Of a stretch of DNA of 64,000 bases, positions 1 to 64,000 are shown piece after piece. This DNA comes from Gemmatimonadaceae bacterium (lineage in GTDB: Bacteria > Gemmatimonadota > Gemmatimonadetes > Gemmatimonadales > Gemmatimonadaceae): contig JABAQJ010000002.1 in the NCBI GenBank assembly GCA_019186945.1, forward strand, positions 585,897 through 649,896. The letters are read 5' to 3'. The position numbers and the translations under genes are program-made. The notes beneath the pieces were generated by a model. The model did no database searches and was not told where the DNA came from. It worked only from the letters and a program-made list of their open reading frames with translations. How positions within the stretch are numbered: position 1 is the stretch's first letter; every line of letters begins with the position of its first letter.

Positions 1-1
1 C

Positions 2-859
2 AGGAATCTACGGCCGCGCGGTGAGGACTTCGTCGAAGGGCAGACCGTCATCGAGGCCGGGGTGCCGATTACGCCGGCGCAGATCGGTGTGCTCGCGAGT
101 CTTGGGTGTCCCATGGTCGACGTCTACAGGCGACCACGGGTAGCTATCGCGGGATCCGGCGACGAACTCGTCGACCTTGACCGGTTCGAGGAAGTGCTCT
201 CTGGCCAGCGAATCGTGTCATCCAACAGCTACACGCTGAGCGCGCTCGTTGCCGCGAACGGTGGACTCCCCCAGCTACTCGGCAATGCGGCGGACTCTCT
301 GGAGTCCGTTCGGGCGATTCTCGAGCGCGCCAAGGGTGCGGATCTCATCGTAACGTCGGCAGGCGCGTCGGTTGGAGAGTTCGACTATACCCGTAGCGCT
401 CTGGAATCGCTCGGTGCATCCATCGACTTCTGGAGGGTGCGGATGCGCCCCGGAGCGCCAATCGGATTCGGCATGCTGCGTGGAACACCGTGGCTCGGGT
501 TGCCAGGCAACCCGGTATCGGCAATGGTGACGTTTGAGCTGTTCGTACGACCCGTGATCCGCCGGATGCTGGGTTTCACCAGGATTTTTCGGCGGCCTCT
601 CCCCGTGGTCCTGGGAGAGACGGTAACCATCGGTGCCAGGCTGACGCACTTCCTGCGCGCGGTGGTTGAAATGGGCCCGCGTGGTGCGGCCACGGCGCGT
701 CTCGCGGGCCCGCAGGGTTCCGGAATACTTACGTCAATGACGAAAGCAAACGCCTTGCTTATCGTGCCCGAGGATCGCTCTCGAGTGGAGGCTGGGGAGA
801 CGCTGCATGCGCTCCCGATCTCGGACGACGCATACCTGCACGACCAGTTCGCCCTGTGA
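2..859 (+). CDS. moeA: Molybdopterin molybdenumtransferase MoeA, C-terminal ~285 residues (5' end outside window)
   Basis: Inserts molybdate into adenylated molybdopterin, the last step of molybdenum cofactor synthesis, in the cytoplasm. The frame is open from base 2, and the residues before the first internal GTG (62) already match MoeA (RPRGEDF, then VIEAG and ITPAQIGVLASLG). The gene is therefore cut by the window edge and 62 is not the true start. The MoCF-binding domain is complete: VAIAGSGDELV, then TSAGASVGEFDY, the MoeA/MogA-type substrate loop, and GLPGNPVSAMVTF. Domain IV follows to the TGA at 857-859. About 120 N-terminal residues are missing compared with the usual ~400. The stop overlaps the next gene by 4 bases, so the two are probably co-translated. 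A second MoCF-domain gene (mog) lies at 45.6 kb. Family assignment is very secure. Confidence 0.95.
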   Translation, partial: RNLRPRGEDFVEGQTVIEAGVPITPAQIGVLASLGCPMVDVYRRPRVAIAGSGDELVDLDRFEEVLSGQRIVSSNSYTLSALVAANGGLPQLLGNAADSLESVRAILERAKGADLIVTSAGASVGEFDYTRSALESLGASIDFWRVRMRPGAPIGFGMLRGTPWLGLPGNPVSAMVTFELFVRPVIRRMLGFTRIFRRPLPVVLGETVTIGARLTHFLRAVVEMGPRGAATARLAGPQGSGILTSMTKANALLIVPEDRSRVEAGETLHALPISDDAYLHDQFAL

Positions 860-1554
860 CTGATGTCGTCGACCCCGTGGCCTGGATTCCGGAGGAATGC
901 CGTCACCGGTTCGCAATCGTTAGGGACGAAGTCGCGGTAGCGGGTACGCGGTTCGTGCTTGCACGCCCGGAGAGCGCAGAGGATCTGATCTCGGAGCAGG
1001 ACTTTGCCCGCGACGAACGCCTGCCGTATTGGGCGGACGTCTGGCCATCGGCGTTCGCGCTTTGCGATGACATCGTCGAGCGCCCCGGCTCCCTGTTCGG
1101 CCATCGTGGTATCGAACTTGGTTGCGGCGTTGGACTGGTCGCTTGCTGTGCGGCGCGAGCTGGGCTGGAGATGACTGTAGCCGACTACTACGACGACGCA
1201 ATGGCATTCGCCGCGGCGAACGTTCGAGCGAACACCGGCCAGGCGGTGGTGACGCTTCGACTCGATTGGCGCGCGCTACCTGCACAGGTAGAGCGATTCG
1301 ATGTCGTGCTGGCCGCTGATGTGCTCTACGAGCGAGCGTATGGAGCGCTGGTGGCGCAAGCCGTTGGCCGACTGTTGAGTCCCGTCGGACTGGCTGTGGT
1401 TGCGGACCCCGGACGTGTTGGTGCGTCGGCCTTCCTGGATGAAGCCGCGACGCTTGGCCTGTGCCCCGTTCGATACACGCGATCAGTCGTCGTGAGCGGG
1501 CGCAGTCACGACGTCGATGTGTTGGTCCTGAAGCGAACGGCGCCTGGAGTTTGA
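856..1554 (+). CDS. Class I SAM-dependent methyltransferase, METTL20/Methyltransf_16-like (candidate ETF-beta lysine methyltransferase)
   Basis: A 232-residue single-domain methyltransferase starting at a GTG that overlaps the moeA stop by 4 bases. The SAM-binding motif I is clear (ELGCGVGLVACCAA), followed by an acidic motif II (VADYYD) and the post-II stretch DVVLAADVLYE. Upstream of motif I sits LPYWADVWPSAFAL, the P-Y-W-x-x-x-W-P signature of the METTL20/METTL21 group of protein-lysine methyltransferases. Bacterial METTL20 homologues methylate lysines of the electron transfer flavoprotein beta subunit. EtfB encoded 4 kb away (5388-6143) retains the target-type loop with three consecutive lysines. 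Substrate is therefore inferred, not shown; another protein or small molecule is possible. It carries one copy of the CGTTAGG heptamer (919-925). Confidence 0.7.
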   Translation: MTDVVDPVAWIPEECRHRFAIVRDEVAVAGTRFVLARPESAEDLISEQDFARDERLPYWADVWPSAFALCDDIVERPGSLFGHRGIELGCGVGLVACCAARAGLEMTVADYYDDAMAFAAANVRANTGQAVVTLRLDWRALPAQVERFDVVLAADVLYERAYGALVAQAVGRLLSPVGLAVVADPGRVGASAFLDEAATLGLCPVRYTRSVVVSGRSHDVDVLVLKRTAPGV

Positions 1555-1583
1555 CCCGCACCGCCGACACGACGGCGCGGGTC
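1553..1583. terminator. Hairpin between convergent genes
   Basis: GACCCGC (1553-1559) pairs with GCGGGTC (1577-1583), and GCCG (1563-1566) pairs with CGGC (1573-1576) inside it. The hairpin begins right after the methyltransferase stop and precedes the stop of the convergent lipoprotein gene. No strong T-run follows on either side, so it is a weak bidirectional terminator at best. Confidence 0.4.
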
Positions 1584-1591
1584 AGGAAATC

Positions 1592-2041
1592 TCACTTCTT
1601 GGTGGCGCAGCCGTTGTAGGCCTTCTGGTCGACCCAGACCGTTGCCTTCCATTCCATTTCCGCGTCACCAGCCTTGCACTTGGTCATCGCCAGTGTGATG
1701 TCGATGCGATGCGTATCCGGCTGCATCCGGATCACGGTGAACTCGCGGATGGCCCCGTTGATGGTGGGCGCCTTGTACTCGAACTGGATCGTGTCCGGCT
1801 TCCCTGATGTCTTCGGCCCGTCGAACAGAATGCCGGTCGGCGTCACTTCCACCGACCAGTTCGGGCTCTTGCCCACCATGCTGAACGATTCGGGAGCCGG
1901 GGTCGCGGCGGCAGCAGCGGCGGCAGAATCCATTGCCGCGGTCGAATCAGCCGCCTTGCCCTCGCCACCACCGCCGCAGGCGAACGCGAAGGCAGCGGTA
2001 GCTACGATGGGGGACATTGCACGAATGAGGGACCTGCGCAT
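1592..2041 (-). CDS. Small lipoprotein, COG3650-like
   Basis: A 149-residue exported protein. A basic N-terminus and hydrophobic stretch end in the lipobox-like AFAFAC followed by four Gly, so it is probably lipid-anchored in the periplasm. A low-complexity Ala/Ser linker (residues ~30-50) precedes a compact domain with WSVEVTPTGILFDG and a C-terminal YNGCATKK. That last motif resembles the Y-x-G-C ending of COG3650-type lipoproteins, which are otherwise poorly characterised. Cys near residues 121 and 145 could form a disulfide. The start ATG is followed by MRR, typical of signal peptides. It is convergent with the methyltransferase; its upstream region (2042-2184) separates it from etfD on the same strand. 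No specific function can be given. Confidence 0.75.
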   Translation of the reverse strand: MRRSLIRAMSPIVATAAFAFACGGGGEGKAADSTAAMDSAAAAAAATPAPESFSMVGKSPNWSVEVTPTGILFDGPKTSGKPDTIQFEYKAPTINGAIREFTVIRMQPDTHRIDITLAMTKCKAGDAEMEWKATVWVDQKAYNGCATKK

Positions 2042-2184
2042 CGCATTTCTCCTGTTTCGGTTCGTCTCGTCAGACTGCCCGGCGACGCACTCACGTCAGC
2101 GGGGTTGAAGTGCAGTCGGTGTTGGAGCGACGGCGACGTCGTCCGCACGCATGAATCTGATCGATCGACCCGGTGGAGAAAAGA

Positions 2185-4275
2185 TCAGGCCACATCGCGC
2201 GGCACCGCAGTCACCCCTTCGGCCAGGTGCTGCGCCACCACTTCGGCAACGTCCAGCACGGTGACACTGCTATCCAGTTTTTTCCCTGCGTCCGCCAGCA
2301 TGGTCATGCAGAACGGACAGGCCACGGCGATTGCGTCCGCGCCGGTAGCAAGGAGTTCCTTCTTTCGCTCCACGTTGATGCGCTCGCCAATACGCTCCTC
2401 CATGAACATGCGGCCACCTCCGGCGCCGCAGCACAGGCCGCGATCCCGCGTCCGTGGTGGCTCGACGAGCGCGACGACGGGCAGCGATCGGCGCAGCACC
2501 TCGCGGGGTGCATCGTAGATCGCGTTATACCGACCGAGGTAGCAGCTGTCGTGATAGGCAACCGTGAGGCGCTGCGCGACCGGATCGGCAAGCGCAATCC
2601 GACCGTCGGCCAGGAGCTGCTCGATATACGTGGAATGATGGATCACTTCGTAGTGCCCCCCGAGCTGCGGGAACTCGTTCCCGATCTGGTGGAAACAGTG
2701 GGGACACGCCGTGACAATCGTCGTTACGCGATATCGATCGAGCGTCTCGATCGCCTGCTTGGCGAGGATCTGGTAGAGGTACTCGTTTCCCATCCGTCGT
2801 GCCGGATCGCCGTGGCATGCTTCCTCCTGACCGAGAATCGCGAAGCGAACTCCCGCATGCTTCATGATTCTCGCGAAGGCGACAGTAGTCTTCTGCGCTC
2901 GCTCGTCGAACGAGCCCATGCACCCGACCCAGTACAGCACGTCGGCTCGTTCGTTGCGTTCGAGCAGTTCTGCCAGCGTGGGGATGTCGAGACCTTCCGC
3001 CCACTTTGCTCGATCGGATGCCGGAAAGGCCCATGGCGTTCCGTTCCGCTCCATCGACTCGAAGGCCGGTTGGATCTCTTCGGGGAAGCGCGACTCCGTG
3101 AGAACCAGGTTGCGTCTGAGTTCGTTGATGATCTCGAGTTGATCGATCGAGACGGGGCACTCGTACACGCAGGCACGGCACGACGTGCAGGCCCAGAGCT
3201 CATCCTCTGTGATATAATGGTCGAGAAGGCGGCGATCGCGCGCGCCCGAGTCGGTGTCGTCGCGCGGGCCCGTGTGCATCGGCAGCGCACTCATCGGATC
3301 GTCAGCACCAACCAGCGACGGCGCCACCTCGCTCAGACGCTGTCGCGTATTGATGACGATCTTTCGTGGCGAGAGAGGCTTGCCGGTCATGTTCGCCGGG
3401 CACGCGGCCGTACAGCGGCCGCATTCGGTACAGGCGTACCCGTCGAGCAGGTTCTTCCACGACAGGTGGGTCACGTCCGAGGCGCCAAACTGCTCCGTTT
3501 CCGCATCGAGATCCATCGCCTTCATCGTGCCGATCGTTCCTGGTCCGCTGGTGTTGCTGAGGAACGTGTTCGGCAGCGAGACGATCACGTGTAGATGCTT
3601 CGAGTACGGGAGATAGTTGAGGAACACCAGGATCAGGAGCGCGTGCGACCACCACGACACGCCGTGCAGTGCGGACAGCAGGCTATCCGGCATACGTGAG
3701 AGTACGATCGCCAGTGCGGCCGCGAACGGCTGCACGATCGCCGGAGCGCGGGCCGCCGTCACCCGCTCTGCGCCACTCGTGAGCAGCAACGTCACCATCA
3801 GTGCTGCGATGAGCGACAGGATGAGGATGGCATCTCCTCCATGGACCTGGTCTCCCTGCAGGCGCCTCGGTTTCACGACCAGTCGTCGGTACAGGAGCAC
3901 GGACACAGCGACCAGTACCGCAAGCGACGTCACGTCCTGGGTCAGGAGGAACAGCCGGTACACCGGCACCGGCAGCAGATCGGCGTACGAGAATGCCGGC
4001 ACGACACCGGCAACCAGGATCTCGATTGCACCCAGTTGCAATACCACGAAACCCCAGAACACCAGCGCGTGAAGCGTTCCCGCCACTGGATCCCGCAGAA
4101 TCTTCGTCTGGCCGAAACCGATCGTCAGCAGGTTCACGATGCGCCGGGGCAGCGCATCGAAGCGGTGCGTTCCCTGTCCCAGCCGGAGGAACCGCACGAG
4201 GCGCTGCGCGCTGAACGAGAACACCGCGGCCGCAAGAACGAGGATGATCAGGAACACGGCGTTCGATGAAGCCAT
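2185..4275 (-). CDS. etfD: EtfD-type membrane Fe-S oxidoreductase (ETF:quinone electron transfer)
   Basis: A 696-residue fusion of a membrane cytochrome-b/NarI-like part and a soluble Fe-S part. Five or six hydrophobic segments occupy residues ~5-225. Two 4Fe-4S motifs follow, CTECGRCTAACP (282-293) and CTSCRACVYECP (363-374). Two CCG (DUF224/heterodisulfide-reductase) modules come next: one with GCMGSFDERA (451-460) and ACPHCFHQ (523-530), the other with DSCYLGRYN (576-584), LCCGAGGG (614-621) and ACPFCMTM (652-659). This architecture is the one known from mycobacterial EtfD and related ETF-linked oxidoreductases, which pass electrons from EtfAB to menaquinone. The gene is immediately downstream of etfBA on the same strand, across a terminator-like hairpin. 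The start is supported by GGAGA about 7 bases upstream. Confidence 0.88.
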   Translation of the reverse strand: MASSNAVFLIILVLAAAVFSFSAQRLVRFLRLGQGTHRFDALPRRIVNLLTIGFGQTKILRDPVAGTLHALVFWGFVVLQLGAIEILVAGVVPAFSYADLLPVPVYRLFLLTQDVTSLAVLVAVSVLLYRRLVVKPRRLQGDQVHGGDAILILSLIAALMVTLLLTSGAERVTAARAPAIVQPFAAALAIVLSRMPDSLLSALHGVSWWSHALLILVFLNYLPYSKHLHVIVSLPNTFLSNTSGPGTIGTMKAMDLDAETEQFGASDVTHLSWKNLLDGYACTECGRCTAACPANMTGKPLSPRKIVINTRQRLSEVAPSLVGADDPMSALPMHTGPRDDTDSGARDRRLLDHYITEDELWACTSCRACVYECPVSIDQLEIINELRRNLVLTESRFPEEIQPAFESMERNGTPWAFPASDRAKWAEGLDIPTLAELLERNERADVLYWVGCMGSFDERAQKTTVAFARIMKHAGVRFAILGQEEACHGDPARRMGNEYLYQILAKQAIETLDRYRVTTIVTACPHCFHQIGNEFPQLGGHYEVIHHSTYIEQLLADGRIALADPVAQRLTVAYHDSCYLGRYNAIYDAPREVLRRSLPVVALVEPPRTRDRGLCCGAGGGRMFMEERIGERINVERKKELLATGADAIAVACPFCMTMLADAGKKLDSSVTVLDVAEVVAQHLAEGVTAVPRDVA

Positions 4276-4337
4276 CTAGTCTCTCCAGGACGTGAGCGGC
4301 GGCGCGGCCCCGACAAGCTTACGCGGGCACCCGGATC

Positions 4338-4373
4338 ACAACAAGAAACGGAGCCACCCAGCGATGGCTCCGT
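4338..4373 (-). terminator. Rho-independent terminator after etfA
   Basis: A perfect 9-bp stem, ACGGAGCCA (4348-4356) with TGGCTCCGT (4365-4373), and an 8-base loop. Read on the minus strand, it is followed by a T-rich stretch (TTTCTTGTTG). It sits 28 bases after the etfA stop and before etfD, so etfD may be transcribed partly by read-through or from its own promoter. Confidence 0.75.
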
Positions 4374-4401
4374 CCGCTGCTCCTCGATCCGATGCCGGAT
4401 A

Positions 4402-5391
4402 TCAGCCCTGCGCCTTCTTCGCCTCCCGAATTGCCTTCGTCAGCACTGGCAGCACTTCGAAGACATCCCCGACGATTCCATAATCGGCAACCTTGAAAAT
4501 CGGGGCGTCCTTGTCACGATTGATCGCCACGATCGTACGTGCGGTCCGCATGCCGGCAAGATGCTGGATCGCGCCAGAGATCCCCACCGCCACGTAAAGA
4601 TCGGGACTCACGACGCGACCTGTCTGGCCGATCTGATCCGAGTGCGGGCGCCAGCCTTCATCCGTCACGGCACGCGTCGCACCAACGGCAGCATTGCCGA
4701 ATGCATCCGCCAGCTCCTCCACGAGGTGGAAGTGTTCCGACGCCTTCAGCCCCCGGCCACCGCTGACGATCACCGGTGCGTCACCCAAATCCAGCTTCTT
4801 CGAGTCGCTCGTCGAAGTCTCCGTCACGACGACGCGGGACTTGGCCGGATCGCCGACAGGCGCGACCTTCTCCACACGTCCGGTTCGTGGCTTGGCGATC
4901 GCCGGAATTGCGCCTGGACGAACGGAAATGAGCGCTGGTTTGGCGAGGAGCCGAGCGGTTGCGATCACCTTCCCCGTGTATGTCGGATGCGTGACCACAT
5001 ACGCATCGCCCTCACGGGCAAGCGACGTCACGTCGCTGGCCAACGCGGTCTTGAGCTTGCCCGCGACTCTCGGCGCGAGATCTTTCCCCATGGCGGAGGC
5101 GGCGAAGATCGCCGCCCGGTAGGCACCCGAAGCAATGCGATCGGCCACGAAGGCCGAGGCCGATTCGGCGTTGTATTGCGCGAAGCCATCGTGCTCGACG
5201 ACGAGCACCACGTCCGCGCCATACTCGAATAACGACTCGGCATGGGCAGCGATGCCCGGTGCGCCCAGGAGGAGAGCATGAACCTCGCCATCCTGGCCGT
5301 CGGCCAGCCCGCGCGCCGTGGAGACCGCCTCGAGCGCAACCTTGCGCAGCGCTCCACCACGCTGTTCCGCGAATGCGAGGATGTGCGTCAT
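4402..5391 (-). CDS. etfA: Electron transfer flavoprotein alpha subunit
   Basis: A 329-residue ETF alpha chain. It binds FAD and accepts electrons from acyl-CoA dehydrogenases as the EtfAB heterodimer. The C-terminal FAD domain is canonical: [26 protein letters not shown] (supplying the conserved Arg near the flavin), [29 protein letters not shown], and the closing [15 protein letters not shown]. The N-terminal domain is of normal length. Its start overlaps the etfB stop by 4 bases (5388-5391), giving the usual translational coupling and 1:1 synthesis. It is transcribed from the etfB promoter with its Rex-type box and ends in a good terminator. Identification is secure. Confidence 0.97.
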
Positions 5392-6143
5392 GCGAGCACC
5401 TTCGCTTCCTGTTGTAGCAGACGAACCAGTTCGGGCACCGCAGCAGCACCTTCGCCGACGATCCGTCCCGCCTTGCGCTCCGGCGGCAGATCCATGCGAG
5501 CGATTACCAGCCGCGGTTCCGGCAGGTTCGCCGGCTTGGTCGCGAGAGGTTTCTTCTTCGCAGCCATGATTCCCTTGAGGGACGGGTACCTGGGCCGCGC
5601 GATCCCCTCGTCGATCGTCACGACCGCCGGCAGATCAAACGCGACGAATTCCGCACCGCCCTCCAGCTCGCGGCGCGCTGTCCCTCTCCCCGCGACAATC
5701 TCTAGCTTCGAACAGGCGGTGACGACCGGCAGACCCAGAAGTTCGGCAACCATCGGGCCGACGACCCCGTTGGCATTGTCCGTCGACATCCGTCCGAACA
5801 TGATGAGATCATACGTCGCTCCGCCAAGCTCACTGGCAAGCGCCGACGCGACGGCAAACCCATCGAACGGCACCTCGTCGCACTTGAGCTGGATGGCGCT
5901 CGTAGCGCCCATGCTCAGGGCCTTCCGAAGCGTCTCCTGAACGGCGTCCGGACCGAGCGACACGACCACAACTTCTCCGGCGCCTTCCTTTTCCATCATC
6001 TGGAGGGCCGCTTCGACCGCGTAACCGTCGAAGTCCGCCATGTCGTACTTGAGGCCCGTCTCGTCGACACCCTTCGCATGGCCCGCTATCCTGAACTTCA
6101 CGTCCATGTCCGGGACGCGCTTTATGCATACGGCTATTCGCAC
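5388..6143 (-). CDS. etfB: Electron transfer flavoprotein beta subunit
   Basis: A 251-residue ETF beta chain starting at GTG (AVCIKRVPD is the standard N-terminus). AMP-site and subunit-interface regions are intact (DNANGVVGPMVAELLGLP, residues ~122-139). The dehydrogenase recognition loop is present as LPAVVTIDEG, RPRYPSLKGIMAAKKK. In mammals the lysines at the end of this loop are methylated by METTL20; here they are K206-K208. The METTL20-like gene at 856-1554 makes that modification plausible. The upstream region carries a predicted promoter and an 18-bp Rex-type operator. First gene of etfBA. Confidence 0.97.
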   Translation of the reverse strand: MRIAVCIKRVPDMDVKFRIAGHAKGVDETGLKYDMADFDGYAVEAALQMMEKEGAGEVVVVSLGPDAVQETLRKALSMGATSAIQLKCDEVPFDGFAVASALASELGGATYDLIMFGRMSTDNANGVVGPMVAELLGLPVVTACSKLEIVAGRGTARRELEGGAEFVAFDLPAVVTIDEGIARPRYPSLKGIMAAKKKPLATKPANLPEPRLVIARMDLPPERKAGRIVGEGAAAVPELVRLLQQEAKVLA

Positions 6144-6159
6144 CGCCGATCGCTCCGTT

Positions 6160-6177
6160 GTGTGAAAAGTTTCACAA
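6160..6177. promoter_or_regulatory. Rex-type operator upstream of etfB
   Basis: The 18-mer GTGTGAA-AAGT-TTCACAA matches the Rex redox-repressor consensus TTGTGAA-N4-TTCACAA at 13 of 14 specified positions. It overlaps the predicted -10 of etfB and lies 17 bases upstream of the start codon. A near-identical site lies upstream of the atp operon (31300-31317). Rex senses the NADH/NAD+ ratio and controls respiratory genes in several phyla. No rex gene is in the window. Confidence 0.65.
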
Positions 6178-6205
6178 AGTTAGTGCTGGTGGAGAACGTG
6201 ACCAA
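6177..6205 (-). promoter_or_regulatory. Predicted promoter of etfBA
   Basis: On the minus strand TTGGTC (6200-6205), a 17-base spacer and TAACTT (6177-6182) form a plausible sigma-70-like promoter, about 33 bases upstream of the etfB GTG. The Rex-type box lies directly at and downstream of the -10, a position that would block polymerase. Derived by eye only. Confidence 0.5.
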
Positions 6206-6433
6206 GGTTCGAATGCGTCGCGTACGGTCGACAAGGAAGGCGGGTTTTCCTGCGCCTGTGCGATGACTGCGACTCCACGCGGATCGTCCCGCTCCATGCG
6301 AAGGCGTTGATCGCGCCCCGATGTCGACGAGAGAAGAGTTCCTGTCGATTTCGATCGATCCAGGCGGCAGCCGGTCAGGCCAGACAGACCCGCTTCTCGA
6401 TCAGGGCGACAGACCCCGTCGACAACGTCCGGT

Positions 6434-7534
6434 CTAACGCGGCGACAGGATCGCCAGCATGGTGGAATAGGTGTGGTGCCCCGGTCCGGTCGCGTACTCG
6501 CGCGTACGCGTCACGGCCCGGTACTCGAGTTGAAGCTGCCGAATACGCATGCCGACGCCGAACTGGTACTCGCCAACGGCCGGGACGCGCTCCACGCGGC
6601 GCTCGGGGTGCAGCAGCGTCCCGTCGAGGGACATGTCGCGAGCCACATACGCCACGCGTCCGCCAGCGATGGCGTAAGCGCTCCATGCGGGTTGCGTCTC
6701 CCAGGCGCGTGGTTGCCAAGGGTGCGGCAGATGCGCGCCAAGGCGTATCGTGCCGCCGGCGTCCGCGGCGGTCAGAGCCGTGCCAAGGGCGGCGCCTGCG
6801 CCCGCTGTCAGATCGAACACCCCGTTCCCCGGCGGTCCGCCACGCAGGGCAACGACATCCACCCGGTGCGCCAGACCGACGCCCGGTTCGAAGCCGATTT
6901 GCGTTTCCCAACCGTTGGCGTCACGCGTGTAGCGTCGATTGATGGTGTGGAACAGCGATTGCACGGTGTGACCTAACGAGGGCTTCCCTGAGACTCCCAC
7001 GGTCGCCGTGGTCGTCCGGAGCGTGCGCTCGCTTGCCAGCATTCCCTTTCCTTCCAGGTACAGCCACCCGAAGTACGGGCGCTCGGCCTCCCAGTTCGGT
7101 ACCGTGAATGGCGTCCGGTCCAGCCGAGGCGTGTAGATATCCTGGCCGAGTGTGACGGAGGTTAGTCGACAGAACCCGTCGCGGCGCCCGGCGGAGCAGT
7201 CAGGAGTTCGCGACGCGAATGCCTTCCCCCACCACGGGGCTGACCAGGTGTGCAGGGTCACTCGCACGCCGTTCGTGTACTCCTCGTCGGGGCGATGCGC
7301 TGGCATGAGCCAGAAGTTGTACGCGTCGTTATCCAGCTGCAGGGCAGGCCGCCAGGACGTCTGTGCGGCGAGAAGCGCGGGGATTCCCGCAAGCGCAGCG
7401 ACTACGAGCGCTCTCGACAGCCAAGACCACCGCTGCGACGAAACGGTACGTCGAGCGCTGCCGTGATGACGGCGATGGCTTCGTCTGAACGTATCTTGTT
7501 TGCCGGGGGGGGGCCCCGTGACGCGGCCTTGCAC
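6434..7534 (-). CDS. LpxR-like outer-membrane protein (DUF2219, lipid A deacylase family)
   Basis: Lipid A 3'-O-deacylases of the LpxR family are 12-stranded outer-membrane barrels that remove the 3'-acyloxyacyl group. Family features are visible: an N-D pair early in the mature chain (LQLDNDAYNFW), DEEYTNGVRV, GQDIYTPRLD and RPYFGWLYLEG. The protein ends in Arg rather than the usual aromatic residue (ILSPR). A hydrophobic signal segment (ALVVAALAGIPALLAA) ends near residue 57. The only ordinary in-frame start is a GTG directly abutting the preceding gene's TAG, which gives an unusually long Arg-rich lead of ~40 residues containing a G9C4 tract (7505-7517). A CTG start just before the signal segment is an alternative. 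It ends at TAG in a CGTTAGA context. The family is fairly secure; enzymatic activity is inferred. Confidence 0.75.
   Translation of the reverse strand: MQGRVTGPPPGKQDTFRRSHRRHHGSARRTVSSQRWSWLSRALVVAALAGIPALLAAQTSWRPALQLDNDAYNFWLMPAHRPDEEYTNGVRVTLHTWSAPWWGKAFASRTPDCSAGRRDGFCRLTSVTLGQDIYTPRLDRTPFTVPNWEAERPYFGWLYLEGKGMLASERTLRTTTATVGVSGKPSLGHTVQSLFHTINRRYTRDANGWETQIGFEPGVGLAHRVDVVALRGGPPGNGVFDLTAGAGAALGTALTAADAGGTIRLGAHLPHPWQPRAWETQPAWSAYAIAGGRVAYVARDMSLDGTLLHPERRVERVPAVGEYQFGVGMRIRQLQLEYRAVTRTREYATGPGHHTYSTMLAILSPR
7491..7517 (-). repeat. G9C4 tract element, copy A
   Basis: On the plus strand GTATCTTGTTTGCC is followed by nine G (7505-7513) and four C (7514-7517). A second copy with eight G and the same flank lies at 12294-12318. 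Both lie in the same orientation, near the 5' ends of minus-strand genes (LpxR-like here). Homopolymer runs this long are prone to slippage. Confidence 0.6.
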
Positions 7535-8713
7535 CTAGTTGAACGCGTTGAGGCCCGTGATTGCCTGCCCAAGTATCAGCGAATGCACGTCATGCGTCCC
7601 CTCGTACGTGTACACGCTCTCCAGGTTCGCCATGTGGCGCATGGACGCGTATTCGGCCAGTATCCCGACCGCACCCAGCAAACGTCGCGACTCCCGGGCA
7701 ATCTCCGTGGCCATGTCCACGTTGTTCCGCTTCGCCAGCGAGACCTGCTGAGGCGTATAGGTACCGGCATCCTTCATTCGTCCCAGATGCAGCGACACGA
7801 GCTGCGCCTTCACGATCTCCGTCAGCATGTCCGCGAGGCGTCCTTGTTGTAGCTGGAACCCAGCGATCGGCTTGTCGAACATCACCCGGTTCTTCCCATA
7901 GGCCACGGCTTCCTCGAAGCACGCCATCGCCGCCCCGATCGCGCCCCAGCTGATCCCGTACCGGGCCTGCGTCAGGCACATGAGGGGCGACTTCAGCCCA
8001 CCGCTCCCTGGCAGCAATGCGTCCGCCGGCAGCTCGACGTTGTCGAACACCAGTTCGCTCGTGTCCGAGGCGCGCAACGAGAGTTTTCCTTTCTGATCGC
8101 GCGCCGTGAAACCCTTCGCATTCGTCGGTACGATGAACCCGCGAATCGAGCTCGCATCCTTGTCTCCGCCAGTCTTCGCCCATACGACCGCGATCTGTGC
8201 AGTCGACCCGTTCGTGATCCACATCTTGGCACCATTCAACACCCAGCGGCCATCCGCCTGTGGCATGGCCATCGTCAGCATCCCCGCGGGATTCGAACCG
8301 AAGTCCGGCTCCGTCAGGCCAAAGCAACCGATCACCTCGCCTTTCGCCATCTTCGGCAACCACGTCCGCTTCTGCTCCTCCGATCCAAACGCGTAGATCG
8401 GATACATCGCCAGCGCCCCCTGCACGGACGCGAACGATCGAATGCCTGAGTCCCCCCGCTCGAGTTCCTGCATGATGAGGCCATACGCGACGTTGTTTAG
8501 GCCCGCGCAGCCATAAGCCTCTGGAAGGTTCGCGCCAAGGACGCCCAACTCACCCATGCCGGGGATCAATTCCTTCGGAAAGCGTCCCTCCACGTAGCAC
8601 TTCCCAATTATCGGGAGCACCTTGTCGTTCACCCACGCACGGATACTCTCGCGTACCGCGCGTTCTTCCTCCGACAGCACGCTGTCGATATTGTAGAAAT
8701 CGTGGATCGTCAT
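7535..8713 (-). CDS. gcdH: Acyl-CoA dehydrogenase, glutaryl-CoA dehydrogenase type
   Basis: A 392-residue flavin dehydrogenase that oxidises an acyl-CoA and hands electrons to ETF. FAD/substrate motifs are present: CFGLTEPDFGSNPAGM and the W-I-T-N-G loop (MWITNGSTAQIAVVWAK). The C-terminal stretch YTYEGTHDVHSLILGQAITGLNAF carries the catalytic Glu in the glutaryl-CoA dehydrogenase context YEGTHD. RYGISWGAIGAAMACFE also favours that group over short-chain dehydrogenases. The start ATG at 8713 gives the normal family length; longer readings upstream are not protein-like for this family. Its stop abuts the LpxR-like start. It probably feeds the EtfBA/EtfD pathway at 2.2-6.2 kb. Substrate (glutaryl-CoA or another acyl-CoA) is inferred. 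Confidence 0.88.
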   Translation of the reverse strand: MTIHDFYNIDSVLSEEERAVRESIRAWVNDKVLPIIGKCYVEGRFPKELIPGMGELGVLGANLPEAYGCAGLNNVAYGLIMQELERGDSGIRSFASVQGALAMYPIYAFGSEEQKRTWLPKMAKGEVIGCFGLTEPDFGSNPAGMLTMAMPQADGRWVLNGAKMWITNGSTAQIAVVWAKTGGDKDASSIRGFIVPTNAKGFTARDQKGKLSLRASDTSELVFDNVELPADALLPGSGGLKSPLMCLTQARYGISWGAIGAAMACFEEAVAYGKNRVMFDKPIAGFQLQQGRLADMLTEIVKAQLVSLHLGRMKDAGTYTPQQVSLAKRNNVDMATEIARESRRLLGAVGILAEYASMRHMANLESVYTYEGTHDVHSLILGQAITGLNAFN

Positions 8714-8742
8714 AGGGGCAAAAGATACCCTGACGGAGCCGG

Positions 8743-9093
8743 CTATGGGCTCCCATCCCCCGCTCGTCGATTTCCGAGCCACGACCCCAGCCAGGCAGCA
8801 CTCCCGGCGAGCACGGCGGGGAATGCTATCGTGAGCCCGATCAACACGCTCGCGGGGACTCCCATGGCCCCGCCCAGTCGACGGGCCAGCGTGTCGACGG
8901 GCAGTCCGGAAATCCGATAGACAACGAGAATCCCGCCCCATGCCAGAGCGGCACCGACCGCCGCAACGAGGCCAGGTGTACGACCGCGACCGAGGATGAG
9001 GCCTCCACCAGCCGCCACTAACGGAACGCTCCACCAGCCGAGCAGAACCGTGCCGAGCGCAATCGCCAGCGCAAACAGGAGAATTCGTGCCAT
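8743..9093 (-). CDS. Small integral membrane protein
   Basis: A 116-residue protein of almost entirely hydrophobic segments, probably four membrane helices, with short Arg-containing loops (LGRGRTPG and ARRLGG). It starts with an ATG 8 bases after the penicillin acylase stop and ends 29 bases before gcdH, so it belongs to the same transcript. I recognise no conserved motif and assign no function. Composition matches its neighbours. Confidence 0.7.
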   Translation of the reverse strand: MARILLFALAIALGTVLLGWWSVPLVAAGGGLILGRGRTPGLVAAVGAALAWGGILVVYRISGLPVDTLARRLGGAMGVPASVLIGLTIAFPAVLAGSAAWLGSWLGNRRAGDGSP

Positions 9094-9101
9094 GACGAAC
9101 G

Positions 9102-11579
9102 CTACATCCGGGGCGCGGGTCGGAGAGTGAGCGTCGCCCGTGTCTTCGCGACTGACAGATCGCTGGGCGTCCTCGGCACGAAGAGCGTATCCAGTGCTCC
9201 ATCGCGCCAGAGCGCGAGTCGATCCGTATATCGAGCGCTCGCCGGATTACCGCTTTGGCCCCCGGGATAGGTGCCGAAGGCACTGATCGTATCCCCGAGT
9301 TCGACTACCATCCGCCAGCTCGAACCAAAGCCGTTTCCGCCGGACGGATTGAGCGTACCCGGTCCTCCCTGTATCGGGACTCCTGTCTCGGAGAAACCGG
9401 GCAGCCGCAGGATGTGGTATACGCTCGCAGCGCCGCGTTCGGACCAGCGCCAGCGGCCAGCTGACGGAGGCCCGAACTGGGCCGACAGGGAGTCCCACGC
9501 AATCCTCAGGCTGGCGGCCACTACCGCGTCACGTTGCTCGGCTGTATCGGGTGTTGCTCGGCGATCCCACCACGAACTGGCAGAGTCCTTCAACAGAACC
9601 AGCAGGACGGCCTCACTGGGGGTGGAAAACGGACGTCCGGTGGAGTCGTTGAGTTCGTCCCACGCGATTCGTCCTAGCGTCCGCATCGAGCGCTCGAACA
9701 ACACTGCCGCATCCTGCGTCTGTACATATCGCCGGTCCCATGACGCGAGAAGCGCATGCGCACTGTCGAGCGGCACATCGCTCGCGTTTCGCTGGCTGGC
9801 GGCCGCGTTCAGGAAAAACGGGACGAACAATTCTGCGCGCATGCTCCTGGGATCGGTCTGGTACTCCCGCATCCGAGTCAGAGTCACGGACGAGTCCTCG
9901 CGCAGGAGCCGGTTGATGTTCAGCGCACGCCAAGGATCGAAGCTCCGATCCGTCCCCAGGTACGGTGCGCCGACTTTCGGGTCGATGGGTTCCTGGTTGG
10001 CCGATGCCAGAAAGCCCTGCACTGGCTCGAATGACTGCGGGTATCGCTCGACCGGCCAGTAGCCTCGCCAATCGTTGGAGCTGTAGCGCCCGTCGCGCAC
10101 GACCGTGCCGTTTCCATCGTCCGGACGCAAGGGGAAGTAGCCGGTTGAGCGTATGGCGATGGTGCCGTTACGGTCTGCCACGATCATGTTCTGCGCGGGC
10201 ACCGCATAATGCGCAGCCATGCTGTCCAGGAATGCACGTGCCGTAATGGCGTGAGCAGCGGCCTGGAATCCGGAGAGTTCCAAGTGTCCGTCGAATGCTG
10301 TCCAGCGCATAGACGTGGCCTGTCCATTCCAGCGGCTGATCGGTCCCCGGTGCGTGTAGCGGATGGTATCGACGCCGAGAACCTCGCCTTTCGGACCACT
10401 GTACGTCTCGATTCGGCTTTCCAGCGGTCGCCACTCGCCATCGAGTCGATAGTGCGTCGGGTTCTCGGGATCGTTCAGCGTTTCCCGGTAGAAATCGATG
10501 ACGTCGGCGCCTGTGTTGGTGAATGACCAGGCGACGTCGCGCGTGAAACCGATGATGATGCCGGGCAGCCCGGGGATCGTGACGCCATATGCGTCAAACT
10601 TGCCTGGCACGACGATGTGCGCTTCATACCATATACTCGGCAGCGTGAGCTGCAGGTGCGGATCGCCGGCCAGCAGCGCGTGGCCGGAGGCCGACCGCGC
10701 TGGCGACACCGCCCAGTTGTTACTGGCGAAGGTGCGCCGTTCGGAGCCACCGATGAGGGCAGGGAGGTCGGGGAGAGCGGCCGCTACGCCGGCCGCCAGC
10801 GTGTCCGGGCTGCCTGGTGGCGGCAGCGCCGCCAGATCGAACCTCGGTCCCGAAAGACCGTTCGGCTGGATCGGTTCCTGGATGGGCGTGTGGACCGGAA
10901 AGAGCGCCCGCGCCGCGGGAGCGCCCACCATCGACTGAGCACGCAGCATCGTGCGCTCGTCGAAAAAGTAGGTCAGCGTATAGCTCATGCGGCCGAACAG
11001 ATAAAGCGAGTTGATCGGGCGCCAGAGCTCCGGTCGGCGCTTGAGGAGCCGGTATTCGACCGGCCACTCGTCAGGAGTGAGATCGCCGACATACGCGTTG
11101 ACGCCATCTGCGTAGGCAGCCAATAGACGCGCCGTCTCGCTGGCTGGATCCATCGATGCGGCAAGCCGCTCGGCGGCATACGGAAGACCGATACGCCGCG
11201 TTTCCTGGTCCAGTCGCAAGGCTGGCTGGCCGGCCCACTCGGTGAGTCGTCCGGACGCCGCATGTGTCTGCGCGTCGAGCTGGAAGAGGCGATCCCTCGC
11301 GACCACGTAGCCAAGAGCACGAATCGCGTCTTCCTCTGTGGCAGCAAAGATGTGCGGCACGCCACGACGATCGTACCTGACGTCCACAGAAGACGCGAGC
11401 CCTGGGATGTCGCCGGACGCCTTGTTGGGGAACTCGGCGTAGCGGGTGGAGGCCCAGGCACCGTGTACCGGGTCGAGCAGCGGTCCGAGCGGGGGAACCG
11501 GGGGAATCCCACGGAAACCCAGCCAGAGCCCTCCGCCCAATGCGACGCCCGAAAGCGCAACAACCGCTGGTCTTGTCAT
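9102..11579 (-). CDS. Penicillin acylase family N-terminal-nucleophile hydrolase
   Basis: An 825-residue member of peptidase family S45, which cleaves amide bonds such as acyl-homoserine lactones, acyl-amino acids or beta-lactam side chains. An N-terminal hydrophobic segment (VVALSGVALGGGLWLGF) gives export or anchoring. The alpha-chain region shows VRYDRRGVPHIFAATEEDA and GYVVARDRLFQLD. The autocatalytic site is SNNWAVSP, whose Ser becomes the N-terminal nucleophile of the beta chain after removal of the spacer. LAGDPHLQLTLPSIWYEAH follows, as in the family. The ATG at 11579 lies 20 bases after the SprT-like gene's stop; a longer reading would overlap that gene. Natural substrate unknown; quorum-signal acylase activity is one possibility only. 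Confidence 0.88.
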   Translation of the reverse strand: MTRPAVVALSGVALGGGLWLGFRGIPPVPPLGPLLDPVHGAWASTRYAEFPNKASGDIPGLASSVDVRYDRRGVPHIFAATEEDAIRALGYVVARDRLFQLDAQTHAASGRLTEWAGQPALRLDQETRRIGLPYAAERLAASMDPASETARLLAAYADGVNAYVGDLTPDEWPVEYRLLKRRPELWRPINSLYLFGRMSYTLTYFFDERTMLRAQSMVGAPAARALFPVHTPIQEPIQPNGLSGPRFDLAALPPPGSPDTLAAGVAAALPDLPALIGGSERRTFASNNWAVSPARSASGHALLAGDPHLQLTLPSIWYEAHIVVPGKFDAYGVTIPGLPGIIIGFTRDVAWSFTNTGADVIDFYRETLNDPENPTHYRLDGEWRPLESRIETYSGPKGEVLGVDTIRYTHRGPISRWNGQATSMRWTAFDGHLELSGFQAAAHAITARAFLDSMAAHYAVPAQNMIVADRNGTIAIRSTGYFPLRPDDGNGTVVRDGRYSSNDWRGYWPVERYPQSFEPVQGFLASANQEPIDPKVGAPYLGTDRSFDPWRALNINRLLREDSSVTLTRMREYQTDPRSMRAELFVPFFLNAAASQRNASDVPLDSAHALLASWDRRYVQTQDAAVLFERSMRTLGRIAWDELNDSTGRPFSTPSEAVLLVLLKDSASSWWDRRATPDTAEQRDAVVAASLRIAWDSLSAQFGPPSAGRWRWSERGAASVYHILRLPGFSETGVPIQGGPGTLNPSGGNGFGSSWRMVVELGDTISAFGTYPGGQSGNPASARYTDRLALWRDGALDTLFVPRTPSDLSVAKTRATLTLRPAPRM

Positions 11580-11599
11580 GCGGGGCAAGATGCCTCGAG

Positions 11600-12280
11600 T
11601 CAGGAGCGCCTGCCAGTGACGCGCTTCGCTGCACCGTGAATGCCCACCAGGCGCGCCTTGCCGCGGAAAGCGCGGTCGTGCGCCAGAGGACGTTGCGTCT
11701 CGTATTGCCACTGATGGACCATCTCGTGGGCCAGGGTGTCGACAACTTCCTCCCAGCCGTCGCGCTTGAGGTGCCGGTGCGCAATGGCGATCTCGGGCGG
11801 AGACCCGTCGTGGCCGGGCGAAAAATGCCCAAGGCGCGTGCGCATGCGACGAGATACCCGAATGGTCACATTACCTAACGCGTCAGCGAAGCGCTCGCGA
11901 TTGAGCTGCCGATGGGCATCGACCAGTCTCGCGACGAAACCAGCGTCGGCTGGATGCGACCTTTCCTGTCGATGCGCTCCTGTCGCCTGACGATCTGGGA
12001 GCGGGAACGCCAGTAGTTCACGCCGCGCTCGACGTCGAAGGGCCCCACGTCCGTTCACGAAGTCGACGAGAGCCAGCAGCACGGTCGGTTGTGCGTCGCC
12101 GAGAGCGTGATGGACGCGCAGGTGCGAGCCGCGAAACGAAGCGATCGTGGTGCGGTTGTGCGTGAAGGTGCAACGATCTATCCCGGTCAAGCCGAGCGAG
12201 CGGAGCCGATCGAGGAACGCAGCAGAGCTCACCGCGGGCGGAGAATGGCTCACGGTGGGAACGGAATGATGACGCGCCAA
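11600..12280 (-). CDS. SprT-like zinc metalloprotease-fold protein
   Basis: A protein of up to 226 residues with a C-terminal SprT-like domain. The zinc motif is HEMVHQWQ (H-E-x-x-H), followed by RAFRGKARLVGIHG in which a downstream His could be the third ligand. A preceding stretch, ALGNVTIRVSRRMRTRLGHF, matches the usual entry into such domains. SprT-like proteins include DNA-protein crosslink proteases and uncharacterised bacterial forms. The first in-frame start is a TTG at 12280; a GTG 12 codons later is an alternative. It lies within a minus-strand run, 139 bases downstream of the phosphoesterase and 20 bases ahead of penicillin acylase. It contains a CCTAACG heptamer (11874) that forces a TTA leucine codon. 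Confidence 0.72.
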   Translation of the reverse strand: MARHHSVPTVSHSPPAVSSAAFLDRLRSLGLTGIDRCTFTHNRTTIASFRGSHLRVHHALGDAQPTVLLALVDFVNGRGALRRRARRELLAFPLPDRQATGAHRQERSHPADAGFVARLVDAHRQLNRERFADALGNVTIRVSRRMRTRLGHFSPGHDGSPPEIAIAHRHLKRDGWEEVVDTLAHEMVHQWQYETQRPLAHDRAFRGKARLVGIHGAAKRVTGRRS

Positions 12281-12293
12281 CGCCGTTCCGCAG

Positions 12294-12318
12294 GTATCTG
12301 TTTCCCGGGGGGGGCCCC
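12294..12318 (-). repeat. G8C4 tract element, copy B
   Basis: GTATCTGTTTCCC, then eight G (12307-12314) and four C (12315-12318) on the plus strand, 14-38 bases upstream of the SprT-like TTG. It matches copy A (7491-7517) in order and spacing. A 7-bp inverted repeat, GGAACGG (12258-12264) with CCGTTCC (12283-12289), spans the SprT-like start. Confidence 0.6.
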
Positions 12319-12419
12319 GCCAGGGAGCACGCCGGCTGACGACGACGGCGCGGAAACGCGCTTGTCGGCGGGCAATGCCAGTTCCAGCTGCGATCCCATC
12401 AACAGGCGCCGCAGCGCAC

Positions 12420-13259
12420 CTAACGCGCGAAGCACTGCGTCGCTAGCGGCTCGAATCCCCGTCCCTCTCCCGCCCAAACGCGGGTCACCACCTCGATCCG
12501 ATCGGACGCGGCCACTATTTCGTGCACGGACGACGGGCGCCCCCCTCGCGAGCGACTGGAAATCGTACCAGCCGTCAGCACCAACATCGTGCGCCCCGCA
12601 TGCGCGTGCGCATGCACGGCCTCCTGATGGTCGTGTCCGGTCAGAACCAGGTCCACCCCCATGTGCGCCAATGCGTCGACCGCCTGCTCAGCACGCTTGA
12701 CGCCAAAGCGCCTGGACAGATCGCCGCGGGTGAGGTTGTGGTGCAGGACGACAACTCGCAGGTCATCCTCCGGCGCCTCCACGAACGCCTGGCGGGCCGC
12801 CGCCAACTGCGTCGGTCGCAGGTCCCCAATGATCGACAGGTCGCGCAGATTCCACGTCAGTGTCCGCGCATGAACCCCCTGGGCGGTGTTGAGGCCCACT
12901 AGCGTCGCCCCGGGAACACGCAGCACCGGCTCCAACTCCTCGCCTGTATGCCGGAGATACGGCGCGTACATCGTCTCCGACCCGCGCAGGTGAAGCGGCG
13001 AACGCCACCACGCAACGTCGTGGTTCCCGGGCACGACGATCACAGGGCTCGCTCTTCGCAAGTCACGGACAAACGCTCGAGCACGCTGCAACTCCCCCGC
13101 GCGCGCCCGCAGCGACAGATCGCCGGACAAAGCGATCGCGTCGTACGGGTGGGAATGCACCAGCGCCTCGATCGCTTCAACCTGTTCATGCACCACTGAG
13201 GCCCCGAAATGCACGTCCGATACGTGGAGGATCGACACGCCGGGTCGGCGCGTGGTCAT
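12420..13259 (-). CDS. Metallophosphoesterase, calcineurin-like (cyclic nucleotide phosphodiesterase type)
   Basis: A 279-residue cytoplasmic phosphoesterase with the full dinuclear metal signature in order: HVSDVHFGA (D-x-H), LSGDLSLRA (G-D), VVPGNHDVAW (G-N-H-D), VVLHHNLTRG and LTGHDHQEAVH (G-H-x-H). The order and spacing fit class III cyclic nucleotide phosphodiesterases and related enzymes (CpdA type). The substrate cannot be read from sequence. The stop codon TAG lies inside a CGTTAGG heptamer (12419-12425). It is 36 bases downstream of the dehydrogenase gene on the same strand. Confidence 0.88.
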   Translation of the reverse strand: MTTRRPGVSILHVSDVHFGASVVHEQVEAIEALVHSHPYDAIALSGDLSLRARAGELQRARAFVRDLRRASPVIVVPGNHDVAWWRSPLHLRGSETMYAPYLRHTGEELEPVLRVPGATLVGLNTAQGVHARTLTWNLRDLSIIGDLRPTQLAAARQAFVEAPEDDLRVVVLHHNLTRGDLSRRFGVKRAEQAVDALAHMGVDLVLTGHDHQEAVHAHAHAGRTMLVLTAGTISSRSRGGRPSSVHEIVAASDRIEVVTRVWAGEGRGFEPLATQCFAR

Positions 13260-13295
13260 GACAACCCGCTTGACCGCATGGCCGCGCTCTCGCGC

Positions 13296-14312
13296 CTAAC
13301 GAAGACGCGCGATGATCGCATCCGTGAACTGCGCCGTCGTTGCCGTTCCCCCCAGATCCCCGGTGAGGACTGCCCCGTTTCGAATCGTGGCCTCGAGGGC
13401 CGTTCTGATCCGGTCTCCCTTGGCCTGCTCCCCGACAAAATCCAGCATGAGGGCGGCCGCGAGGATTAGCGCTCCGGGATTCGCGATCCCCTTCCCCGCG
13501 ATGTCCGGAGCCGTGCCGTGCACCGCCTCGAAGATGGCCGCCGATGTCCCGATGTTCGCACCTGGGGCCAGTCCCAGTCCTCCCACCAGGCCCGACACGA
13601 GATCCGACAGGATGTCGCCAAACAGGTTGGTCGTCACTATGACGTCGAACTGCTCGGGCTTGATCACCAGCTGCATCGCGGCCGCATCGACGATCCGCTC
13701 GTCATAGGCGATCCGCCCTTCGTACTCCCTGGCTACCGCTTGCCCGATGCTGCGAAACAGCCCCTGTGTGTACTTCAGAATATTCGCCTTGTGAACGAGC
13801 GTGATATTGCGACGCCCGTGGCGCAGAGCGTACTCGAACGCATACCGGATCACTCGTTCAGAGCCCACGCGGGTGATCAGGGCGATCGACTCGGCAGCGG
13901 CCTTCTCGTCGGGGCCAACCTTGATGTAATGCTCCAGCCCCGCATAGAGCCCCTCCGTGTTCTCGCGGACGATAACGATGTCCACGCCCTCGTACCGCCC
14001 ACCGGGGACGATATCCTTTGCCGGCCGCACGTTGGCGTACAGATCGAACGTCTTGCGTAACGCGACGTTCACCGAGCGGTAGCCGTCGCCAACGGGCGTC
14101 TCCAGCGGACCCTTCAGTGCGAGTCGCGTCCGGCGAATGGATTCCAGCGTTGCGTCCGGCATGGGATCGCGCGCCTCCGCGACTCCAGCTGCACCGGCGA
14201 CCCGACGATCCCAGATGAAAGGAGCGTGTACAGCGTCCAGCACGCGAAGAGTGGCGGCGGTGATGTCCGGTCCGATGCCGTCGCCGGCAATCAAGGTGCA
14301 AGGTATTGTCAT
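13296..14312 (-). CDS. Isocitrate/isopropylmalate-family dehydrogenase, NAD-dependent isocitrate dehydrogenase type
   Basis: A 338-residue beta-decarboxylating dehydrogenase. The start is ATG at 14312 (TLIAGDGIGPDI is the standard N-terminus). Substrate-binding residues are seen in LYANVRPAKDIVPGGRYEGVD and the signature VIVRENTEGLYAG. Metal-binding aspartates sit in DVIVTTNLFGDILSDL, and the coenzyme segment is EAVHGTAPDIAGKGIANP. The LYANVRP stretch and ENTEG are typical of the short NAD-type isocitrate dehydrogenases and homoisocitrate dehydrogenases, rather than LeuB. It probably works in the citric acid cycle; a homoisocitrate role is less likely but not excluded. Its TAG stop lies in a CGTTAGG heptamer. 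Confidence 0.85.
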   Translation of the reverse strand: MTIPCTLIAGDGIGPDITAATLRVLDAVHAPFIWDRRVAGAAGVAEARDPMPDATLESIRRTRLALKGPLETPVGDGYRSVNVALRKTFDLYANVRPAKDIVPGGRYEGVDIVIVRENTEGLYAGLEHYIKVGPDEKAAAESIALITRVGSERVIRYAFEYALRHGRRNITLVHKANILKYTQGLFRSIGQAVAREYEGRIAYDERIVDAAAMQLVIKPEQFDVIVTTNLFGDILSDLVSGLVGGLGLAPGANIGTSAAIFEAVHGTAPDIAGKGIANPGALILAAALMLDFVGEQAKGDRIRTALEATIRNGAVLTGDLGGTATTAQFTDAIIARLR

Positions 14313-14323
14313 GTACGGTGAAC

Positions 14324-15001
14324 CTAACGAGTAACGAACAGATCGGCCACGCGCCTGGCGAGCGAAGTGAGGACGAGCGGCGTGAGAGTCGCGGATGGGT
14401 CGCTGTGCAAATCGCCCGACCACTGCAGCTGCAAGCGCCGGACGTCGACCAGAGCCAGATGCAGCACTGCGCGTGCAGATCCGTCATCCACCCGAACGAA
14501 GCCGAGCTCCACGGGAATCAGTGCGTACCGCGTGTCGTGCAACCCCGCGATCACCCTGAGCTGCGACGCGACCGGCTCGGCCAGGGTACCGCGCGAGTTC
14601 CGCTCGAGGCGACGAACGGCCTCCGCGGCACGAATCTGGAACGGATCCGTAGCGTATGTGGGGTTGCGTCGGGACGCGGCGGCGAGCGTAGCGGGGCCAA
14701 CCCAGTGCGCTCCCAGCCCGCGCGCCTCGGCCTCGCGTGCGAAGGCCGAATCGGCGGCCGACAGGAACGCGACCGGATCAGGAATGGCCGCGGCCCACTG
14801 ATGGGCGTCGCCGGGCTCCAGCAGGCGGAGTGGGAGCACGACGATGCGCTCGGACGCGAACGCTTCGAGAGACGGCGGCGACTGGCCGGCCTCCGAGTCC
14901 TCGTCGATCCGCGTCATCCTCGCTGCCGAGCACGCGCTGCCGATCGCCACGGCAGCCAGTACCAGGGGAGCAATCCTCAAGACAGCATGTCTGGTGGTCA
15001 C
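14324..15001 (-). CDS. Hypothetical lipoprotein
   Basis: A 225-residue protein with a signal sequence ending in AIGSACS, a good lipobox, so periplasmic and lipid-anchored. The mature part alternates hydrophobic strands and helices (ERIVVLPLRLLEP, then LRVIAGLHDTRYALIPVELGFVRV, then HLALVDVRRLQLQWSGDL). That layout resembles secretion-linked or LpoB/CsgG-like lipoproteins that bind at a cell-envelope machine, but I see no diagnostic motif. The GTG start is 11 bases beyond the conserved lipoprotein N-terminus region. It ends 11 bases before the dehydrogenase start, and its TAG stop is again within CGTTAGG. Function unknown. Confidence 0.65.
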   Translation of the reverse strand: MTTRHAVLRIAPLVLAAVAIGSACSAARMTRIDEDSEAGQSPPSLEAFASERIVVLPLRLLEPGDAHQWAAAIPDPVAFLSAADSAFAREAEARGLGAHWVGPATLAAASRRNPTYATDPFQIRAAEAVRRLERNSRGTLAEPVASQLRVIAGLHDTRYALIPVELGFVRVDDGSARAVLHLALVDVRRLQLQWSGDLHSDPSATLTPLVLTSLARRVADLFVTR

Positions 15002-15103
15002 GCAGGAATACTAACAGATCCACGCACGAGCCGATCCCACGCCTTCCCGATTCCGTCCGCGGGTCTCAATTTCTGCCGGTTTCCGACTTCGAGCGAGGAA
15101 CGC

Positions 15104-17173
15104 ATGACCCGATTGTTATCGGTTCTGATCTGGTCCTTGATCGCGCTCTCCGGCGCGGGCGCATTCGCTGTCCTCGCGCTGCATCGCGGCGAATCGATCA
15201 GCGCAGCGTGGCTCCTGACGGCGGCAGTGTGCACGTACCTGGTCGCATACCGGTTCTACAGTCGGATCATTGCGTCGAACATCTTTGCCCTCGACGCGAA
15301 TCGGCGAACGCCGGCTGAGCGCCTGAACGATGGACGGGACTACGTGCCGACGAATCGGTGGATCGTGTTCGGCCATCACTTCGCGGCGATTGCCGGCCCC
15401 GGTCCGCTCGTGGGCCCGACTCTCGCGGCGCAGTTCGGCTACCTCCCCGGGGCGCTGTGGATCATCGTCGGTGTTGCCCTGGGCGGAGCCGTACAGGACT
15501 GTGTGATACTCTGCGCCTCCGTCAGGCGGAACGGCAAGTCGCTTGGCCAGATGGCCAAGGAAGAAATCGGTACCGTGGCCGGTTTCACCGCGCTGGTGGC
15601 AGTGCTCGGCATCATGATCGTGCTGATCGCGGTGCTGGCGCTGATCGTGGTCAATGCCTTGGGCGAGAGTTCGTGGGGACTGGTCACGGTGGCGCTGACG
15701 ATCCCGATCGCGCTCGTCATGGGCGGCTACATGCGCTGGATTCGCCCGCATCGCGTCCTGGAGGCGACGGCGATCGGCCTGGTGCTTCTGGTCGTGGCGC
15801 TGTTCGTCGGCCGGGCGGTTTCTCAGGATCCCACGCTGGCGCCCATGTTTGCCCTGTCGCGGTCGTCGATCGCCTGGTGGATCATGGCGTATGGCTTCAT
15901 CGCCTCCGTGGTGCCGGTGTGGCTCCTGCTGGCGCCACGCGACTACCTGTCGGCGTTCGTGAAGATCGGTGTCGTCGTCGCGCTCGCAGTCGGCGTACTG
16001 CTCGTCCTCCCGCCGATGCAGATGCCCGCGCTCACCAGATTCATCGACGGAACGGGTCCGGTCTTCGCCGGCAAGCTGTTCCCATTCTGTTTCATCACTA
16101 TCGCTTGCGGAGCCATCTCCGGCTTTCACGCGCTGATCTCGTCAGGCACCACGCCAAAGCTGCTCGAACGAGAATCGGATGCGCGGTTCATCGGCTTCGG
16201 CGGCATGCTGACCGAGTCGCTGGTCGCCACCCTGGCACTGATCGCCGCCTGCGTCCTCACGCCCGGAACGTACTTCGCCATTAACGCGCCGGCGGGCATC
16301 ATCGGCACCACCGCGGAATCCGCAGCGGCCGTCATCCAGGAGTGGGGCTTCACGCTCAACCCCGAGGAGTTCAAGGAACTCACGACGCAGGTGGGCGAAA
16401 CGAAACTCCTCTCGCGGACAGGAGGAGCCCCAAGCCTCGCCGTCGGCATGGCACATCTGTTCTCCAATGTGCTCGGCGGCAGTACGACACTCGGACTATG
16501 GTATCATTTCGCGATCATGTTCGAGGCCCTGTTCATCCTGACGACACTCGACGCTGGAACGCGCGTGGGACGCTTCATGCTCCAGGATCTGCTGAAGCAT
16601 GTGTGGGATCCGCTGGGCCGAGTGTCCTGGTATCCGGCTGTCGTGATTTCCAGCGCGCTGTTCGTCGCCATGTGGGGTTACTTCCTCTACCAGGGAGTAC
16701 GGGATCCCCTGGGCGGGATCAACTCGCTGTGGCCCCTGTTCGGCATTGCCAACCAGCTACTCGCGATCGTTGCGCTCTGCGTCGGTACGACGGTCATCGT
16801 GAAGATGGGGAAGGCGCGATACATGTTCGTCACCGTGCTGCCGCTAGCCTGGCTTGCGATCGTCACGATGACGGCCGGTGTGACCAAGGTGTTCTCGGAC
16901 GACCCGAGGCTCGGCTTCCTCGCGCGCGCGCGCGCGTTCGAGTCCGCGCTGGATGCGGGCACCGTACCCAAGGGAGTCGCCTCCTCAGCCGATGCGGCAA
17001 AGTTGGTCTTCAACGACTACCTCGATGCCGCAGTGACCGTGTTCTTCCTTGTCTCCGTGCTGGTGATCCTCGCGGCCTCCGCCCGGGAGTGGTGGCTGGT
17101 GATCGGCGGAAGAAAGGCGGCGATGTCGACCGAGGTGCCTTTCGAACCCCGCGTGGCGCTTGCCGGAGACTAG
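15104..17173 (+). CDS. cstA: CstA-family transporter (peptide/pyruvate, carbon starvation protein)
   Basis: A 689-residue inner-membrane protein with about 16-18 hydrophobic segments. CstA proteins import pyruvate or peptides during carbon limitation. Family motifs are clear: FGHHFAAIAGPGPLVGPTLAAQFGYLPG, GGAVQDCVILCASVRRNGKSLGQMAKEE, ACGAISGFHALISSGTTPK and LDAGTRVGRFMLQDLL. GAGG lies about 6 bases upstream of the ATG at 15104, and longer readings upstream are not family-like. A (CG)7 dinucleotide run (16921-16934) encodes Ala-Arg repeats near the C-terminus. It is followed after 3 bases by an S9 peptidase and then by the CstA partner ybdD. Confidence 0.93.
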   Translation: MTRLLSVLIWSLIALSGAGAFAVLALHRGESISAAWLLTAAVCTYLVAYRFYSRIIASNIFALDANRRTPAERLNDGRDYVPTNRWIVFGHHFAAIAGPGPLVGPTLAAQFGYLPGALWIIVGVALGGAVQDCVILCASVRRNGKSLGQMAKEEIGTVAGFTALVAVLGIMIVLIAVLALIVVNALGESSWGLVTVALTIPIALVMGGYMRWIRPHRVLEATAIGLVLLVVALFVGRAVSQDPTLAPMFALSRSSIAWWIMAYGFIASVVPVWLLLAPRDYLSAFVKIGVVVALAVGVLLVLPPMQMPALTRFIDGTGPVFAGKLFPFCFITIACGAISGFHALISSGTTPKLLERESDARFIGFGGMLTESLVATLALIAACVLTPGTYFAINAPAGIIGTTAESAAAVIQEWGFTLNPEEFKELTTQVGETKLLSRTGGAPSLAVGMAHLFSNVLGGSTTLGLWYHFAIMFEALFILTTLDAGTRVGRFMLQDLLKHVWDPLGRVSWYPAVVISSALFVAMWGYFLYQGVRDPLGGINSLWPLFGIANQLLAIVALCVGTTVIVKMGKARYMFVTVLPLAWLAIVTMTAGVTKVFSDDPRLGFLARARAFESALDAGTVPKGVASSADAAKLVFNDYLDAAVTVFFLVSVLVILAASAREWWLVIGGRKAAMSTEVPFEPRVALAGD

Positions 17174-17176
17174 CAT

Positions 17177-19540
17177 ATGACACGATGGCTGACAGTCGCC
17201 TGCGCAGCCGCGCTCCCGTCGTTCGCGACGGCAGCCAGCGCGCAGGATGTGGGGCGGGGACGATTCGAGTTCACTATCCCGAACATTATGCGCGGCCCCG
17301 AGGTGTATGGCCGCGAACCTGCACGGATCCGGTTTACGCCAGATGGCGAGTGGATCTACTTCCAATGGCTCCCGCCGGGAACGGACTACCGGGAGACGTT
17401 GAAGCCGTATCGCGTACGGTCCCGCGAGGGTGCGCAGCCGGAACGCGTGACGACTGCTGCGATGGACAGCGTCGCCCCGCTGCTCGAGCCTGGCGACCTT
17501 TCGCCAGACCGCACGCGGAAGGTCGTCTCGGTCAACGGCGACCTGTTCCTCGTCGACATGCGCACGAGCGCGGTGCGGCAATTGACGAATACTGTCGTCG
17601 ACGAGCGAAGTCCCAACTTTTCGGCCGATGGCAGGCGAGTGTACTTCGTACGCGATGGCATGAACGCGATGGCGCTCGATCTCGATTCGCCGGCGTTCGA
17701 GCAGTTGACGGATATTCGTCCCGGGCCAGCACCGGCCGAACCGCCCAAGCAGAGTGCCCAGCGCGAGCGCATCGAGCAGCAGCAGCGCGACCTCCTCGAA
17801 GTCGTTCGCGATCGGGCTCGCACGGACTCGATCGCCAAGGCAGAACGGGACGCGCGCGCAGCACAGCGGCCACAGACGCTCTACCTGATGCCGAACGAAC
17901 GCGTGACTGCACTGAGCGCCTCGCCTAACGGCCGCTCGCTGCTTCTGACGACGTCGATCGGCGCTCAGGGTGCGCGACAGGCAAATGTGCCGACGTACGT
18001 CACGCTCAGCGGATATACGGAGGAACTGACGACGCGCACCAAGGTCGGGGACGCACAGGCGAACGGCCGCGTGGCGTTCATGGAACTCCCCAAGGGTACC
18101 GTGCGATGGCTCAAGCCCGTGCCGGACGACACGACCCGGCCGCCATCGATGGTGAGCGTCCTCGGCTGGAACGACGACGGTTCGCAGGCGCTCCTGTTCG
18201 CGGAGAGGCGCGACTTCAAGGAACGCGTCATCCAGCGGGTGGATGGATCCACCGGCGCACTAACCATGGTCGACGTATTGCGAGACTCGGCATGGGTTGG
18301 GGGCCCCTGCTATCCCTGCGGCGGCTACCTTCCTGGCGGGAACGACGTCTGGTTCGTCTCGGAAGCCGATGGCTACGCGCACCTGTACACGCTGGGATCG
18401 CAGGGTGGAACACCTCGCCAGCTAACACGCGGCAGGTATGAGATCCTCGATGCTCGGCTCTCCGACGACCGGCGCTTCTTCGAGTTGCATGCCAGCGAAG
18501 CCTCGCCTTACGAGCGGCACTTCTACCGACTGCCCGTTGCCGGCGGAGATATGAAGCGTGTGACCCGTCAGCCGGGAGGCCACCAGGTAGTCGTCTCTCC
18601 TGACGGTTCGAGAATCGCCGACGTCTTCTCCACCGCCAATCGCCCACCCGAACTGTTCGTGGGCTCGCTCGCATCCGACGGACGCATGTCGCAGCTGACG
18701 GCTTCACCGACGGCCGAGTGGCTCGGCTTTCCGTGGATCGTTCCCTCGATCGTCACAATTCCCGCCTCGGATGGCGTTCAGGTACCGGCGCGCATCTACC
18801 GCCCGGCCGACATGAGGGCAAGGCCGAATGGTGCCGCGGTCATCTTCGTGCACGGCGCCGGCTACATGCATAACGTGCACAACTACTGGTCGAGCTATTC
18901 CCGCGAGTACATGTTCAACCAGTATCTCGCATCCAGGGGCTACGTCGTCCTCGACGTCGACTATCGTGCCTCCGCAGGCTATGGTCGCGACTGGCGAACG
19001 GCGATCTATCGCTGGATGGGCGGGCGCGACCTGGCCGACGAAGTCGACGCGTCCCGATGGCTGACGAAAACGTACGGCATCCCCCCGGAAAGGATCGGCA
19101 TGTACGGCGGCAGCTACGGCGGCTTCATGACGCTGATGGCGCTCTTCACGGCACCGCGAAGCTTCGGCGCCGGAGCCGCCTTGCGCTCCGTCACCGACTG
19201 GTCGCACTACAACAACGGCTACACCGGCAGAATCCTCAACCTGCCACAGGACGATACGCTCGCCTACCGGCGGTCGAGCCCCATCTACTTCGCGGAAGGT
19301 CTCGAAGATCCGCTCCTGATGGCGCACGGCATGGTGGATACCAACGTGCACTACCAGGATATCGTGCGCCTGACGCAACGCCTCGTCGAACTGGGAAAGA
19401 CACGGTGGGAGCTGGCAACGTATCCTGTCGAAGACCATGGGTTCGTGCGTCCCACGTCATGGACCGACGAGTATCGACGGATCTTCGAGCTGTTCGAGGT
19501 GCATCTGGCCGGACGGCGGGTCGCGGGAAGCACACGATGA
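17177..19540 (+). CDS. Exported prolyl-oligopeptidase-family (S9) serine peptidase
   Basis: A 787-residue peptidase with a signal peptide (cleavage probable after ATAASAQ). An N-terminal beta-propeller region holds TolB-like repeats (RFTPDGEWIYFQW, SPNFSADGRRVYFVRDG). The alpha/beta-hydrolase domain follows from about residue 540. The catalytic triad is visible: Ser in GGSYGGF, Asp in HGMVDTNVHYQD, His in VEDHGFV. Such dipeptidyl-peptidase-like enzymes trim oligopeptides in the periplasm. A charged coiled-coil insertion rich in Gln/Arg (AQRERIEQQQRDLLEVVRDRA, split here across the propeller) is present near residues 195-230. It sits 3 bases behind cstA and overlaps ybdD by 4 bases, so peptide cleavage and uptake are probably coupled. 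Confidence 0.9.
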   Translation: MTRWLTVACAAALPSFATAASAQDVGRGRFEFTIPNIMRGPEVYGREPARIRFTPDGEWIYFQWLPPGTDYRETLKPYRVRSREGAQPERVTTAAMDSVAPLLEPGDLSPDRTRKVVSVNGDLFLVDMRTSAVRQLTNTVVDERSPNFSADGRRVYFVRDGMNAMALDLDSPAFEQLTDIRPGPAPAEPPKQSAQRERIEQQQRDLLEVVRDRARTDSIAKAERDARAAQRPQTLYLMPNERVTALSASPNGRSLLLTTSIGAQGARQANVPTYVTLSGYTEELTTRTKVGDAQANGRVAFMELPKGTVRWLKPVPDDTTRPPSMVSVLGWNDDGSQALLFAERRDFKERVIQRVDGSTGALTMVDVLRDSAWVGGPCYPCGGYLPGGNDVWFVSEADGYAHLYTLGSQGGTPRQLTRGRYEILDARLSDDRRFFELHASEASPYERHFYRLPVAGGDMKRVTRQPGGHQVVVSPDGSRIADVFSTANRPPELFVGSLASDGRMSQLTASPTAEWLGFPWIVPSIVTIPASDGVQVPARIYRPADMRARPNGAAVIFVHGAGYMHNVHNYWSSYSREYMFNQYLASRGYVVLDVDYRASAGYGRDWRTAIYRWMGGRDLADEVDASRWLTKTYGIPPERIGMYGGSYGGFMTLMALFTAPRSFGAGAALRSVTDWSHYNNGYTGRILNLPQDDTLAYRRSSPIYFAEGLEDPLLMAHGMVDTNVHYQDIVRLTQRLVELGKTRWELATYPVEDHGFVRPTSWTDEYRRIFELFEVHLAGRRVAGSTR

Positions 19541-19737
19541 CAGCGCCGGTAACGCTCGCGACGCGACTGCGACAGGCAGCGCGCGCGATCCGGCGCATCA
19601 TCGGCGCGCCGGACTATGACGGGTACCTCGCGCACCGCATGCAACACCACCCGGAGTGCCGAAAGCTCACGGAACGCGAGTTCACTCGGCAGCGCCTCGA
19701 CGATCGCTACTCACGCCCCGGCTCCCGATGCTGCTGA
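19537..19737 (+). CDS. ybdD: YbdD/YjiX family (DUF466) small CstA-associated protein
   Basis: A 66-residue protein whose ATG overlaps the peptidase stop by 4 bases. The family core is obvious: GAPDYDGYLAHRMQHHPE, then LTEREFTRQRLDDRY and the closing RCC. In other bacteria this small protein is encoded directly behind cstA and is needed for, or modulates, transport. Here the peptidase has been placed between the two. Being short, it is easily missed, but reading frame, motif and overlap make it convincing. Confidence 0.88.
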   Translation: MTAPVTLATRLRQAARAIRRIIGAPDYDGYLAHRMQHHPECRKLTEREFTRQRLDDRYSRPGSRCC

Positions 19738-19819
19738 CTCGATGGCAACGCCCGTCGCTTACGGTCGACCTCGAGGTTGTATTTGTCGTAGCGGATCCCT
19801 TCGGCCGCCAAATCCAACC

Positions 19820-20302
19820 TCAACCCGGGCCGGGAGGATCGGCATGCGTGCACCCTTCGCTCCGTCTCGAGTCGGCGAGCTGGGTGATCTTCCACGCCGT
19901 ACCCACTTTCACGAGCATCACCGCGTCAACGCCGCAGTGGCTGAACGCTCCGTTTCGATGAAACGTGTAGTAGGTCCAGACCTGCGCTATCGTACCGTCG
20001 ATCCTGACCTCGGGCTCGTACATGCGCTCGTGCCACACGTCGCCAGCCGGCGCGCGCATCACAGCCGCCCCGAACTCGGCGGGCGAAGTGAGGCTGACGG
20101 TGGACGAACCCCCACGCACCGTGACGCCAACAAGTCGCGCACTCGTGTCGAACGCCTGCATCAGCAGGGCAGTATCACGCGTGCGCATCGCATCGAAGAT
20201 CTTCTGGACAGTCGCCAGAACCTGCGTGCGCTCCGTCTCCTGGGCACCGATCGCCGGGGCCAGGAGGGTCAGCAGGACGGCACAGGCGGGGAGTCGTCGC
20301 AT
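19820..20302 (-). CDS. Exported NTF2-like/SnoaL-fold protein
   Basis: A 160-residue protein; the ATG at 20302 puts MRR in front of a signal sequence ending AIGAQ. The mature domain (residues ~25-150) has the NTF2-like pattern: a first helix VLATVQKIFDAMRTRDTALLM, a turn with LVGVT, then strands with VRIDGTIAQVWTYYTFHRNG and VGTAWKITQLADSRR. Proteins of this fold bind small hydrophobic ligands or act as isomerases, and exported forms are common and uncharacterised. Convergent with ybdD across about 80 bases with no clear terminator. Function unknown. Confidence 0.72.
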   Translation of the reverse strand: MRRLPACAVLLTLLAPAIGAQETERTQVLATVQKIFDAMRTRDTALLMQAFDTSARLVGVTVRGGSSTVSLTSPAEFGAAVMRAPAGDVWHERMYEPEVRIDGTIAQVWTYYTFHRNGAFSHCGVDAVMLVKVGTAWKITQLADSRRSEGCTHADPPGPG

Positions 20303-20452
20303 GACCGCGAATCTATTCGGATCGAACAAGCGCGGGAGAGGTACCGGCGCAGCCTTTGCCCTTGCCCCACCAAGCACGGTTCGTCAGCGTAGGCGCATGA
20401 CGAGTCGAGCCAGACGATTTCGCGCGATGGGGACGTGCCCGATCGCCTGACA

Positions 20453-22771
20453 ATGGTGGCACGGACGCGTACGCATCCGCTCCGTACAGTCCTGGCCGTC
20501 GCCGTCGCCGTCGCCGCCTGCCGTCAGCCGCACCGGCAGCCGCCAAGAAGCCAGTCCGCCGAGTTCATCGGATCGGCACGTTGCGCGTCGTGTCACTCCC
20601 GGGAGTTCGACGCCTGGAAGGGCTCCCAGCATGCCCGTGCGATGCAGGCCGCAAGCGCGTCGTCGGTGCTCGGTCGCTTCGACAGCACGCGGTTCACCCA
20701 CGACGGACTCGTGTCGACCTTCTTCCGGCACGACGATCGCTACTTCGTGAACACTGAGGGCCCCGACGGGCGCCTCCGTGACTTCGAGATCGGATACACG
20801 TTCGGCGTTTCCCCATTGCAGCAGTACCTCGTCATGATGCCTCGCGGCCGGTTGCAACCGCTTTCGATCGCCTGGGATTCGCGACCGGCCGCGCAGGGCG
20901 GCCAGCGGTGGTTCTCGCTCGAGACGCCACCGCGCTCAGCGCCCGGCGATGAACTGCACTGGACAGGACGAGGGTTCAACTGGAACTACATGTGCGCCGA
21001 TTGCCACTCGACCGGCGTCCGCAAGCGCTACGAGGCCGCCGCTGACTCCTTCAACACCACTTTCGCCGAAATCGAAGTCTCTTGCGAGGCTTGTCATGGA
21101 CCCGGGTCAGCGCATGAGACATGGGGGAAGCGGCCCTCGTGGGCCCGTCGCTGGTTCTGGCGCGGCAACGGCCTGACCAATTCCCTGCAGGAGCGGAGCG
21201 GAATCTCCTGGTCTGTCGATTCGACCACAGGAAACGCGCAGCGGAGCAGCCCACGCACTAGCGACCACGAGGTCGGAACGTGCGCCCAATGCCACGCCCG
21301 ACGCGAGCACATCGCCGATGGATACACCGCGGGCGCGCCGCTGCTCGATTACTACGACCCCTTTCCTCTGCTCGCCGGCATCTACTATCCCGACGGACAA
21401 CAGAAGGAGGAGGCCTACAACTACGCCTCATTCCTCCAGAGCCGGATGTTCGCGTTCGGCGTGACGTGCGCCGATTGCCACGAGCCGCATACGCAGAAGC
21501 TGCGCTTCCCGGGAAATCTGGTGTGTTCGCAATGCCATCGGCCCGCCAAGTACGCGGCCCCTGCTCATCACGGCCATGCCGCCGACAGCCCGGGTGCTTC
21601 CTGCGTCGCGTGCCACATGCCGCCGACGTCCTACATGGAGATCGACCCGCGTCACGATCACAGTCTGCGAGTCCCGCGACCGGATCGAACGGCAACACTC
21701 GGCGTTCCGAACCCGTGTGTACACTGCCACGCCAATCGTTCGGCGTCGTGGGCAGCCCGGCAGATTCAGTCATGGTCCCGAAGAGCGCCAAGCGGCTTCC
21801 AGCACTTCGCGGAGACGTTCGCCGCGGCGGACCGCGGCGAACTGACTGCCGCCGAATCACTTACGAAGATCGCTGACGACCGAAGCCAACCGGATATCGT
21901 CCGCGCATCCGCGCTGGCGAGGCTCCGGGCATACCCCGGAACCGCGTCCCTGCAATCGGCAGCGTCAGGCGCGCGTGACTCCAGTGCGCTGGTGCGCCGC
22001 TGGGCGCTCGAAGCCCTTCGGGCATTCGAGCCGGAAGAACGCTTCGCTATCGCCAGTCCTCTCCTGAAGGACCCCCGCCGCGCGGTTCGTCAGGTGGCGG
22101 CCTCCCTGCTCCCAGCCGTTGGCGACTCCCTCGGAACGCCCGAAGACCGGCGCGCGTTCGACGCCGCGGCCGCCGAGTTCGTCGCCAGCCAGCGCTACAA
22201 CGCGGATCGGGCGGAAAACCGCGTGGCACTCGGCACGTTTTATGTCCAGCGTGGATTCCTCGACTCGGCCGAGGCAGAGTATCGCACCGCGGTAAATCAG
22301 TGGCCGCAATTTGTCGATGCGTATACGAACCTGGCTGGCATATTGAGCTTGCGAAATAACGAATCGGAGGCCGCACGCACGCTTCGCGATGCGCTCCGTA
22401 AGCTCCCCGATGAGCCACAATTGCATCACGCGCTCGGACTATCGCTGGCGCGCGCCGGCCAGCTTCCAGCAGCGACGAGGGAACTCGGCGAGGCAAATCG
22501 ACTTGCCGCCGGCAGCCCCGAATTCGCGTATCCGTACGCCGTCGTCCTGCACGGAACCGGTCATCCTCGTGAGGCCATCGCCGTGCTGGAGATCGCGCGA
22601 AAGAATTTCCCGGCCAGCCGTGACGTGCTGTACGCCCTGAGCACTTTCTCGCGAGACGCCGGGAACGCGGCGAATGCCCTGCGTTATGCGACGGAACTCG
22701 TGCGTGCTTTCCCGCACGATCCAGATGCGTCGGCCCTGGTGCGTTCGTTACAGCCGACGGTCCGTCGCTAG
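20453..22771 (+). CDS. Octaheme c-type cytochrome lipoprotein with HEAT-like and TPR repeats
   Basis: A ~772-residue periplasmic protein. The N-terminus VLAVAVAVAACRQ is a lipoprotein signal. Eight CxxCH heme sites occur between residues ~45 and ~435: CASCH, CADCH, CEACH (followed by GPG), CAQCH, CADCH (followed by EPH), CSQCH, CVACH and CVHCH. After the cytochrome part come HEAT-like helical repeats (residues ~480-560) and then TPR units (GTFYVQRGFLDSAEAEYRTA, HALGLSLARAGQLPAATREL). The heme part resembles DmsE/NrfA-neighbourhood multiheme proteins and the tetraheme cytochrome c554 family. It probably moves electrons while the repeats dock a partner. GTG at 20435 is an alternative start. Confidence 0.85.
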   Translation: MVARTRTHPLRTVLAVAVAVAACRQPHRQPPRSQSAEFIGSARCASCHSREFDAWKGSQHARAMQAASASSVLGRFDSTRFTHDGLVSTFFRHDDRYFVNTEGPDGRLRDFEIGYTFGVSPLQQYLVMMPRGRLQPLSIAWDSRPAAQGGQRWFSLETPPRSAPGDELHWTGRGFNWNYMCADCHSTGVRKRYEAAADSFNTTFAEIEVSCEACHGPGSAHETWGKRPSWARRWFWRGNGLTNSLQERSGISWSVDSTTGNAQRSSPRTSDHEVGTCAQCHARREHIADGYTAGAPLLDYYDPFPLLAGIYYPDGQQKEEAYNYASFLQSRMFAFGVTCADCHEPHTQKLRFPGNLVCSQCHRPAKYAAPAHHGHAADSPGASCVACHMPPTSYMEIDPRHDHSLRVPRPDRTATLGVPNPCVHCHANRSASWAARQIQSWSRRAPSGFQHFAETFAAADRGELTAAESLTKIADDRSQPDIVRASALARLRAYPGTASLQSAASGARDSSALVRRWALEALRAFEPEERFAIASPLLKDPRRAVRQVAASLLPAVGDSLGTPEDRRAFDAAAAEFVASQRYNADRAENRVALGTFYVQRGFLDSAEAEYRTAVNQWPQFVDAYTNLAGILSLRNNESEAARTLRDALRKLPDEPQLHHALGLSLARAGQLPAATRELGEANRLAAGSPEFAYPYAVVLHGTGHPREAIAVLEIARKNFPASRDVLYALSTFSRDAGNAANALRYATELVRAFPHDPDASALVRSLQPTVRR

Positions 22772-22832
22772 CGCACGAGCGCGTCCGACTGGCGCGCTGC
22801 GTGCGGTCCCGTTGCAGTCCGGCTTTTCACGA

Positions 22833-24014
22833 TCAGGAGCGCTGTGCAGAGGGCAATCGCAACCGCATCAGGGCCAGCGCGGCAAGGAGAGACAGGGCTG
22901 CGCCCAGATTGAACGCCGCCGCCGGCCCGCGCCATTCCCACATGACGCCGAAGACCGCAGATGCCGGAAGCGCTCCCAACCCCACAATAAGGTGGTACCA
23001 GCCGAATGCCGCTCCATGTTCGCTGGTGCCGGCAAGGTCTGCAACGAGCGCCTTCTCGACCCCCTCTGTGAGGCCGAAATAGATGCCATAAGCCGCGAAC
23101 AGCGCCCATACCTGCCACGCCGACGAGACGTGGCCAAATCCCCAGTAGACTGCCGCGTAGACGATCCACCCACCGACGATCAAAGGTCGGCGACCAACCG
23201 CGTCCGACAGGATTCCGGCGGGAGTGGACGCGAGCGACTTCATGGCGCTGAGCATCGCCCAAAGCACCGGCAGCAGGACAACGGGCACGCCAGCATCGCT
23301 GGCACGCAGCAACAGGAACGCATCCGTGGAATTGCCTAACGTGAATAGGAGGACGATCGTCAGGTACTTCCCGAGGGTTCCTTCGAACCGCTGCGGCGGG
23401 TTCAGGCGCGGTTCGGCGGACGTCGTCGACGCGATCGCTGGCCCACCGGTACGCGGTTCGCGGACGCCGGCGATCAGCACGAGCATGGCGAGCGCCGCCG
23501 GCACCGCCGCCAGCAGGAACACCGCGCGGATCGATAACCCGGCCACTTGCATGAGGGCGAGGGCGACCAGAGGACCGACTACAGCTCCAAGGTGGTCGGC
23601 TGCCCGATGGAACCCGAACGCACGCCCCCGCATTCCGGGCGGAACCGCGTCTGCGATCAGTGCGTCGCGCGGCGCGCTCCGCAGTCCCTTGCCCGTCCGG
23701 TCCGCCAGCCTCAACACGACCACTTGCGCGACACTGGTGGCCAACCCAACGAGCGGACGCGCCGCCGAGGCCAGCAGATACCCGACCACTACCGGAGGCT
23801 TCCGGCGCTGGTGACGATCCGACCACCAGCCGCTCATGAGCTTGAGCACGCTGGAAAGGCTCTCGGCGGCCCCTTCGATCGCCCCGATCGCGAACATCGT
23901 CGCGCCAATCTCGAGATGCAGAAATGCGGGGAGTAGCGGGTAGATCATTTCCGTCGAGACGTCCGTGAGGAGCGAGACGAGGGCGAGCGCCACGACGGTC
24001 CGCGGAAGTTTCAC
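22833..24014 (-). CDS. MFS transporter
   Basis: A 393-residue major facilitator with about 12 membrane segments. The conserved loop 2-3 signature is present as GWWSDRHQRRKPPVVVGY. A second characteristic stretch, LADRTGKGLRSAPRDALIADAVPP, places it in a widespread bacterial MFS subgroup (DRTGKGxRxxPRDA) of uncertain substrate. It starts at ATG 24014 and diverges from the M20 peptidase gene across 71 bases, which must hold both promoters. Substrate is unknown; export of a small compound is a guess. It contains a CCTAACG heptamer at 23335 that specifies a TTA codon. Confidence 0.85.
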   Translation of the reverse strand: MKLPRTVVALALVSLLTDVSTEMIYPLLPAFLHLEIGATMFAIGAIEGAAESLSSVLKLMSGWWSDRHQRRKPPVVVGYLLASAARPLVGLATSVAQVVVLRLADRTGKGLRSAPRDALIADAVPPGMRGRAFGFHRAADHLGAVVGPLVALALMQVAGLSIRAVFLLAAVPAALAMLVLIAGVREPRTGGPAIASTTSAEPRLNPPQRFEGTLGKYLTIVLLFTLGNSTDAFLLLRASDAGVPVVLLPVLWAMLSAMKSLASTPAGILSDAVGRRPLIVGGWIVYAAVYWGFGHVSSAWQVWALFAAYGIYFGLTEGVEKALVADLAGTSEHGAAFGWYHLIVGLGALPASAVFGVMWEWRGPAAAFNLGAALSLLAALALMRLRLPSAQRS

Positions 24015-24085
24015 GACCTCAAGCTAGCTAGTCTGGCAACCGCACGACGCTTGCGCCCGGATGTCGTCTCGCCACAATTCGTGTC

Positions 24086-25273
24086 ATGATGACATCACCG
24101 GTACGGCAGACCTACCACGCGCTCGGAGCCGCGCGCCGCCGACTTCGCGAGAGGGAACCGCTTATCGTCGAGGAACAGATCTGCCTGACGCAGATCCCGG
24201 CGCCGACCGGAGGCGAAGCGACACGCGCGCGATATCTCGCGCAGCGACTGCGTGCGCCCGACCGGCGCCTGACGATCGACGACGCGGGCAACGTCGTTAC
24301 CTGGATACCAGGCGTGCGCGACCTGCCACCTGTGGTGGTCTGCTCGCACATGGATACGGTGTTTTCCGAAGGTACAGCGCTCACGGTTCGCCGCTGCGGA
24401 TCGATTCTGCGGGGCCCCGGCATCAGCGACAACGCGCGTGGCCTGGCAGTCATGCTGGCGTTCTCCGACGCGCTTCGAGCCGACCATCTTCGCACGGACC
24501 ATCCCATCGTGCTTGCTGCCACCACTGGAGAAGAGGGCGACGGGAATCTGCGAGGCGCACGACACCTGTTCCAGCACGAACTGCGTGACTCTCATGCCGC
24601 GATCGCTCTCGATGGCGCGGGCGACGACCGTATCGTGACGCGGGCGTTAGGTTGTGTGCGACTGCGAATCTCGATCGACGGGCCGGGTGGTCACAGCTGG
24701 GCCGACTACGGTGCGCCCAATCCCGTGCATGCGATCGGTGCGTTGATCGCCCGCCTGACCTCGCTCCCGGTTCCAGGAGCGCCACGGGCAACCCTGACGG
24801 TGGGACGCGTTTCCGGCGGATCTGCGATCAATGCGATTCCGCGCGATGCCTGGATCGACGTCGACATCCGCTCCACGGCGTCGGCTGTCCTGCTCGACCT
24901 GGTGCGGGCGGTTGAACGCCACGCATTCGAGGCGCTCCACGAGGAGAACTGGCGCCGCAGAAGCGGAACAACGCCACTGCGGCTCGCGATAAGCAGGATC
25001 GGCGAGCGGCCCGGAGGACAGGTGCCGACTGACGATCCGCTGGTGTCTGTCGCCAGCGATGCCACTCGAGCGATCGATCGCGTGCCTCAGCTGGCGATCG
25101 CCTCCACGGATGCCAACATCCCCATCAGCCTTGGTATTCCCGCGATAGCGATTGGCGCTGGCGGGCACGCCGGACAGACGCATTCGCTGGAGGAATGGTT
25201 CGACGCAACGGATGCGCACCTTGGCGTGGCGCGCGCCCTAACCGTCGTCGTCGCCGTCGCCGGACTCGCCTGA
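24086..25273 (+). CDS. M20 family metallopeptidase
   Basis: A 395-residue cytoplasmic zinc peptidase or deacylase of the PepT/ArgE-like group. Metal ligands are seen in order: SHMDTVF (H and the following D), GISDNARG (bridging Asp), TGEEGDGNLRG (catalytic Glu pair), the Asp/Glu region near IALDGAGDD, and the C-terminal GAGGHAGQTHSLEEW (His). The dimerisation domain contains GPGGHSWADYGAPNPVHAIG. There is no signal peptide. The family usually removes N-terminal residues from di- or tripeptides, which would suit the peptide uptake suggested by the cstA operon. A CGTTAGG heptamer at 24645 gives a TTA-GGT codon pair. Confidence 0.88.
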   Translation: MMTSPVRQTYHALGAARRRLREREPLIVEEQICLTQIPAPTGGEATRARYLAQRLRAPDRRLTIDDAGNVVTWIPGVRDLPPVVVCSHMDTVFSEGTALTVRRCGSILRGPGISDNARGLAVMLAFSDALRADHLRTDHPIVLAATTGEEGDGNLRGARHLFQHELRDSHAAIALDGAGDDRIVTRALGCVRLRISIDGPGGHSWADYGAPNPVHAIGALIARLTSLPVPGAPRATLTVGRVSGGSAINAIPRDAWIDVDIRSTASAVLLDLVRAVERHAFEALHEENWRRRSGTTPLRLAISRIGERPGGQVPTDDPLVSVASDATRAIDRVPQLAIASTDANIPISLGIPAIAIGAGGHAGQTHSLEEWFDATDAHLGVARALTVVVAVAGLA

Positions 25274-25290
25274 GAGTCCGTCCAACCCCG

Positions 25291-26403
25291 CTAGCCCCGT
25301 CCGGCGATTCTCGCGGCGACCAGCATGGCGTCTCGCCGGATGTTCGCCAGCCCTCCGGTTGCGTCGTAGTTGGAGCCGACGAAATACAGGCGCGGCTGGT
25401 CGGCGCTCGCCACCCGGTCCGTGCGGATCGCGAAACCCTTCGAATCCTTCCGCACAAGCGCGCCGAGAGGACCTAACGCGGGCGAAAACCCCGTCGCGAG
25501 GATCACCGCCTCGAACTCCGCCTCGGCGCCGTCGGTGAAGCGGACGCCGCGCTCGGTGAACTCCGCGATCGCCGCAAGCTTGAGCCGCACCCTACCACTG
25601 CGGATGGTATCCACCAGGAGAAAACCGATCAGCGGCACCGACTCGAGCGCCGAGAGTCGACCGCGTGGGATGACCGGCGCACCGTGCTTCGCCTCGGCCA
25701 GGTGCTGGACCACGACCGCGATGCGCTCGCGCAAGGCGGCAGGCAGAAGCCGCAGGCCATGGGCGATGTACTGGATCGGAACGCCGGCGATCTCTCGCGG
25801 CACCACGTTCGCGCCCGACCGTACCGCGACTGTGACGTCGATCCCCGCGTTCCCAAGCTCGGCGGCAATCTCGCCGCCGGAGTTCCCCACCCCCACGACG
25901 AGCACGCGCTTGCCCGCCAGTTCCGACGGACGGCGGTAGGCGACCGAGTGCGCGATGACCCCGGCGAATCGCTCCTCACACGGAAACACAGGCCGACGCG
26001 GATTGCTCATGATCCCCGTAGCCATCACCAACACCCGTGAACGCACCGTCGCTCCCCCCACGGTGTTCGCGACCCACTGCTCATCCTCGCGAGCGATCCC
26101 GGTGACATCGCTCCCCGTCTCCATGACGATCCCGAACCGCCGTGCATAGGCCGCAAGGTATGCCCGGAAATGATCGCCCGTCGGGAAAAGCGGCGTGCCC
26201 CTGGGAAAGGCCATCCCGGGGAGCGTAGACATGTGGCGTCCAGTGTGGAGCGTCAGCGAATCGTACATGCTCGCCCACATGTGTCCGGGTTCGAGTCCAC
26301 GCTCCAGCAGACGGTACGGGATCCCACGCCTCGTGAGCGCCGCGGCGGTGGCAAGGCCCGCCGGGCCCCCACCTACGATCAGCACCGCTCCGCAACCGGG
26401 CAT
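25291..26403 (-). CDS. FAD/NAD(P)-dependent flavin monooxygenase-like protein (YUCCA/CzcO type)
   Basis: A 370-residue two-dinucleotide-fold flavoprotein. The FAD site is VLIVGGGPAGLATAAALTRRG (residues ~7-27). The NADPH site is VLVVGVGNSGGEIAAEL (residues ~165-181). The FMO-type linker ATGIMSNPRRP and the late ATGFSPALGPL are both present. The enzyme would oxygenate a small nucleophile or indole-type acid; similar proteins annotated CzcO are linked to metal efflux without proof. The stop is 17 bases from the converging M20 gene. It lies 13 bases after the nucleotidyltransferase stop on the same strand. Substrate unknown. Confidence 0.85.
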   Translation of the reverse strand: MPGCGAVLIVGGGPAGLATAAALTRRGIPYRLLERGLEPGHMWASMYDSLTLHTGRHMSTLPGMAFPRGTPLFPTGDHFRAYLAAYARRFGIVMETGSDVTGIAREDEQWVANTVGGATVRSRVLVMATGIMSNPRRPVFPCEERFAGVIAHSVAYRRPSELAGKRVLVVGVGNSGGEIAAELGNAGIDVTVAVRSGANVVPREIAGVPIQYIAHGLRLLPAALRERIAVVVQHLAEAKHGAPVIPRGRLSALESVPLIGFLLVDTIRSGRVRLKLAAIAEFTERGVRFTDGAEAEFEAVILATGFSPALGPLGALVRKDSKGFAIRTDRVASADQPRLYFVGSNYDATGGLANIRRDAMLVAARIAGRG

Positions 26404-26416
26404 TCGCGCGAGGCGC

Positions 26417-27403
26417 CTAACGCTCCACGCGAACCTCGGAATGGTCCCCGATCGTCACCTCGCCACTCACCCCGACAAGCACGACTTCGTCCCCCACGAT
26501 CGAGCGCGTCAAAGTCGATCGCGCGATCCTCGACTTCGATCCGACGATCGAATCGCGGATGGTAGCATGCTCGATCACCGAACCGGCACCGATCGATACG
26601 TTCGGTCCGACTCTCGAGCCCGTCAGGGTGACGCCATCCTCGATGTAGACCGGCTCCACCAGCTGGGATGCGTCGATCCCCACCGGACGCCGTGCCCGAC
26701 CACGCTCCAACATCGCCTGGTTCGTATCCAGCAGCGTATCGATCTTGCCCGCGTCGTACCATCCGGCAACGTCGACCGCCTTGATCCGGGCCCCCTTCTC
26801 GATCATGTACTGGAACGCATCGGTCAGGAAGTATTCCCCGTGGTTCTTCGGCTGCTTGAGGACATGATCGATACCCTCGTAGAGCAATCGCCAGTTCCTG
26901 ATGAAGTACAGCCCGATGTTCGCGCGTCTGGAAATGGGCGTGTTCGGCTTCTCCACGATCCGCGTCATGTTTCCGTCCGCGTCCGTAACCACCACGCCGA
27001 ACCGCTGGTAATCCTCGACTTCCTTGGTCCAGATGATGCCGTCGGCATCCGTGGTACGGATGATCGACAGATCGGCGTCGAAGATCGTATCGACGAAGAT
27101 GATCAGCACCGGCGCGTCGACATACGGCCGCGCCAGCGCGACGGCGCCGGCAGTGCCGTCCTGGATGTGCTGTTCGATGAACACGCCTGGGATCGAGTAC
27201 GCCGTGCGGGCATGTTCCTCAACGCGATCCTTCAGGTGACCGGTGATGTACACCACCTGATCGACGTCGCCAAGTCGCTGCACATCGTCCATCACGTAAT
27301 CCATGACGGGCTTCCCCGCCACCTTCAACATGGGCTTCGGCGTAATGTGCGTGTGCGGACGCAAACGCGTTCCCTTGCCTGCCAGCGGAATGATCACCTT
27401 CAT
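26417..27403 (-). CDS. Sugar nucleotidyltransferase with C-terminal beta-helix
   Basis: A 328-residue NDP-sugar pyrophosphorylase. The nucleotidyltransferase signature is at the N-terminus (MKVIIPLAGKGTRLRPHTHITPKPML). Nucleotide and metal residues lie in QDGTAGAVALARPYV and IIFVDTIFD. A C-terminal left-handed beta-helix region begins around residue 240 (LVEPVYIEDGVTLTGSRVGPNVSIGAGSVIEHATI). The pattern is that of long glucose-1-phosphate thymidylyl/uridylyl-transferases. It probably makes an activated sugar for surface polysaccharide. It overlaps the upstream cupin gene by 4 bases. Its TAG stop lies in a CGTTAGG heptamer. Confidence 0.88.
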   Translation of the reverse strand: MKVIIPLAGKGTRLRPHTHITPKPMLKVAGKPVMDYVMDDVQRLGDVDQVVYITGHLKDRVEEHARTAYSIPGVFIEQHIQDGTAGAVALARPYVDAPVLIIFVDTIFDADLSIIRTTDADGIIWTKEVEDYQRFGVVVTDADGNMTRIVEKPNTPISRRANIGLYFIRNWRLLYEGIDHVLKQPKNHGEYFLTDAFQYMIEKGARIKAVDVAGWYDAGKIDTLLDTNQAMLERGRARRPVGIDASQLVEPVYIEDGVTLTGSRVGPNVSIGAGSVIEHATIRDSIVGSKSRIARSTLTRSIVGDEVVLVGVSGEVTIGDHSEVRVER

Positions 27404-27771
27404 GGCGTGCTTGTCCCCTCTCGTCCGTAACGATCCTTGAGTCGCACGACGTCATCGAGGTTGGGCGTCGATACCTCGAGCACATCGCAGTCGGTGATCG
27501 CCTCCATGTAGTGCACGGTCCCGGGTGTGATCCGGTACGCGTCTCCTTCTCGCAAGTGCACGTCGCGCAGTTCGCCGTCCGTGGCCACCCAGTACTTCAT
27601 CGTCCCTGAAAGCAGGTAGACGGTCTCGTCTTTCACATTGTGGTACTGCACCGACAACGACTCACCGGCGACAATGTGCAGGATCTTGCCCACGTACTGG
27701 TCAGTGTGCGCCCAGATGGTCTCGTATCCCCACGGCTTGTTGACCGTCCGGATTTCGACCCGGCCACTCAT
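27400..27771 (-). CDS. Cupin-domain sugar-phosphate isomerase-like protein
   Basis: A 123-residue single cupin. Motif 1 is seen as SLSVQYHNVKDETVYLLSGTMKYWV and motif 2 as GDAYRITPGTVHYMEAITD, together supplying the His/Glu metal ligands. It resembles the C-terminal domain of mannose-1-phosphate guanylyltransferase/mannose-6-phosphate isomerase (KPWGYETIWAHTDQYVGKIL is the standard entry). The ATG at 27771 gives the family length; an upstream ATG at 27921 would add ~50 unrelated residues. The 4-base overlap with the nucleotidyltransferase indicates a two-gene NDP-sugar operon. Confidence 0.82.
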   Translation of the reverse strand: MSGRVEIRTVNKPWGYETIWAHTDQYVGKILHIVAGESLSVQYHNVKDETVYLLSGTMKYWVATDGELRDVHLREGDAYRITPGTVHYMEAITDCDVLEVSTPNLDDVVRLKDRYGREGTSTP

Positions 27772-28028
27772 GACGCGGTCCGTATGTCTGGTCTGGTTGT
27801 ACGATGGGAAGATGCGCTGCCACGCATCGATTCCACCGAACCCGTCATAGCTGCGTCCACTGGCACACCTGCGTGAAGCATGGAATGGTGTCTCGTTATG
27901 CGCTGCCGGGGAAGCCGACACTCCACTGCGTGGGTGGATGATGTCCGGCGCGACGGCGCCGCGCCAGTCGCGAGCAATAACACCCGGACGCCTGCGCCCA
28001 TGCGGCTTTCAGCGTCGTCGCGGCAGGC

Positions 28029-28574
28029 CTATCGCGCCCCGCTCGCCATCCGCGATCTGAGCGAGGACAATCGCTTGCGCACGGAACCGTCCATCACATG
28101 GTCCCCGATCCGCACGATCACGCCACCAAGTATCGCGGGATTCACGTGAATATGCGGCACCACTGTCTTCCCGGTCGTCCGACCGAGGTGCGCGGCCATC
28201 GTTGACCGATCGCTGTCCGTGACCTCCCGCGCAACCGTGACCTGAGCGTGGAGTCGGCCCGCCGTCTGATCCACGAGATTTCCATACTCCACGGCGATCT
28301 CCGGAATCAGCATCTGACGCCTGTTCAGGACCAGTTTCTGCAGAAACCGCAGCATGGTATGAGGCAGAACGGACGCGAACGCCTTCTCGAGAACGGCGTT
28401 CTTTTCGGCAGCTGCAACCTGCGGCGCCGCGAGGAAGTTGCGGAGGCGAGGCTCGGTCTGCACTGCGTCGGCAACACGGTTGAAACTCGCTCCCCAGCCG
28501 TCGAGATCCCGCGCCTGCTGCGCCAGGGCCATCAACGCCTCGGCATAGTTGCGTGCGATGGTCGTGTCACGCAT
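28029..28574 (-). CDS. atpH: ATP synthase F1 subunit delta
   Basis: A 181-residue OSCP/delta subunit linking F1 to the peripheral stalk. The N-terminal helical domain shows TIARNYAEALMALAQQ and VADAVQTEPRLRNFLAAP. The C-terminal signature is IGDHVMDGSVRKRLSSLRSRM, matching the family G-x-x-x-D-x-S-x-x-x-x-L. Its start overlaps the atpF stop by one base. It is the last atp gene here: atpA, atpG, atpD and atpC do not follow, and an unrelated cupin comes 257 bases later. Confidence 0.94.
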   Translation of the reverse strand: MRDTTIARNYAEALMALAQQARDLDGWGASFNRVADAVQTEPRLRNFLAAPQVAAAEKNAVLEKAFASVLPHTMLRFLQKLVLNRRQMLIPEIAVEYGNLVDQTAGRLHAQVTVAREVTDSDRSTMAAHLGRTTGKTVVPHIHVNPAILGGVIVRIGDHVMDGSVRKRLSSLRSRMASGAR

Positions 28575-29152
28575 CAGCGTGATGCCCCATCTGCCGGCAA
28601 GGTCGACAGAAAGCTCTCGACCAGAGCGCGATTGGCGGCGTCATCGAGATTGCGGTCGATGACCTTGCTCGCCCCGGCGATGGCGAGATCGACCGCCTCG
28701 CGACGCAATGCGGCGATGGCACGAACCTTCTCATGCTCGATGTCCCGCTTCGCACGCTCGAGCAACTCTGCCTGTTGCGCACGAGTGACATCCAGCATCT
28801 CGTTGCGCACCTTCTCCGCCGCGGCACGACCGTCGGCGATCAGCTGCTGCGCCTCGCCCCGCGCCGCGTCGAGCTGTGCCTTGTGTTCGGCCAGGACACG
28901 AGCAGCCTCGTCGCGATCACGTGCCGCCCGGTCGATCGCGTCCTGCAGCGCCGCTTCGCGAGCCTCGACCGCCGCCAGCATCGGCTTGAACGCATACCGC
29001 GACAGCACCACGAGAAGCAGGATGAAAATGACCAGCGTCCAGAACATGACGCCGCCAGCCGGGGAGAGAAGGTCTACTTTGGCGTTCTCCTCGGCGGCGT
29101 ACGCTGGGGTGCTCAACGCCAGCAGAAGCGTGTTGACGAAAAGAAATCTCAT
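28574..29152 (-). CDS. atpF: ATP synthase F0 subunit b
   Basis: A 192-residue peripheral-stalk subunit. A signal-peptide-like segment (FVNTLLLALSTPAYA) precedes the true membrane anchor (MFWTLVIFILLLVVLSRYAFKP). A long charged coiled coil then runs from residue ~60 to ~150 (EAREAALQDAIDRAARDRDEA and following). The extra N-terminal segment suggests processing or a second helix, and also occurs in atpB here. It lies between atpE and atpH, 107 bases downstream of atpE. Confidence 0.93.
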   Translation of the reverse strand: MRFLFVNTLLLALSTPAYAAEENAKVDLLSPAGGVMFWTLVIFILLLVVLSRYAFKPMLAAVEAREAALQDAIDRAARDRDEAARVLAEHKAQLDAARGEAQQLIADGRAAAEKVRNEMLDVTRAQQAELLERAKRDIEHEKVRAIAALRREAVDLAIAGASKVIDRNLDDAANRALVESFLSTLPADGASR

Positions 29153-29259
29153 GGACGAACCGGATGATCCCGGAGGAGTTCGAGGATTACCTGCCCATGC
29201 CGGCTGCCGGCAAAGGCCACGCCCGGTACGGACCCCGGGGTCCGCACCGGTCAGTCGTG

Positions 29260-29532
29260 CTAGAACTTGCCCTGAATGAGGAACGCGATGACGACGCCGA
29301 ACAGCGCGACGCCTTCGATGAGTGCGGCGAAGATCAGGCCGGCGGTCTGGATCTTGGCGGCCGCCTCGGGCTGGCGCGCCATACCATCCATCGCCTGGCC
29401 GGCGAGACGTCCAATGCCAATGCCGGCTCCGACGACCGAAAGCCCTGCACCGAGAGCGGCGCCGATGAGCGCGAAGCCCTCATTGTTGCCCGCCGCGGTC
29501 GCGGCTTCCTGCAGCAACGGGAAGAATGACAT
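29260..29532 (-). CDS. atpE: ATP synthase F0 subunit c
   Basis: A 90-residue two-helix hairpin proteolipid. The first helix has the Gly-rich packing GAALGAGLSVVGAGIGIGRLAG. The polar loop is ARQPEAAAKI. The second helix carries the ion-binding Glu in LIFAALIEGVALFGVV. No glutamine of the sodium type precedes that Glu, which favours protons. The ATG at 29532 gives the normal length; a start 10 codons earlier is possible but unlikely. The gap to atpB (180 bases) may hold a translation enhancer, since c is needed in many copies. Confidence 0.95.
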   Translation of the reverse strand: MSFFPLLQEAATAAGNNEGFALIGAALGAGLSVVGAGIGIGRLAGQAMDGMARQPEAAAKIQTAGLIFAALIEGVALFGVVIAFLIQGKF

Positions 29533-29712
29533 GTCCAACTCCTGACGGTGATGCGTTCGCAACGATTGCGCTCCGCGATCGCGTTTCCGCGTCGCTGCCC
29601 GTCACCGAGACCCGGGTCTCAACGGGATTCTCCGATCGTCCGACCGGATACGCACAAGCGAGTGGAGCGACGGCTCGCCTGTGTCCTGCCAGTTGTTGTC
29701 CCACACAATGGA

Positions 29713-30657
29713 TTAGTGCGCGGCTTCGCGGATCTGGCCGATGAAAACGCTCGTGAGAAGTGTGAAAATGAAGGCCTGCAGGAACGACACGAACAACTCC
29801 AGCAACATGATGCCGACAGCCATCAGCACCGGAGCACCAGAAGCCAGACTCTTGAAAGTGAAGATCAGTCCGATGAATGCGAGCACAACGATGTGACCCG
29901 CCGTCATGTTCGCCAGAAGACGAATCGCCAGCGCAAAAGGCTTCGTCAACTTGGCGATCATCTCGACCGGCGACATGATCAGGAACATGATCACGCGCAT
30001 CGGGAACGCCAGATCATGGTTCCAATAGAATACGGTGGACCAGTATCCCTTCCCCAGCGCCCGCATGCCCGAGATCTCAGTCACGACGAACGAGATGATT
30101 GCCAGCATCGCGGTCACCGAGATGTTGCCGGTGGCCGTCGACCCGTAGGGAATGAGGCCGAGCAGATTCAGGAAGAGGATGAAGAAGAAGACCGTGAGCA
30201 GGTACGGTACGTAGGCGTTGCCATGATGCCCCACGCTGGGCAGGATGACCTCGTTCCGGATGTATAGCACCATCGCCTCGATCCCGGTCGCAACGCCCTT
30301 GGGTCGACCGATGTCCCTGGTATGCCGCACGTGCGCTCGCGCCGCGTACACGAGGACCACCGTCGCCAGAACGGCGGCAATCACGAGAAAGACGACGTGC
30401 TTCGTCGGGGACAACTGGATCGACCTGCCGCCGATCTGCACCGGCTCCCAGAGCGGCAGGCATTCCTCTTCCCCAGCGTGCCGTCCGATGCAGACTTCCT
30501 TCGCGAACGGCGGCTTCCAGTACGGCACCTCGAGGTGATACGAGTCCGAGATGTGCGGCGTGATGATATCAACCTTCTCGGCGTTAGGCGCTTCGTCCTG
30601 CGCCCAGGCAGGCGCCGATGCCAGCGCCAACGCGACGAGGAGTGTCCCGAATTTCAT
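29713..30657 (-). CDS. atpB: ATP synthase F0 subunit a
   Basis: A 314-residue proton channel subunit. The essential Arg is in RLLANMTAGHIVVL, and LNLLGLIPYGSTATGNISVTAML is also typical. Unlike the Escherichia coli form, it begins with a signal peptide (ALALASAPAWAQ) and a soluble stretch of about 60 residues before the first channel helix. That stretch contains two Cys (C56 and C66) and would face the periplasm. Subunit a with N-terminal extensions is known in some phyla. The start overlaps atpI by 4 bases. It contains CGTTAGG at 30582. Confidence 0.95.
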   Translation of the reverse strand: MKFGTLLVALALASAPAWAQDEAPNAEKVDIITPHISDSYHLEVPYWKPPFAKEVCIGRHAGEEECLPLWEPVQIGGRSIQLSPTKHVVFLVIAAVLATVVLVYAARAHVRHTRDIGRPKGVATGIEAMVLYIRNEVILPSVGHHGNAYVPYLLTVFFFILFLNLLGLIPYGSTATGNISVTAMLAIISFVVTEISGMRALGKGYWSTVFYWNHDLAFPMRVIMFLIMSPVEMIAKLTKPFALAIRLLANMTAGHIVVLAFIGLIFTFKSLASGAPVLMAVGIMLLELFVSFLQAFIFTLLTSVFIGQIREAAH

Positions 30658-31001
30658 GTCTTCAAGAAGAGTGGTTCAATCACCGTCGTCACGAACAGGA
30701 ACGACGCCATCGACATCAGGGCCGCGCCCTGGGGCAGCCCGAGTTGCGATACCCCTGCGAAGCCCCACAGGACAAACGCCGCGAACCGCACACCGACACC
30801 AACACCCCACCCGACGATCACGCTCTGCTTCGAATTGGCCAACACCACGCCGAACGCCGCCAGCTGAATCGCCACCGCCACCCCGGCTGACACCCACACC
30901 GCCCGCCGATCGGCCGCCCCCCCGTACAACGCGCTGAAAATCGCCGCGAGCAGAACGATGGCCGTTAGGCTTACCGCCCCAAAGCGCACCCAGCGCCTCA
31001 T
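30654..31001 (-). CDS. atpI: AtpI-like small membrane protein
   Basis: A 115-residue protein with four hydrophobic helices. It is found just upstream of atpB, where AtpI homologues lie; these assist c-ring assembly or Mg2+ supply. Sequence conservation is weak in this family, so position is the main argument. It overlaps both neighbours by 4 bases, which indicates translational coupling. A CGTTAGG heptamer lies near its start (30963). Confidence 0.72.
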   Translation of the reverse strand: MRRWVRFGAVSLTAIVLLAAIFSALYGGAADRRAVWVSAGVAVAIQLAAFGVVLANSKQSVIVGWGVGVGVRFAAFVLWGFAGVSQLGLPQGAALMSMASFLFVTTVIEPLFLKT

Positions 31002-31234
31002 CGCTTCCCCGCCGCTCGCTCCTCGTCGCGCTGCCCCGCCATCAATGTCCTGTACATGCTATAGAAGGCCGCTCCAGCACCCACGAAGACGCCAAGAATC
31101 AGGAAAAGCGGTGCAGTCCCGAGCTTCCGATCGATCCATTGCCCCAAATAGAGAAACAACAGAATCGAGAGCGCAAACTGCAGGCCGAGGCCAACATATG
31201 TCCCGGCACCCTGCAAACCGCTTCCTGCCGACAC
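30998..31234 (-). CDS. atpZ: AtpZ/AtpI-family F0F1-associated membrane protein
   Basis: A 78-residue protein with two membrane helices and the AtpZ pattern GLQFALSILLFLYLGQWIDRKLG followed by a second helix and a basic tail. AtpZ partners AtpI in ion supply to ATP synthase in some bacteria. It is the first gene of the operon, about 55 bases downstream of the predicted -10 and 66 bases from a Rex-type box. Confidence 0.78.
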   Translation of the reverse strand: MSAGSGLQGAGTYVGLGLQFALSILLFLYLGQWIDRKLGTAPLFLILGVFVGAGAAFYSMYRTLMAGQRDEERAAGKR

Positions 31235-31288
31235 GACGCGCTCTCCTTCCGCGAATCCGAACCGGTCTCCGCTTCCATCGCGGCGCAG

Positions 31289-31317
31289 AATCTAGGACTT
31301 TGTGAAATTTTTCGCAA
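31289..31317 (-). promoter_or_regulatory. Predicted promoter of the atp operon
   Basis: On the minus strand TTGCGA (31312-31317), a 17-base spacer and TAGATT (31289-31294). The -35 element lies inside the Rex-type box, so repressor and polymerase would compete. Seen by eye; no start-site data. Confidence 0.5.
31300..31317. promoter_or_regulatory. Rex-type operator upstream of the atp operon
   Basis: TTGTGAA-ATTT-TTCGCAA matches the Rex consensus TTGTGAA-N4-TTCACAA at 13 of 14 positions. Aligned with the etfB site, 20 bases agree except at two positions (ACTTTGTGAAAYTTTTCRCA). The orientation relative to the gene is reversed compared with etfB, which is unimportant for a palindrome. Confidence 0.65.
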
Positions 31318-31510
31318 GCGACGATCGCACCCGTCACGTATGTGATCGCCAACGCGAGATTCGAGATGAAACCACTCGCCGAAACAACCCTAGCGACATG
31401 TACTTACGTTACCAGTCGCCTTGACCGGTCGTCACTCTCTTGCTATGTTGGCCCCGTCGCCACCAGTCCCCCACCGTCTCCAGCCTCCTGATCTCGACGA
31501 CTTCCGGACA

Positions 31511-31960
31511 ATGAGATCCCGTCTCGCCGTCGCGCTGGTAATCGCCGCTGCAGTCCTCTATGCGTGCGGCCCGCGATCGCACACCGCCGAGACACCCAAT
31601 CGAAAACATGGAACCGCCGGACCTCTCGTTGCCAGCTCACTGGACGTAGCCGTGGGCGACAACGTAGAATTTGTGTTGCATATTACGAATAACGCCCAGA
31701 AGAAGCTCGAACTGACGTTCCCAAGCGGTCAGAACTACGACGTCACGGTGCTCGACTCAGTCGGTCGGGAAGTCTGGCGATGGAGTAGCGGACGGATGTT
31801 CACGCAAGCGCTGCAAAACCACGTTCTCGAGGCCAACGAGACCCTCACCTACGAAGCCGCCTGGAACCCCGAGTCCATGCGCGGCGCATTCGTTGCCGTT
31901 GCATCTCTCCGAAGCGAAAACCACCCCCTTGAGCGCCGAGTACCCTTCTCCCTCCCGTGA
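31511..31960 (+). CDS. BsuPI-domain lipoprotein
   Basis: A 149-residue lipoprotein (VLYACG lipobox) with one BsuPI/intracellular proteinase inhibitor domain. The domain signature is seen in VEFVLHITNNAQKKLELTFPSGQNYDVTVLD followed by GREVWRWSSGRMFTQAL; it adopts an immunoglobulin-like fold. Some members inhibit serine proteases, others have no known role. The ATG at 31511 places the signal peptide correctly; an upstream ATG adds a non-signal stretch. A strong terminator follows. It diverges from the atp operon. Confidence 0.82.
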   Translation: MRSRLAVALVIAAAVLYACGPRSHTAETPNRKHGTAGPLVASSLDVAVGDNVEFVLHITNNAQKKLELTFPSGQNYDVTVLDSVGREVWRWSSGRMFTQALQNHVLEANETLTYEAAWNPESMRGAFVAVASLRSENHPLERRVPFSLP

Positions 31961-31983
31961 GATCAGCACAAAGCCTCGAGGGT

Positions 31984-32017
31984 GCGGCGGACCGAAAGGT
32001 CCGCCGCGTTTCGTTTC
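31984..32017 (+). terminator. Rho-independent terminator
   Basis: A perfect 10-bp stem GCGGCGGACC (31984-31993) with GGTCCGCCGC (31998-32007), closed by a GAAA tetraloop and followed by GTTTCGTTT. It ends the BsuPI lipoprotein transcript 23 bases after the stop. Confidence 0.85.
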
Positions 32018-32030
32018 ACCACCCGCCAGC

Positions 32031-32055
32031 GCGAACGCGTGCGAACGCGTATAAG
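32031..32055 (+). promoter_or_regulatory. Tandem decamer and -10 element upstream of moxR
   Basis: GCGAACGCGT occurs twice in direct tandem (32031-32050), immediately followed by TATAAG (32050-32055), a good -10. The repeat covers the region between -10 and -35 and may bind an activator. The moxR start is ~73 bases downstream. Confidence 0.45.
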
Positions 32056-32128
32056 TTCGTCCTTCCCTTCGCCTCCGTGCGGTACTCCGCCGGCGTGGTT
32101 TCCCCAGACATTTTTCCAGTGAGGACGC

Positions 32129-33139
32129 GTGGCGTCACAGTCCATCGAAAAGACGCTGGATGACAGTCGTGACCTCGAGATGCTCAAGAAGCTCGCGGTC
32201 GCACGGAAAGAACTGATCGCCCAGATCGGACGGAAGATCATTGGACAGCAGGAGATAATCGAAAACCTTGTCGCCGCGATCCTCGCCGGTGGCCATGTGC
32301 TCATCGTGGGCGTGCCGGGCCTGGCCAAGACGCTCCTCGTGCAAACGGTCGCCGAAGCGCTCGACCTGAACTTCTCCCGGGTGCAGTTCACCCCGGACCT
32401 GATGCCGAGCGACATCACCGGCACGGAGTTGCTGGAAGAGGACCACGCCACTGGACGGCGCGTCTTCAAGTTCGTAAAAGGACCGATTTTCGCCAACGTG
32501 GTGCTGGCGGACGAGATCAACCGCGCCCCGCCAAAAACCCAGGCCGCGCTGCTGCAGGCAATGCAGGAACGCACGGTCACGGTCGCCGGCGAAACGCACG
32601 CGCTCCAGCCGCCATTCTTCGTCCTTGCAACGCAAAATCCGATCGAACAGGAAGCGACCTACCCGCTGCCGGAAGCCCAGCTGGATCGCTTCATGTTCGA
32701 GTTGCGCATCGACTATCCGTCGTTCGAGGAGGAGGAACGCATCGTCAACGCCACGACCACGGCATACGATGCGAAGATCGTCCCGGTCATGAGCGGCTCA
32801 GATGTCGTCGAACTCCAGAAGCTCGTCCGCCGGATGCCGGCACCACCCACGTTGGTGAAGTACTGTGTTGGCTTGGCGCGTTCCACCCGACCGGTCGAGC
32901 CCGGCGCCGTACCGGATGTCAAGAAGTACCTCGCCTACGGCGCCGGGCCGCGCGCTTCGCAGTACCTGGTACTCGGCGCGAAGGCCCGCGCGGCAATGGA
33001 TGGGCGATCCGTGCCGGATATCGACGATGTCAGGAGCATCGCTCACTCCATCCTCGGCCACCGCATCGTAAAGAACTTCCAGGCCGAGGCCGAATCCGTC
33101 AGCTCCGACAAGATCGTCGCCTCGGTGCTGAAGAAGTAG
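32129..33139 (+). CDS. moxR: MoxR-family AAA+ ATPase
   Basis: A 336-residue cytoplasmic chaperone-like ATPase. Walker A is GVPGLAKT, Walker B VVLADEINRAPPKTQAALLQAMQE, sensor 1 FFVLATQNPIEQEATYPLPEAQLDRF, and the C-terminal lid runs from about residue 240. MoxR ATPases work with VWA and DUF58 proteins to insert metals or assemble complexes. Here no DUF58 or VWA gene follows; an amidohydrolase on its own transcript does. The GTG start gives the typical length. Confidence 0.93.
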   Translation: MASQSIEKTLDDSRDLEMLKKLAVARKELIAQIGRKIIGQQEIIENLVAAILAGGHVLIVGVPGLAKTLLVQTVAEALDLNFSRVQFTPDLMPSDITGTELLEEDHATGRRVFKFVKGPIFANVVLADEINRAPPKTQAALLQAMQERTVTVAGETHALQPPFFVLATQNPIEQEATYPLPEAQLDRFMFELRIDYPSFEEEERIVNATTTAYDAKIVPVMSGSDVVELQKLVRRMPAPPTLVKYCVGLARSTRPVEPGAVPDVKKYLAYGAGPRASQYLVLGAKARAAMDGRSVPDIDDVRSIAHSILGHRIVKNFQAEAESVSSDKIVASVLKK

Positions 33140-33174
33140 ACGTCGCCAGCGCAATGACCGTTTCGCTCGATCCC

Positions 33175-33206
33175 GGCGCGCGTCCCCCGTGGGCGCGCGC
33201 TTTGCC
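33175..33206 (+). terminator. Probable terminator after moxR
   Basis: GCGCGCG-T-CCC pairs with GGGCGCGCGC (33191-33200) with one bulged base, then TTTGCCTTGT. It lies 36 bases after the moxR stop and isolates moxR from the amidohydrolase. Confidence 0.6.
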
Positions 33207-33227
33207 TTGTCCCTGACCGTTCCATTC

Positions 33228-34745
33228 ATGCCCCGCTCACTCTCTGCCACACTCGGCTTGCTTGCGCTCGTTACGACTGCGCTGGGAGCGCAGACGAACG
33301 CCGTCCACGGCAAGCGCTATCCCCGACTCGTCATTCGCAACGCGCTGGTTGTCGATGGCGTCGGCACGCCGGCGTCCGGCCCGTATGACATCGTGATCGA
33401 GAACAACCGGATCGCGGCCATGGTGCCGCTCGACCCGGTTGCGCTCGGCCGTGGCAACGCACAACGGCCACCGGGCGATGCGCAGATCGACGCCACCGGC
33501 AAGTATGTACTGCCCGGCCTGGTGAACGCGCACGCGCATGTGCAGGACGAGCGAGGCGGACTCCCTCAACCCGTGGAGTACGAACTCAAGATCTGGTTGG
33601 CCTCAGGCATCACCTCGGTACGCGATGTGGGAAGCGACTCCAGGACCACGATCCCTTTGCGCGACAGGATCAACGCCGGCGCCGAAGGTCCCCGCATCTT
33701 CCACTATCCGATGTTCGGGTCCGTAAATACGCCGGAGCAGGCGCGCGCGCGGGTTCGCCAGTACAAGGAAATGGGCGTCGACGGCATCAAGATCACCGGC
33801 ATCAAACGCGATGTGATGGAAGCGATGGAGGACGAAGCCCACAAGCTCGGCCTTCGCGTGGCTCACCACGCCGCCGTCGAAGAAACCAATGCCTGGGATG
33901 ACATCCGATTCGGGACAACAAGCGTCGAGCACTGGTACGGCGTGCCCGACGCTGCCATCATCGATGGCGTTCAGAGTTTCCCGCCCGACTTCAACTACAG
34001 CGACGAAACGCATCGCTTTCGTTACGCCGGCCGGCTCTGGCGCGAGGCCGATCCGTCCAGGCTCCAGGACGTGCTGGCGGCGATGGTCAAGGCCAAGGTG
34101 GCATGGGTTCCGACGCTGGACATCTATGAGGCGAGTCGCGATCTGACCCGGGCGCAGAACCAGCCATGGTTCAAGGACTATCTGCATCCGACTCTGGAAG
34201 AGTATTTCAAACCGAATCCCGCCAACCACGGCTCGTATTTCATCGGGTGGACATCCGTGGACGAAGCGTACTGGAAGCAGAACTATCAGATCTGGTTCAA
34301 GGCGCTGCGCGACTTCGAGCGCATGGGTGGAACGATCGCCGCCGGTGACGATGCCGGGTTCATCTACCAGATGTACGGATGGGGACTCATCCGTGAGCTC
34401 GAACTCGAACAGGAAGCGGGATTCCCGGCACTCAAGATCGTCCAGCATGCCACCAGCAATGGCGCGAAAGTGCTGGGCAAGGAGAACGAAATCGGCCGCG
34501 TACGTCCCGGATGGCTGGCGGACATCATCGTCGTCAACGGGAATCCACTCGAAGACCTGAAGATGTTGTACCCGACGGGGACGGAAGCGGTGCGCGACGG
34601 CAAGGTCGTCCACGCGGGAGGAGTCGAGTGGACGATACGTGACGGCTGGGTCTACAACGGGCCCACCCTGCTCAAGGAAGTGAAGGACATCGTGCGCAAG
34701 GCCCGCGACGAACGGCGTACCAAATCGGCCACGGGTTCCCACTGA
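33228..34745 (+). CDS. Exported amidohydrolase-family protein
   Basis: A 505-residue secreted metal-dependent hydrolase. The signal peptide ends LVTTALGAQ. The metal motif is VLPGLVNAHAHVQDE (H-x-H), followed by a probable ligand Lys/His region (GIKITGIKRD, RVAHHAAVEE), VEHWYG, and the catalytic Asp in AAGDDAGFI. A C-terminal strand (GWLADIIVVNGNPLEDLKML) returns to the small beta domain as in imidazolonepropionase and prolidase-like members. Such exported enzymes in related bacteria are annotated as Xaa-Pro dipeptidases without proof. It is followed after 16 bases by a metallo-beta-lactamase-fold gene. Confidence 0.87.
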   Translation: MPRSLSATLGLLALVTTALGAQTNAVHGKRYPRLVIRNALVVDGVGTPASGPYDIVIENNRIAAMVPLDPVALGRGNAQRPPGDAQIDATGKYVLPGLVNAHAHVQDERGGLPQPVEYELKIWLASGITSVRDVGSDSRTTIPLRDRINAGAEGPRIFHYPMFGSVNTPEQARARVRQYKEMGVDGIKITGIKRDVMEAMEDEAHKLGLRVAHHAAVEETNAWDDIRFGTTSVEHWYGVPDAAIIDGVQSFPPDFNYSDETHRFRYAGRLWREADPSRLQDVLAAMVKAKVAWVPTLDIYEASRDLTRAQNQPWFKDYLHPTLEEYFKPNPANHGSYFIGWTSVDEAYWKQNYQIWFKALRDFERMGGTIAAGDDAGFIYQMYGWGLIRELELEQEAGFPALKIVQHATSNGAKVLGKENEIGRVRPGWLADIIVVNGNPLEDLKMLYPTGTEAVRDGKVVHAGGVEWTIRDGWVYNGPTLLKEVKDIVRKARDERRTKSATGSH

Positions 34746-34761
34746 ACCGCCGGCCGGGTCG

Positions 34762-35382
34762 ATGACGGCCATTGTCAACGTCGGCTATGACTCGACCAAT
34801 TACTACGTCCTCGGGCAGGGGCGCCAGCGCCTGCTCGTGGACGTGGGTTGGCCGAACACGTTGCCGAAGCTGCTCTTCACGCTGAAGCGGAAGGATATTC
34901 CACTCGAACACATCGGGCACCTGCTCGCCACACACTATCACCCGGATCACGCGGGTCTCGCGCAGGAATTGAAGGCTCGCGGCGTGCGGCTTGTAGTCAT
35001 CGACCTGCAGCGCCCGTTCATCCCGTTGCTAAGACGCGTGATGAAGCCCGACCACCGGTTCGTGGACATCGCGCTTCACGACAACGCGGAAATTGCCTGT
35101 GAGGCGAGCCGTGCCTTCCTGTCGACCTTGGGAATCGCCGGCGATATCGTGCACACGCCGGGACACTCGGACGATAGCGTTTCCCTGGTACTGGACGAGG
35201 GCGTGGCCTTCACCGGCGACCTGACGAGCCCGTTTGCGATAGACGACACTATCGCCGAGCGCGTCCTTGCGAGTTGGGCATTGCTCCGCGCGAAGGGGGT
35301 CCGCAGCGTCTATCCGGGGCATGGCCCGTCGCCCCGTCCGATCCCACCGCCATCCGGACATGATGGCTTGCCGGTCAAATAG
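34762..35382 (+). CDS. Metallo-beta-lactamase-fold hydrolase
   Basis: A 206-residue cytoplasmic hydrolase. Zinc-binding motifs are complete: THYHPDHAG (HxHxDH form), HTPGHSDDS, FTGDLTSP and YPGHGP. The size and motifs fit glyoxalase II-like or general MBL hydrolases; the substrate is not deducible. It directly follows the amidohydrolase, so co-transcription is likely. Confidence 0.85.
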   Translation: MTAIVNVGYDSTNYYVLGQGRQRLLVDVGWPNTLPKLLFTLKRKDIPLEHIGHLLATHYHPDHAGLAQELKARGVRLVVIDLQRPFIPLLRRVMKPDHRFVDIALHDNAEIACEASRAFLSTLGIAGDIVHTPGHSDDSVSLVLDEGVAFTGDLTSPFAIDDTIAERVLASWALLRAKGVRSVYPGHGPSPRPIPPPSGHDGLPVK

Positions 35383-35403
35383 GTGAAGCGACGAACAACC
35401 TCC

Positions 35404-36060
35404 TCAACCGATCGAGACCTGCAGGCCGTCAGCATCGACGTGAACCGATACCGTCGTCAGGTCATCGACAACCCTGATGGGGCCGACCAGGTCGCCTGGC
35501 TCGTACGTGGTAGCGACACCCACCACGCGCATGCCTGCACGAAGCGCGGCTTCGACGCCCGGGGGAGCATCCTCGAACACCAGGCACTCACCGGGCGACA
35601 CGCCTAACGCTTCCGCTCCCTTCAGGTATCCTTCCGGATCGGGCTTGCCGCGAACCAGAAGATCTGCGCTCACGATACGATCTGGTACCGGAACGTGTGC
35701 GGCCCTGAGTCTGCGGAGCGCGAGTTGTGCCCCCGCCGACGTAACGATCGCCCAGCGATCTCGGGGAATCGAGTTCACGAGCGCCGGCGCTCCGGGGACC
35801 GCCACAACGCCATCGAAATCCGTCGACTCCGCGGCGTCCAACCGCGCCACCTCGGCGACAGGATCCAGTTCCGGCGCCAGCATCGCGAGCGTGTCTCGAA
35901 CGCGACGGCCGTGCGCGACGCGAATGATGGCATCGGCATCGTGGCCGTTTGCGGCGGCCCACTGCCGCCAGACGCGCTCCACCACGGCCCGCGAGTCCAC
36001 CAGGACACCATCCATGTCGAACAGGACGGCGCTCGCGCGTAACGTGAGGATCGCTGACAT
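35404..36060 (-). CDS. HAD-superfamily sugar-phosphatase-like hydrolase
   Basis: A 218-residue HAD subfamily IA phosphatase. Motif I is FDMDGVLVDS (nucleophile Asp), motif II VTSAGAQ, motif III K in RGKPDPEGYLKG, and motif IV FEDAPPGVEAA. The cap domain and length match sugar phosphatases such as YfbT or glycerol-3-phosphatase. Convergent with the MBL-fold gene across 21 bases. A CCTAACG at 35603 gives a TTA-GGC codon pair. Confidence 0.88.
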   Translation of the reverse strand: MSAILTLRASAVLFDMDGVLVDSRAVVERVWRQWAAANGHDADAIIRVAHGRRVRDTLAMLAPELDPVAEVARLDAAESTDFDGVVAVPGAPALVNSIPRDRWAIVTSAGAQLALRRLRAAHVPVPDRIVSADLLVRGKPDPEGYLKGAEALGVSPGECLVFEDAPPGVEAALRAGMRVVGVATTYEPGDLVGPIRVVDDLTTVSVHVDADGLQVSIG

Positions 36061-36262
36061 GGGGCTGCGAAGCTAACGCGAATGTGCCATCGTCGGATAG
36101 GTACGCACGGCGTCGCTGCGCACTGTTCGGCGAACGATGGGACGTTGTGCAACGAAGCTTCGGTTCGACGCTCACCGATTCGGGTTCTGCTGACATGCGC
36201 GCTGCCGGACAGGGGCTTCCCTTGCGAACCGATGTGCAGCAGACTGTGGGGAACCTCTTCGA

Positions 36263-37150
36263 ATGGCCATCCAGATGAGCGCGCGACGATTCTTCGTGTT
36301 TCTGCTCGCTTGCGCCGCCCTCGGTGCCGTCGCCCGAGCTCAGAGCCCCGACTTCGAGACGACGCGCGTTGCCGACGGCGTGTACAAGTTTCGTTGGCAG
36401 TCGCACAATACGATGTTCGTGGTAACACCGCGTGGCGTTGTCGCCTTCGATCCCATATCGAACCAGGCAGCGACGGCGCTGGCAACGGAAATCAAGCGAG
36501 TCGCACCAGGTGAACCGCTGGCGGCAATCGTGTACAGTCACAGCGATGCCGATCACGCCACCGGCGCGCCGGCGCTCATGGCTGGCATGGGGCAGCAGCG
36601 TGTACCGATTGTCGCCCACGAAGCCGCGGTCGCGCCCATCCGCCTCGCGAACTCGCCGGATCTTCCCGTCCCCACCTTCACGTTCGCCACGCGTTTCGCG
36701 TTGGACCTGGGCGGACGAAGGATCGAGCTGCACTACCTCGGCCGGAGTCACAGCGACAACATGCTGGTTGGCTACGTGCCTGACGTTGCCGTCGCCTTTG
36801 CGGTCGACTTCGTGGCCAACGATCGGATACCGTACCAGGATCTGCCCGGCTGGTACTTCCCCGACGTCGTGCACGCCGTCACCCGTCTGCTCGACGTGCC
36901 GTTCTCCACGGTCGTATTCGGCCACGGACCAGATGGCGATCGTGGAGCCGTCCAGCGCCAGCTCGTCTACTACGACGATCTGCGCGCTTCGGTACGACGC
37001 GCGGTAGCTGCGGGACTCAGCGAGGAACAGGCTGTCGCGCAGGTTCGTCTGCCGGCGTACGCGCGTTGGGGGCAGTACGAGCAGTGGTTTCCGCTCAACG
37101 TGCGGGGGCTATACCGAATGCTGAAGACCGCGACTGTGCCTGCGCGTTAG
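36263..37150 (+). CDS. Exported metallo-beta-lactamase-fold protein
   Basis: A 295-residue periplasmic MBL-fold protein with a signal peptide (ending near AVARAQS). The zinc site is YSHSDADHATG (HxDxDH in place of HxHxDH, typical of alkylsulfatase-like and quinoprotein relay MBL proteins). Later ligands are LGRSHSDNMLVGY and VFGHGPDGD. Two ATGs four codons apart are possible starts. It ends in a CGTTAGG-type TAG stop. Substrate unknown. Confidence 0.83.
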   Translation: MAIQMSARRFFVFLLACAALGAVARAQSPDFETTRVADGVYKFRWQSHNTMFVVTPRGVVAFDPISNQAATALATEIKRVAPGEPLAAIVYSHSDADHATGAPALMAGMGQQRVPIVAHEAAVAPIRLANSPDLPVPTFTFATRFALDLGGRRIELHYLGRSHSDNMLVGYVPDVAVAFAVDFVANDRIPYQDLPGWYFPDVVHAVTRLLDVPFSTVVFGHGPDGDRGAVQRQLVYYDDLRASVRRAVAAGLSEEQAVAQVRLPAYARWGQYEQWFPLNVRGLYRMLKTATVPAR

Positions 37151-37311
37151 GCGCACCGGTTCGCGTGTCGGCACCTCCCCACTGGCCTCCTCGAGTCCAC
37201 GACGCGATTCCCGTCAGCCGTCGCGGAGGCATGTCATGACACGTGGCGTCGTCGACACCTCCGCGACCGCAGGGATATCCCGACGAGGACGCATCGGATA
37301 ACTTGCTTCTC

Positions 37312-37695
37312 ATGACACGCACAACCGTTGTCAGCGCGCGTGGCCCGGCGGCCATTGGGCCCTATTCGCATGCCGTCTGGGCCGGCGATCTGTTGTATCT
37401 CTCGGGCCAAACGCCGATCGACGCCGCCACTGGGCGGCTGATCGATGGCGATGTCGGAACCCAGACGGATCGCGCCTTCGACAACCTCGAAGCCGTGCTG
37501 CAGGATGCCGGTCTCTCCATGGATCACGTCATCAAGTGCAACGTGTACCTGACGGACATGCGCGACTTCGCCGCGATGAACGCGGCGTATGGACGGCGAT
37601 TCACGCAGCCGTTTCCCGCTCGTACGACGGTAGCCGTGGCCGGGTTGCCGCTCGGGGCCGCGGTCGAGATCGAGCTGGTGGCGAGGCGCGCGTAG
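37312..37695 (+). CDS. ridA: RidA-family enamine/imine deaminase
   Basis: A 127-residue RidA trimer protein that hydrolyses reactive 2-aminoacrylate from PLP enzymes. Motifs are GPAAIGPYSHAVWAGDLLYLSGQ, KCNVYLTDMRDFAAMN and the carboxylate-binding Arg in PARTTVAVAGLPLGAAVEIELVA. A start at 37312 fits the family length. Role inferred from family. Confidence 0.93.
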   Translation: MTRTTVVSARGPAAIGPYSHAVWAGDLLYLSGQTPIDAATGRLIDGDVGTQTDRAFDNLEAVLQDAGLSMDHVIKCNVYLTDMRDFAAMNAAYGRRFTQPFPARTTVAVAGLPLGAAVEIELVARRA

Positions 37696-38138
37696 TGCTG
37701 TCTCCGGTGTGAGCGGGGAACATCGGTAGCGGCCGAAGACAGGTTTCCAGGAACTCGTCTACCGATCGGAGGCTGGCGTTCTTCGCCGGAGGGATCCAGC
37801 GTGCGGGAGACCGCTGATGCCGCGCGGGCCTCAGCGACCAGGCGGGGTGTCACCGACCCATTGGATCGCCGTCGTGTCGACCGCTCGCGAAGTCCGGCCG
37901 CACGATGACGAAGGAGGGCCACCCTCCAGGTCTCGCGCAGGTTTTCGCGATGAGCCGTGGCACCTTCCTCAGCGCCTATGCCGGTAGCTTCTGCTCGATC
38001 GCCCTGCTCTGCTTCGCCGCTCGCGCCCTCGACATCGCCCATCCCGCACACGAGAATGAGCGCGTCGTACCTGCGTGTTTGACTCGGTGCATTGTGACGT
38101 GCGCGTGACGTCGCGCTGTTACGGTCCACCTCCCCCGA
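37696..38138. other. 443-base region without a convincing gene
   Basis: Between ridA and the SARP-like regulator. A 67-codon plus-strand reading at 37905-38108 contains one hydrophobic stretch (YAGSFCSIALLCFAARAL) but no good ribosome site; I do not call it. The 3' end carries the GTGACGT direct repeat described separately. The rest shows nothing I can interpret. Confidence 0.5.
38094..38111 (+). promoter_or_regulatory. Direct heptamer repeat GTGACGT-N4-GTGACGT
   Basis: Two perfect copies (38094-38100, 38105-38111) with an 11-base period, 28 bases ahead of the SARP-like regulator start. SARP regulators typically bind direct heptamers with one-helical-turn spacing, so this may be an autoregulatory site. 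Confidence 0.45.
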
Positions 38139-41100
38139 TTGGAGCGGCTCACTCCAGTGGAACGACCCGCGCCTTTGCTCAACTGCGAGGTTGTCGGACA
38201 GACGAGTGTGGCGATCGGTGAGCATCGCCTCGCGACAGAAGGCGAGGTGGTCTTTGCGTTCGCGCTGTACCTCGGATTGAACGCCGGGGAAAACATTGCG
38301 CGCGACCATGTGTTTCGATTGCTGTGGCCCGATCACGACGAGGAGGATGCGCGTCACTCCTTGCGGCAACTGATTTATCGGTTGCGGGCGCTGGGCGTGC
38401 CGGTTGAGGCGCAGGGCGACGGGGTTGGCTTGCCAGACGAGTGCGTGGCGACCGACTTCGCACAGTTGCTCACATCTGCTCCATCGCGCGAAGTCTACCT
38501 TCGTGTCCCCCGGTTCACCGTCCTGGAAGGGTACGCCCCGACGTTTTCTCTCCCGTTCGCGAACTGGGTGGAGGAGTTCAGGGGTCGGCTTGGCGTTGCT
38601 CTGCGGAACGGGTTGATGGCGTGCATCACCGATGCGCGGTCACGCGGTCGATATCGCGATGTGGAGCACTTGGCACGTCACTGCCTGAGCCTCGATCCGC
38701 TCAACGAGGAGGCAACCTTGGGACTTGCCGAAGCGACCGCGCTGGCGGGGAACAAGGTAGCGGCGCTTCGGATGCTGGACGCGTATCAGGCGGAGCTTGG
38801 AGAGTTGCCTGGTTTGCGGCTGCAGAGCGACCTGTTGCGCCGGCGAATCGCGGAACGCCTGAACGTCTATGCGTCGCAGCCGGATGATGTGAGGATGCTC
38901 GGACGGGAAGATGCGATGGAGTATGTATTGCGGGGAGTACACAGCCTGGCGAGCGGTCGGGCGACGTCGCTGCTGATCACCGGAGAGGCCGGCATTGGGA
39001 AGACGCGGTTGCTGGGCGAGTTCGCGCGCGCGGCCGCGATGCACAACGTTCGGACCGTGGTGCTCCGCTGCCATCCCGGCTGGCGCGAGCAGACGCTGGC
39101 CGCAGTCACGGACCTGGTGACGACATTGTTGGAGCTGCCGGGTGCATTGGGTGCGTCTCCGGATGCGATGGCCACGCTTCGCGGACTGACGTCGACCGTG
39201 CCGCGGTCGTCGGACATGGCAATGTACATGGGAGATGCCGAGGCGACGCTGGCGAACCTGCGCTGGTCCGTTCTCGATCTATTCGAGGCAGTGATGCAGG
39301 AGAAGAGTCTCGTGTTGCTGGTGGACAACGTGCAATGGCTCGACGAGCTGTCCGAGCACTTCCTGCACTATGTGGTGGTGCGCAGTGCGGCGCGCCCGCT
39401 GTACCTGGTGATGACGTCGCGTGAGGGACCCGGGCCGGGGGACACGGCCGACAGTCGTCCACTTCTCGAGACCGAGAATCGGCTCGCTCTCCAGTCGCTG
39501 GATGATGCTACATCACTGGCGCTAGTCCGTCATGTCGTTGAGCTGACGGGCCGCGATCTGCCGGACGCCAGCGCGGACAACTGTGTGCGGCGGTGCGGAG
39601 GGAATCCGTATTTCCTGAGCGAGTTGGCGCGATACTACCTCGTCTCCGGCCCCAATGCCGAGCCTCCGGTGACCCTTCGGATGTTCATCGAGCATCGGTT
39701 GGCCCGTGTGTCGCGAGCGGCACGTCGGGTGCTCGAGGTGGTTGCGATCCTGGGAGCATACGCTACGGTGCGACGCATTGGCAAAGTCCTGCAGCGGACT
39801 TCGATACGGCTGCTGGATTCGCTCGAAGAGCTGCAGGCGACCGGATTCATAGGAGTTTCCAACGGTTCTTGCGAGTGCCGCCATGACATTGTGCGTGAGC
39901 TTGTCGAAGCCCGGATCTCGGCTCCTGCCCAGCGCACGCTGCATCTTCGAAGTGCGAAGGTGCTGCACCGCGAGACGCTGGCGAATAGGACCGTGCCGAT
40001 CCTGCTGCAATGTGGGCGACACCTGATTCGTTCGGGCGATACTGAGAAAGCGCCGCGCGGGGCATTGATCATTGCCAAACAGTTACTGCGTCTTGGTGCG
40101 GCCGAGGCAGCGACGGAACTGGCGACGCGTGCGCGCGAGCTGGCAACTGACCCAGACGTTCGCCTTCGCTCCAACGTTACGCTGGCTCGCGCCTACCATG
40201 CCCAAGGGTTGTGGGTCGAGTGCCTTGAAGTCTGCCGGGCGCTGTTCGAGCAATCGAACGAGCGGCTGACGATTCGACTTCAAACAGAATTGAGGATCTA
40301 CGCCGCCGAGGCAAGGCTTCAAACCGGTTCGGTGAAGCCGAACACGATCGACGAGATACTCACGATCGCGTTATCCACGTCGTTGCCGTGGGATCTGCGG
40401 CTGTTAGCTGTGCAGCTTGCTCTTTCCGTTGCGGACAACAAGTGGCGACCGGAGATCGCGCATGCCGTGGCCCCGGTGATGGGAAGCATGCCTGAGCTGC
40501 CTGGGCTTGCCGGGATCTTCGCGGTGATCTCGCGCGTGATCCAAGCGACAATGGTCGGCGACGAGAAGACTGCCGCGGCTTTCGCGGAGCATCTCTTAGC
40601 GATGCGTGGGCCACATCTGTCGCCGCCGATTCAACACAGGTGCATTCGGATCGCTGCACACTGCTATTTCAGGCTGGGGGAGATGGAGAAGGCCAGAAAG
40701 CTGTTCACCGAATCCTTGGCAAGTTCCCTGGCAGCGCGGACTCATCACATTGCAGTGTACGACGAAACCTTTCTTGCACTTGTTAGCCTGCAAGATGGAA
40801 ACGCCGCGAACGCAAGTGCACTTCTGCGCTCTGCAACGGAGCGCGCGGTTGGGATCGGACTCAAGAGCGGCTTTCGAACGCTGATCGAAGTGCTCATCTT
40901 GGAAGCCGCATCAGAATGCGGGACACGGGTGAAGCTGCCCAATCATGAGTATCGCAAGCTCCTCGTTGCCGCGGAGCAACTCGATCCGCGTACCTACCAA
41001 TCTTTGCTGGCGACGAGGCTGTTAGGCATGGACCAGAGAGCTCGGGAGCGATATGAACGCTCTCGCGCCGAACTGCATGCAGCCGTTGACCGATACGCTG

Positions 41101-41309
41101 GCACCGGCTGGCAGGACTACCCCGTGTTCGTGCTTACGTCCTCGTATGCGACTGCCGGCGATCAAGAATGCGCTCGTGCAGTCCTGTCGAAGTACTTGGA
41201 ACAGCAGCGGCCAAATCAGGCGTCCCTGCGTCCGCGGCTGCGTGAGCTTCAAGAAAAACTCGGCATCTCCGTGTCCGCAGCTCCGGAACGACCTGAAATC
41301 GAACCCTGA
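38139..41309 (+). CDS. SARP-like transcriptional regulator with AAA/STAND ATPase and TPR regions
   Basis: A 1056-residue regulator. The N-terminus (residues ~10-95) is a SARP-type winged helix (FALYLGLNAGENIARD, HSLRQLIYRLRALGV). Residues ~100-245 form a bacterial transcriptional activator (BTAD) helical domain (HCLSLDPLNEEATLGLAEATALAG). The ATPase has Walker A GEAGIGKT and Walker B VLLVDNVQWLDE. The C-terminal ~450 residues are TPR-like. Such large regulators sense a ligand through the repeats and switch by nucleotide state. The first start is TTG (38139); GTG at 38157 is an alternative. A hairpin follows the stop. The target genes are unknown; HD-GYP and small-ORF neighbours are candidates. 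Confidence 0.82.
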   Translation: MERLTPVERPAPLLNCEVVGQTSVAIGEHRLATEGEVVFAFALYLGLNAGENIARDHVFRLLWPDHDEEDARHSLRQLIYRLRALGVPVEAQGDGVGLPDECVATDFAQLLTSAPSREVYLRVPRFTVLEGYAPTFSLPFANWVEEFRGRLGVALRNGLMACITDARSRGRYRDVEHLARHCLSLDPLNEEATLGLAEATALAGNKVAALRMLDAYQAELGELPGLRLQSDLLRRRIAERLNVYASQPDDVRMLGREDAMEYVLRGVHSLASGRATSLLITGEAGIGKTRLLGEFARAAAMHNVRTVVLRCHPGWREQTLAAVTDLVTTLLELPGALGASPDAMATLRGLTSTVPRSSDMAMYMGDAEATLANLRWSVLDLFEAVMQEKSLVLLVDNVQWLDELSEHFLHYVVVRSAARPLYLVMTSREGPGPGDTADSRPLLETENRLALQSLDDATSLALVRHVVELTGRDLPDASADNCVRRCGGNPYFLSELARYYLVSGPNAEPPVTLRMFIEHRLARVSRAARRVLEVVAILGAYATVRRIGKVLQRTSIRLLDSLEELQATGFIGVSNGSCECRHDIVRELVEARISAPAQRTLHLRSAKVLHRETLANRTVPILLQCGRHLIRSGDTEKAPRGALIIAKQLLRLGAAEAATELATRARELATDPDVRLRSNVTLARAYHAQGLWVECLEVCRALFEQSNERLTIRLQTELRIYAAEARLQTGSVKPNTIDEILTIALSTSLPWDLRLLAVQLALSVADNKWRPEIAHAVAPVMGSMPELPGLAGIFAVISRVIQATMVGDEKTAAAFAEHLLAMRGPHLSPPIQHRCIRIAAHCYFRLGEMEKARKLFTESLASSLAARTHHIAVYDETFLALVSLQDGNAANASALLRSATERAVGIGLKSGFRTLIEVLILEAASECGTRVKLPNHEYRKLLVAAEQLDPRTYQSLLATRLLGMDQRARERYERSRAELHAAVDRYAGTGWQDYPVFVLTSSYATAGDQECARAVLSKYLEQQRPNQASLRPRLRELQEKLGISVSAAPERPEIEP

Positions 41310-41313
41310 ACCA

Positions 41314-41330
41314 CCCCGGCTTCTCCGGGG
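41314..41330. terminator. Hairpin between convergent regulator and HD-GYP genes
   Basis: CCCCGG (41314-41319), CTTCT loop, CCGGGG (41325-41330). It lies just after the regulator stop and before the HD-GYP stop, so could end both transcripts. No long T-run. Confidence 0.45.
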
Positions 41331-41386
41331 ACTTGGTTAGCTGAGTACCACCTCAGAGAATCCCGGGTCGGTTCACCACGATCTGA

Positions 41387-42796
41387 TCATGATGCCAACG
41401 CTGCCGGTGCTGACCCGTCCCGCTGACCGAACGACACGTAGAGTTCAGCCCATACGCTCTCTGACACCACACAGTCGCAGATCGCTGGATCAAATTGCTT
41501 TGCACGGAATTTGACAAACTCAGACCGCGCCTCCTCCATGCCAAGCGCCTTTCTGTACGGCCGGTCCGTGGTGATTGCATCGAGAGTATCAGCGAACGTG
41601 ATGATCCTTGACGCGAGGGGGATCTGCTCGCCACGGAGTCCGTCGGGGTACCCCGTCCCATCCCAGTTCTCATGATGATGCCTAACCGGAGCGACGACGT
41701 CTCGCAAGCTCGTGAGCATCCCTACGAGTTCGGCTGATCGAATAGGGTGACGTTTCATCACCTCCCATTCTTCCGCCGTAAGGCGTCCTTCTTTCGCAAG
41801 AACCCGCGCGAACACCTCGTCGATCTTACCTACGTCGTGGAGGAGCGCCGCCACGGTGACCCGCTCAATTTGGGCAGGACTAAGCCCTATGGCACGAGCA
41901 ATAATCTCCGAGGCCTTCGCCACGCGTTGACTGTGGCCAGACGTGTACGGGTCACGAGCTTCGATCGCCGCAACCATCAAGTCGAGAAGCTCCTCCGTTA
42001 CGCGGGTTAGTTCCAGAGTAGTGCGGTAGAGCTGGCGGACGGCGATGAGGGGAATCGCCATTCCGATGGTGCCGATCAATCCTAGGTTGGCGCTCAGCCA
42101 TGTTAAGTAGAACGCAAGGAGGACCAACAGCGCTAGGAACTTCGCGGTGGCCTTCGTGTGCTCTATCCAAACAGAAATCCAGGATCTCCGCATTGTTAGC
42201 GCGACGGCTGCACTGACCGTACCGGAGTTCACAGCCATGATTGTGACTACCAGAACTGTCGTCGCGAGCCCAAGCCGGACCGCACTTTCGACAAACCCGA
42301 CGCCTCCAAGTGTCCCAAACGGAACGCCACCAACCGCCTGATACGCCAACGAGCCGACGGAAAGCCCAAGTGCAATCTGCGCCAAGTTGAACGTTGCTTT
42401 CAGAACTGAACGGCGACCAACGACCTGCACAATCAGCTCGGCAGTCGTAACCAGGAGTACGGTTGTAGCCGCCGGCGCAACCATGACTGCGGCCGTGAAG
42501 GGGATCTGTGCGATCGAACCCGACGTAGCCTTCGTTTGGTTGTAGGAGAGAAACTCCAATCCCAATCCGATTCCAACCAAGACCACAGAGAGGGGAAGTG
42601 ACTCCGATGGCACGCTCGCGTTAACACGTGCGAGCGCAAGCAAGGAGGCAGCGGCGGCCGCAACCACAATCGCTACGAGTGGCCGCGCCCTGCCATCAGC
42701 TGCATCACGGGGCGCGGCAGCAGAAGCTCGCTCAGTCAGTCGATCCCAAGGACGGGGCTGCAGTCGCGTGGGGAGTGCACGCCTGTACGTTGTCAC
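41387..42796 (-). CDS. Membrane HD-GYP domain protein (probable cyclic di-GMP phosphodiesterase)
   Basis: A 469-residue protein. Residues ~40-260 hold about seven hydrophobic segments forming an integral-membrane sensor. The C-terminal HD-GYP domain shows DPYTSGHSQRVA, ALLHDVGKIDEVF, MKRHPIRSAELV, and HHENWDGTGYPDGLRGEQIPLASRIITFADTLDAI (written here in pieces of one continuous run), with the full GYP motif. The domain hydrolyses c-di-GMP or related cyclic dinucleotides. Start GTG at 42796. It is convergent with the SARP regulator and lies 90 bases downstream of a 16-codon ORF with a strong ribosome site. Confidence 0.88.
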   Translation of the reverse strand: MTTYRRALPTRLQPRPWDRLTERASAAAPRDAADGRARPLVAIVVAAAAASLLALARVNASVPSESLPLSVVLVGIGLGLEFLSYNQTKATSGSIAQIPFTAAVMVAPAATTVLLVTTAELIVQVVGRRSVLKATFNLAQIALGLSVGSLAYQAVGGVPFGTLGGVGFVESAVRLGLATTVLVVTIMAVNSGTVSAAVALTMRRSWISVWIEHTKATAKFLALLVLLAFYLTWLSANLGLIGTIGMAIPLIAVRQLYRTTLELTRVTEELLDLMVAAIEARDPYTSGHSQRVAKASEIIARAIGLSPAQIERVTVAALLHDVGKIDEVFARVLAKEGRLTAEEWEVMKRHPIRSAELVGMLTSLRDVVAPVRHHHENWDGTGYPDGLRGEQIPLASRIITFADTLDAITTDRPYRKALGMEEARSEFVKFRAKQFDPAICDCVVSESVWAELYVSFGQRDGSAPAALAS

Positions 42797-42886
42797 ATTG
42801 ACTCGGCGCCGGCCAGCAGTGGTCTAGGTATGGATGGTGTTCGAAGATGAAGAACATGTCGGCAATACGTGGGCCCCCGCAGCCCG

Positions 42887-42937
42887 CTAGTTCCACTGAA
42901 GGAAGCTACTCATCAGTGCTAGCATCCATTGTATCAT
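42887..42937 (-). CDS. 16-residue small ORF with strong ribosome-binding site
   Basis: ATG at 42937, TAG at 42887; product MIQWMLALMSSFLQWN, mostly hydrophobic with two Trp. A GGGAGG lies ~9 bases upstream, one of the best Shine-Dalgarno sequences in the window. A perfect palindrome (42963-42981) lies 26 bases upstream of the ATG. It could be a leader peptide, a small membrane peptide, or a peptide signal. Short ORFs arise by chance, so this is a candidate only. Confidence 0.35.
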   Translation of the reverse strand: MIQWMLALMSSFLQWN

Positions 42938-42962
42938 CGCGCGTCACCTCCCTTAGTCACGT

Positions 42963-42981
42963 CATACTCGCACCGAGTATG
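42963..42981. promoter_or_regulatory. 19-bp perfect palindrome CATACTCG-CAC-CGAGTATG
   Basis: Two perfect 8-base arms (42963-42970, 42974-42981) around a 3-base centre. Its position just upstream of the small ORF and HD-GYP gene suggests a binding site for a dimeric regulator. I cannot name the factor. Confidence 0.55.
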
Positions 42982-43121
42982 CGATCGTTCGGTTGGCTCC
43001 GCTCGTCCTGCTCTTGCTCGTACCCGCTCTACTTCGCTGTTAGCGGGAACGGGGGCATTTCAGTTGTGCGATGGTAGTGCCTGGGTCCACACCGTCCAGG
43101 GTCGCTACTTCCCACTCACGC

Positions 43122-43862
43122 CTAACGAGACCCAGCCACGGGCAGGAACAACCACCTGTTGGTCGCATCCAGCACCGCCAGCACGCTGGCAGTCTCCGCA
43201 GAATCCCGCACCTCGCAACTCCCCGCCAGCAGCACCGACTCGCGACCCTGTGGTACCCACACCCCCACGAAAACAAACTCGCGATCGAACGCCTCGACCA
43301 CGCGTGCACCGCTCAAATCCATCGGCTTCGATCCAGCCTCCGCCGAACCGATCGCCCGAAGGGTCGCGCGCGCCGCTAACTCCATGCGAGACCGCTCGTT
43401 CTCCATCCCCTCAGCCTCGCCCACATACGACTTGTCACCCTTCACAAGCGTAACGCGGCAAGCCAACCCCTTGGACCGCGACCGGCGAACCTCCACATCC
43501 TCGAAGCAGAACAATCGACGCCCACCTCCATCCGCCTCAACCACCGGCGCAGGTGTCGCCACCTCTACATCCTCGGCCACTACCCTCGCCTTCTTCGGCT
43601 CCAAGCTCGTCGCCACGGAAATCTTCCGATGATCCACACGCATCCCTAGATGGGCAATCAACGCACTCTCGATGTTCCGGACGGTCTGCTTCGGCGCCAC
43701 ATCGGATGTCGTCAGTACGTGAATCTCATCGACCGCCCCAGTCTCGCTCGCGATTATCCGCACCGCTATCACGCCAGGTAACGTCTGCAACAACTCCTCT
43801 GCACGCTTGATCGGAAGCACACTTCCCGCGATCAACGGAGACGCCTGCGGCTGCGGTAGCAT
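43122..43862 (-). CDS. Conserved hypothetical protein (two-domain, ~246 aa)
   Basis: A soluble protein with no signal. Residues ~18-85 form a small alpha/beta domain (LPGVIAVRIIASETGAVDEIHVL, then VAPKQTVRNIESALIAHLGMRVDHRKISVA). Residues ~130-246 form a second domain with strands and helices (EVRRSRSKGLACRVTLVKGD, LAARATLRAIGSAEAG, DREFVFVGVWVPQGRESVL). Proteins with the 'KQ-x-V-R-x-I-E-S-x-L' and 'DHRKISV' motifs occur in several phyla, but no function is known to me. It ends in a TAG within CGTTAGG (43121). It lies between the NtrC-type activator and the HD-GYP gene, so a role in cyclic-dinucleotide or cell-surface control is possible but unproven. Confidence 0.7.
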   Translation of the reverse strand: MLPQPQASPLIAGSVLPIKRAEELLQTLPGVIAVRIIASETGAVDEIHVLTTSDVAPKQTVRNIESALIAHLGMRVDHRKISVATSLEPKKARVVAEDVEVATPAPVVEADGGGRRLFCFEDVEVRRSRSKGLACRVTLVKGDKSYVGEAEGMENERSRMELAARATLRAIGSAEAGSKPMDLSGARVVEAFDREFVFVGVWVPQGRESVLLAGSCEVRDSAETASVLAVLDATNRWLFLPVAGSR

Positions 43863-44009
43863 CGTGTGTTGTTAGGTCGTCAGAGAGAACCGCTCACGTG
43901 ACCCGTCCCGTCACGTCGCACACACACCAAGGCCCATTAGAATCTTCTACTTGACATGCACACGGATTCGCGTCGCATGTCGCGACCTAGTATGGACTTA
44001 TGCGCTCGA

Positions 44010-45568
<1,559 letters not shown>

Positions 45569-45572
<4 letters not shown>

Positions 45573-46069
45573 CGTTGCGGGCCGGAGTGATCGGTTGACA
45601 TACCGCGCACGATGTCCACCGCGTGGTCGACGATCGCGTCCAGCGCCCCAAGCGCATCGCGCACGCCCGCCGGCGATCCCGGGAGGTTGATCACCAGCGT
45701 TCGCCCCCTCACGCCCGACGTCGCCCGACTCAGCGACGCTCGCGGGAAACGCTCCAGCTCCAACTGACGCATTCGTTCCGTGATCGCAGGCGCTTCACGC
45801 TCGACCGCGGCCCGCGTCGCCTCCGGTGTGACGTCGCGTGGGCCAAGACCGGTGCCGCCCGTAGTCAGAATCACGTCGGCAACGTCATCGTCGCACCAGC
45901 CCACGAGGCAGCGGACGATCTCGACTGTGTCGTCTGGCACGATGGCTCGCCCAGACACGGTCGCGTGGCGTGCGCCCGCCCACGCCACAATCGCATCGCC
46001 GGAACTGTCCGCACGCTCGCCGCGCGCGCCAGCGTCGGAAATCGTCAGGATCGCGACACGCACGCCCAA
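45569..46069 (-). CDS. mog: Molybdopterin adenylyltransferase/MoaB-family protein
   Basis: A 166-residue MoCF-biosynthesis domain protein that adenylates molybdopterin before molybdate insertion by MoeA. Motifs include VAILTISDAGARGERAD, LTTGGTGLGPRDVTPEA (the ligand-binding G-G-T-G-x-x-x-R-D) and LVINLPGSPAGVRDAL. It overlaps the NtrC gene by 4 bases (stop with ATG). MoaB and MogA are hard to tell apart; mog is used loosely. Confidence 0.88.
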
Positions 46070-46127
46070 TTGTCCCCGTCAGGCATCGCCGACTCCGGTG
46101 GCGAACGCATCGAGTTTGTCGACACTC

Positions 46128-47246
46128 CTACAAGTGCGTCCCGTGCTTGTAGAATGGCGGCTTGACGACCGTCGCCACCACGCGCTTTCCACGAATCTCG
46201 ATCTCGAGAACGTTCCCCGGCTTCGCACCGTCGATCGGCAAGTAGCACGTGCCGATAGGGATGCCCAGCGTGGGACTCATGGTCCCGCTGCACACGACGC
46301 CACTTGGCTTGTCCTGGTAGAAGACAGGATAGCCATGCCTCGGGAATGCGCGTTCCGTGCTGCTGAACGCGACGAGCTTCTTCGCCACGCCCTCGGCCTT
46401 CTGCCTGACGAGCGCATCGCGGCCGACGAAGTCGCCCTTGTTCATCTTCACGATCCAACCGAGGCCTGCCTCCAGCGGCGTAACGGTATCGTCTATGTCG
46501 TTCCCGTACAACGCCATCCCCATCTCCAGCCGCAGCGAGTCGCGAGATCCTAACCCGCATGGCGTCACCCCTCCGCCAGCCATCAACGCGTTCCACATCG
46601 CGTCAGCGGCACCGTTCGGGAAATACAGCTCGAACCCGTCCTCGCCTGTGTATCCGGTGCGCGACACGATCACGTCGGGAATGCCAGCGACCTGGCCAAC
46701 GACGAAACGGTAGTACTCGATCGCATCCAGATCAACATCGGTGATCGGCGCAAGAATCCGCTTCGCCTGCGGCCCCTGCAAGGCGAGTAGCGCGGTATCG
46801 TAGCTCACGTCGGTGAGCGTGCAGTCGAACCGGCTGGCATACTTGCCGATATGCGCCAAGTCCTTCGTCATGTTCGACGCGTTCACCACCATCATCAGGT
46901 GGTCGTCAGCCCGATACACCAGGCAGTCATCCTCGAACGTCCCACGATCGTTCAGTATCGCCGAGTAGTGCACCTGCCCGACGGCAAGTCCGGGAACATC
47001 GTTCGTCGTGACATGATTCACGAAGTCGACAGCACCCGGTCCTCGAACGATGAACTCCCCCATGTGCGATACATCGAACAGCCCGGCTCTCTGACGAACG
47101 GCATTGTGCTCGGCGGTGATGCCGGCGGGATACTGGACCGGCATCTCGTAGCCCGCGAACGGAACCATCTTCGCGCCAAGCGCGACATGAAAGTGGTAGA
47201 ACGGCGTGCGACGAAGCGAGTCCGGTGTCTGATCCGAAAGCGACAT
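46128..47246 (-). CDS. gcvT: Glycine cleavage system T protein (aminomethyltransferase)
   Basis: A 372-residue tetrahydrofolate-dependent aminomethyltransferase. N-terminal features are FYHFHVALGAKMVPFAGYEMPVQYPAGI and RQRAGLFDVSHMGEF. Central and C-terminal motifs include ISRTGYTGEDGFELYF-like VSRTGYTGEDGFE and PCGLGSRDSLRLEMGMALYGND. The folate-binding residues are in place. gcvH and gcvP are not adjacent, so the cleavage system is split. Confidence 0.95.
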   Translation of the reverse strand: MSLSDQTPDSLRRTPFYHFHVALGAKMVPFAGYEMPVQYPAGITAEHNAVRQRAGLFDVSHMGEFIVRGPGAVDFVNHVTTNDVPGLAVGQVHYSAILNDRGTFEDDCLVYRADDHLMMVVNASNMTKDLAHIGKYASRFDCTLTDVSYDTALLALQGPQAKRILAPITDVDLDAIEYYRFVVGQVAGIPDVIVSRTGYTGEDGFELYFPNGAADAMWNALMAGGGVTPCGLGSRDSLRLEMGMALYGNDIDDTVTPLEAGLGWIVKMNKGDFVGRDALVRQKAEGVAKKLVAFSSTERAFPRHGYPVFYQDKPSGVVCSGTMSPTLGIPIGTCYLPIDGAKPGNVLEIEIRGKRVVATVVKPPFYKHGTHL

Positions 47247-47462
47247 GGTCTTTGCAGTGGAAATGGTGAGTGTCCTGACGAAAACTACGATGGCGCTGTC
47301 GTATTGTCAGGGAGCCGACCGTTCCGACCAGACACGGTCGACGGTCACGCCGCCAAGCCGAGCGAACAATACCGCGGGCAGCGCCGCGCGCGCCTCACGA
47401 ACCGGCTGCCAGCACCGAGCGACGACGGCCGTCCAATACCAGACCGCGCTTGGCCGCCAGGC

Positions 47463-47930
47463 TCAACCAGACAGTTCGGCGAGCGCCGTCAGTATCTCTG
47501 CGCTGTGTCCCGCAGGTGTCACCTTGTCGAAGACGCGCGCGACATTGCCATTCGGATCTATCAAAACGGTGGTGCGATTGATGCCCATGTAGGTCCGCCC
47601 CATGAACTTCTTCTCTACCCACACGCCGAAAGCTTCGGACACCGAGTGATCGGTGTCGGCCAGCAGCCTGTACGGAAGCCGATACTTCTCCTTGAAGCGC
47701 GCCTGCTTGCTGACCTTGTCCCCGCTGATTCCAAGGACCACCGCGTCAATTCCCTCGAACCGAGGAATGGCGTCGCGAAAATCGCACGCCTCCACGGTTC
47801 AGCCAGGGGTGTCAGCCTTCGGATAGAAGAACAGGACGACCCACCTTCCGCGATAGTCCTTGAGGGAAACGTCATCACCGGTATCGCTGGCGACCGTGAA
47901 GTCGGGTGCCTTGTGCCCAACGGCAATCAT
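47463..47930 (-). CDS. bcp: Peroxiredoxin of the BCP/PrxQ family with in-frame UGA at the peroxidatic position (probable selenoprotein)
   Basis: A 155-codon thiol peroxidase that reduces peroxides in the cytoplasm. The N-terminal half has VGHKAPDFTVASD and LFFYPKADTPG. The next codon is TGA (47799-47801), exactly at residue 44 where BCP proteins have the peroxidatic Cys, and translation continues in the same frame as TVEACDFRDAIP. The resolving Cys is kept at residue 49. The rest (LGISGDKVSKQARFKEKY, LLADTDHSVSEAFGVW, TYMGINRTTVLIDPNG) is intact and full length. The gene overlaps the argF stop by 4 bases. A long stem-loop immediately follows the UGA (47759-47798). I therefore read it as selenocysteine; a nonsense mutation is the alternative. 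Confidence 0.8.
47759..47798 (-). promoter_or_regulatory. Candidate bacterial SECIS stem-loop after the bcp UGA
   Basis: In mRNA sense, the 40 bases directly after UGA fold as ACCG...CGGU, GGA...UCC, GGCGU...ACGCC and GCG...CGC, with a U-U mismatch, an AU bulge and a bulged G, closing on an A/U-rich loop 17 bases after UGA. If the last G-C pair opens, a G is first in the loop. That position, and a stem starting just after the UGA, are what bacterial SECIS elements need. Confidence 0.6.
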
Positions 47931-48853
47931 GCGAACGGTTCTCCCCCCATCAGTACGGCCATGATGGCCTTCTGTATGTGCAGCCGATTCTCCGCTTCGT
48001 CCCAGACGCGACTCCACGGACCATCGATCACGCCAGCGGTGACTTCCTCGCCACGATGAGCAGGAAGGCAATGCAAAAAGATGGCATCGGGTTCCGCACG
48101 CCGCATCAGCGACTCGTCGACACGGAAACCGGCGAAGGCACGCGCCCGGACCGCCTGCTCATCTTCCTGACCCATGGATGCCCAAACGTCCGTGCTCACG
48201 ACGTGCGCACCCTCGACGGCTTCCAGGGGATCCCGAACGACAGTGACGTCGGCATGCGACTTCGCACGTGCCAGTACCGCTGGATCGGGATCGTAGCCTT
48301 CCGGGCACGCCAGCTTCAACCGAAACCCGAGCCGAAAGGCAGCGTTGATCCAGGAATTGGCCATATTGTTCCCGTCGCCCACCCAGGCAATGATTTTGCC
48401 ATCGTAAGTGCCCAGTTGCTGTTGGACCGTCAACAGGTCCGCGAGCACTTGGCAAGGGTGCAACAAATCGGTCAGCCCGTTGATAACCGGTACCGTCGAG
48501 TGGGATGCCAGAACCTCGACATCGCTGTGAGCGAACGTGCGGATCATGATGCCATCGACGTATCGCGAGAGCACTCTGGCTGTATCCGCGATCGGCTCGC
48601 CACGTCCGAGCTGAACGTCACGCGGCGACAGGAACAGTGCGTGCCCCCCAAGCTGCCAGGCGCCAACCTCGAAAGAGACACGCGTCCGCGTCGACGCCTT
48701 CATGAAGATCATCGCCAGTGCCTTCCCAACGAGGCACTTCGACGTGTACGCCCCCGTGCGCATGCGCTCGGCGAGATCGAAGAGCGTCCGGAGTTCACCC
48801 ACGGAGAAGTCCGGTATGGCGAGGAAGTGTCTAGGTGGTCTCTGGAATGACAT
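47927..48853 (-). CDS. argF: Ornithine carbamoyltransferase
   Basis: A 308-residue arginine-biosynthesis enzyme that transfers carbamoyl phosphate to ornithine. The carbamoyl-phosphate site is KASTRTRVSFEVG (S-T-R-T-R). HPCQVLADLLT supplies His/Gln, and the ornithine site holds FLHCLPAHRGEEV (H-C-L-P). The ATG at 48853 gives standard length. Its stop overlaps the peroxiredoxin start by 4 bases, so the two are co-translated. No other arg gene lies near. Confidence 0.95.
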   Translation of the reverse strand: MSFQRPPRHFLAIPDFSVGELRTLFDLAERMRTGAYTSKCLVGKALAMIFMKASTRTRVSFEVGAWQLGGHALFLSPRDVQLGRGEPIADTARVLSRYVDGIMIRTFAHSDVEVLASHSTVPVINGLTDLLHPCQVLADLLTVQQQLGTYDGKIIAWVGDGNNMANSWINAAFRLGFRLKLACPEGYDPDPAVLARAKSHADVTVVRDPLEAVEGAHVVSTDVWASMGQEDEQAVRARAFAGFRVDESLMRRAEPDAIFLHCLPAHRGEEVTAGVIDGPWSRVWDEAENRLHIQKAIMAVLMGGEPFA

Positions 48854-49388
48854 GGATCGGCAGAGGAAACCGCAGGAAGCGCGCAACCCGAATTTCGGCT
48901 CTCACCACTGGGACAGGTAGGGGGAGGTAACCGGTTGTCCACCGGCTGTGCCCCTTGACGACGCGTGGCCATGCGCCCCTCGCGTTCCACCGCCTGAGCG
49001 CAGGAGCAGCGAAGTCCGCACGTCGAAGATGGCAGCGAGTCGGCAGCTCCTTCGAGAGATCGCAGGCAGCGACGAGAACACTCGCACGTGCTGGTGCCGC
49101 GACCAGCAGCCGCATGTCATCTGCCAATTCCGCCAGACGAAATGCGGCAAATCGGTACGTGGCGCCGAGTGGTGCCGTTATGCTGACAACCCCTTCTGGC
49201 TCTACCCGACAATGCGTGCGGGGCCGCCTGACTGTGCACTGCTTCCGGCAGTTGCAACATCAGGTCACCGGGCATTGCCGATTTCGTGGCACCCCGGGCC
49301 TGGACCGGCAACGCCTCGAACGAGTCGACCGCGCCCGCCGTGGCGCGAACGCCGGCATCCGGATGAACACACCAGTAGAGGATCTGAC
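48854..49388. other. 535-base region without a recognised gene
   Basis: Lies between argF and the fasciclin lipoprotein, which diverge, so it holds both promoters. One minus-strand frame around 48900-49230 reads protein-like for over 90 residues (ITAPLGATYRFAAFRLAELADDM, written here across two strands of sense) but lacks a clear start and I recognise no family. It may be a decayed gene. Confidence 0.4.
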
Positions 49389-49940
49389 ATGCAACGCCGT
49401 GGACTTTCCGTAACTGCCGCGCTCCTGACGTACACAATCGCATGCGCACCGAGTGGAGAGACACCGGCCGTGAGTTCGGCGCCGGCCGCCGCTTCTGTCG
49501 GTCAGTCAGGGGTGAAGGACGACGAATCCCAGAAGGACGTTGTGAAGATCGCCATCGCCTCCAAGGACCACAGCACTCTGGTCGGCGCCGTAACGGCAGC
49601 TGGACTCGTCGATGCTCTCTCGAATGCTGGCCCGTTCACGGTTTTTGCACCAACCAATGCTGCCTTCGAGAAGCTGCCCAAGGGGACGTTGGAGAATCTG
49701 CTCAAGCCCGCAAACATCGCCCAGTTGCAGGGCGTGTTGAAGCATCACGTCACGACATCCACGTTAGAGCTGGCGGATCTGAGCGATGGGCCGCTCTCGA
49801 TGGCGGACGGCGGCACGACGACGATCTCCCGGAAAGGGAACGACGTCTACATCGACGGTGCGAAGATCGTGGCATCCGTGCGCGGGTCGAACGGCATGGT
49901 GCATGTGATCGACGCCGTGGTGGTCCCCGCCGCCAAGTAG
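49389..49940 (+). CDS. Fasciclin (FAS1) domain lipoprotein
   Basis: A 183-residue lipoprotein (YTIACAPSG lipobox) with a single FAS1 domain, residues ~48-182. Signatures are LVGAVTAAGLVDALSNAGPFTVFAPTNAAFEKLP and LKHHVTTSTLELADL, ending in VHVIDAVVVP. FAS1 domains mediate adhesion to cells or polymers. The ATG at 49389 positions the signal sequence. Confidence 0.92.
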   Translation: MQRRGLSVTAALLTYTIACAPSGETPAVSSAPAAASVGQSGVKDDESQKDVVKIAIASKDHSTLVGAVTAAGLVDALSNAGPFTVFAPTNAAFEKLPKGTLENLLKPANIAQLQGVLKHHVTTSTLELADLSDGPLSMADGGTTTISRKGNDVYIDGAKIVASVRGSNGMVHVIDAVVVPAAK

Positions 49941-50008
49941 GGGGCAGCGTGACGGGGCTGCCGGTCGAGTGTTTCGTGCCACACTCGACCGGCTGGCTCC
50001 CTGCCTGA

Positions 50009-50998
50009 TCAGCGTGTGGCCGGAAGCGTGGCGGCGACAGTGCTGGCTCGCGAACGCCACGTTACCAGCCAGTACGCGATCATCAGGCCGATCGCGGCAC
50101 GCACCCAAGCCACCGCTTGACTCGGGCCAGCATACGCCTCGACCAGCGGCGGAGCAGCGTACCAGTAGTACAGACCAAGCGACGTCGCACCGAGGAACGG
50201 CAGGGAAAGCGACGCGCGCAGCCGGAAGACCGCGACCAGCACGGCTACGATGAGGTAACTGGCGGCGGCAAGGAGCAGGACGCGACCGTACACCGTGCCA
50301 GCCGTCACGAAGTCGCCATTCACCGTGGTGAAGTAGCCGATAATGAACCCGGGGAAGGCCGCAGCGAATGCTCCGAACCCGGTGCGAACCCAGCGCGCAT
50401 CGCGGCGCTCGGGGCCAATGGTCTGGGCAACCGTCTTGCTGTTCGCCAAGTCGATGCAGCCGACGGGGGTGCACTGCGAGCAGCTGGTGCACCGCGCGCC
50501 GTCCATCGGCAGGAGGGGCAACTGGCCGTACAGCTTCTCCACGGGCAGGACTGGACACAGACTTCCGCAGAAGCCCGCGCGGCGCGCATAGCGCAGGCCG
50601 CTGACGAGGGCAAGGAGCGCCACGAGTAGAATCGTGATGGCGAGCGCCGGACCGTTCTCGTTGAAGAGGAAGCGGCGAGCCGGCACCAGCACCGCCAGCA
50701 GTACGATGCCGACGACCCAAGCCGCCCGCAGCAGACGCGTCTCGACGATCCGCTGTCCGACACGACTGCCGGACAGGTCGTTGAGGGTTGCCAACGGACA
50801 GACGTTGCGCCAGATGAGCGGATTGATCAGAAACGTCGCAGGCAGCAGCGGTATCACCATGTCCCACAGGATGTGCAACGTGACCGTGGGGGTCACCCAG
50901 AGCGCCGCGATCAGCACGACCGTAAGCACCAGACCAATGGCCTGAGCTGCTCGCCAGAGCGATTGGCCGCGCACGGCGGGCATTGCGATCGAAGTCAA
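50009..50998 (-). CDS. Membrane-bound 4Fe-4S protein, NosR/NapH-like
   Basis: A 329-residue inner-membrane protein with six to eight hydrophobic segments. Two Cys-rich motifs face the same side: AGFCGSLCPVLPVEKLYGQ and ARCTSCSQCTPVGCIDL, the second an atypical ferredoxin motif. A third Cys motif (NVCPLATLN) lies near the N-terminus. This matches NapH/NosR-type quinol-side electron donors. The terminal acceptor is not encoded in the window. On its own transcript; convergent with the fasciclin gene. Confidence 0.75.
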   Translation of the reverse strand: MTSIAMPAVRGQSLWRAAQAIGLVLTVVLIAALWVTPTVTLHILWDMVIPLLPATFLINPLIWRNVCPLATLNDLSGSRVGQRIVETRLLRAAWVVGIVLLAVLVPARRFLFNENGPALAITILLVALLALVSGLRYARRAGFCGSLCPVLPVEKLYGQLPLLPMDGARCTSCSQCTPVGCIDLANSKTVAQTIGPERRDARWVRTGFGAFAAAFPGFIIGYFTTVNGDFVTAGTVYGRVLLLAAASYLIVAVLVAVFRLRASLSLPFLGATSLGLYYWYAAPPLVEAYAGPSQAVAWVRAAIGLMIAYWLVTWRSRASTVAATLPATR

Positions 50999-51174
50999 GG
51001 TCGTTCGTCCGCGTGTGGGGATAGCCGGATTGCTGCCGCGGCATAATACAGTGCTTCTACGGGCGAAAAAAGAGCACGAGCCGTGAGCCAGCGTAACGCT
51101 ATCCCGATCGCGACAATTGCCGTAATCGTGTTCTGCGATTCCACGCAGGCCACGGGTTTCTCCTGCTGACGTTC

Positions 51175-51213
51175 GAAAAAGAAACAGGCGCGGCGGAACC
51201 CCGCCGCGCCTGT
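51175..51213 (-). terminator. Rho-independent terminator after the LVIVD gene
   Basis: A perfect 13-bp stem (51184-51196 with 51201-51213, ACAGGCGCGGCGG and its complement) and AACC loop, followed on the minus strand by TTTCTTTTT. It ends the DUF305-LVIVD transcript. Confidence 0.9.
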
Positions 51214-51235
51214 TCGCGAGAATAGATACTCCGGA

Positions 51236-53224
51236 TTACGACACCACCGCCTGCAGATCCTTCACCGCTTTTCGGAGTAGCTCGACCTTCGGCGCGTCAC
51301 AGGAGTTGCGTGCATCGCCATCCAGCTGTGCAGCTAGTGCCGATAACTGCGACGAGCGCTGCGCCCCGGGGGCTCGTTCGGCGCTGGACAACGCGGCGCG
51401 GACTTCCGAAATGCGGTTCGACGACAGGCACCGCTTCCGTTCGAGCTGATCGACATAGGCGCGAGCCAGTGCGAAGGTGGGCGGCCACTCGATTTTCGGC
51501 TGGCCCTGCGCGTTCAGATGCGTCCAGTGCACGCTCCGAGCCGCGTCGATCTCATTCTGCGAGATGTACGGACTCGGTACGAGTTCGGCTACGTCCAGAC
51601 CGCGAGCGATCTCGGAACTGACGATCGCGCCGTTGTACCAGTACACGGACCATGAACCGCCCATGGCCATGCGCGTGGAGTCGACCGGGCCGCGATCGAA
51701 GAAGGCGATTTCGTGCGGGTTAGCGGGATCCGTCCAGTCGAAAACGGAGATTCCGCCCTGGTACCACGCCTGCACCATGACGTCGCGCCCGGGGATCGGG
51801 ATGAGCGAGCCGTTGTGCGCCACACAGTTCTCGTTCGCGGTCTGGATCGTGGGGATCTTGTAGTAACTCTCGAACTTGAGCTTCCGGTTGACGATCGAGA
51901 AGATCGCGTCCGAGCCCCATTCCTTCTTGTCGCCGGCGCGGCACTTCGGCGCGCCGCCACCACCCCATTCGTCGGAGAACAGGAGCTTCGATCCATCGTT
52001 GCTGAAGGTGGCGGAGTGCCAGTAGGCGAAGTTGGAATCGGCGACCGCATCCAACCGAATCGGGTTGACCGGGTCGCTGATGTCGAGGAGCAGACCATGC
52101 CCCTCGCAAGCGCCACCAGCCAGACCTAACGACGGGTACACCGTGATGTCATGGCACTGCCGCCCAGCACTGATCGGGCTGCCCGGCGCAGGTGCAGAGC
52201 CGAACATCCGGTTCACGATGTCCTGCGCGCTGGTACGGAGTGTCGCGCTGTCAGCGGCCGTCGGGTTCCCCGTCCCACCGCGCGCCTTCACCAGGCTGTC
52301 CAGCAGCATGCGGGCGAACGGACCGCCGATGACGATTTCCTCGTCGCTGGCCGGAATGCGGGCCGTAAAGCCACCTGCCGCCCGCGCCGCCGCAGCGGCC
52401 TTGGCGGCTGCATCGCGATCCTCCTGCGCCTCGTGATGGCTGGGGGTGTACGTCAACCCGCTGAAGATGTCGGCGCGGTTGACCACCGAAGACTGCTCGG
52501 GATGGGCCAGCGGCACCTTGATGATCTCGATGCGCAGCAGCGACGAGTTCGGATTCTGGTCCGGAGTGTCGCGCACACAGCCCGTGAGTTCGTTAGGCGA
52601 ACGGATACCAGCAGATCCCGAAACGTAGATGTAGATGTTGTCCGGGTCGCGCGGGCTCTCGACGACCGTGTGCGTATGCGATCCCCGGCACGTCTGCACG
52701 TTCGCCACCAGTCTCGGCTTCTTGATGTCGCTGATGTCGAAGACCCGGACGCCACGGAACCTGATTGCGCTGACGGTGTCGGCCACACCTCCCGGCAGAC
52801 AATCGATACGTCCGTTGTTCGCCTCCGCCGACATGAACATCAGGTTCTTGAAAACGGAAACGTCGTTCTGCGATGCAGGGCACGTGTATGCAGTGACCAG
52901 CTCGGGCTTCGCTGGATTCGAGATATCCCAGATTACCGGCCCGTTGTAGTTGCCCTGGATCACGTAATTGCCTGTGAACGCAAGATCCGAGTTGGTGATG
53001 CCAAGGAAACCCTCGGGCGACTGCGCCTTGGCCAGCACCCTCAGATACGAGACCGCCTCACCTGCATCAGTCAGTCCAGCCTTGAGCCCGACTCGCGCGT
53101 CGAGTCGCGGATCCGTCGCGGGCGCGATGGTTGCCGGGGCAGGTGTCGACCCCGCACATCCTGCCGCCAGGACGAACGCGGTGGCACCGGCAATTCGGCG
53201 GGTCCTACGGTGAACGCCGTTCAT
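51236..53224 (-). CDS. LVIVD-repeat beta-propeller lipoprotein
   Basis: A 662-residue lipoprotein (VLAAGCAGS lipobox). Repeats typical of LVIVD proteins are seen, each like VIWDISNPAKPELV, VRVFDISDIKKPRLVANV and LLLDISDPVNPIRLD, forming a beta-propeller. An Ala-rich insertion lies near residues 275-295. Several Cys suggest disulfides. The C-terminal ~100 residues are helical and charged. The function of the family is unknown; surface or periplasmic binding is likely. The start overlaps the DUF305 stop by 4 bases. It carries two CGTTAGG-type heptamers (52125, 52591). Confidence 0.85.
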   Translation of the reverse strand: MNGVHRRTRRIAGATAFVLAAGCAGSTPAPATIAPATDPRLDARVGLKAGLTDAGEAVSYLRVLAKAQSPEGFLGITNSDLAFTGNYVIQGNYNGPVIWDISNPAKPELVTAYTCPASQNDVSVFKNLMFMSAEANNGRIDCLPGGVADTVSAIRFRGVRVFDISDIKKPRLVANVQTCRGSHTHTVVESPRDPDNIYIYVSGSAGIRSPNELTGCVRDTPDQNPNSSLLRIEIIKVPLAHPEQSSVVNRADIFSGLTYTPSHHEAQEDRDAAAKAAAAARAAGGFTARIPASDEEIVIGGPFARMLLDSLVKARGGTGNPTAADSATLRTSAQDIVNRMFGSAPAPGSPISAGRQCHDITVYPSLGLAGGACEGHGLLLDISDPVNPIRLDAVADSNFAYWHSATFSNDGSKLLFSDEWGGGGAPKCRAGDKKEWGSDAIFSIVNRKLKFESYYKIPTIQTANENCVAHNGSLIPIPGRDVMVQAWYQGGISVFDWTDPANPHEIAFFDRGPVDSTRMAMGGSWSVYWYNGAIVSSEIARGLDVAELVPSPYISQNEIDAARSVHWTHLNAQGQPKIEWPPTFALARAYVDQLERKRCLSSNRISEVRAALSSAERAPGAQRSSQLSALAAQLDGDARNSCDAPKVELLRKAVKDLQAVVS

Positions 53225-53880
53225 TCCTGACTCCTCTCGGTGGATGAGGTGGGTATCTCGATCAGCATCTGCAGCATACGCCTGATTTCCGTCGACTGAT
53301 CGACTTCGACGTCTGAGGCGAACTTGAACACGCTCTCATCCTGGCCGGCGCCGGTAGCGGAGAAGAGCGTGCGTACCATTTCGACAGCCCCCCGGTGGTG
53401 CTGGATCATGAACGTCAGAAACAGTCGGTCGAAGTCCGGCCCGCTAGCGGCATCCAGTTGTTTGAGCTGTTCCGGGGTCAGCATTCCGGGCATCGGCATG
53501 ATGTGCTCCACGCCACCGGTCTTCATCGGCATCCCAGCCGGGTTGGGCTCGGGAACCTGCTGGTTCCTGTCGCTGAGCCAGTTGGACATGAGCACGATCT
53601 CGTCCTTCTGTGCGTTGATGATCCGTTCCGTCAGTCTTATGACCGCGGGGCTGGCACCGTGCGAGGGCGCCCAACCGGCTATCTGGATCGCCTGCGCATG
53701 ATGATGGATCATGCCGGACATGAAGTCGATGTCCGCCGTCGTATACGGATACCGCAAGCTGTCAGCGCGAGCGCGTTCCCTCGCGCCCTCCGGTCCCATG
53801 CGAAATGGCGCTGGTCGGGCACTCGCACAGCCGGAAAGCGCGAGAGCAGCTCCGGCAAGGAGGATGATGGAGACTCTCAT
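53221..53880 (-). CDS. DUF305 lipoprotein
   Basis: A 219-residue lipoprotein (LALSGCAS). DUF305 is a ferritin-like helical domain often linked to copper. The His-rich signatures are DIDFMSGMIHHHAQAIQIAG and FLTFMIQHHRGAVEMV, one per repeat. A Met-rich stretch (EHIMPMPGM) lies between and could bind metal. ATG at 53880 fits the signal peptide. It is coupled to the LVIVD gene. Confidence 0.9.
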   Translation of the reverse strand: MRVSIILLAGAALALSGCASARPAPFRMGPEGARERARADSLRYPYTTADIDFMSGMIHHHAQAIQIAGWAPSHGASPAVIRLTERIINAQKDEIVLMSNWLSDRNQQVPEPNPAGMPMKTGGVEHIMPMPGMLTPEQLKQLDAASGPDFDRLFLTFMIQHHRGAVEMVRTLFSATGAGQDESVFKFASDVEVDQSTEIRRMLQMLIEIPTSSTERSQE

Positions 53881-54199
53881 ATTCGGGAAGTAGGCGGCGT
53901 TACGTGCACCGCGTGTCTGTGTCACGATGCTCACAATTTCAGTGGCGGACGCGTTCCCGTCCACCGGGGGCCATGCAAGTCGATCCAATCGTACGTTGCC
54001 TGGCTCGCGCTTGTGTCGAGGGAGTCCCGGCTCCAGTTGGCGCATGAGTGTGACGTGCCTGCCTGTATCAGCACGGTCCCGTGCGGTCCGGGCAATTTCG
54101 GGCTGGTCGTCTGTCCTCACTCGAGTAGGCCAGATCCGCCATGCCCGCGCGGCACTCTGACCCAAATTCCACTCTGACCCCATTTGCCACCGCTGTGAC
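53881..54199. other. 319-base intergenic region with a GTCAGAG-type tandem repeat
   Basis: Between the kinase stop and the DUF305 start (both on the minus strand), so it should hold the DUF305 promoter. It contains the CACTCTGACCC direct repeat (54153-54186) listed separately. I see no gene. Confidence 0.5.
54153..54186. repeat. 17-bp tandem repeat with CACTCTGACCC core
   Basis: CACTCTGACCC at 54153-54163 and again at 54170-54180, followed by AAATTC and CATTTG respectively, giving two 17-base units. The reverse complement reads GGGGTCAGAGTG...GGGTCAGAGTG, a sequence type I associate with remnants of REP/IS200-like elements in unrelated bacteria. It sits 14 bases beyond the kinase stop. Confidence 0.5.
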
Positions 54200-55723
54200 T
54201 TACGCGCCGAAGCGGTCTCGCTGAGCAAGCTGCCAGAACTCCTCGGCCCTTGCCGGCGTCCATCCCTCGGGGTCGTGAAGCCCCGCGAGTGCTGCATGGA
54301 GTTCGGATGCCGTCTGGATGCGCTGCTCCGGGTCGCGGGCGAGGCAGCGGCCGAGCAGGCTGGCGAAGGCCCGGTCCACGACGTCTTCGCCCGGTACGCT
54401 CAGTACGAGCGCACTCGCTGCCTCGTGCATCTGCTGAATCTGACCCCACGACATCCCATCGAAAGGTGTGGTTCCCGTGAGCAGGAAGTGAAGCGTCACG
54501 CCAAGCGCGTACACATCGCTCCGCTCGTCGGCTTCCCCTCCGCGCCACAGCTCGGGGGCGAGGAATGCCGGCGTCCCAACCATGGTCCCGGTCCACGTCA
54601 AGCGCGCGCTACGCTCTGGCCCCGGGGTTCGCAGCCGGGCGATGCCGAAATCCAGCAGCTTCAACGTCTCCGGCTCGGACACCGAATGCGTCAGGTAGAG
54701 GTTCTGCGGCTTGAGATCACGATGGATTACACCGGCTGAGTGCGCTTCCTCGAGCGCAAGGCAGGCCTGGATGCCGAGGTGGATGACACGCTGCAGGGGA
54801 AGCGGGCCATACCGATCCACCAGGTTGGCCAAGTTCATCCCCGAGAGGTATTCCATCGCGATGAAGTAGAGCCCGTCCTCGCTAGCGCCGAAGTCGAAGA
54901 TCTGGACGACATGTGGACCGCGCAGCCTGCCGGCCGCCTGCGCTTCCAGTTCAAACCTGCGTACGGATTCGGGGCTCGATGCGTCGCCGACCCGAAGGAT
55001 CTTGAGCGCGACGTTCCGGTGCAGCGATTGATCCCAAGCCAGCCAGACCTCGCCCATGCCACCCCTGCCGATCGGTGCCTGCAGGCGATATCTGCCGACA
55101 CGCCGCGCACGAAAGAGCTGCTCGCGAGCGCTCCACACGATGTGGCCCGTCACCATGCCAATGACCGACGAGGCAAGAACGAAGATGTAGTTGCTCGCGA
55201 ACTCTATGAGGGACGGCGCGGTCAGCCATGCCGCTCGCGCTGACGGAGACACGAATGCGACGAACGCGATTACGACGGGGAATGCGAGGGCAATGCGCGC
55301 ATACGTGTTCCGGCCCTGCCGCCAGTGCGTCGGCACGAGCGTGGCTCGCACCAATGCAACGACGGAAATGCCGTGCAGGTAAGCGCTGTGAATGCCCCCG
55401 AGTTCGATGGCCATAACGGCGATAGCCAGCGCGGCCAGACTGTAACACATGTTCTGGAGCCAGAAGAGCATCTTCAACTCCAGCTTCCCGCGCAGGCTGG
55501 CGCGATACACACCGAGGAACACAAGTTCGACGACGATGCGATAGACCAGGAGCCGCGAGAACGACGCGTTCGGATAGGCAACGAAGCACATGAACGCGTC
55601 CAGAACCACGAAGGACGGCCAGAGCCACATTCCGGCCTTCATCGCCCGCGCCACAGTGCGGCGACCAGCGATTGCGTCGCCTTCTGACGTTGGCGTTTCG
55701 ATAACTAGCGTGGCGGTCGTCAT
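54200..55723 (-). CDS. Membrane Ser/Thr protein kinase with N-terminal membrane domain
   Basis: A 507-residue kinase. Residues ~30-205 contain five or six hydrophobic segments. The kinase domain follows (residues ~212-490): glycine loop APIGRGGMGEVWLAWD, lysine in NVALKILR, catalytic HRDLKPQNLYLT, DFGIARLR and the APELWRGGEADERSDVYALG segment. The order (membrane part first, kinase last) is opposite to the common PknB layout. No extracellular PASTA repeats occur. Its TAA stop is followed by a CACTCTGACCC repeat. Confidence 0.9.
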   Translation of the reverse strand: MTTATLVIETPTSEGDAIAGRRTVARAMKAGMWLWPSFVVLDAFMCFVAYPNASFSRLLVYRIVVELVFLGVYRASLRGKLELKMLFWLQNMCYSLAALAIAVMAIELGGIHSAYLHGISVVALVRATLVPTHWRQGRNTYARIALAFPVVIAFVAFVSPSARAAWLTAPSLIEFASNYIFVLASSVIGMVTGHIVWSAREQLFRARRVGRYRLQAPIGRGGMGEVWLAWDQSLHRNVALKILRVGDASSPESVRRFELEAQAAGRLRGPHVVQIFDFGASEDGLYFIAMEYLSGMNLANLVDRYGPLPLQRVIHLGIQACLALEEAHSAGVIHRDLKPQNLYLTHSVSEPETLKLLDFGIARLRTPGPERSARLTWTGTMVGTPAFLAPELWRGGEADERSDVYALGVTLHFLLTGTTPFDGMSWGQIQQMHEAASALVLSVPGEDVVDRAFASLLGRCLARDPEQRIQTASELHAALAGLHDPEGWTPARAEEFWQLAQRDRFGA

Positions 55724-55849
55724 GAGTGCGCTGAGGCAGGTACGCCGTCACCATACGACAGCCGCCGCCAGATGGATTCCCGAGCGCCGAACGCGCTCGC
55801 ACTTCCGCTGCAACATACGCTGCCCAGGCCGGCAGACTCTCAATTCGGG

Positions 55850-57955
55850 CTAGAAGCGCACTCCCGCCGTGATGAACAGGCTGCGGCCGGGCAGCACGAA
55901 GTACCTGACGGTCCCGGAACTGGACACTGACCCACTCGCGTACCCCTGGCTGTCTCCCAGATTCGTCCCGCGCAACACGAGCGAATAGCGCCATGCGGTC
56001 AAACGTGCCGAACCGTCCAGCACGTACACAGCCGGCAGCACCCTCGCCGCGTCCCCGGTGTTGTCCAGGTGCGAGCGACCCTGGTACCGACCCTCGACTC
56101 CCAGCGCCAGGAACGGGGCCAGCGTGAGTTCGGCGCGATGCACAGTCATAACGGATGGCGTGAGCATTGGCGGCACGTTCCTGCGAACGACAACGGGATC
56201 GACTGTCGAATCGTCGAAGGCTTCAATCCGGTTCCGGCTCAGCCACGCGTTGGCGCCGAGGGACAGTCGCGGGACGGGGCGCCAGGTCGCGTCGAATTCG
56301 ATGCCGTGGCGGAACGCCGCGCCCACGTTGCGCCGCGGTATCAGACCGGAGGCGGTAGGCGCGCCAATGCGTTCGATCGAGTTTCGGAAATCCATGCGGT
56401 AGACGTTGGCCTGCAGCTCCAGCGCGGGCCGCGAGAGCGTGACGCCCAGTTCCGCGTCGCGAACCGATTCCGGTCGGACGCGCGAGAGATCGCCGATCGC
56501 GTCCACGTTCCCGCGGTTCATGTCGTCGTCGCCAGCGAACAAGTCGCTGCGCGCCGGCTCGCGCGTGGCGGCGCCGTATGACGCGTAGGCGCTGAGGCCA
56601 GTGCCTAGGCGTACCGTCACTCCGCCCTTGGGGTTGAAGAAAGCCCATGACGTAGCACGGCCACTGACGCCCGCGAACGGATCCGGCTGATAACGAAAGC
56701 GGGCGTGACGGGCCTGGACGTCTGCGAACCAGTGTACTCGTCCATCGTCGTACGAAGCCTTCGCGAATGCGCTCACATCGTCCTTGTGGCCCACATTGCG
56801 GTACAGTGCGGCCGGGTCGGGACGCAGCCACGCGCGATGTGCCCGCTCGTATGTGTTGGCGTTCACTCCCAGGCTGAACTGCCATCTGCCGCGGGTGCTG
56901 TTGAGAGCGCCGGTGGTGCCGTACCACGCGTGTTCGAGGTTGTAGCGGTACTTGTCGTCGCCGGCGAAATAGTCGTAGTTCCCGCCGGCGGAATTGCGAT
57001 ACAGAGTGGTGCTGAAGGACGTCGAGGGACTGGCCAGGCGCGTGACCGACAGCGCCAGCATCTGCTGGCCGAAGTGATCCCGTTCGTCCGGCGACAGCGG
57101 ATTGAACCGACGGTTCTGCCGCAGCTCGGCGACGGTCGCTCCAACATAGGACAATGTGTCCCACAGCTCGCCCAACATCGCCGTCAGCTTCACGATGTTA
57201 CGGTCGCCGAACCAGCCGGCACCGACGAGCGCCGACCCCCCCGCCACCCCAGAATGATCCCGATAGCCATTCGTGCGCAGGGCCCCGCCTCTCACCTGGA
57301 CGGCAAAGCGGTCGTTCACCGATGCGCGGTATGCGCCACTCACCCGTTGCGCGCCGTAGGAGCCGAATTGCAGCTGCAAGTCCCCCCCCGACTCAAGTCT
57401 GGCCAACGGCATGCTTTCGAAATTGATCGACCCGGCAAACGACGCTGTTCCGGCAGTACTCGTGCCGACACCTCGTTGAATCTGGACGGACTGCACGCCG
57501 GACATCATGTCGGCGAAATTCGCGAAGTACAGAACCTGGTCCTCCATGTCGTTGAGTGGCACGCCGTCCAGAGTGATGTTGATTCGCGTCTGGTCGATAC
57601 CTCGCAGCCGCAGGTAGCTGTAGCCCCAGTTCGTGCCGGTTTCAGTATGCGCGGTTAGCGCCGGCGCGGCATTCGCGAGCAGGAGTGGAACGTCCTGACC
57701 GAACTGGCGGGCCGCGAGGACTGATCGCTCGACCGTCGTCTGCGAGACAGGAGCCAGATTCGACGCCCTGATGGCCGTGATGAGGATCCGCTCGACTTGC
57801 AGCGCTGTGTCCGCCTGTGCTTTCGTGGAATCCCCCGCCTGGGCGACCAGCGCTGCCGGCATGAACAGCGACAGAACAAGGGCCGCCCGTACACGAAGGA
57901 TCGATGGAAACGCGTGCGGATGCGGGCGCGCGGGCGCCTTGGGACCGAATGACAT
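55850..57955 (-). CDS. TonB-dependent outer-membrane receptor under thiamine (TPP) riboswitch control
   Basis: A 701-residue receptor. A signal peptide (ALVLSLFMPAALVAQ) is followed by a plug domain from about residue 55 (VERILITAIRAS, LRLRGIDQTRINITLDGVPLND, VQIQRGVGTSTAGTASFAGSINF) and a 22-strand barrel ending in an aromatic Phe (ITAGVRF), as required for outer-membrane assembly. The riboswitch directly upstream argues that the substrate is thiamine or a precursor. An eight-G run (57382-57389) interrupts a Gly-Gly near residue 188. Confidence 0.92.
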   Translation of the reverse strand: MSFGPKAPARPHPHAFPSILRVRAALVLSLFMPAALVAQAGDSTKAQADTALQVERILITAIRASNLAPVSQTTVERSVLAARQFGQDVPLLLANAAPALTAHTETGTNWGYSYLRLRGIDQTRINITLDGVPLNDMEDQVLYFANFADMMSGVQSVQIQRGVGTSTAGTASFAGSINFESMPLARLESGGDLQLQFGSYGAQRVSGAYRASVNDRFAVQVRGGALRTNGYRDHSGVAGGSALVGAGWFGDRNIVKLTAMLGELWDTLSYVGATVAELRQNRRFNPLSPDERDHFGQQMLALSVTRLASPSTSFSTTLYRNSAGGNYDYFAGDDKYRYNLEHAWYGTTGALNSTRGRWQFSLGVNANTYERAHRAWLRPDPAALYRNVGHKDDVSAFAKASYDDGRVHWFADVQARHARFRYQPDPFAGVSGRATSWAFFNPKGGVTVRLGTGLSAYASYGAATREPARSDLFAGDDDMNRGNVDAIGDLSRVRPESVRDAELGVTLSRPALELQANVYRMDFRNSIERIGAPTASGLIPRRNVGAAFRHGIEFDATWRPVPRLSLGANAWLSRNRIEAFDDSTVDPVVVRRNVPPMLTPSVMTVHRAELTLAPFLALGVEGRYQGRSHLDNTGDAARVLPAVYVLDGSARLTAWRYSLVLRGTNLGDSQGYASGSVSSSGTVRYFVLPGRSLFITAGVRF

Positions 57956-57960
57956 TGTCT

Positions 57961-58043
57961 GGACTCCCTACGCCGGTACGAACCGGATCAGGTTCAGCGG
58001 GTCTCTCTCAGCCAGCGCGCACTCGCGGCGCAGGCACCCCGGT
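57961..58043 (-). promoter_or_regulatory. TPP riboswitch (THI element)
   Basis: On the minus strand the conserved THI-box blocks appear in order: CGGGGTGC (around 58034-58041), CTGAGA (58006-58011), GACCC, then CTGAACCTGATCCGG, TACCGG and CGTAGGGA. Only about 12 bases separate the last block from the receptor ATG. The purine-rich CGTAGGGAG could be the ribosome site, so TPP binding probably blocks translation. Confidence 0.92.
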
Positions 58044-58264
58044 CATGTTTCCTCAGGATAACGACTCGCCGGCACTGGCGCACCTGTGAACGTCGACCGT
58101 CAGCGGTTACCAATGCGGAGGACGTGTGCAGGCTGTGGCATAGGTGTAGGCGATACGCTTACGGCAAGACAACGTTTCCCCGGCTATTCTACGAGGAGCA
58201 GGCGTGCATCCTGATGATGCGAAGAACCCGGCACGAGCCGCCGGCACAATCGCGGGAGGCGCGA

Positions 58265-58459
58265 ATGACTCGCAATCTCGGTCCGATCGATCGTGCAGTC
58301 CGTGTTTTGCTGGGCATCGGACTGCTCACCTTCGCCCTCGCGGGCGAGGCGACGGCGTGGTGGGGATGGTTCGGGATCGTACCGCTGGCAACAGGGATCG
58401 TCGGCTACTGTCCGCTGTACCGCCTGTTGCATCTATCGACGGCTCGCAAGGCGACCTGA
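58265..58459 (+). CDS. DUF2892 small membrane protein
   Basis: A 64-residue protein with two helices: GPIDRAVRVLLGIGLLTFALAG and GIVPLATGIVGYCPLYRLL. The N-terminal 'N-x-G-x-x-D-R-x-x-R' and the late GYCPLY are the DUF2892 signature, also seen at the C-terminus of YgaP rhodaneses. The single Cys may carry sulfur. GGAGG lies ~7 bases upstream of the ATG at 58265. It is 34 bases ahead of the CBS protein. Confidence 0.88.
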   Translation: MTRNLGPIDRAVRVLLGIGLLTFALAGEATAWWGWFGIVPLATGIVGYCPLYRLLHLSTARKAT

Positions 58460-58493
58460 GGACTGGGCGGCACCGTCCGCCAGGGAGGATGCG

Positions 58494-58949
58494 ATGAAAG
58501 CAGGCGACATCATGACGCCGAAGCCGTTCGTCGTCACACCGGCCGACGACGTGCGCGAGGCCGCTGAGCTCATGCGGTACGAGAATATCGGCGGCGTCCC
58601 GGTGGTGGCGGACCCCGAGCGGCCCGTCCTGGTCGGGCTCATCACCGATCGCGACATCACTACGCGCTTCGTTGCACGCGGCTACCATGGCGTCTGCTCC
58701 GTTGGCGACGTCATGACGCCGACGCCACTCACCACCGTGCCCGCGGACGCCGATATCGGCGATGTGGTGAAGATGATGGAGCGCGCCGAAGTGAGGCGGG
58801 TTCCAGTCGTCAGCGACGATGGCGTCTTGATCGGCATCGTTACTGAGGCAGACTTGGCCACCAGGCTATCGGCGAAGGACGCCATGCCGATTCGCAGGCG
58901 CCTCAAACAGTACGCCGCTGAACGACACGTGGGCGTGTACCTGCGCTAG
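58494..58949 (+). CDS. Tandem CBS-domain protein
   Basis: A 151-residue protein made of two CBS motifs: IMTPKPFVVTPADDVREAAELM, NIGGVPVVADPERPVLVGLITDRDIT, then VMTPTPLTTVPADADIGDVVKMM and VRRVPVVSDDGVLIGIVTEADLA. CBS pairs bind adenosine nucleotides and act as energy sensors. GGGAGG precedes the ATG at 58494. It probably shares a transcript with the DUF2892 gene. Confidence 0.9.
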   Translation: MKAGDIMTPKPFVVTPADDVREAAELMRYENIGGVPVVADPERPVLVGLITDRDITTRFVARGYHGVCSVGDVMTPTPLTTVPADADIGDVVKMMERAEVRRVPVVSDDGVLIGIVTEADLATRLSAKDAMPIRRRLKQYAAERHVGVYLR

Positions 58950-58993
58950 CTTTCCGACCTCATCCTTACACTCACGCGAAACTGCACCGACAC

Positions 58994-59506
58994 ATGAAAC
59001 GCCATCTCTTCGCGCTCGCGACCGGTCTCGTCATCGCCAGCATGCCGACTACCACCTCCGCCCAGGCCACGGGACAGGATCGCGGCGCTCGTCGAATGCA
59101 GGATACGGCCATGAAAGGAATGAAGCACGACATGAGCGGGATGAAGGAGTCGAACACGCCCAAGACGGGGCAGATGGGCGGTTCCTGGCGGGAAATGGAC
59201 GCGTTCCACTCGCTCCTGATGGCTGTGTATCACCCGGCGCGGAAGGACACGCTGCAGCCGCTGCGCCTGCAGGCGTCCGTCCTGGCAAACGTCGCTGCGA
59301 AGTGGTCCGCATCGTCACCGCCCGCGAGCTGCAACAGCGAGGACACCCGTGGAAAAGTGGCTGCGATCGCAAAGGAGTCGAAGGCGCTAGCTGGACTTGT
59401 CGAAACGAAAGCGAGCGACGCGGCCCTCAAGAAGAGCATCACGGCCGTGCATGACCTCTTCGAGCCACTCGCTCATGAGTGCGGCATGATGGGCATGAAG
59501 CACTGA
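58994..59506 (+). CDS. Exported Met/His-rich protein
   Basis: A 170-residue exported protein with a signal peptide ending near TTTSAQ. Just after it the chain is rich in Met, His and Lys (MKGMKHDMSGMKE), and it ends GMMGMKH. A helical domain (residues ~70-165) contains two Cys (in ASCNSE and ECGMM) and the pattern SLLMAVYHPARKDTLQPLR. Such proteins bind copper in other bacteria. It lies close behind the CBS gene; a terminator follows. Confidence 0.72.
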   Translation: MKRHLFALATGLVIASMPTTTSAQATGQDRGARRMQDTAMKGMKHDMSGMKESNTPKTGQMGGSWREMDAFHSLLMAVYHPARKDTLQPLRLQASVLANVAAKWSASSPPASCNSEDTRGKVAAIAKESKALAGLVETKASDAALKKSITAVHDLFEPLAHECGMMGMKH

Positions 59507-59530
59507 CGCCCTGCACTACCATAGCAATTG

Positions 59531-59565
59531 GCGCCCGCGGGATCTCCGGTCCGGCGGGCGCTTTG
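59531..59565 (+). terminator. Probable terminator after the Met-rich protein gene
   Basis: GCGCCCGC (59531-59538) pairs with GCGGGCGC (59554-59561), then TTTGC. It lies 25 bases after the stop and just before the convergent nitronate monooxygenase-like gene. Confidence 0.65.
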
Positions 59566-59577
59566 CATTGGGTCCGG

Positions 59578-61023
59578 CTACGACGACATGCTCGGTGCAG
59601 GTACCGGGTTCAACACCCAGTCGATCACTTCCTCCGCCGTGTACCGGTCGCGCCCAGCGGCGATCGCCCGCAGATCAGCCAGTTCCGCGCCAGACGTCAC
59701 GATAGGCGGTTCACGCCCTTCATCGCCACGCCACTGGCCGTGACCTATCGTGGCCAGCAGGCCATTGCACAGACACTGCCGCCCTTCCGTATCCTTGGCG
59801 TCGCCACCCTTGGCGACATACTGGTCCACTGGCTCGGCGGAGCATCGATAGGCAATCTTGCCTTCTGCTGTCTGATAGGCCGTCCTCAAGTAGCCAAGGT
59901 CGCAGACACGTTCGCGTTTCGCGCGACGCGCATCGTCGGCATCGTCCTGCATGTGCAGGATCTTGAATGGGTAGCCGGTCGGCGATGCCAATGCGTCCGT
60001 CAGAACCTCGACGTCACCCTGATCGAGCGCCGAAAGAACACGCGCCTTTAGCTCTGGAGCAATACCGGACTCATCGCAGAAAGCGAAAAGTGTGCCGACC
60101 TGAACGCCGGCAGCCCCAGCCTCGCGTGCGCGATCGAGGGCTGCGCGTGAGCCACCACCGCCAGCTACCCAAAACGGCAGGCCAAGCTCCTTCAGCTTCG
60201 ACAGATCGACGACGTCCCGATCGCCATAGATCGGCTCGTTACGATCGTTCAGCTTCAGGTCACCGCGTGGTGGCGCGTTGTGCCCGCCAGCCGAGGGAGC
60301 CTCTACAATGAAGCCATTTACCGTTCCGGTGGATTTCCTGGCGAGCGTTGCTGCCAGCGAGTTGGCAGAGACGATGGCAAGGAACCTGGGTCGCTTCAGC
60401 GGCGTCGCTGGCACCCAGTGCCGGGCGGGATCGAAGGTCAGAAACTCCGTGCGGCCTGGCGTCAACCCGTCCACATCGAATCGCAGCTCGGCGGTGCGAT
60501 GCTCAGAGAACGCGTCGAGAACTCCAGGGATTTCCTTGGGGATTCCGGCGCCCATCAATACGTAGTCCACTCCCGCCAGCATGGCGCCGTACAAAGTCGC
60601 AAGGTTGGGCATCTGAACCTTCGTGAGGAGATTGATGCCAACCTGACCGCCATGCCCCTCCTTGGCCAACGACACTTCGACAAACGATGCGAGCATCGTG
60701 ATCTGCTCGCGCAGGCGGCTTACCCGCTGCCGCCACATCGAAAGCAGGCGATATGGAGTCGACGGGGCGATTCCACCGTCGACAAAGAAGTGACGAAGGA
60801 CTGCTTCCGCGACGTCAGGAATGGGAAACCGCTCCATCGCGCGCCGCAAGTGCCCGCCAACATCCCCGTCCTGCAAGCGACGCACGAACAAGGAGTCGAT
60901 AACCGTGCCGGAGATTACACCCAGCTGGCCGTGGCTTGCCACAGCGTTCGCCAGTCGCCAGTTCGACACTCCCACGCCCATTCCACCTTGGATCAATACG
61001 GGGAGCACGCACGAAGAGGTCAT
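59578..61023 (-). CDS. Nitronate monooxygenase/2-nitropropane dioxygenase-family flavoprotein
   Basis: A 481-residue FMN TIM-barrel enzyme. The N-terminus has PVLIQGGMGVGVSNWRLANAVA, the FMN loops include GTVNGFIVEAPSAGGHNAPP (the catalytic-type His in A-G-G-H), and a phosphate-binding stretch VAGGGGSRAALDRAREAGAAGVQVGTLFAFCDESG. The extra C-terminal ~120 residues contain four Cys (ERVCDLGY, AYRCSAEP, QCLCNGL), longer than the usual 330-residue enzyme and reminiscent of PfaD-type enoyl reductases. ATG at 61023. Substrate not known. Confidence 0.82.
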   Translation of the reverse strand: MTSSCVLPVLIQGGMGVGVSNWRLANAVASHGQLGVISGTVIDSLFVRRLQDGDVGGHLRRAMERFPIPDVAEAVLRHFFVDGGIAPSTPYRLLSMWRQRVSRLREQITMLASFVEVSLAKEGHGGQVGINLLTKVQMPNLATLYGAMLAGVDYVLMGAGIPKEIPGVLDAFSEHRTAELRFDVDGLTPGRTEFLTFDPARHWVPATPLKRPRFLAIVSANSLAATLARKSTGTVNGFIVEAPSAGGHNAPPRGDLKLNDRNEPIYGDRDVVDLSKLKELGLPFWVAGGGGSRAALDRAREAGAAGVQVGTLFAFCDESGIAPELKARVLSALDQGDVEVLTDALASPTGYPFKILHMQDDADDARRAKRERVCDLGYLRTAYQTAEGKIAYRCSAEPVDQYVAKGGDAKDTEGRQCLCNGLLATIGHGQWRGDEGREPPIVTSGAELADLRAIAAGRDRYTAEEVIDWVLNPVPAPSMSS

Positions 61024-61163
61024 GGACGGCTGGGAAAGAGAGAGTGGATAACGACGAATCCGAGGCGAAGATCGGCACAATTAGCCCTAATCGTGCCGGT
61101 AACCTAGCCCTTTTGTCACCAGCGTTTTCCTGATGGCATGTGGGCAGGTAGCGGACACCGGTG

Positions 61164-61202
61164 CGAAAAGAAAAGGAAGGGACCCGCTTTCGCGAGTCCC
61201 TT
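61164..61202 (-). terminator. Rho-independent terminator after the baeRF gene
   Basis: Stem AAGGGACCCGC (61177-61187) with GCGAGTCCCTT (61192-61202), one mismatch and a TTTC loop. On the minus strand it is followed by CCTTTTCTTTT. Confidence 0.8.
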
Positions 61203-61314
61203 TGGCCTGGTTTCACCGAAAATTCGTGATTCTGGCAGCTCTTTCCGCGCTTTCCTTATCGATTTTGGGCCCGAGGGCCGCGATGAGGTGTTCGCGAAGC
61301 GATCGCGTCCACGC

Positions 61315-62454
61315 TCAGACCGGCATGCTCGCTCCCGTTTCCGGAGTGTCCATGGACATGGCACCGTCGGGAACCGGGAAACGCAGTTGCGCGGCCACTC
61401 CACCACAGGCGGTATCGAGTAGCTCGGCGCCCGAGCCGGTGACGACTTCGACCAGAGTGCCTGCATCGAGTGCCAGATGAACGAGTTCGTCGGCCAGGCG
61501 CGGGTCTCCGTCTACCAGCGTAACCGACAGGAGCAGCAGGTGCGCCGAACGAGCGTGCAGGGCGCGTCGTACACTGTCCATTCCTGCCTGAGCGCGCCCC
61601 TGTTCTCCGGCACGCTCCAGAATGGACTCCACGCGCTCCCGATCACGGGCAGATGTCAGGCTGGACGCCGCATTCGAGGCAACAGCCGCGATTTCGGCCA
61701 GCGACGGTGACGAGCTCAGAGCGTTAACCGCCAGCGCGCGTCTTTCGAGCTGGCGAGGGAGTGCGGCCATCATTTCCCGGACACTCACTTGCGTGCCATC
61801 GAAGATGATCCACGGATTGCCGTCGTGCTCGGTTTCCAGCCTACGGATGATCCGGGATGCCATGCGATCGAATGCCGCTCGCTCGCGACGCAGGGCTTCG
61901 TCGGTACCGACTGTCCCGCGCGTTCCCGGGTGAAATCCCACGCGGGCGGCATCACCCATGTGGTCCACCGGGTGATCGGACCCGGCAGCTTCGAACTCCG
62001 CAAGCGGTGTCACTTCGCCTCTTTGGAATCTGAACAGCCGTGCCTGTGTCCTGTCCAGAATCACGAGAAGAGCGGGATGCTCGTGCTTCAGCGACCGCAG
62101 GTAGGGTGCGACGAGCATGCCGCGACCCCAGCGCAAGGCGGATGCTACGGGGGCAAGAGTTGGCCCGGCATACAGCACACCGTCAGCCGTCGTGAAGGCC
62201 ACGAGCGGCACGCCTTGGCCGGCCAACTCCACAAGGGCCTGTCGCAGATTGCTCACGGCGGCGTCGAAGGCCAATCTCTCGTTGCGCGTTGCCGACTGCA
62301 GTCCGCGCGCGAGGTCGGAAAGTTCGCCCTCCAGGCGAGTGATACGCGCCGTACGAGCAGCGGGATCGGGATCCACACGCGCGATGTAGGCACTCAGCAC
62401 CAGGGCATCGCGACTACCACGGTCGAGCTGGACGAGTTGTTGTTGGGTCAGCAT
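61315..62454 (-). CDS. Bacterial archaeo-eRF1-like (baeRF) family protein
   Basis: A 379-residue protein with the archaeal release-factor-like fold without the stop-codon recognition N-domain. Segments include VPLVAFTTADGVLYAGPTLAPV, HPALLVILDRTQARLFRFQRGEV, and DGNPWIIFDGTQVSVREMMAALP in the central domain, then a C-terminal L7Ae-like part (SAHLLLLSVTLVDGDPRLADELVHLALDAGTLVEVVTGSGAELLD). These proteins may act on stalled ribosomes. A GGAGGAGG just upstream supports ATG 62454; a longer reading is not needed. Confidence 0.78.
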   Translation of the reverse strand: MLTQQQLVQLDRGSRDALVLSAYIARVDPDPAARTARITRLEGELSDLARGLQSATRNERLAFDAAVSNLRQALVELAGQGVPLVAFTTADGVLYAGPTLAPVASALRWGRGMLVAPYLRSLKHEHPALLVILDRTQARLFRFQRGEVTPLAEFEAAGSDHPVDHMGDAARVGFHPGTRGTVGTDEALRRERAAFDRMASRIIRRLETEHDGNPWIIFDGTQVSVREMMAALPRQLERRALAVNALSSSPSLAEIAAVASNAASSLTSARDRERVESILERAGEQGRAQAGMDSVRRALHARSAHLLLLSVTLVDGDPRLADELVHLALDAGTLVEVVTGSGAELLDTACGGVAAQLRFPVPDGAMSMDTPETGASMPV

Positions 62455-62591
62455 GCCTCCTCCTGCGCAACGCCATCGCGGCCAAGTCAATCGGTGACCG
62501 GGGTGATCAACGACCGCCGCGTTCCACCAGTCGCACTGGAGGATCATGGGCTATGGGTGCGCGAGTGTCTGTGGGCATTTCACCCAACCGC

Positions 62592-62646
62592 GTCAGGGAA
62601 ATGGAAACACGGCACATCTCGGAGAGAATGTGCGTGAATCCCTGAC
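62592..62646. repeat. Inverted repeat upstream of the tryptophanase gene
   Basis: GTCAGGGA (62592-62599) and TCCCTGAC (62639-62646), 8-base arms 39 bases apart. It could be an operator or part of a leader structure. I find no TnaC-like Trp-containing leader peptide between them. Confidence 0.35.
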
Positions 62647-62721
62647 AGCGAATCCGCTACATGCGCGCGATTCTGCGCGTTAGCCGTTCCGCTCATCGAC
62701 ACCCACTCTTGCCAGTTCCAC

Positions 62722-64000
62722 GTGAAGTTCGAAACCATCATCGAGCCGTTCCGGATCAAGACCGTCGAGCCAATCCGACAGACGACACGCGAGGAACGGC
62801 TGTCTGCGATCCGTGGAGCGCACTACAACGTTTTTCAGCTCAACGCTGAGGATGTACTGATCGATCTGCTCACCGACTCCGGGACGGGAGCGATGTCGGT
62901 TTACCAGTGGGCAGGGATGATGCGAGGTGATGAGTCGTATGCGGGCGCGCGGTCGTTCCACACGTTTGTGAAGTCGGTGGCCGGCATTACCGGGTTTCGC
63001 CATGTGATCCCGACGCATCAGGGGCGCGCCGCCGAGCACATACTGTCGAGTGCGATGTTACAGCCGGGGGACATTGTCCCGAACAACACGCATTTCGACA
63101 CGACGCGGGCGAACATCGAGCATCGCGGGGCCGTCGCGCTCAACCTGCCGATTCACGAGGGTCACCAGCCTCAGACGCTGCATCCGTTCAAGGGCAACAT
63201 GGATGTGGTCGCCCTCGAACGCGTGCTGCGCGAGAATGCGGGGACAGTTCCGCTGGTGATGATCACCGTCACCAACAACTCCGAGGGCGGGCAGCCGGTG
63301 AGCATGGAGAACATCCGGCGCACGTCGGAGCTGTGTCGGGCGCACGGTGTGCCGTTCTTCATAGACGCGTGCCGGTTCGCGGAGAACGCATGGTTCATCA
63401 AGACGCGCGAGCCCGGGTATGCCGACAAGGCGCCGCTGGAGATCGCGCAGGAGATGTTCAAGCTGGCGGATGGCTGCACCATGAGCGCCAAGAAGGACGG
63501 GATGGCGAACATCGGCGGTTTCCTGGCGATGAACGACGATGCCCTGGCCGTGACGTGCCGCAACTCCTTGATCCTGACGGAAGGGTTTCCCACGTACGGC
63601 GGACTGGCCGGCTACGATCTCGAGGCAATCGCGGTCGGTCTGTACGAGGCTCTCGATCCGGACTATCTGCAGTACCGCGTGCGATCTGTCGAATACCTTG
63701 CGGAGAAGATGCTGGCGGCGGGGATCCCGACGGTCCGCCCCGCCGGCGGCCATGCGTTGTACCTGGATGCCCGGGCGTGGTTGTCCCACATCCCGCAGCA
63801 CCAGTACCCGGGCTGGGCGCTCTCCGTGGCGCTGTACGTGGAAGGCGGGATTCGCGCCTGCGAGATAGGGTCAGTGATGTTCGGCCGCCAGCCGGACGGA
63901 TCGGAGCGGCCAGCCGATCTGGAGCTGGTACGGCTGGCCTTTCCCCGCAGGGTGTACACGCAGAGCCACATGGACTACGTCGCCGAAGTACTTCTGTACC
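62722..64000 (+). CDS. tnaA: Tryptophanase (PLP beta-eliminating lyase), 3' end outside window
   Basis: About 426 of the usual ~470 residues are present. The start GTG (VKFETIIEPFRIKTVEPIR) fits the family N-terminus. Motifs are DSGTGAMSVYQWAGMMRGDE, PTHQGRAAEHIL, NNSEGGQPVSM, and the PLP Lys in TMSAKKDGMANIGG. Residues that separate tryptophanase from tyrosine phenol-lyase favour tryptophanase: HFDTT has Asp where the phenol-lyase has Thr, and RACEIGSV has Ile where it has Arg. The enzyme would make indole, pyruvate and ammonia. The window ends before the last ~40 residues. Confidence 0.88.
   Translation, partial: MKFETIIEPFRIKTVEPIRQTTREERLSAIRGAHYNVFQLNAEDVLIDLLTDSGTGAMSVYQWAGMMRGDESYAGARSFHTFVKSVAGITGFRHVIPTHQGRAAEHILSSAMLQPGDIVPNNTHFDTTRANIEHRGAVALNLPIHEGHQPQTLHPFKGNMDVVALERVLRENAGTVPLVMITVTNNSEGGQPVSMENIRRTSELCRAHGVPFFIDACRFAENAWFIKTREPGYADKAPLEIAQEMFKLADGCTMSAKKDGMANIGGFLAMNDDALAVTCRNSLILTEGFPTYGGLAGYDLEAIAVGLYEALDPDYLQYRVRSVEYLAEKMLAAGIPTVRPAGGHALYLDARAWLSHIPQHQYPGWALSVALYVEGGIRACEIGSVMFGRQPDGSERPADLELVRLAFPRRVYTQSHMDYVAEVLLY

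Follow-up and report, generated by a model that had tools for sequence, protein, structure and literature searches.

A TPP riboswitch on a predicted thiamine receptor of Gemmatimonadota, and a NadR-like kinase as candidate partner in thiamine salvage

Introduction

TPP-controlled thiamine receptors are already known in kind. The closest described system is OMthi-PnuT-Tnr3 of Bacteroides thetaiotaomicron (BT2390, BT2396-2397), which takes up thiamine; a mutant blocked in biosynthesis needs more thiamine there once either transporter is deleted (excerpts of PMC5613172). Transporters of the Pnu family for thiamine, riboflavin and nicotinamide riboside have been told apart by their riboswitches, the same logic that we follow here, and thiamine is cited as the substrate of PnuT (excerpts of PMC7749635). 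Predicted thiamin TonB-dependent transporters have also been found co-localized with PnuT (excerpts of PMC2771747). In Gemmatimonadales, thiamine biosynthesis is reported to be much less prevalent than in the sister order, and the excerpts of that report do not say how the remaining members live (PMC10469786).

The locus analyzed here resembles OMthi-PnuT-Tnr3 in its riboswitch on the receptor and in the presence of a Pnu carrier, a likeness of architecture. It differs in that the TPK/Tnr3 family occurs in none of 99 gemmatimonad genomes, a stand-alone NadR-like kinase and ThiL being found instead, and in that the receptor and Pnu genes of the host are unlinked. Moreover, the host appears to lack thiamine biosynthesis, which B. 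thetaiotaomicron possesses.

Results

A TPP riboswitch overlaps the start of a TonB-dependent receptor gene

We scanned the window, that is, the whole 64-kb stretch of host DNA, with cmscan and obtained one Rfam match above the gathering score, the TPP riboswitch RF00059, which spans the full model (positions 1-105) and ends at the start of a receptor gene (Table 1). In a whole-genome search, this was the sole TPP riboswitch of the host. The aptamer core carries CTGAGA and GAACCTGA...CCGGCGTAGGGA; compared with the Rfam family, it lacks the P3a stem. A chance match is unlikely, because the hit is the only one in the genome and recurs before 39 of the 41 receptor loci of the order. An earlier note, made from the letters of this DNA, had read a TPP riboswitch upstream of a TonB-dependent receptor, and the covariance-model score, the core sequence and its conservation all bear this out. 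Its limits for the feature agree with ours at the receptor boundary (55850), whereas the outer end, 58043, falls 8 nt short of the 5' end of the aptamer. We conclude that the riboswitch almost certainly controls the receptor, presumably by binding TPP.

Table 1. Coordinates of features at the host locus (window positions) and of related loci in Bacteroidota (locus positions)
Feature	Position	Strand	Basis or remark
TPP riboswitch aptamer (THI element, RF00059)	57948..58051	-	66.1 bits, gathering score 54.3, E 9e-11
AGGGAG, probable Shine-Dalgarno	57964..57969	-	direct reading against the Rfam structure line
P1 3' strand of aptamer	57960..57964	-	Rfam structure line; only 3 standard pairs in this sequence
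Receptor ATG start codon	57953..57955	-	8 nt after AGGGAG
TonB-dependent receptor, 701 aa, ATG start, predicted thiamine or thiamine-phosphate importer	55850..57955	-	PF07715 39.4 bits and PF00593 73.3 bits, both above cut-off
Plug domain, residues 68-175	57431..57754	-	PF07715
Beta-barrel part matched by Pfam, residues 290-666	55958..57088	-	PF00593
Bacteroidota receptor/PnuC/NadR locus L206	2634-6234
Bacteroidota receptor/PnuC/NadR locus L212	5932-9520
Bacteroidota receptor/PnuC/NadR locus L220	5893-9484
Bacteroidota receptor/PnuC/NadR locus L219

According to the Rfam structure line, the AGGGAG motif runs from the P4 3' strand through the junction to the first pair of P1, and it is invariant across 30 aligned leaders. 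Only 4 nt separate the end of the consensus P1 3' strand from the receptor ATG. No terminator-like site was found within 57800-58350, and, compared with RF00059, the host aptamer encloses the Shine-Dalgarno with no separate expression platform visible. Because AGGGAG lies inside the aptamer core and there is no terminator-like site near, bound TPP should directly block translation. The layout thus supports control at translation, as the earlier note had predicted. Alignment of the 30 leaders gave a mixed covariation signal. The score was 0.133 versus 0.071 for shuffled alignments (reached by 0/500 shuffles), but other measures did not stand out: the number of pairs with a double change was matched by 127/500 shuffles, and P4 and P5 are invariant across these leaders. 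The minimum-energy fold of the leader alone was no better than shuffles (z 1.38) and differs from the aptamer fold. We also considered an additional hairpin platform 3' of the start codon and rejected it: some early coding regions have GC-rich repeats with no conserved structure, and single-sequence folding was empty.

Across the order, AGGGAG is followed 4-9 nt later by the first in-frame start codon in 20/39 receptor leaders (17 ATG and 3 GTG; the leader of G005, without AGGGAG at the expected place, was scored as a miss), with an expectation, ignoring relatedness, of about 6% per leader, or 1.3% for ATG alone. About a dozen leaders have their first in-frame start at least 44 nt beyond the motif. 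The simplest mechanism would be that the aptamer, once TPP is bound, directly covers the ribosome site. On the 20/39 count we rejected a single mechanism for all leaders; most of the others have more distant starts, and their lineages may use a different platform.

The receptor protein was modeled with AlphaFold from an alignment of 36 window and named-relative sequences as a barrel with plug, at a mean pLDDT of 87.1, the first 41 residues being poorly modeled. Its best PDB match, and closest solved fold, is PqqU/YncD, the TonB-dependent PQQ transporter of E. coli (9c4o; TM 0.80/0.84), at 17% identity and with a different cofactor. Its named relatives, up to 65% identical, come from Gemmatimonadaceae and Gemmatimonas, which places the host among Gemmatimonadota. 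All NCBIfam receptor models stay below their cut-offs, so the family models leave the ligand unrevealed, in agreement with the earlier statement that the receptor itself does not disclose it. On the same strand, 126 bp 3' of the receptor, lies a membrane-type Ser/Thr protein kinase gene (window 54200-55723, -), possibly co-transcribed, for which we saw no thiamine link. Further along (window 50009-50998, -), a 329-aa protein has cysteine motifs like those of a polyferredoxin membrane protein and no Pfam match at E 0.001.

Receptor and thiC are nearly complementary across the order

We searched 99 genomes of the order and counted the receptor family above 300 bits. It is present in 41/99 genomes, with a further fragment at a contig end in G050. 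These genomes contain 91 TPP riboswitches: 39 upstream of receptors, 46 upstream of thiC and six before neither. The last comprise one before the G050 fragment, four before thiM-type salvage genes (G008, G021, G023 and G049) and one in G065 (gene names read from sequence). At 39/41 receptor loci the riboswitch is on the same strand upstream; the exceptions are G033 and G056, with none in three Rfam scans of their loci. In relatives without the receptor the riboswitch is mostly on thiC.

ThiC (PF01964) was found in 51/99 genomes, and its distribution is nearly complementary to that of the receptor: 39 genomes have the receptor only, 49 ThiC only, two both (G012 and G036) and nine neither (n=99; Fisher p 1.8e-16, ignoring relatedness). 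Such contrasts occur within genera, namely genus 2 (G001 and G034 with the receptor versus G057 with thiC), genus 14 (G013 versus G041) and genus 48 (G078, G090 and G096 versus G077), while genera 5 and 13 each have one genome with both genes beside one with thiC alone. These patterns point to repeated exchange of receptor and thiC, with the TPP riboswitch on whichever of the two is present.

Some loci of the order stand apart in their arrangement. In G033 and G056 (L100, L254), Pnu, kinase and receptor form one operon, in that order, and no TPP riboswitch was found there. G065 has a 67.9-bit TPP riboswitch (L244 746-871) before an alcohol dehydrogenase-like gene (908-1972), an unusual target, and receptor genomes also include salvage operons headed by a TPP riboswitch, of the form thiM-tenA or thiM-thiE-thiD-tenA (L246 4033-5584; L247; L245 876-4020).

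The host keeps ThiL and lacks the searched biosynthesis genes

The completeness of the host genome is given as 100. We searched it for ThiC, ThiE, ThiG, TPK, ThiK and ThiL. ThiC, ThiE (TIGR00693), TPK (PF04263) and ThiK (TIGR02721) gave no match, and ThiG only a 26-bit partial one; ThiL is present (228 bits, above cut-off), as is NadA (389 bits). The host is therefore a predicted thiamine auxotroph. Since ThiC, ThiE and a true ThiG are absent and ThiL is kept, intact thiamine or its monophosphate (TMP) would be needed, barring enzymes outside the search, and the host seems to take up the complete thiamine skeleton, unless THI4, THI5, YjbQ or ThiN routes supply the missing steps. We are confident, on this gene content, that the receptor ligand is intact thiamine or TMP. 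The earlier note had assigned the substrate as thiamine or a precursor; the first part is supported, extended to TMP, and the second is far less likely given the missing genes. It had also remarked that no thi gene or inner-membrane thiamine transporter is nearby, which is true for the window, the PF04973 and ThiL matches being on other contigs (C5, C6).

A Pnu transporter and a linked NadR-like kinase accompany the receptor

The PnuC/PnuT-type transporter of the host (C5:179792-180328) matches PF04973 with 190 bits and scores 86.6 bits on TIGR01528 (cut-off 42.45), which carries the NCBIfam name PnuC. PF04973 occurs in 52/99 genomes of the order and in 40/41 receptor genomes. We examined 40 Pnu loci, from 40 of the 52 PF04973 genomes, and in 29 of them found a P-loop kinase cluster 3' of Pnu on the same strand, usually overlapping or a few bases apart (in G053 the two are separated by a small predicted ORF). 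The host pair overlaps on contig C5 (L097 7546-6959 and 7010-6393), a different contig from that of the receptor, and carries no TPP riboswitch itself. In G014, G042 and G030 the kinase is beside the receptor instead of Pnu, and G036 has riboswitch, receptor, Pnu and kinase one after another. A profile built from the 29 kinases detected the family, at 100 bits or above, in 45/99 genomes, that is, 38 of the 41 with the receptor and 7 of the 58 without. From PF04973 membership and genomic context, the transporter probably serves thiamine.

The linked protein is a stand-alone NadR-like P-loop kinase (PF13521) without an NMN adenylyltransferase domain: on TIGR01526 it scores 82.5 bits, short of the 341.15 required for NadR, and matches profile positions 159-318 of 325 only. 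Its structural model (pLDDT 94.2) most resembles NadR (8x7f, TM 0.85), a likeness that fits a shared fold and leaves the substrate unsettled. TPK was found in 0/99 genomes, with matches in 7/14 control genomes, and ThiK in 0/99 above cut-off. With both missing, activation must end at ThiL, and TMP must therefore be made or imported. The linked NadR-like kinase is the obvious candidate for TMP formation in place of TPK, and the evidence leans toward its being a thiamine kinase.

Relatives beyond the phylum

Among the best 80 named receptor loci (several from the same genomes as our sample of the order), a TPP riboswitch lies upstream of the receptor in 72 of the 78 that could be scored, 68 found by a regular expression (which recovers 39/40 leaders in calibration) and 4 more by Rfam; at L171 and L187 the upstream DNA is too short. 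None was found upstream at L192 and L193 (the G033/G056 receptors), L206, L212, L219 or L220. In Acidobacteriota, L231 and L233 have riboswitch, receptor, Pnu and kinase in this order, overlapping or only a few bases apart, and in the riboswitch-receptor locus L227 (Vicinamibacterales) Pnu and the NadR-like kinase are fused in one 373-residue ORF (8106-9227). The Bacteroidota loci L206, L212, L219 and L220 pair the receptor with a nearby PnuC-type gene and a full-length NadR, with no TPP riboswitch, and a NAMPT-like gene (name read from sequence) is also near in L206, L212 and L220. These four very likely represent a nicotinamide riboside version of the module, with a predicted TonB-dependent receptor for nicotinamide riboside; a literature match on this subject concerns lipoprotein P4 of H. 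ducreyi.

The receptor tree has four groups, corresponding to Gemmatimonadota, Acidobacteriota, TPP-linked Bacteroidota and NAD-linked Bacteroidota. In the Pnu tree, with bootstrap support unsettled, the carriers of Acidobacteriota TPP operons fall among the gemmatimonad ones and the NAD-linked carriers apart. Two further observations concern this set. In Cytophagales (L232 5641-8874; L236 5668-8843; L235), TPP riboswitch and receptor are followed by a gene for an NMT1/THI5-like periplasmic-type protein (name by reading), perhaps for pyrimidine-precursor uptake. At L204, the gemmatimonad receptor (62% identity), together with Pnu and kinase, is on a contig that is assigned to a Candidatus Kuenenia stuttgartiensis MAG and is probably mis-binned.

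Thiamine or another substrate

The receptor could import thiamine while the Pnu-kinase pair is an ordinary PnuC with a ribosylnicotinamide kinase, thiamine being handled by another carrier and an unrecognized kinase. By family models the transporter is a PnuC and the kinase is NadR-like, the host pair has no TPP riboswitch, and the four NAD-linked Bacteroidota loci, three of them near a NAMPT-like gene, show the same receptor with PnuC-type and full NadR genes (names by reading). The transporter fold, the kinase fold and their pairing are indeed all shared between the host and PnuC-NadR nicotinamide riboside uptake. The stand-alone kinase differs, however, in domain content and in its presence in TPP-riboswitch operons of Acidobacteriota, and both genes follow receptor presence and ThiC absence rather than NadA absence. 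Across the 99 genomes, ignoring relatedness, Pnu is associated with ThiC at p 1.5e-13 versus p 0.1 for NadA, and the kinase at p 1e-12 versus p 0.098; Pnu and kinase thus track ThiC loss, not NadA loss. NadA is present in the host and in 36/41 receptor genomes, so NAD does not depend on the import of nicotinamide riboside. In the kinase tree, 39 stand-alone kinases, among them those of three Acidobacteriota TPP-riboswitch operons, are separated from 11 NadR domains (87/96), and G009 and G051 hold a stand-alone kinase together with a full-length NadR. Position 109 (host kinase numbering) is Tyr in 39/39 kinases and Trp in 10/10 aligned NadR domains (the divergent NadR of G019, C25, was dropped); we rejected it as a diagnostic, since the solved NadRs compared have Phe or Tyr there (alignments read by eye).

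The two receptor genomes of genus g24 have little or nothing of the kinase (a 31-bit match in G023, none in G049), but in both a further TPP riboswitch precedes thiM-tenA and ThiE is matched, which would provide TMP by a different route, in keeping with the thiamine reading. The correspondence has exceptions. In genus g4 (G003, G035 and G058), receptor and riboswitch are accompanied by a divergent Pnu and only a NadR-type kinase match, full-length in G003 and G058. The receptor genome G010 (78% complete) has no kinase match, and matches also occur in the ThiC-positive G002 (there a full NadR), G041, G051 and G093. The transporter or the kinase could serve both vitamins. Altogether, we consider it rather unlikely that the pair is devoted to nicotinamide riboside.

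It is quite improbable that the receptor imports TMP directly, to be completed by ThiL with no need for a thiamine kinase. Retention of ThiL without TPK or ThiK is compatible with this, but the linked kinase would be left unexplained, and 40/41 receptor genomes have a PnuC/PnuT-type carrier, a fold known for unphosphorylated vitamins. A thiamine precursor (HMP, aminopyrimidine or thiazole) finished by salvage enzymes is a very improbable ligand. TPP-controlled thiM near thiE, thiD or tenA in G008, G021, G023 and G049 would suit such a ligand, as would the Cytophagales operons with their NMT1/THI5-like gene, but among the enzymes searched the host has neither ThiE nor ThiC and only the partial ThiG match; intact thiamine or TMP is, on these grounds and barring THI4, THI5 or YjbQ routes, far likelier than HMP or thiazole. 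Finally, an unrelated ligand such as heme or a siderophore, with the riboswitch there for another reason, is extremely unlikely: heme receptor families give the best NCBIfam matches below cut-off, but far below it (50.4 versus 323.75 bits), the closest PDB fold is a cofactor transporter, and the receptor co-occurs with the thiamine gene pattern.

Discussion

We propose, as a likely account of the whole, that riboswitch, receptor, PnuT-type carrier, NadR-like kinase and ThiL form a system for thiamine salvage, with the receptor as its gate in the outer membrane. When TPP is scarce, the aptamer would be loose, the ribosome would reach AGGGAG and the receptor would be made; when TPP is plentiful, the aptamer would close and hide AGGGAG, acting as an OFF switch at translation. 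Powered by TonB, the receptor would bring thiamine, or else TMP, into the periplasm, and the PnuT-type transporter would carry thiamine across the inner membrane. The NadR-like kinase would then convert thiamine to TMP, trapping it, and ThiL would make TPP, which would feed back on the riboswitch.

On balance, we favor the view that the stand-alone PF13521 kinases found with PnuT-type carriers in Gemmatimonadota and Acidobacteriota are an unrecognized thiamine kinase family, which together with ThiL replaces TPK in a TPP-riboswitch-led module of receptor, carrier and kinase. Because the receptor of four Bacteroidota loci lies near a PnuC-type gene and full NadR, and no TPP riboswitch precedes it, the receptor-Pnu-kinase module can also serve nicotinamide riboside; a single architecture would then serve two vitamins. 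Our literature search, covering abstracts and passages, found no report of a NadR-like thiamine kinase or of a gemmatimonad TPP-controlled receptor. Within that literature, the version with the NadR-like kinase and the exchange with thiC across Gemmatimonadota are apparently new.

Thiamine exchange shapes soil and freshwater communities. The system proposed here would provide a concrete regulated route of thiamine uptake, swapped with thiC several times, together with a candidate for the missing kinase, which automatic annotation would label as nicotinamide riboside metabolism. As its relatives suggest, a kinase family of vitamin B3 salvage may have been recruited to finish thiamine uptake. 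If this is true, calls of B1 auxotrophy and annotations of PnuC and NadR would change in several phyla.
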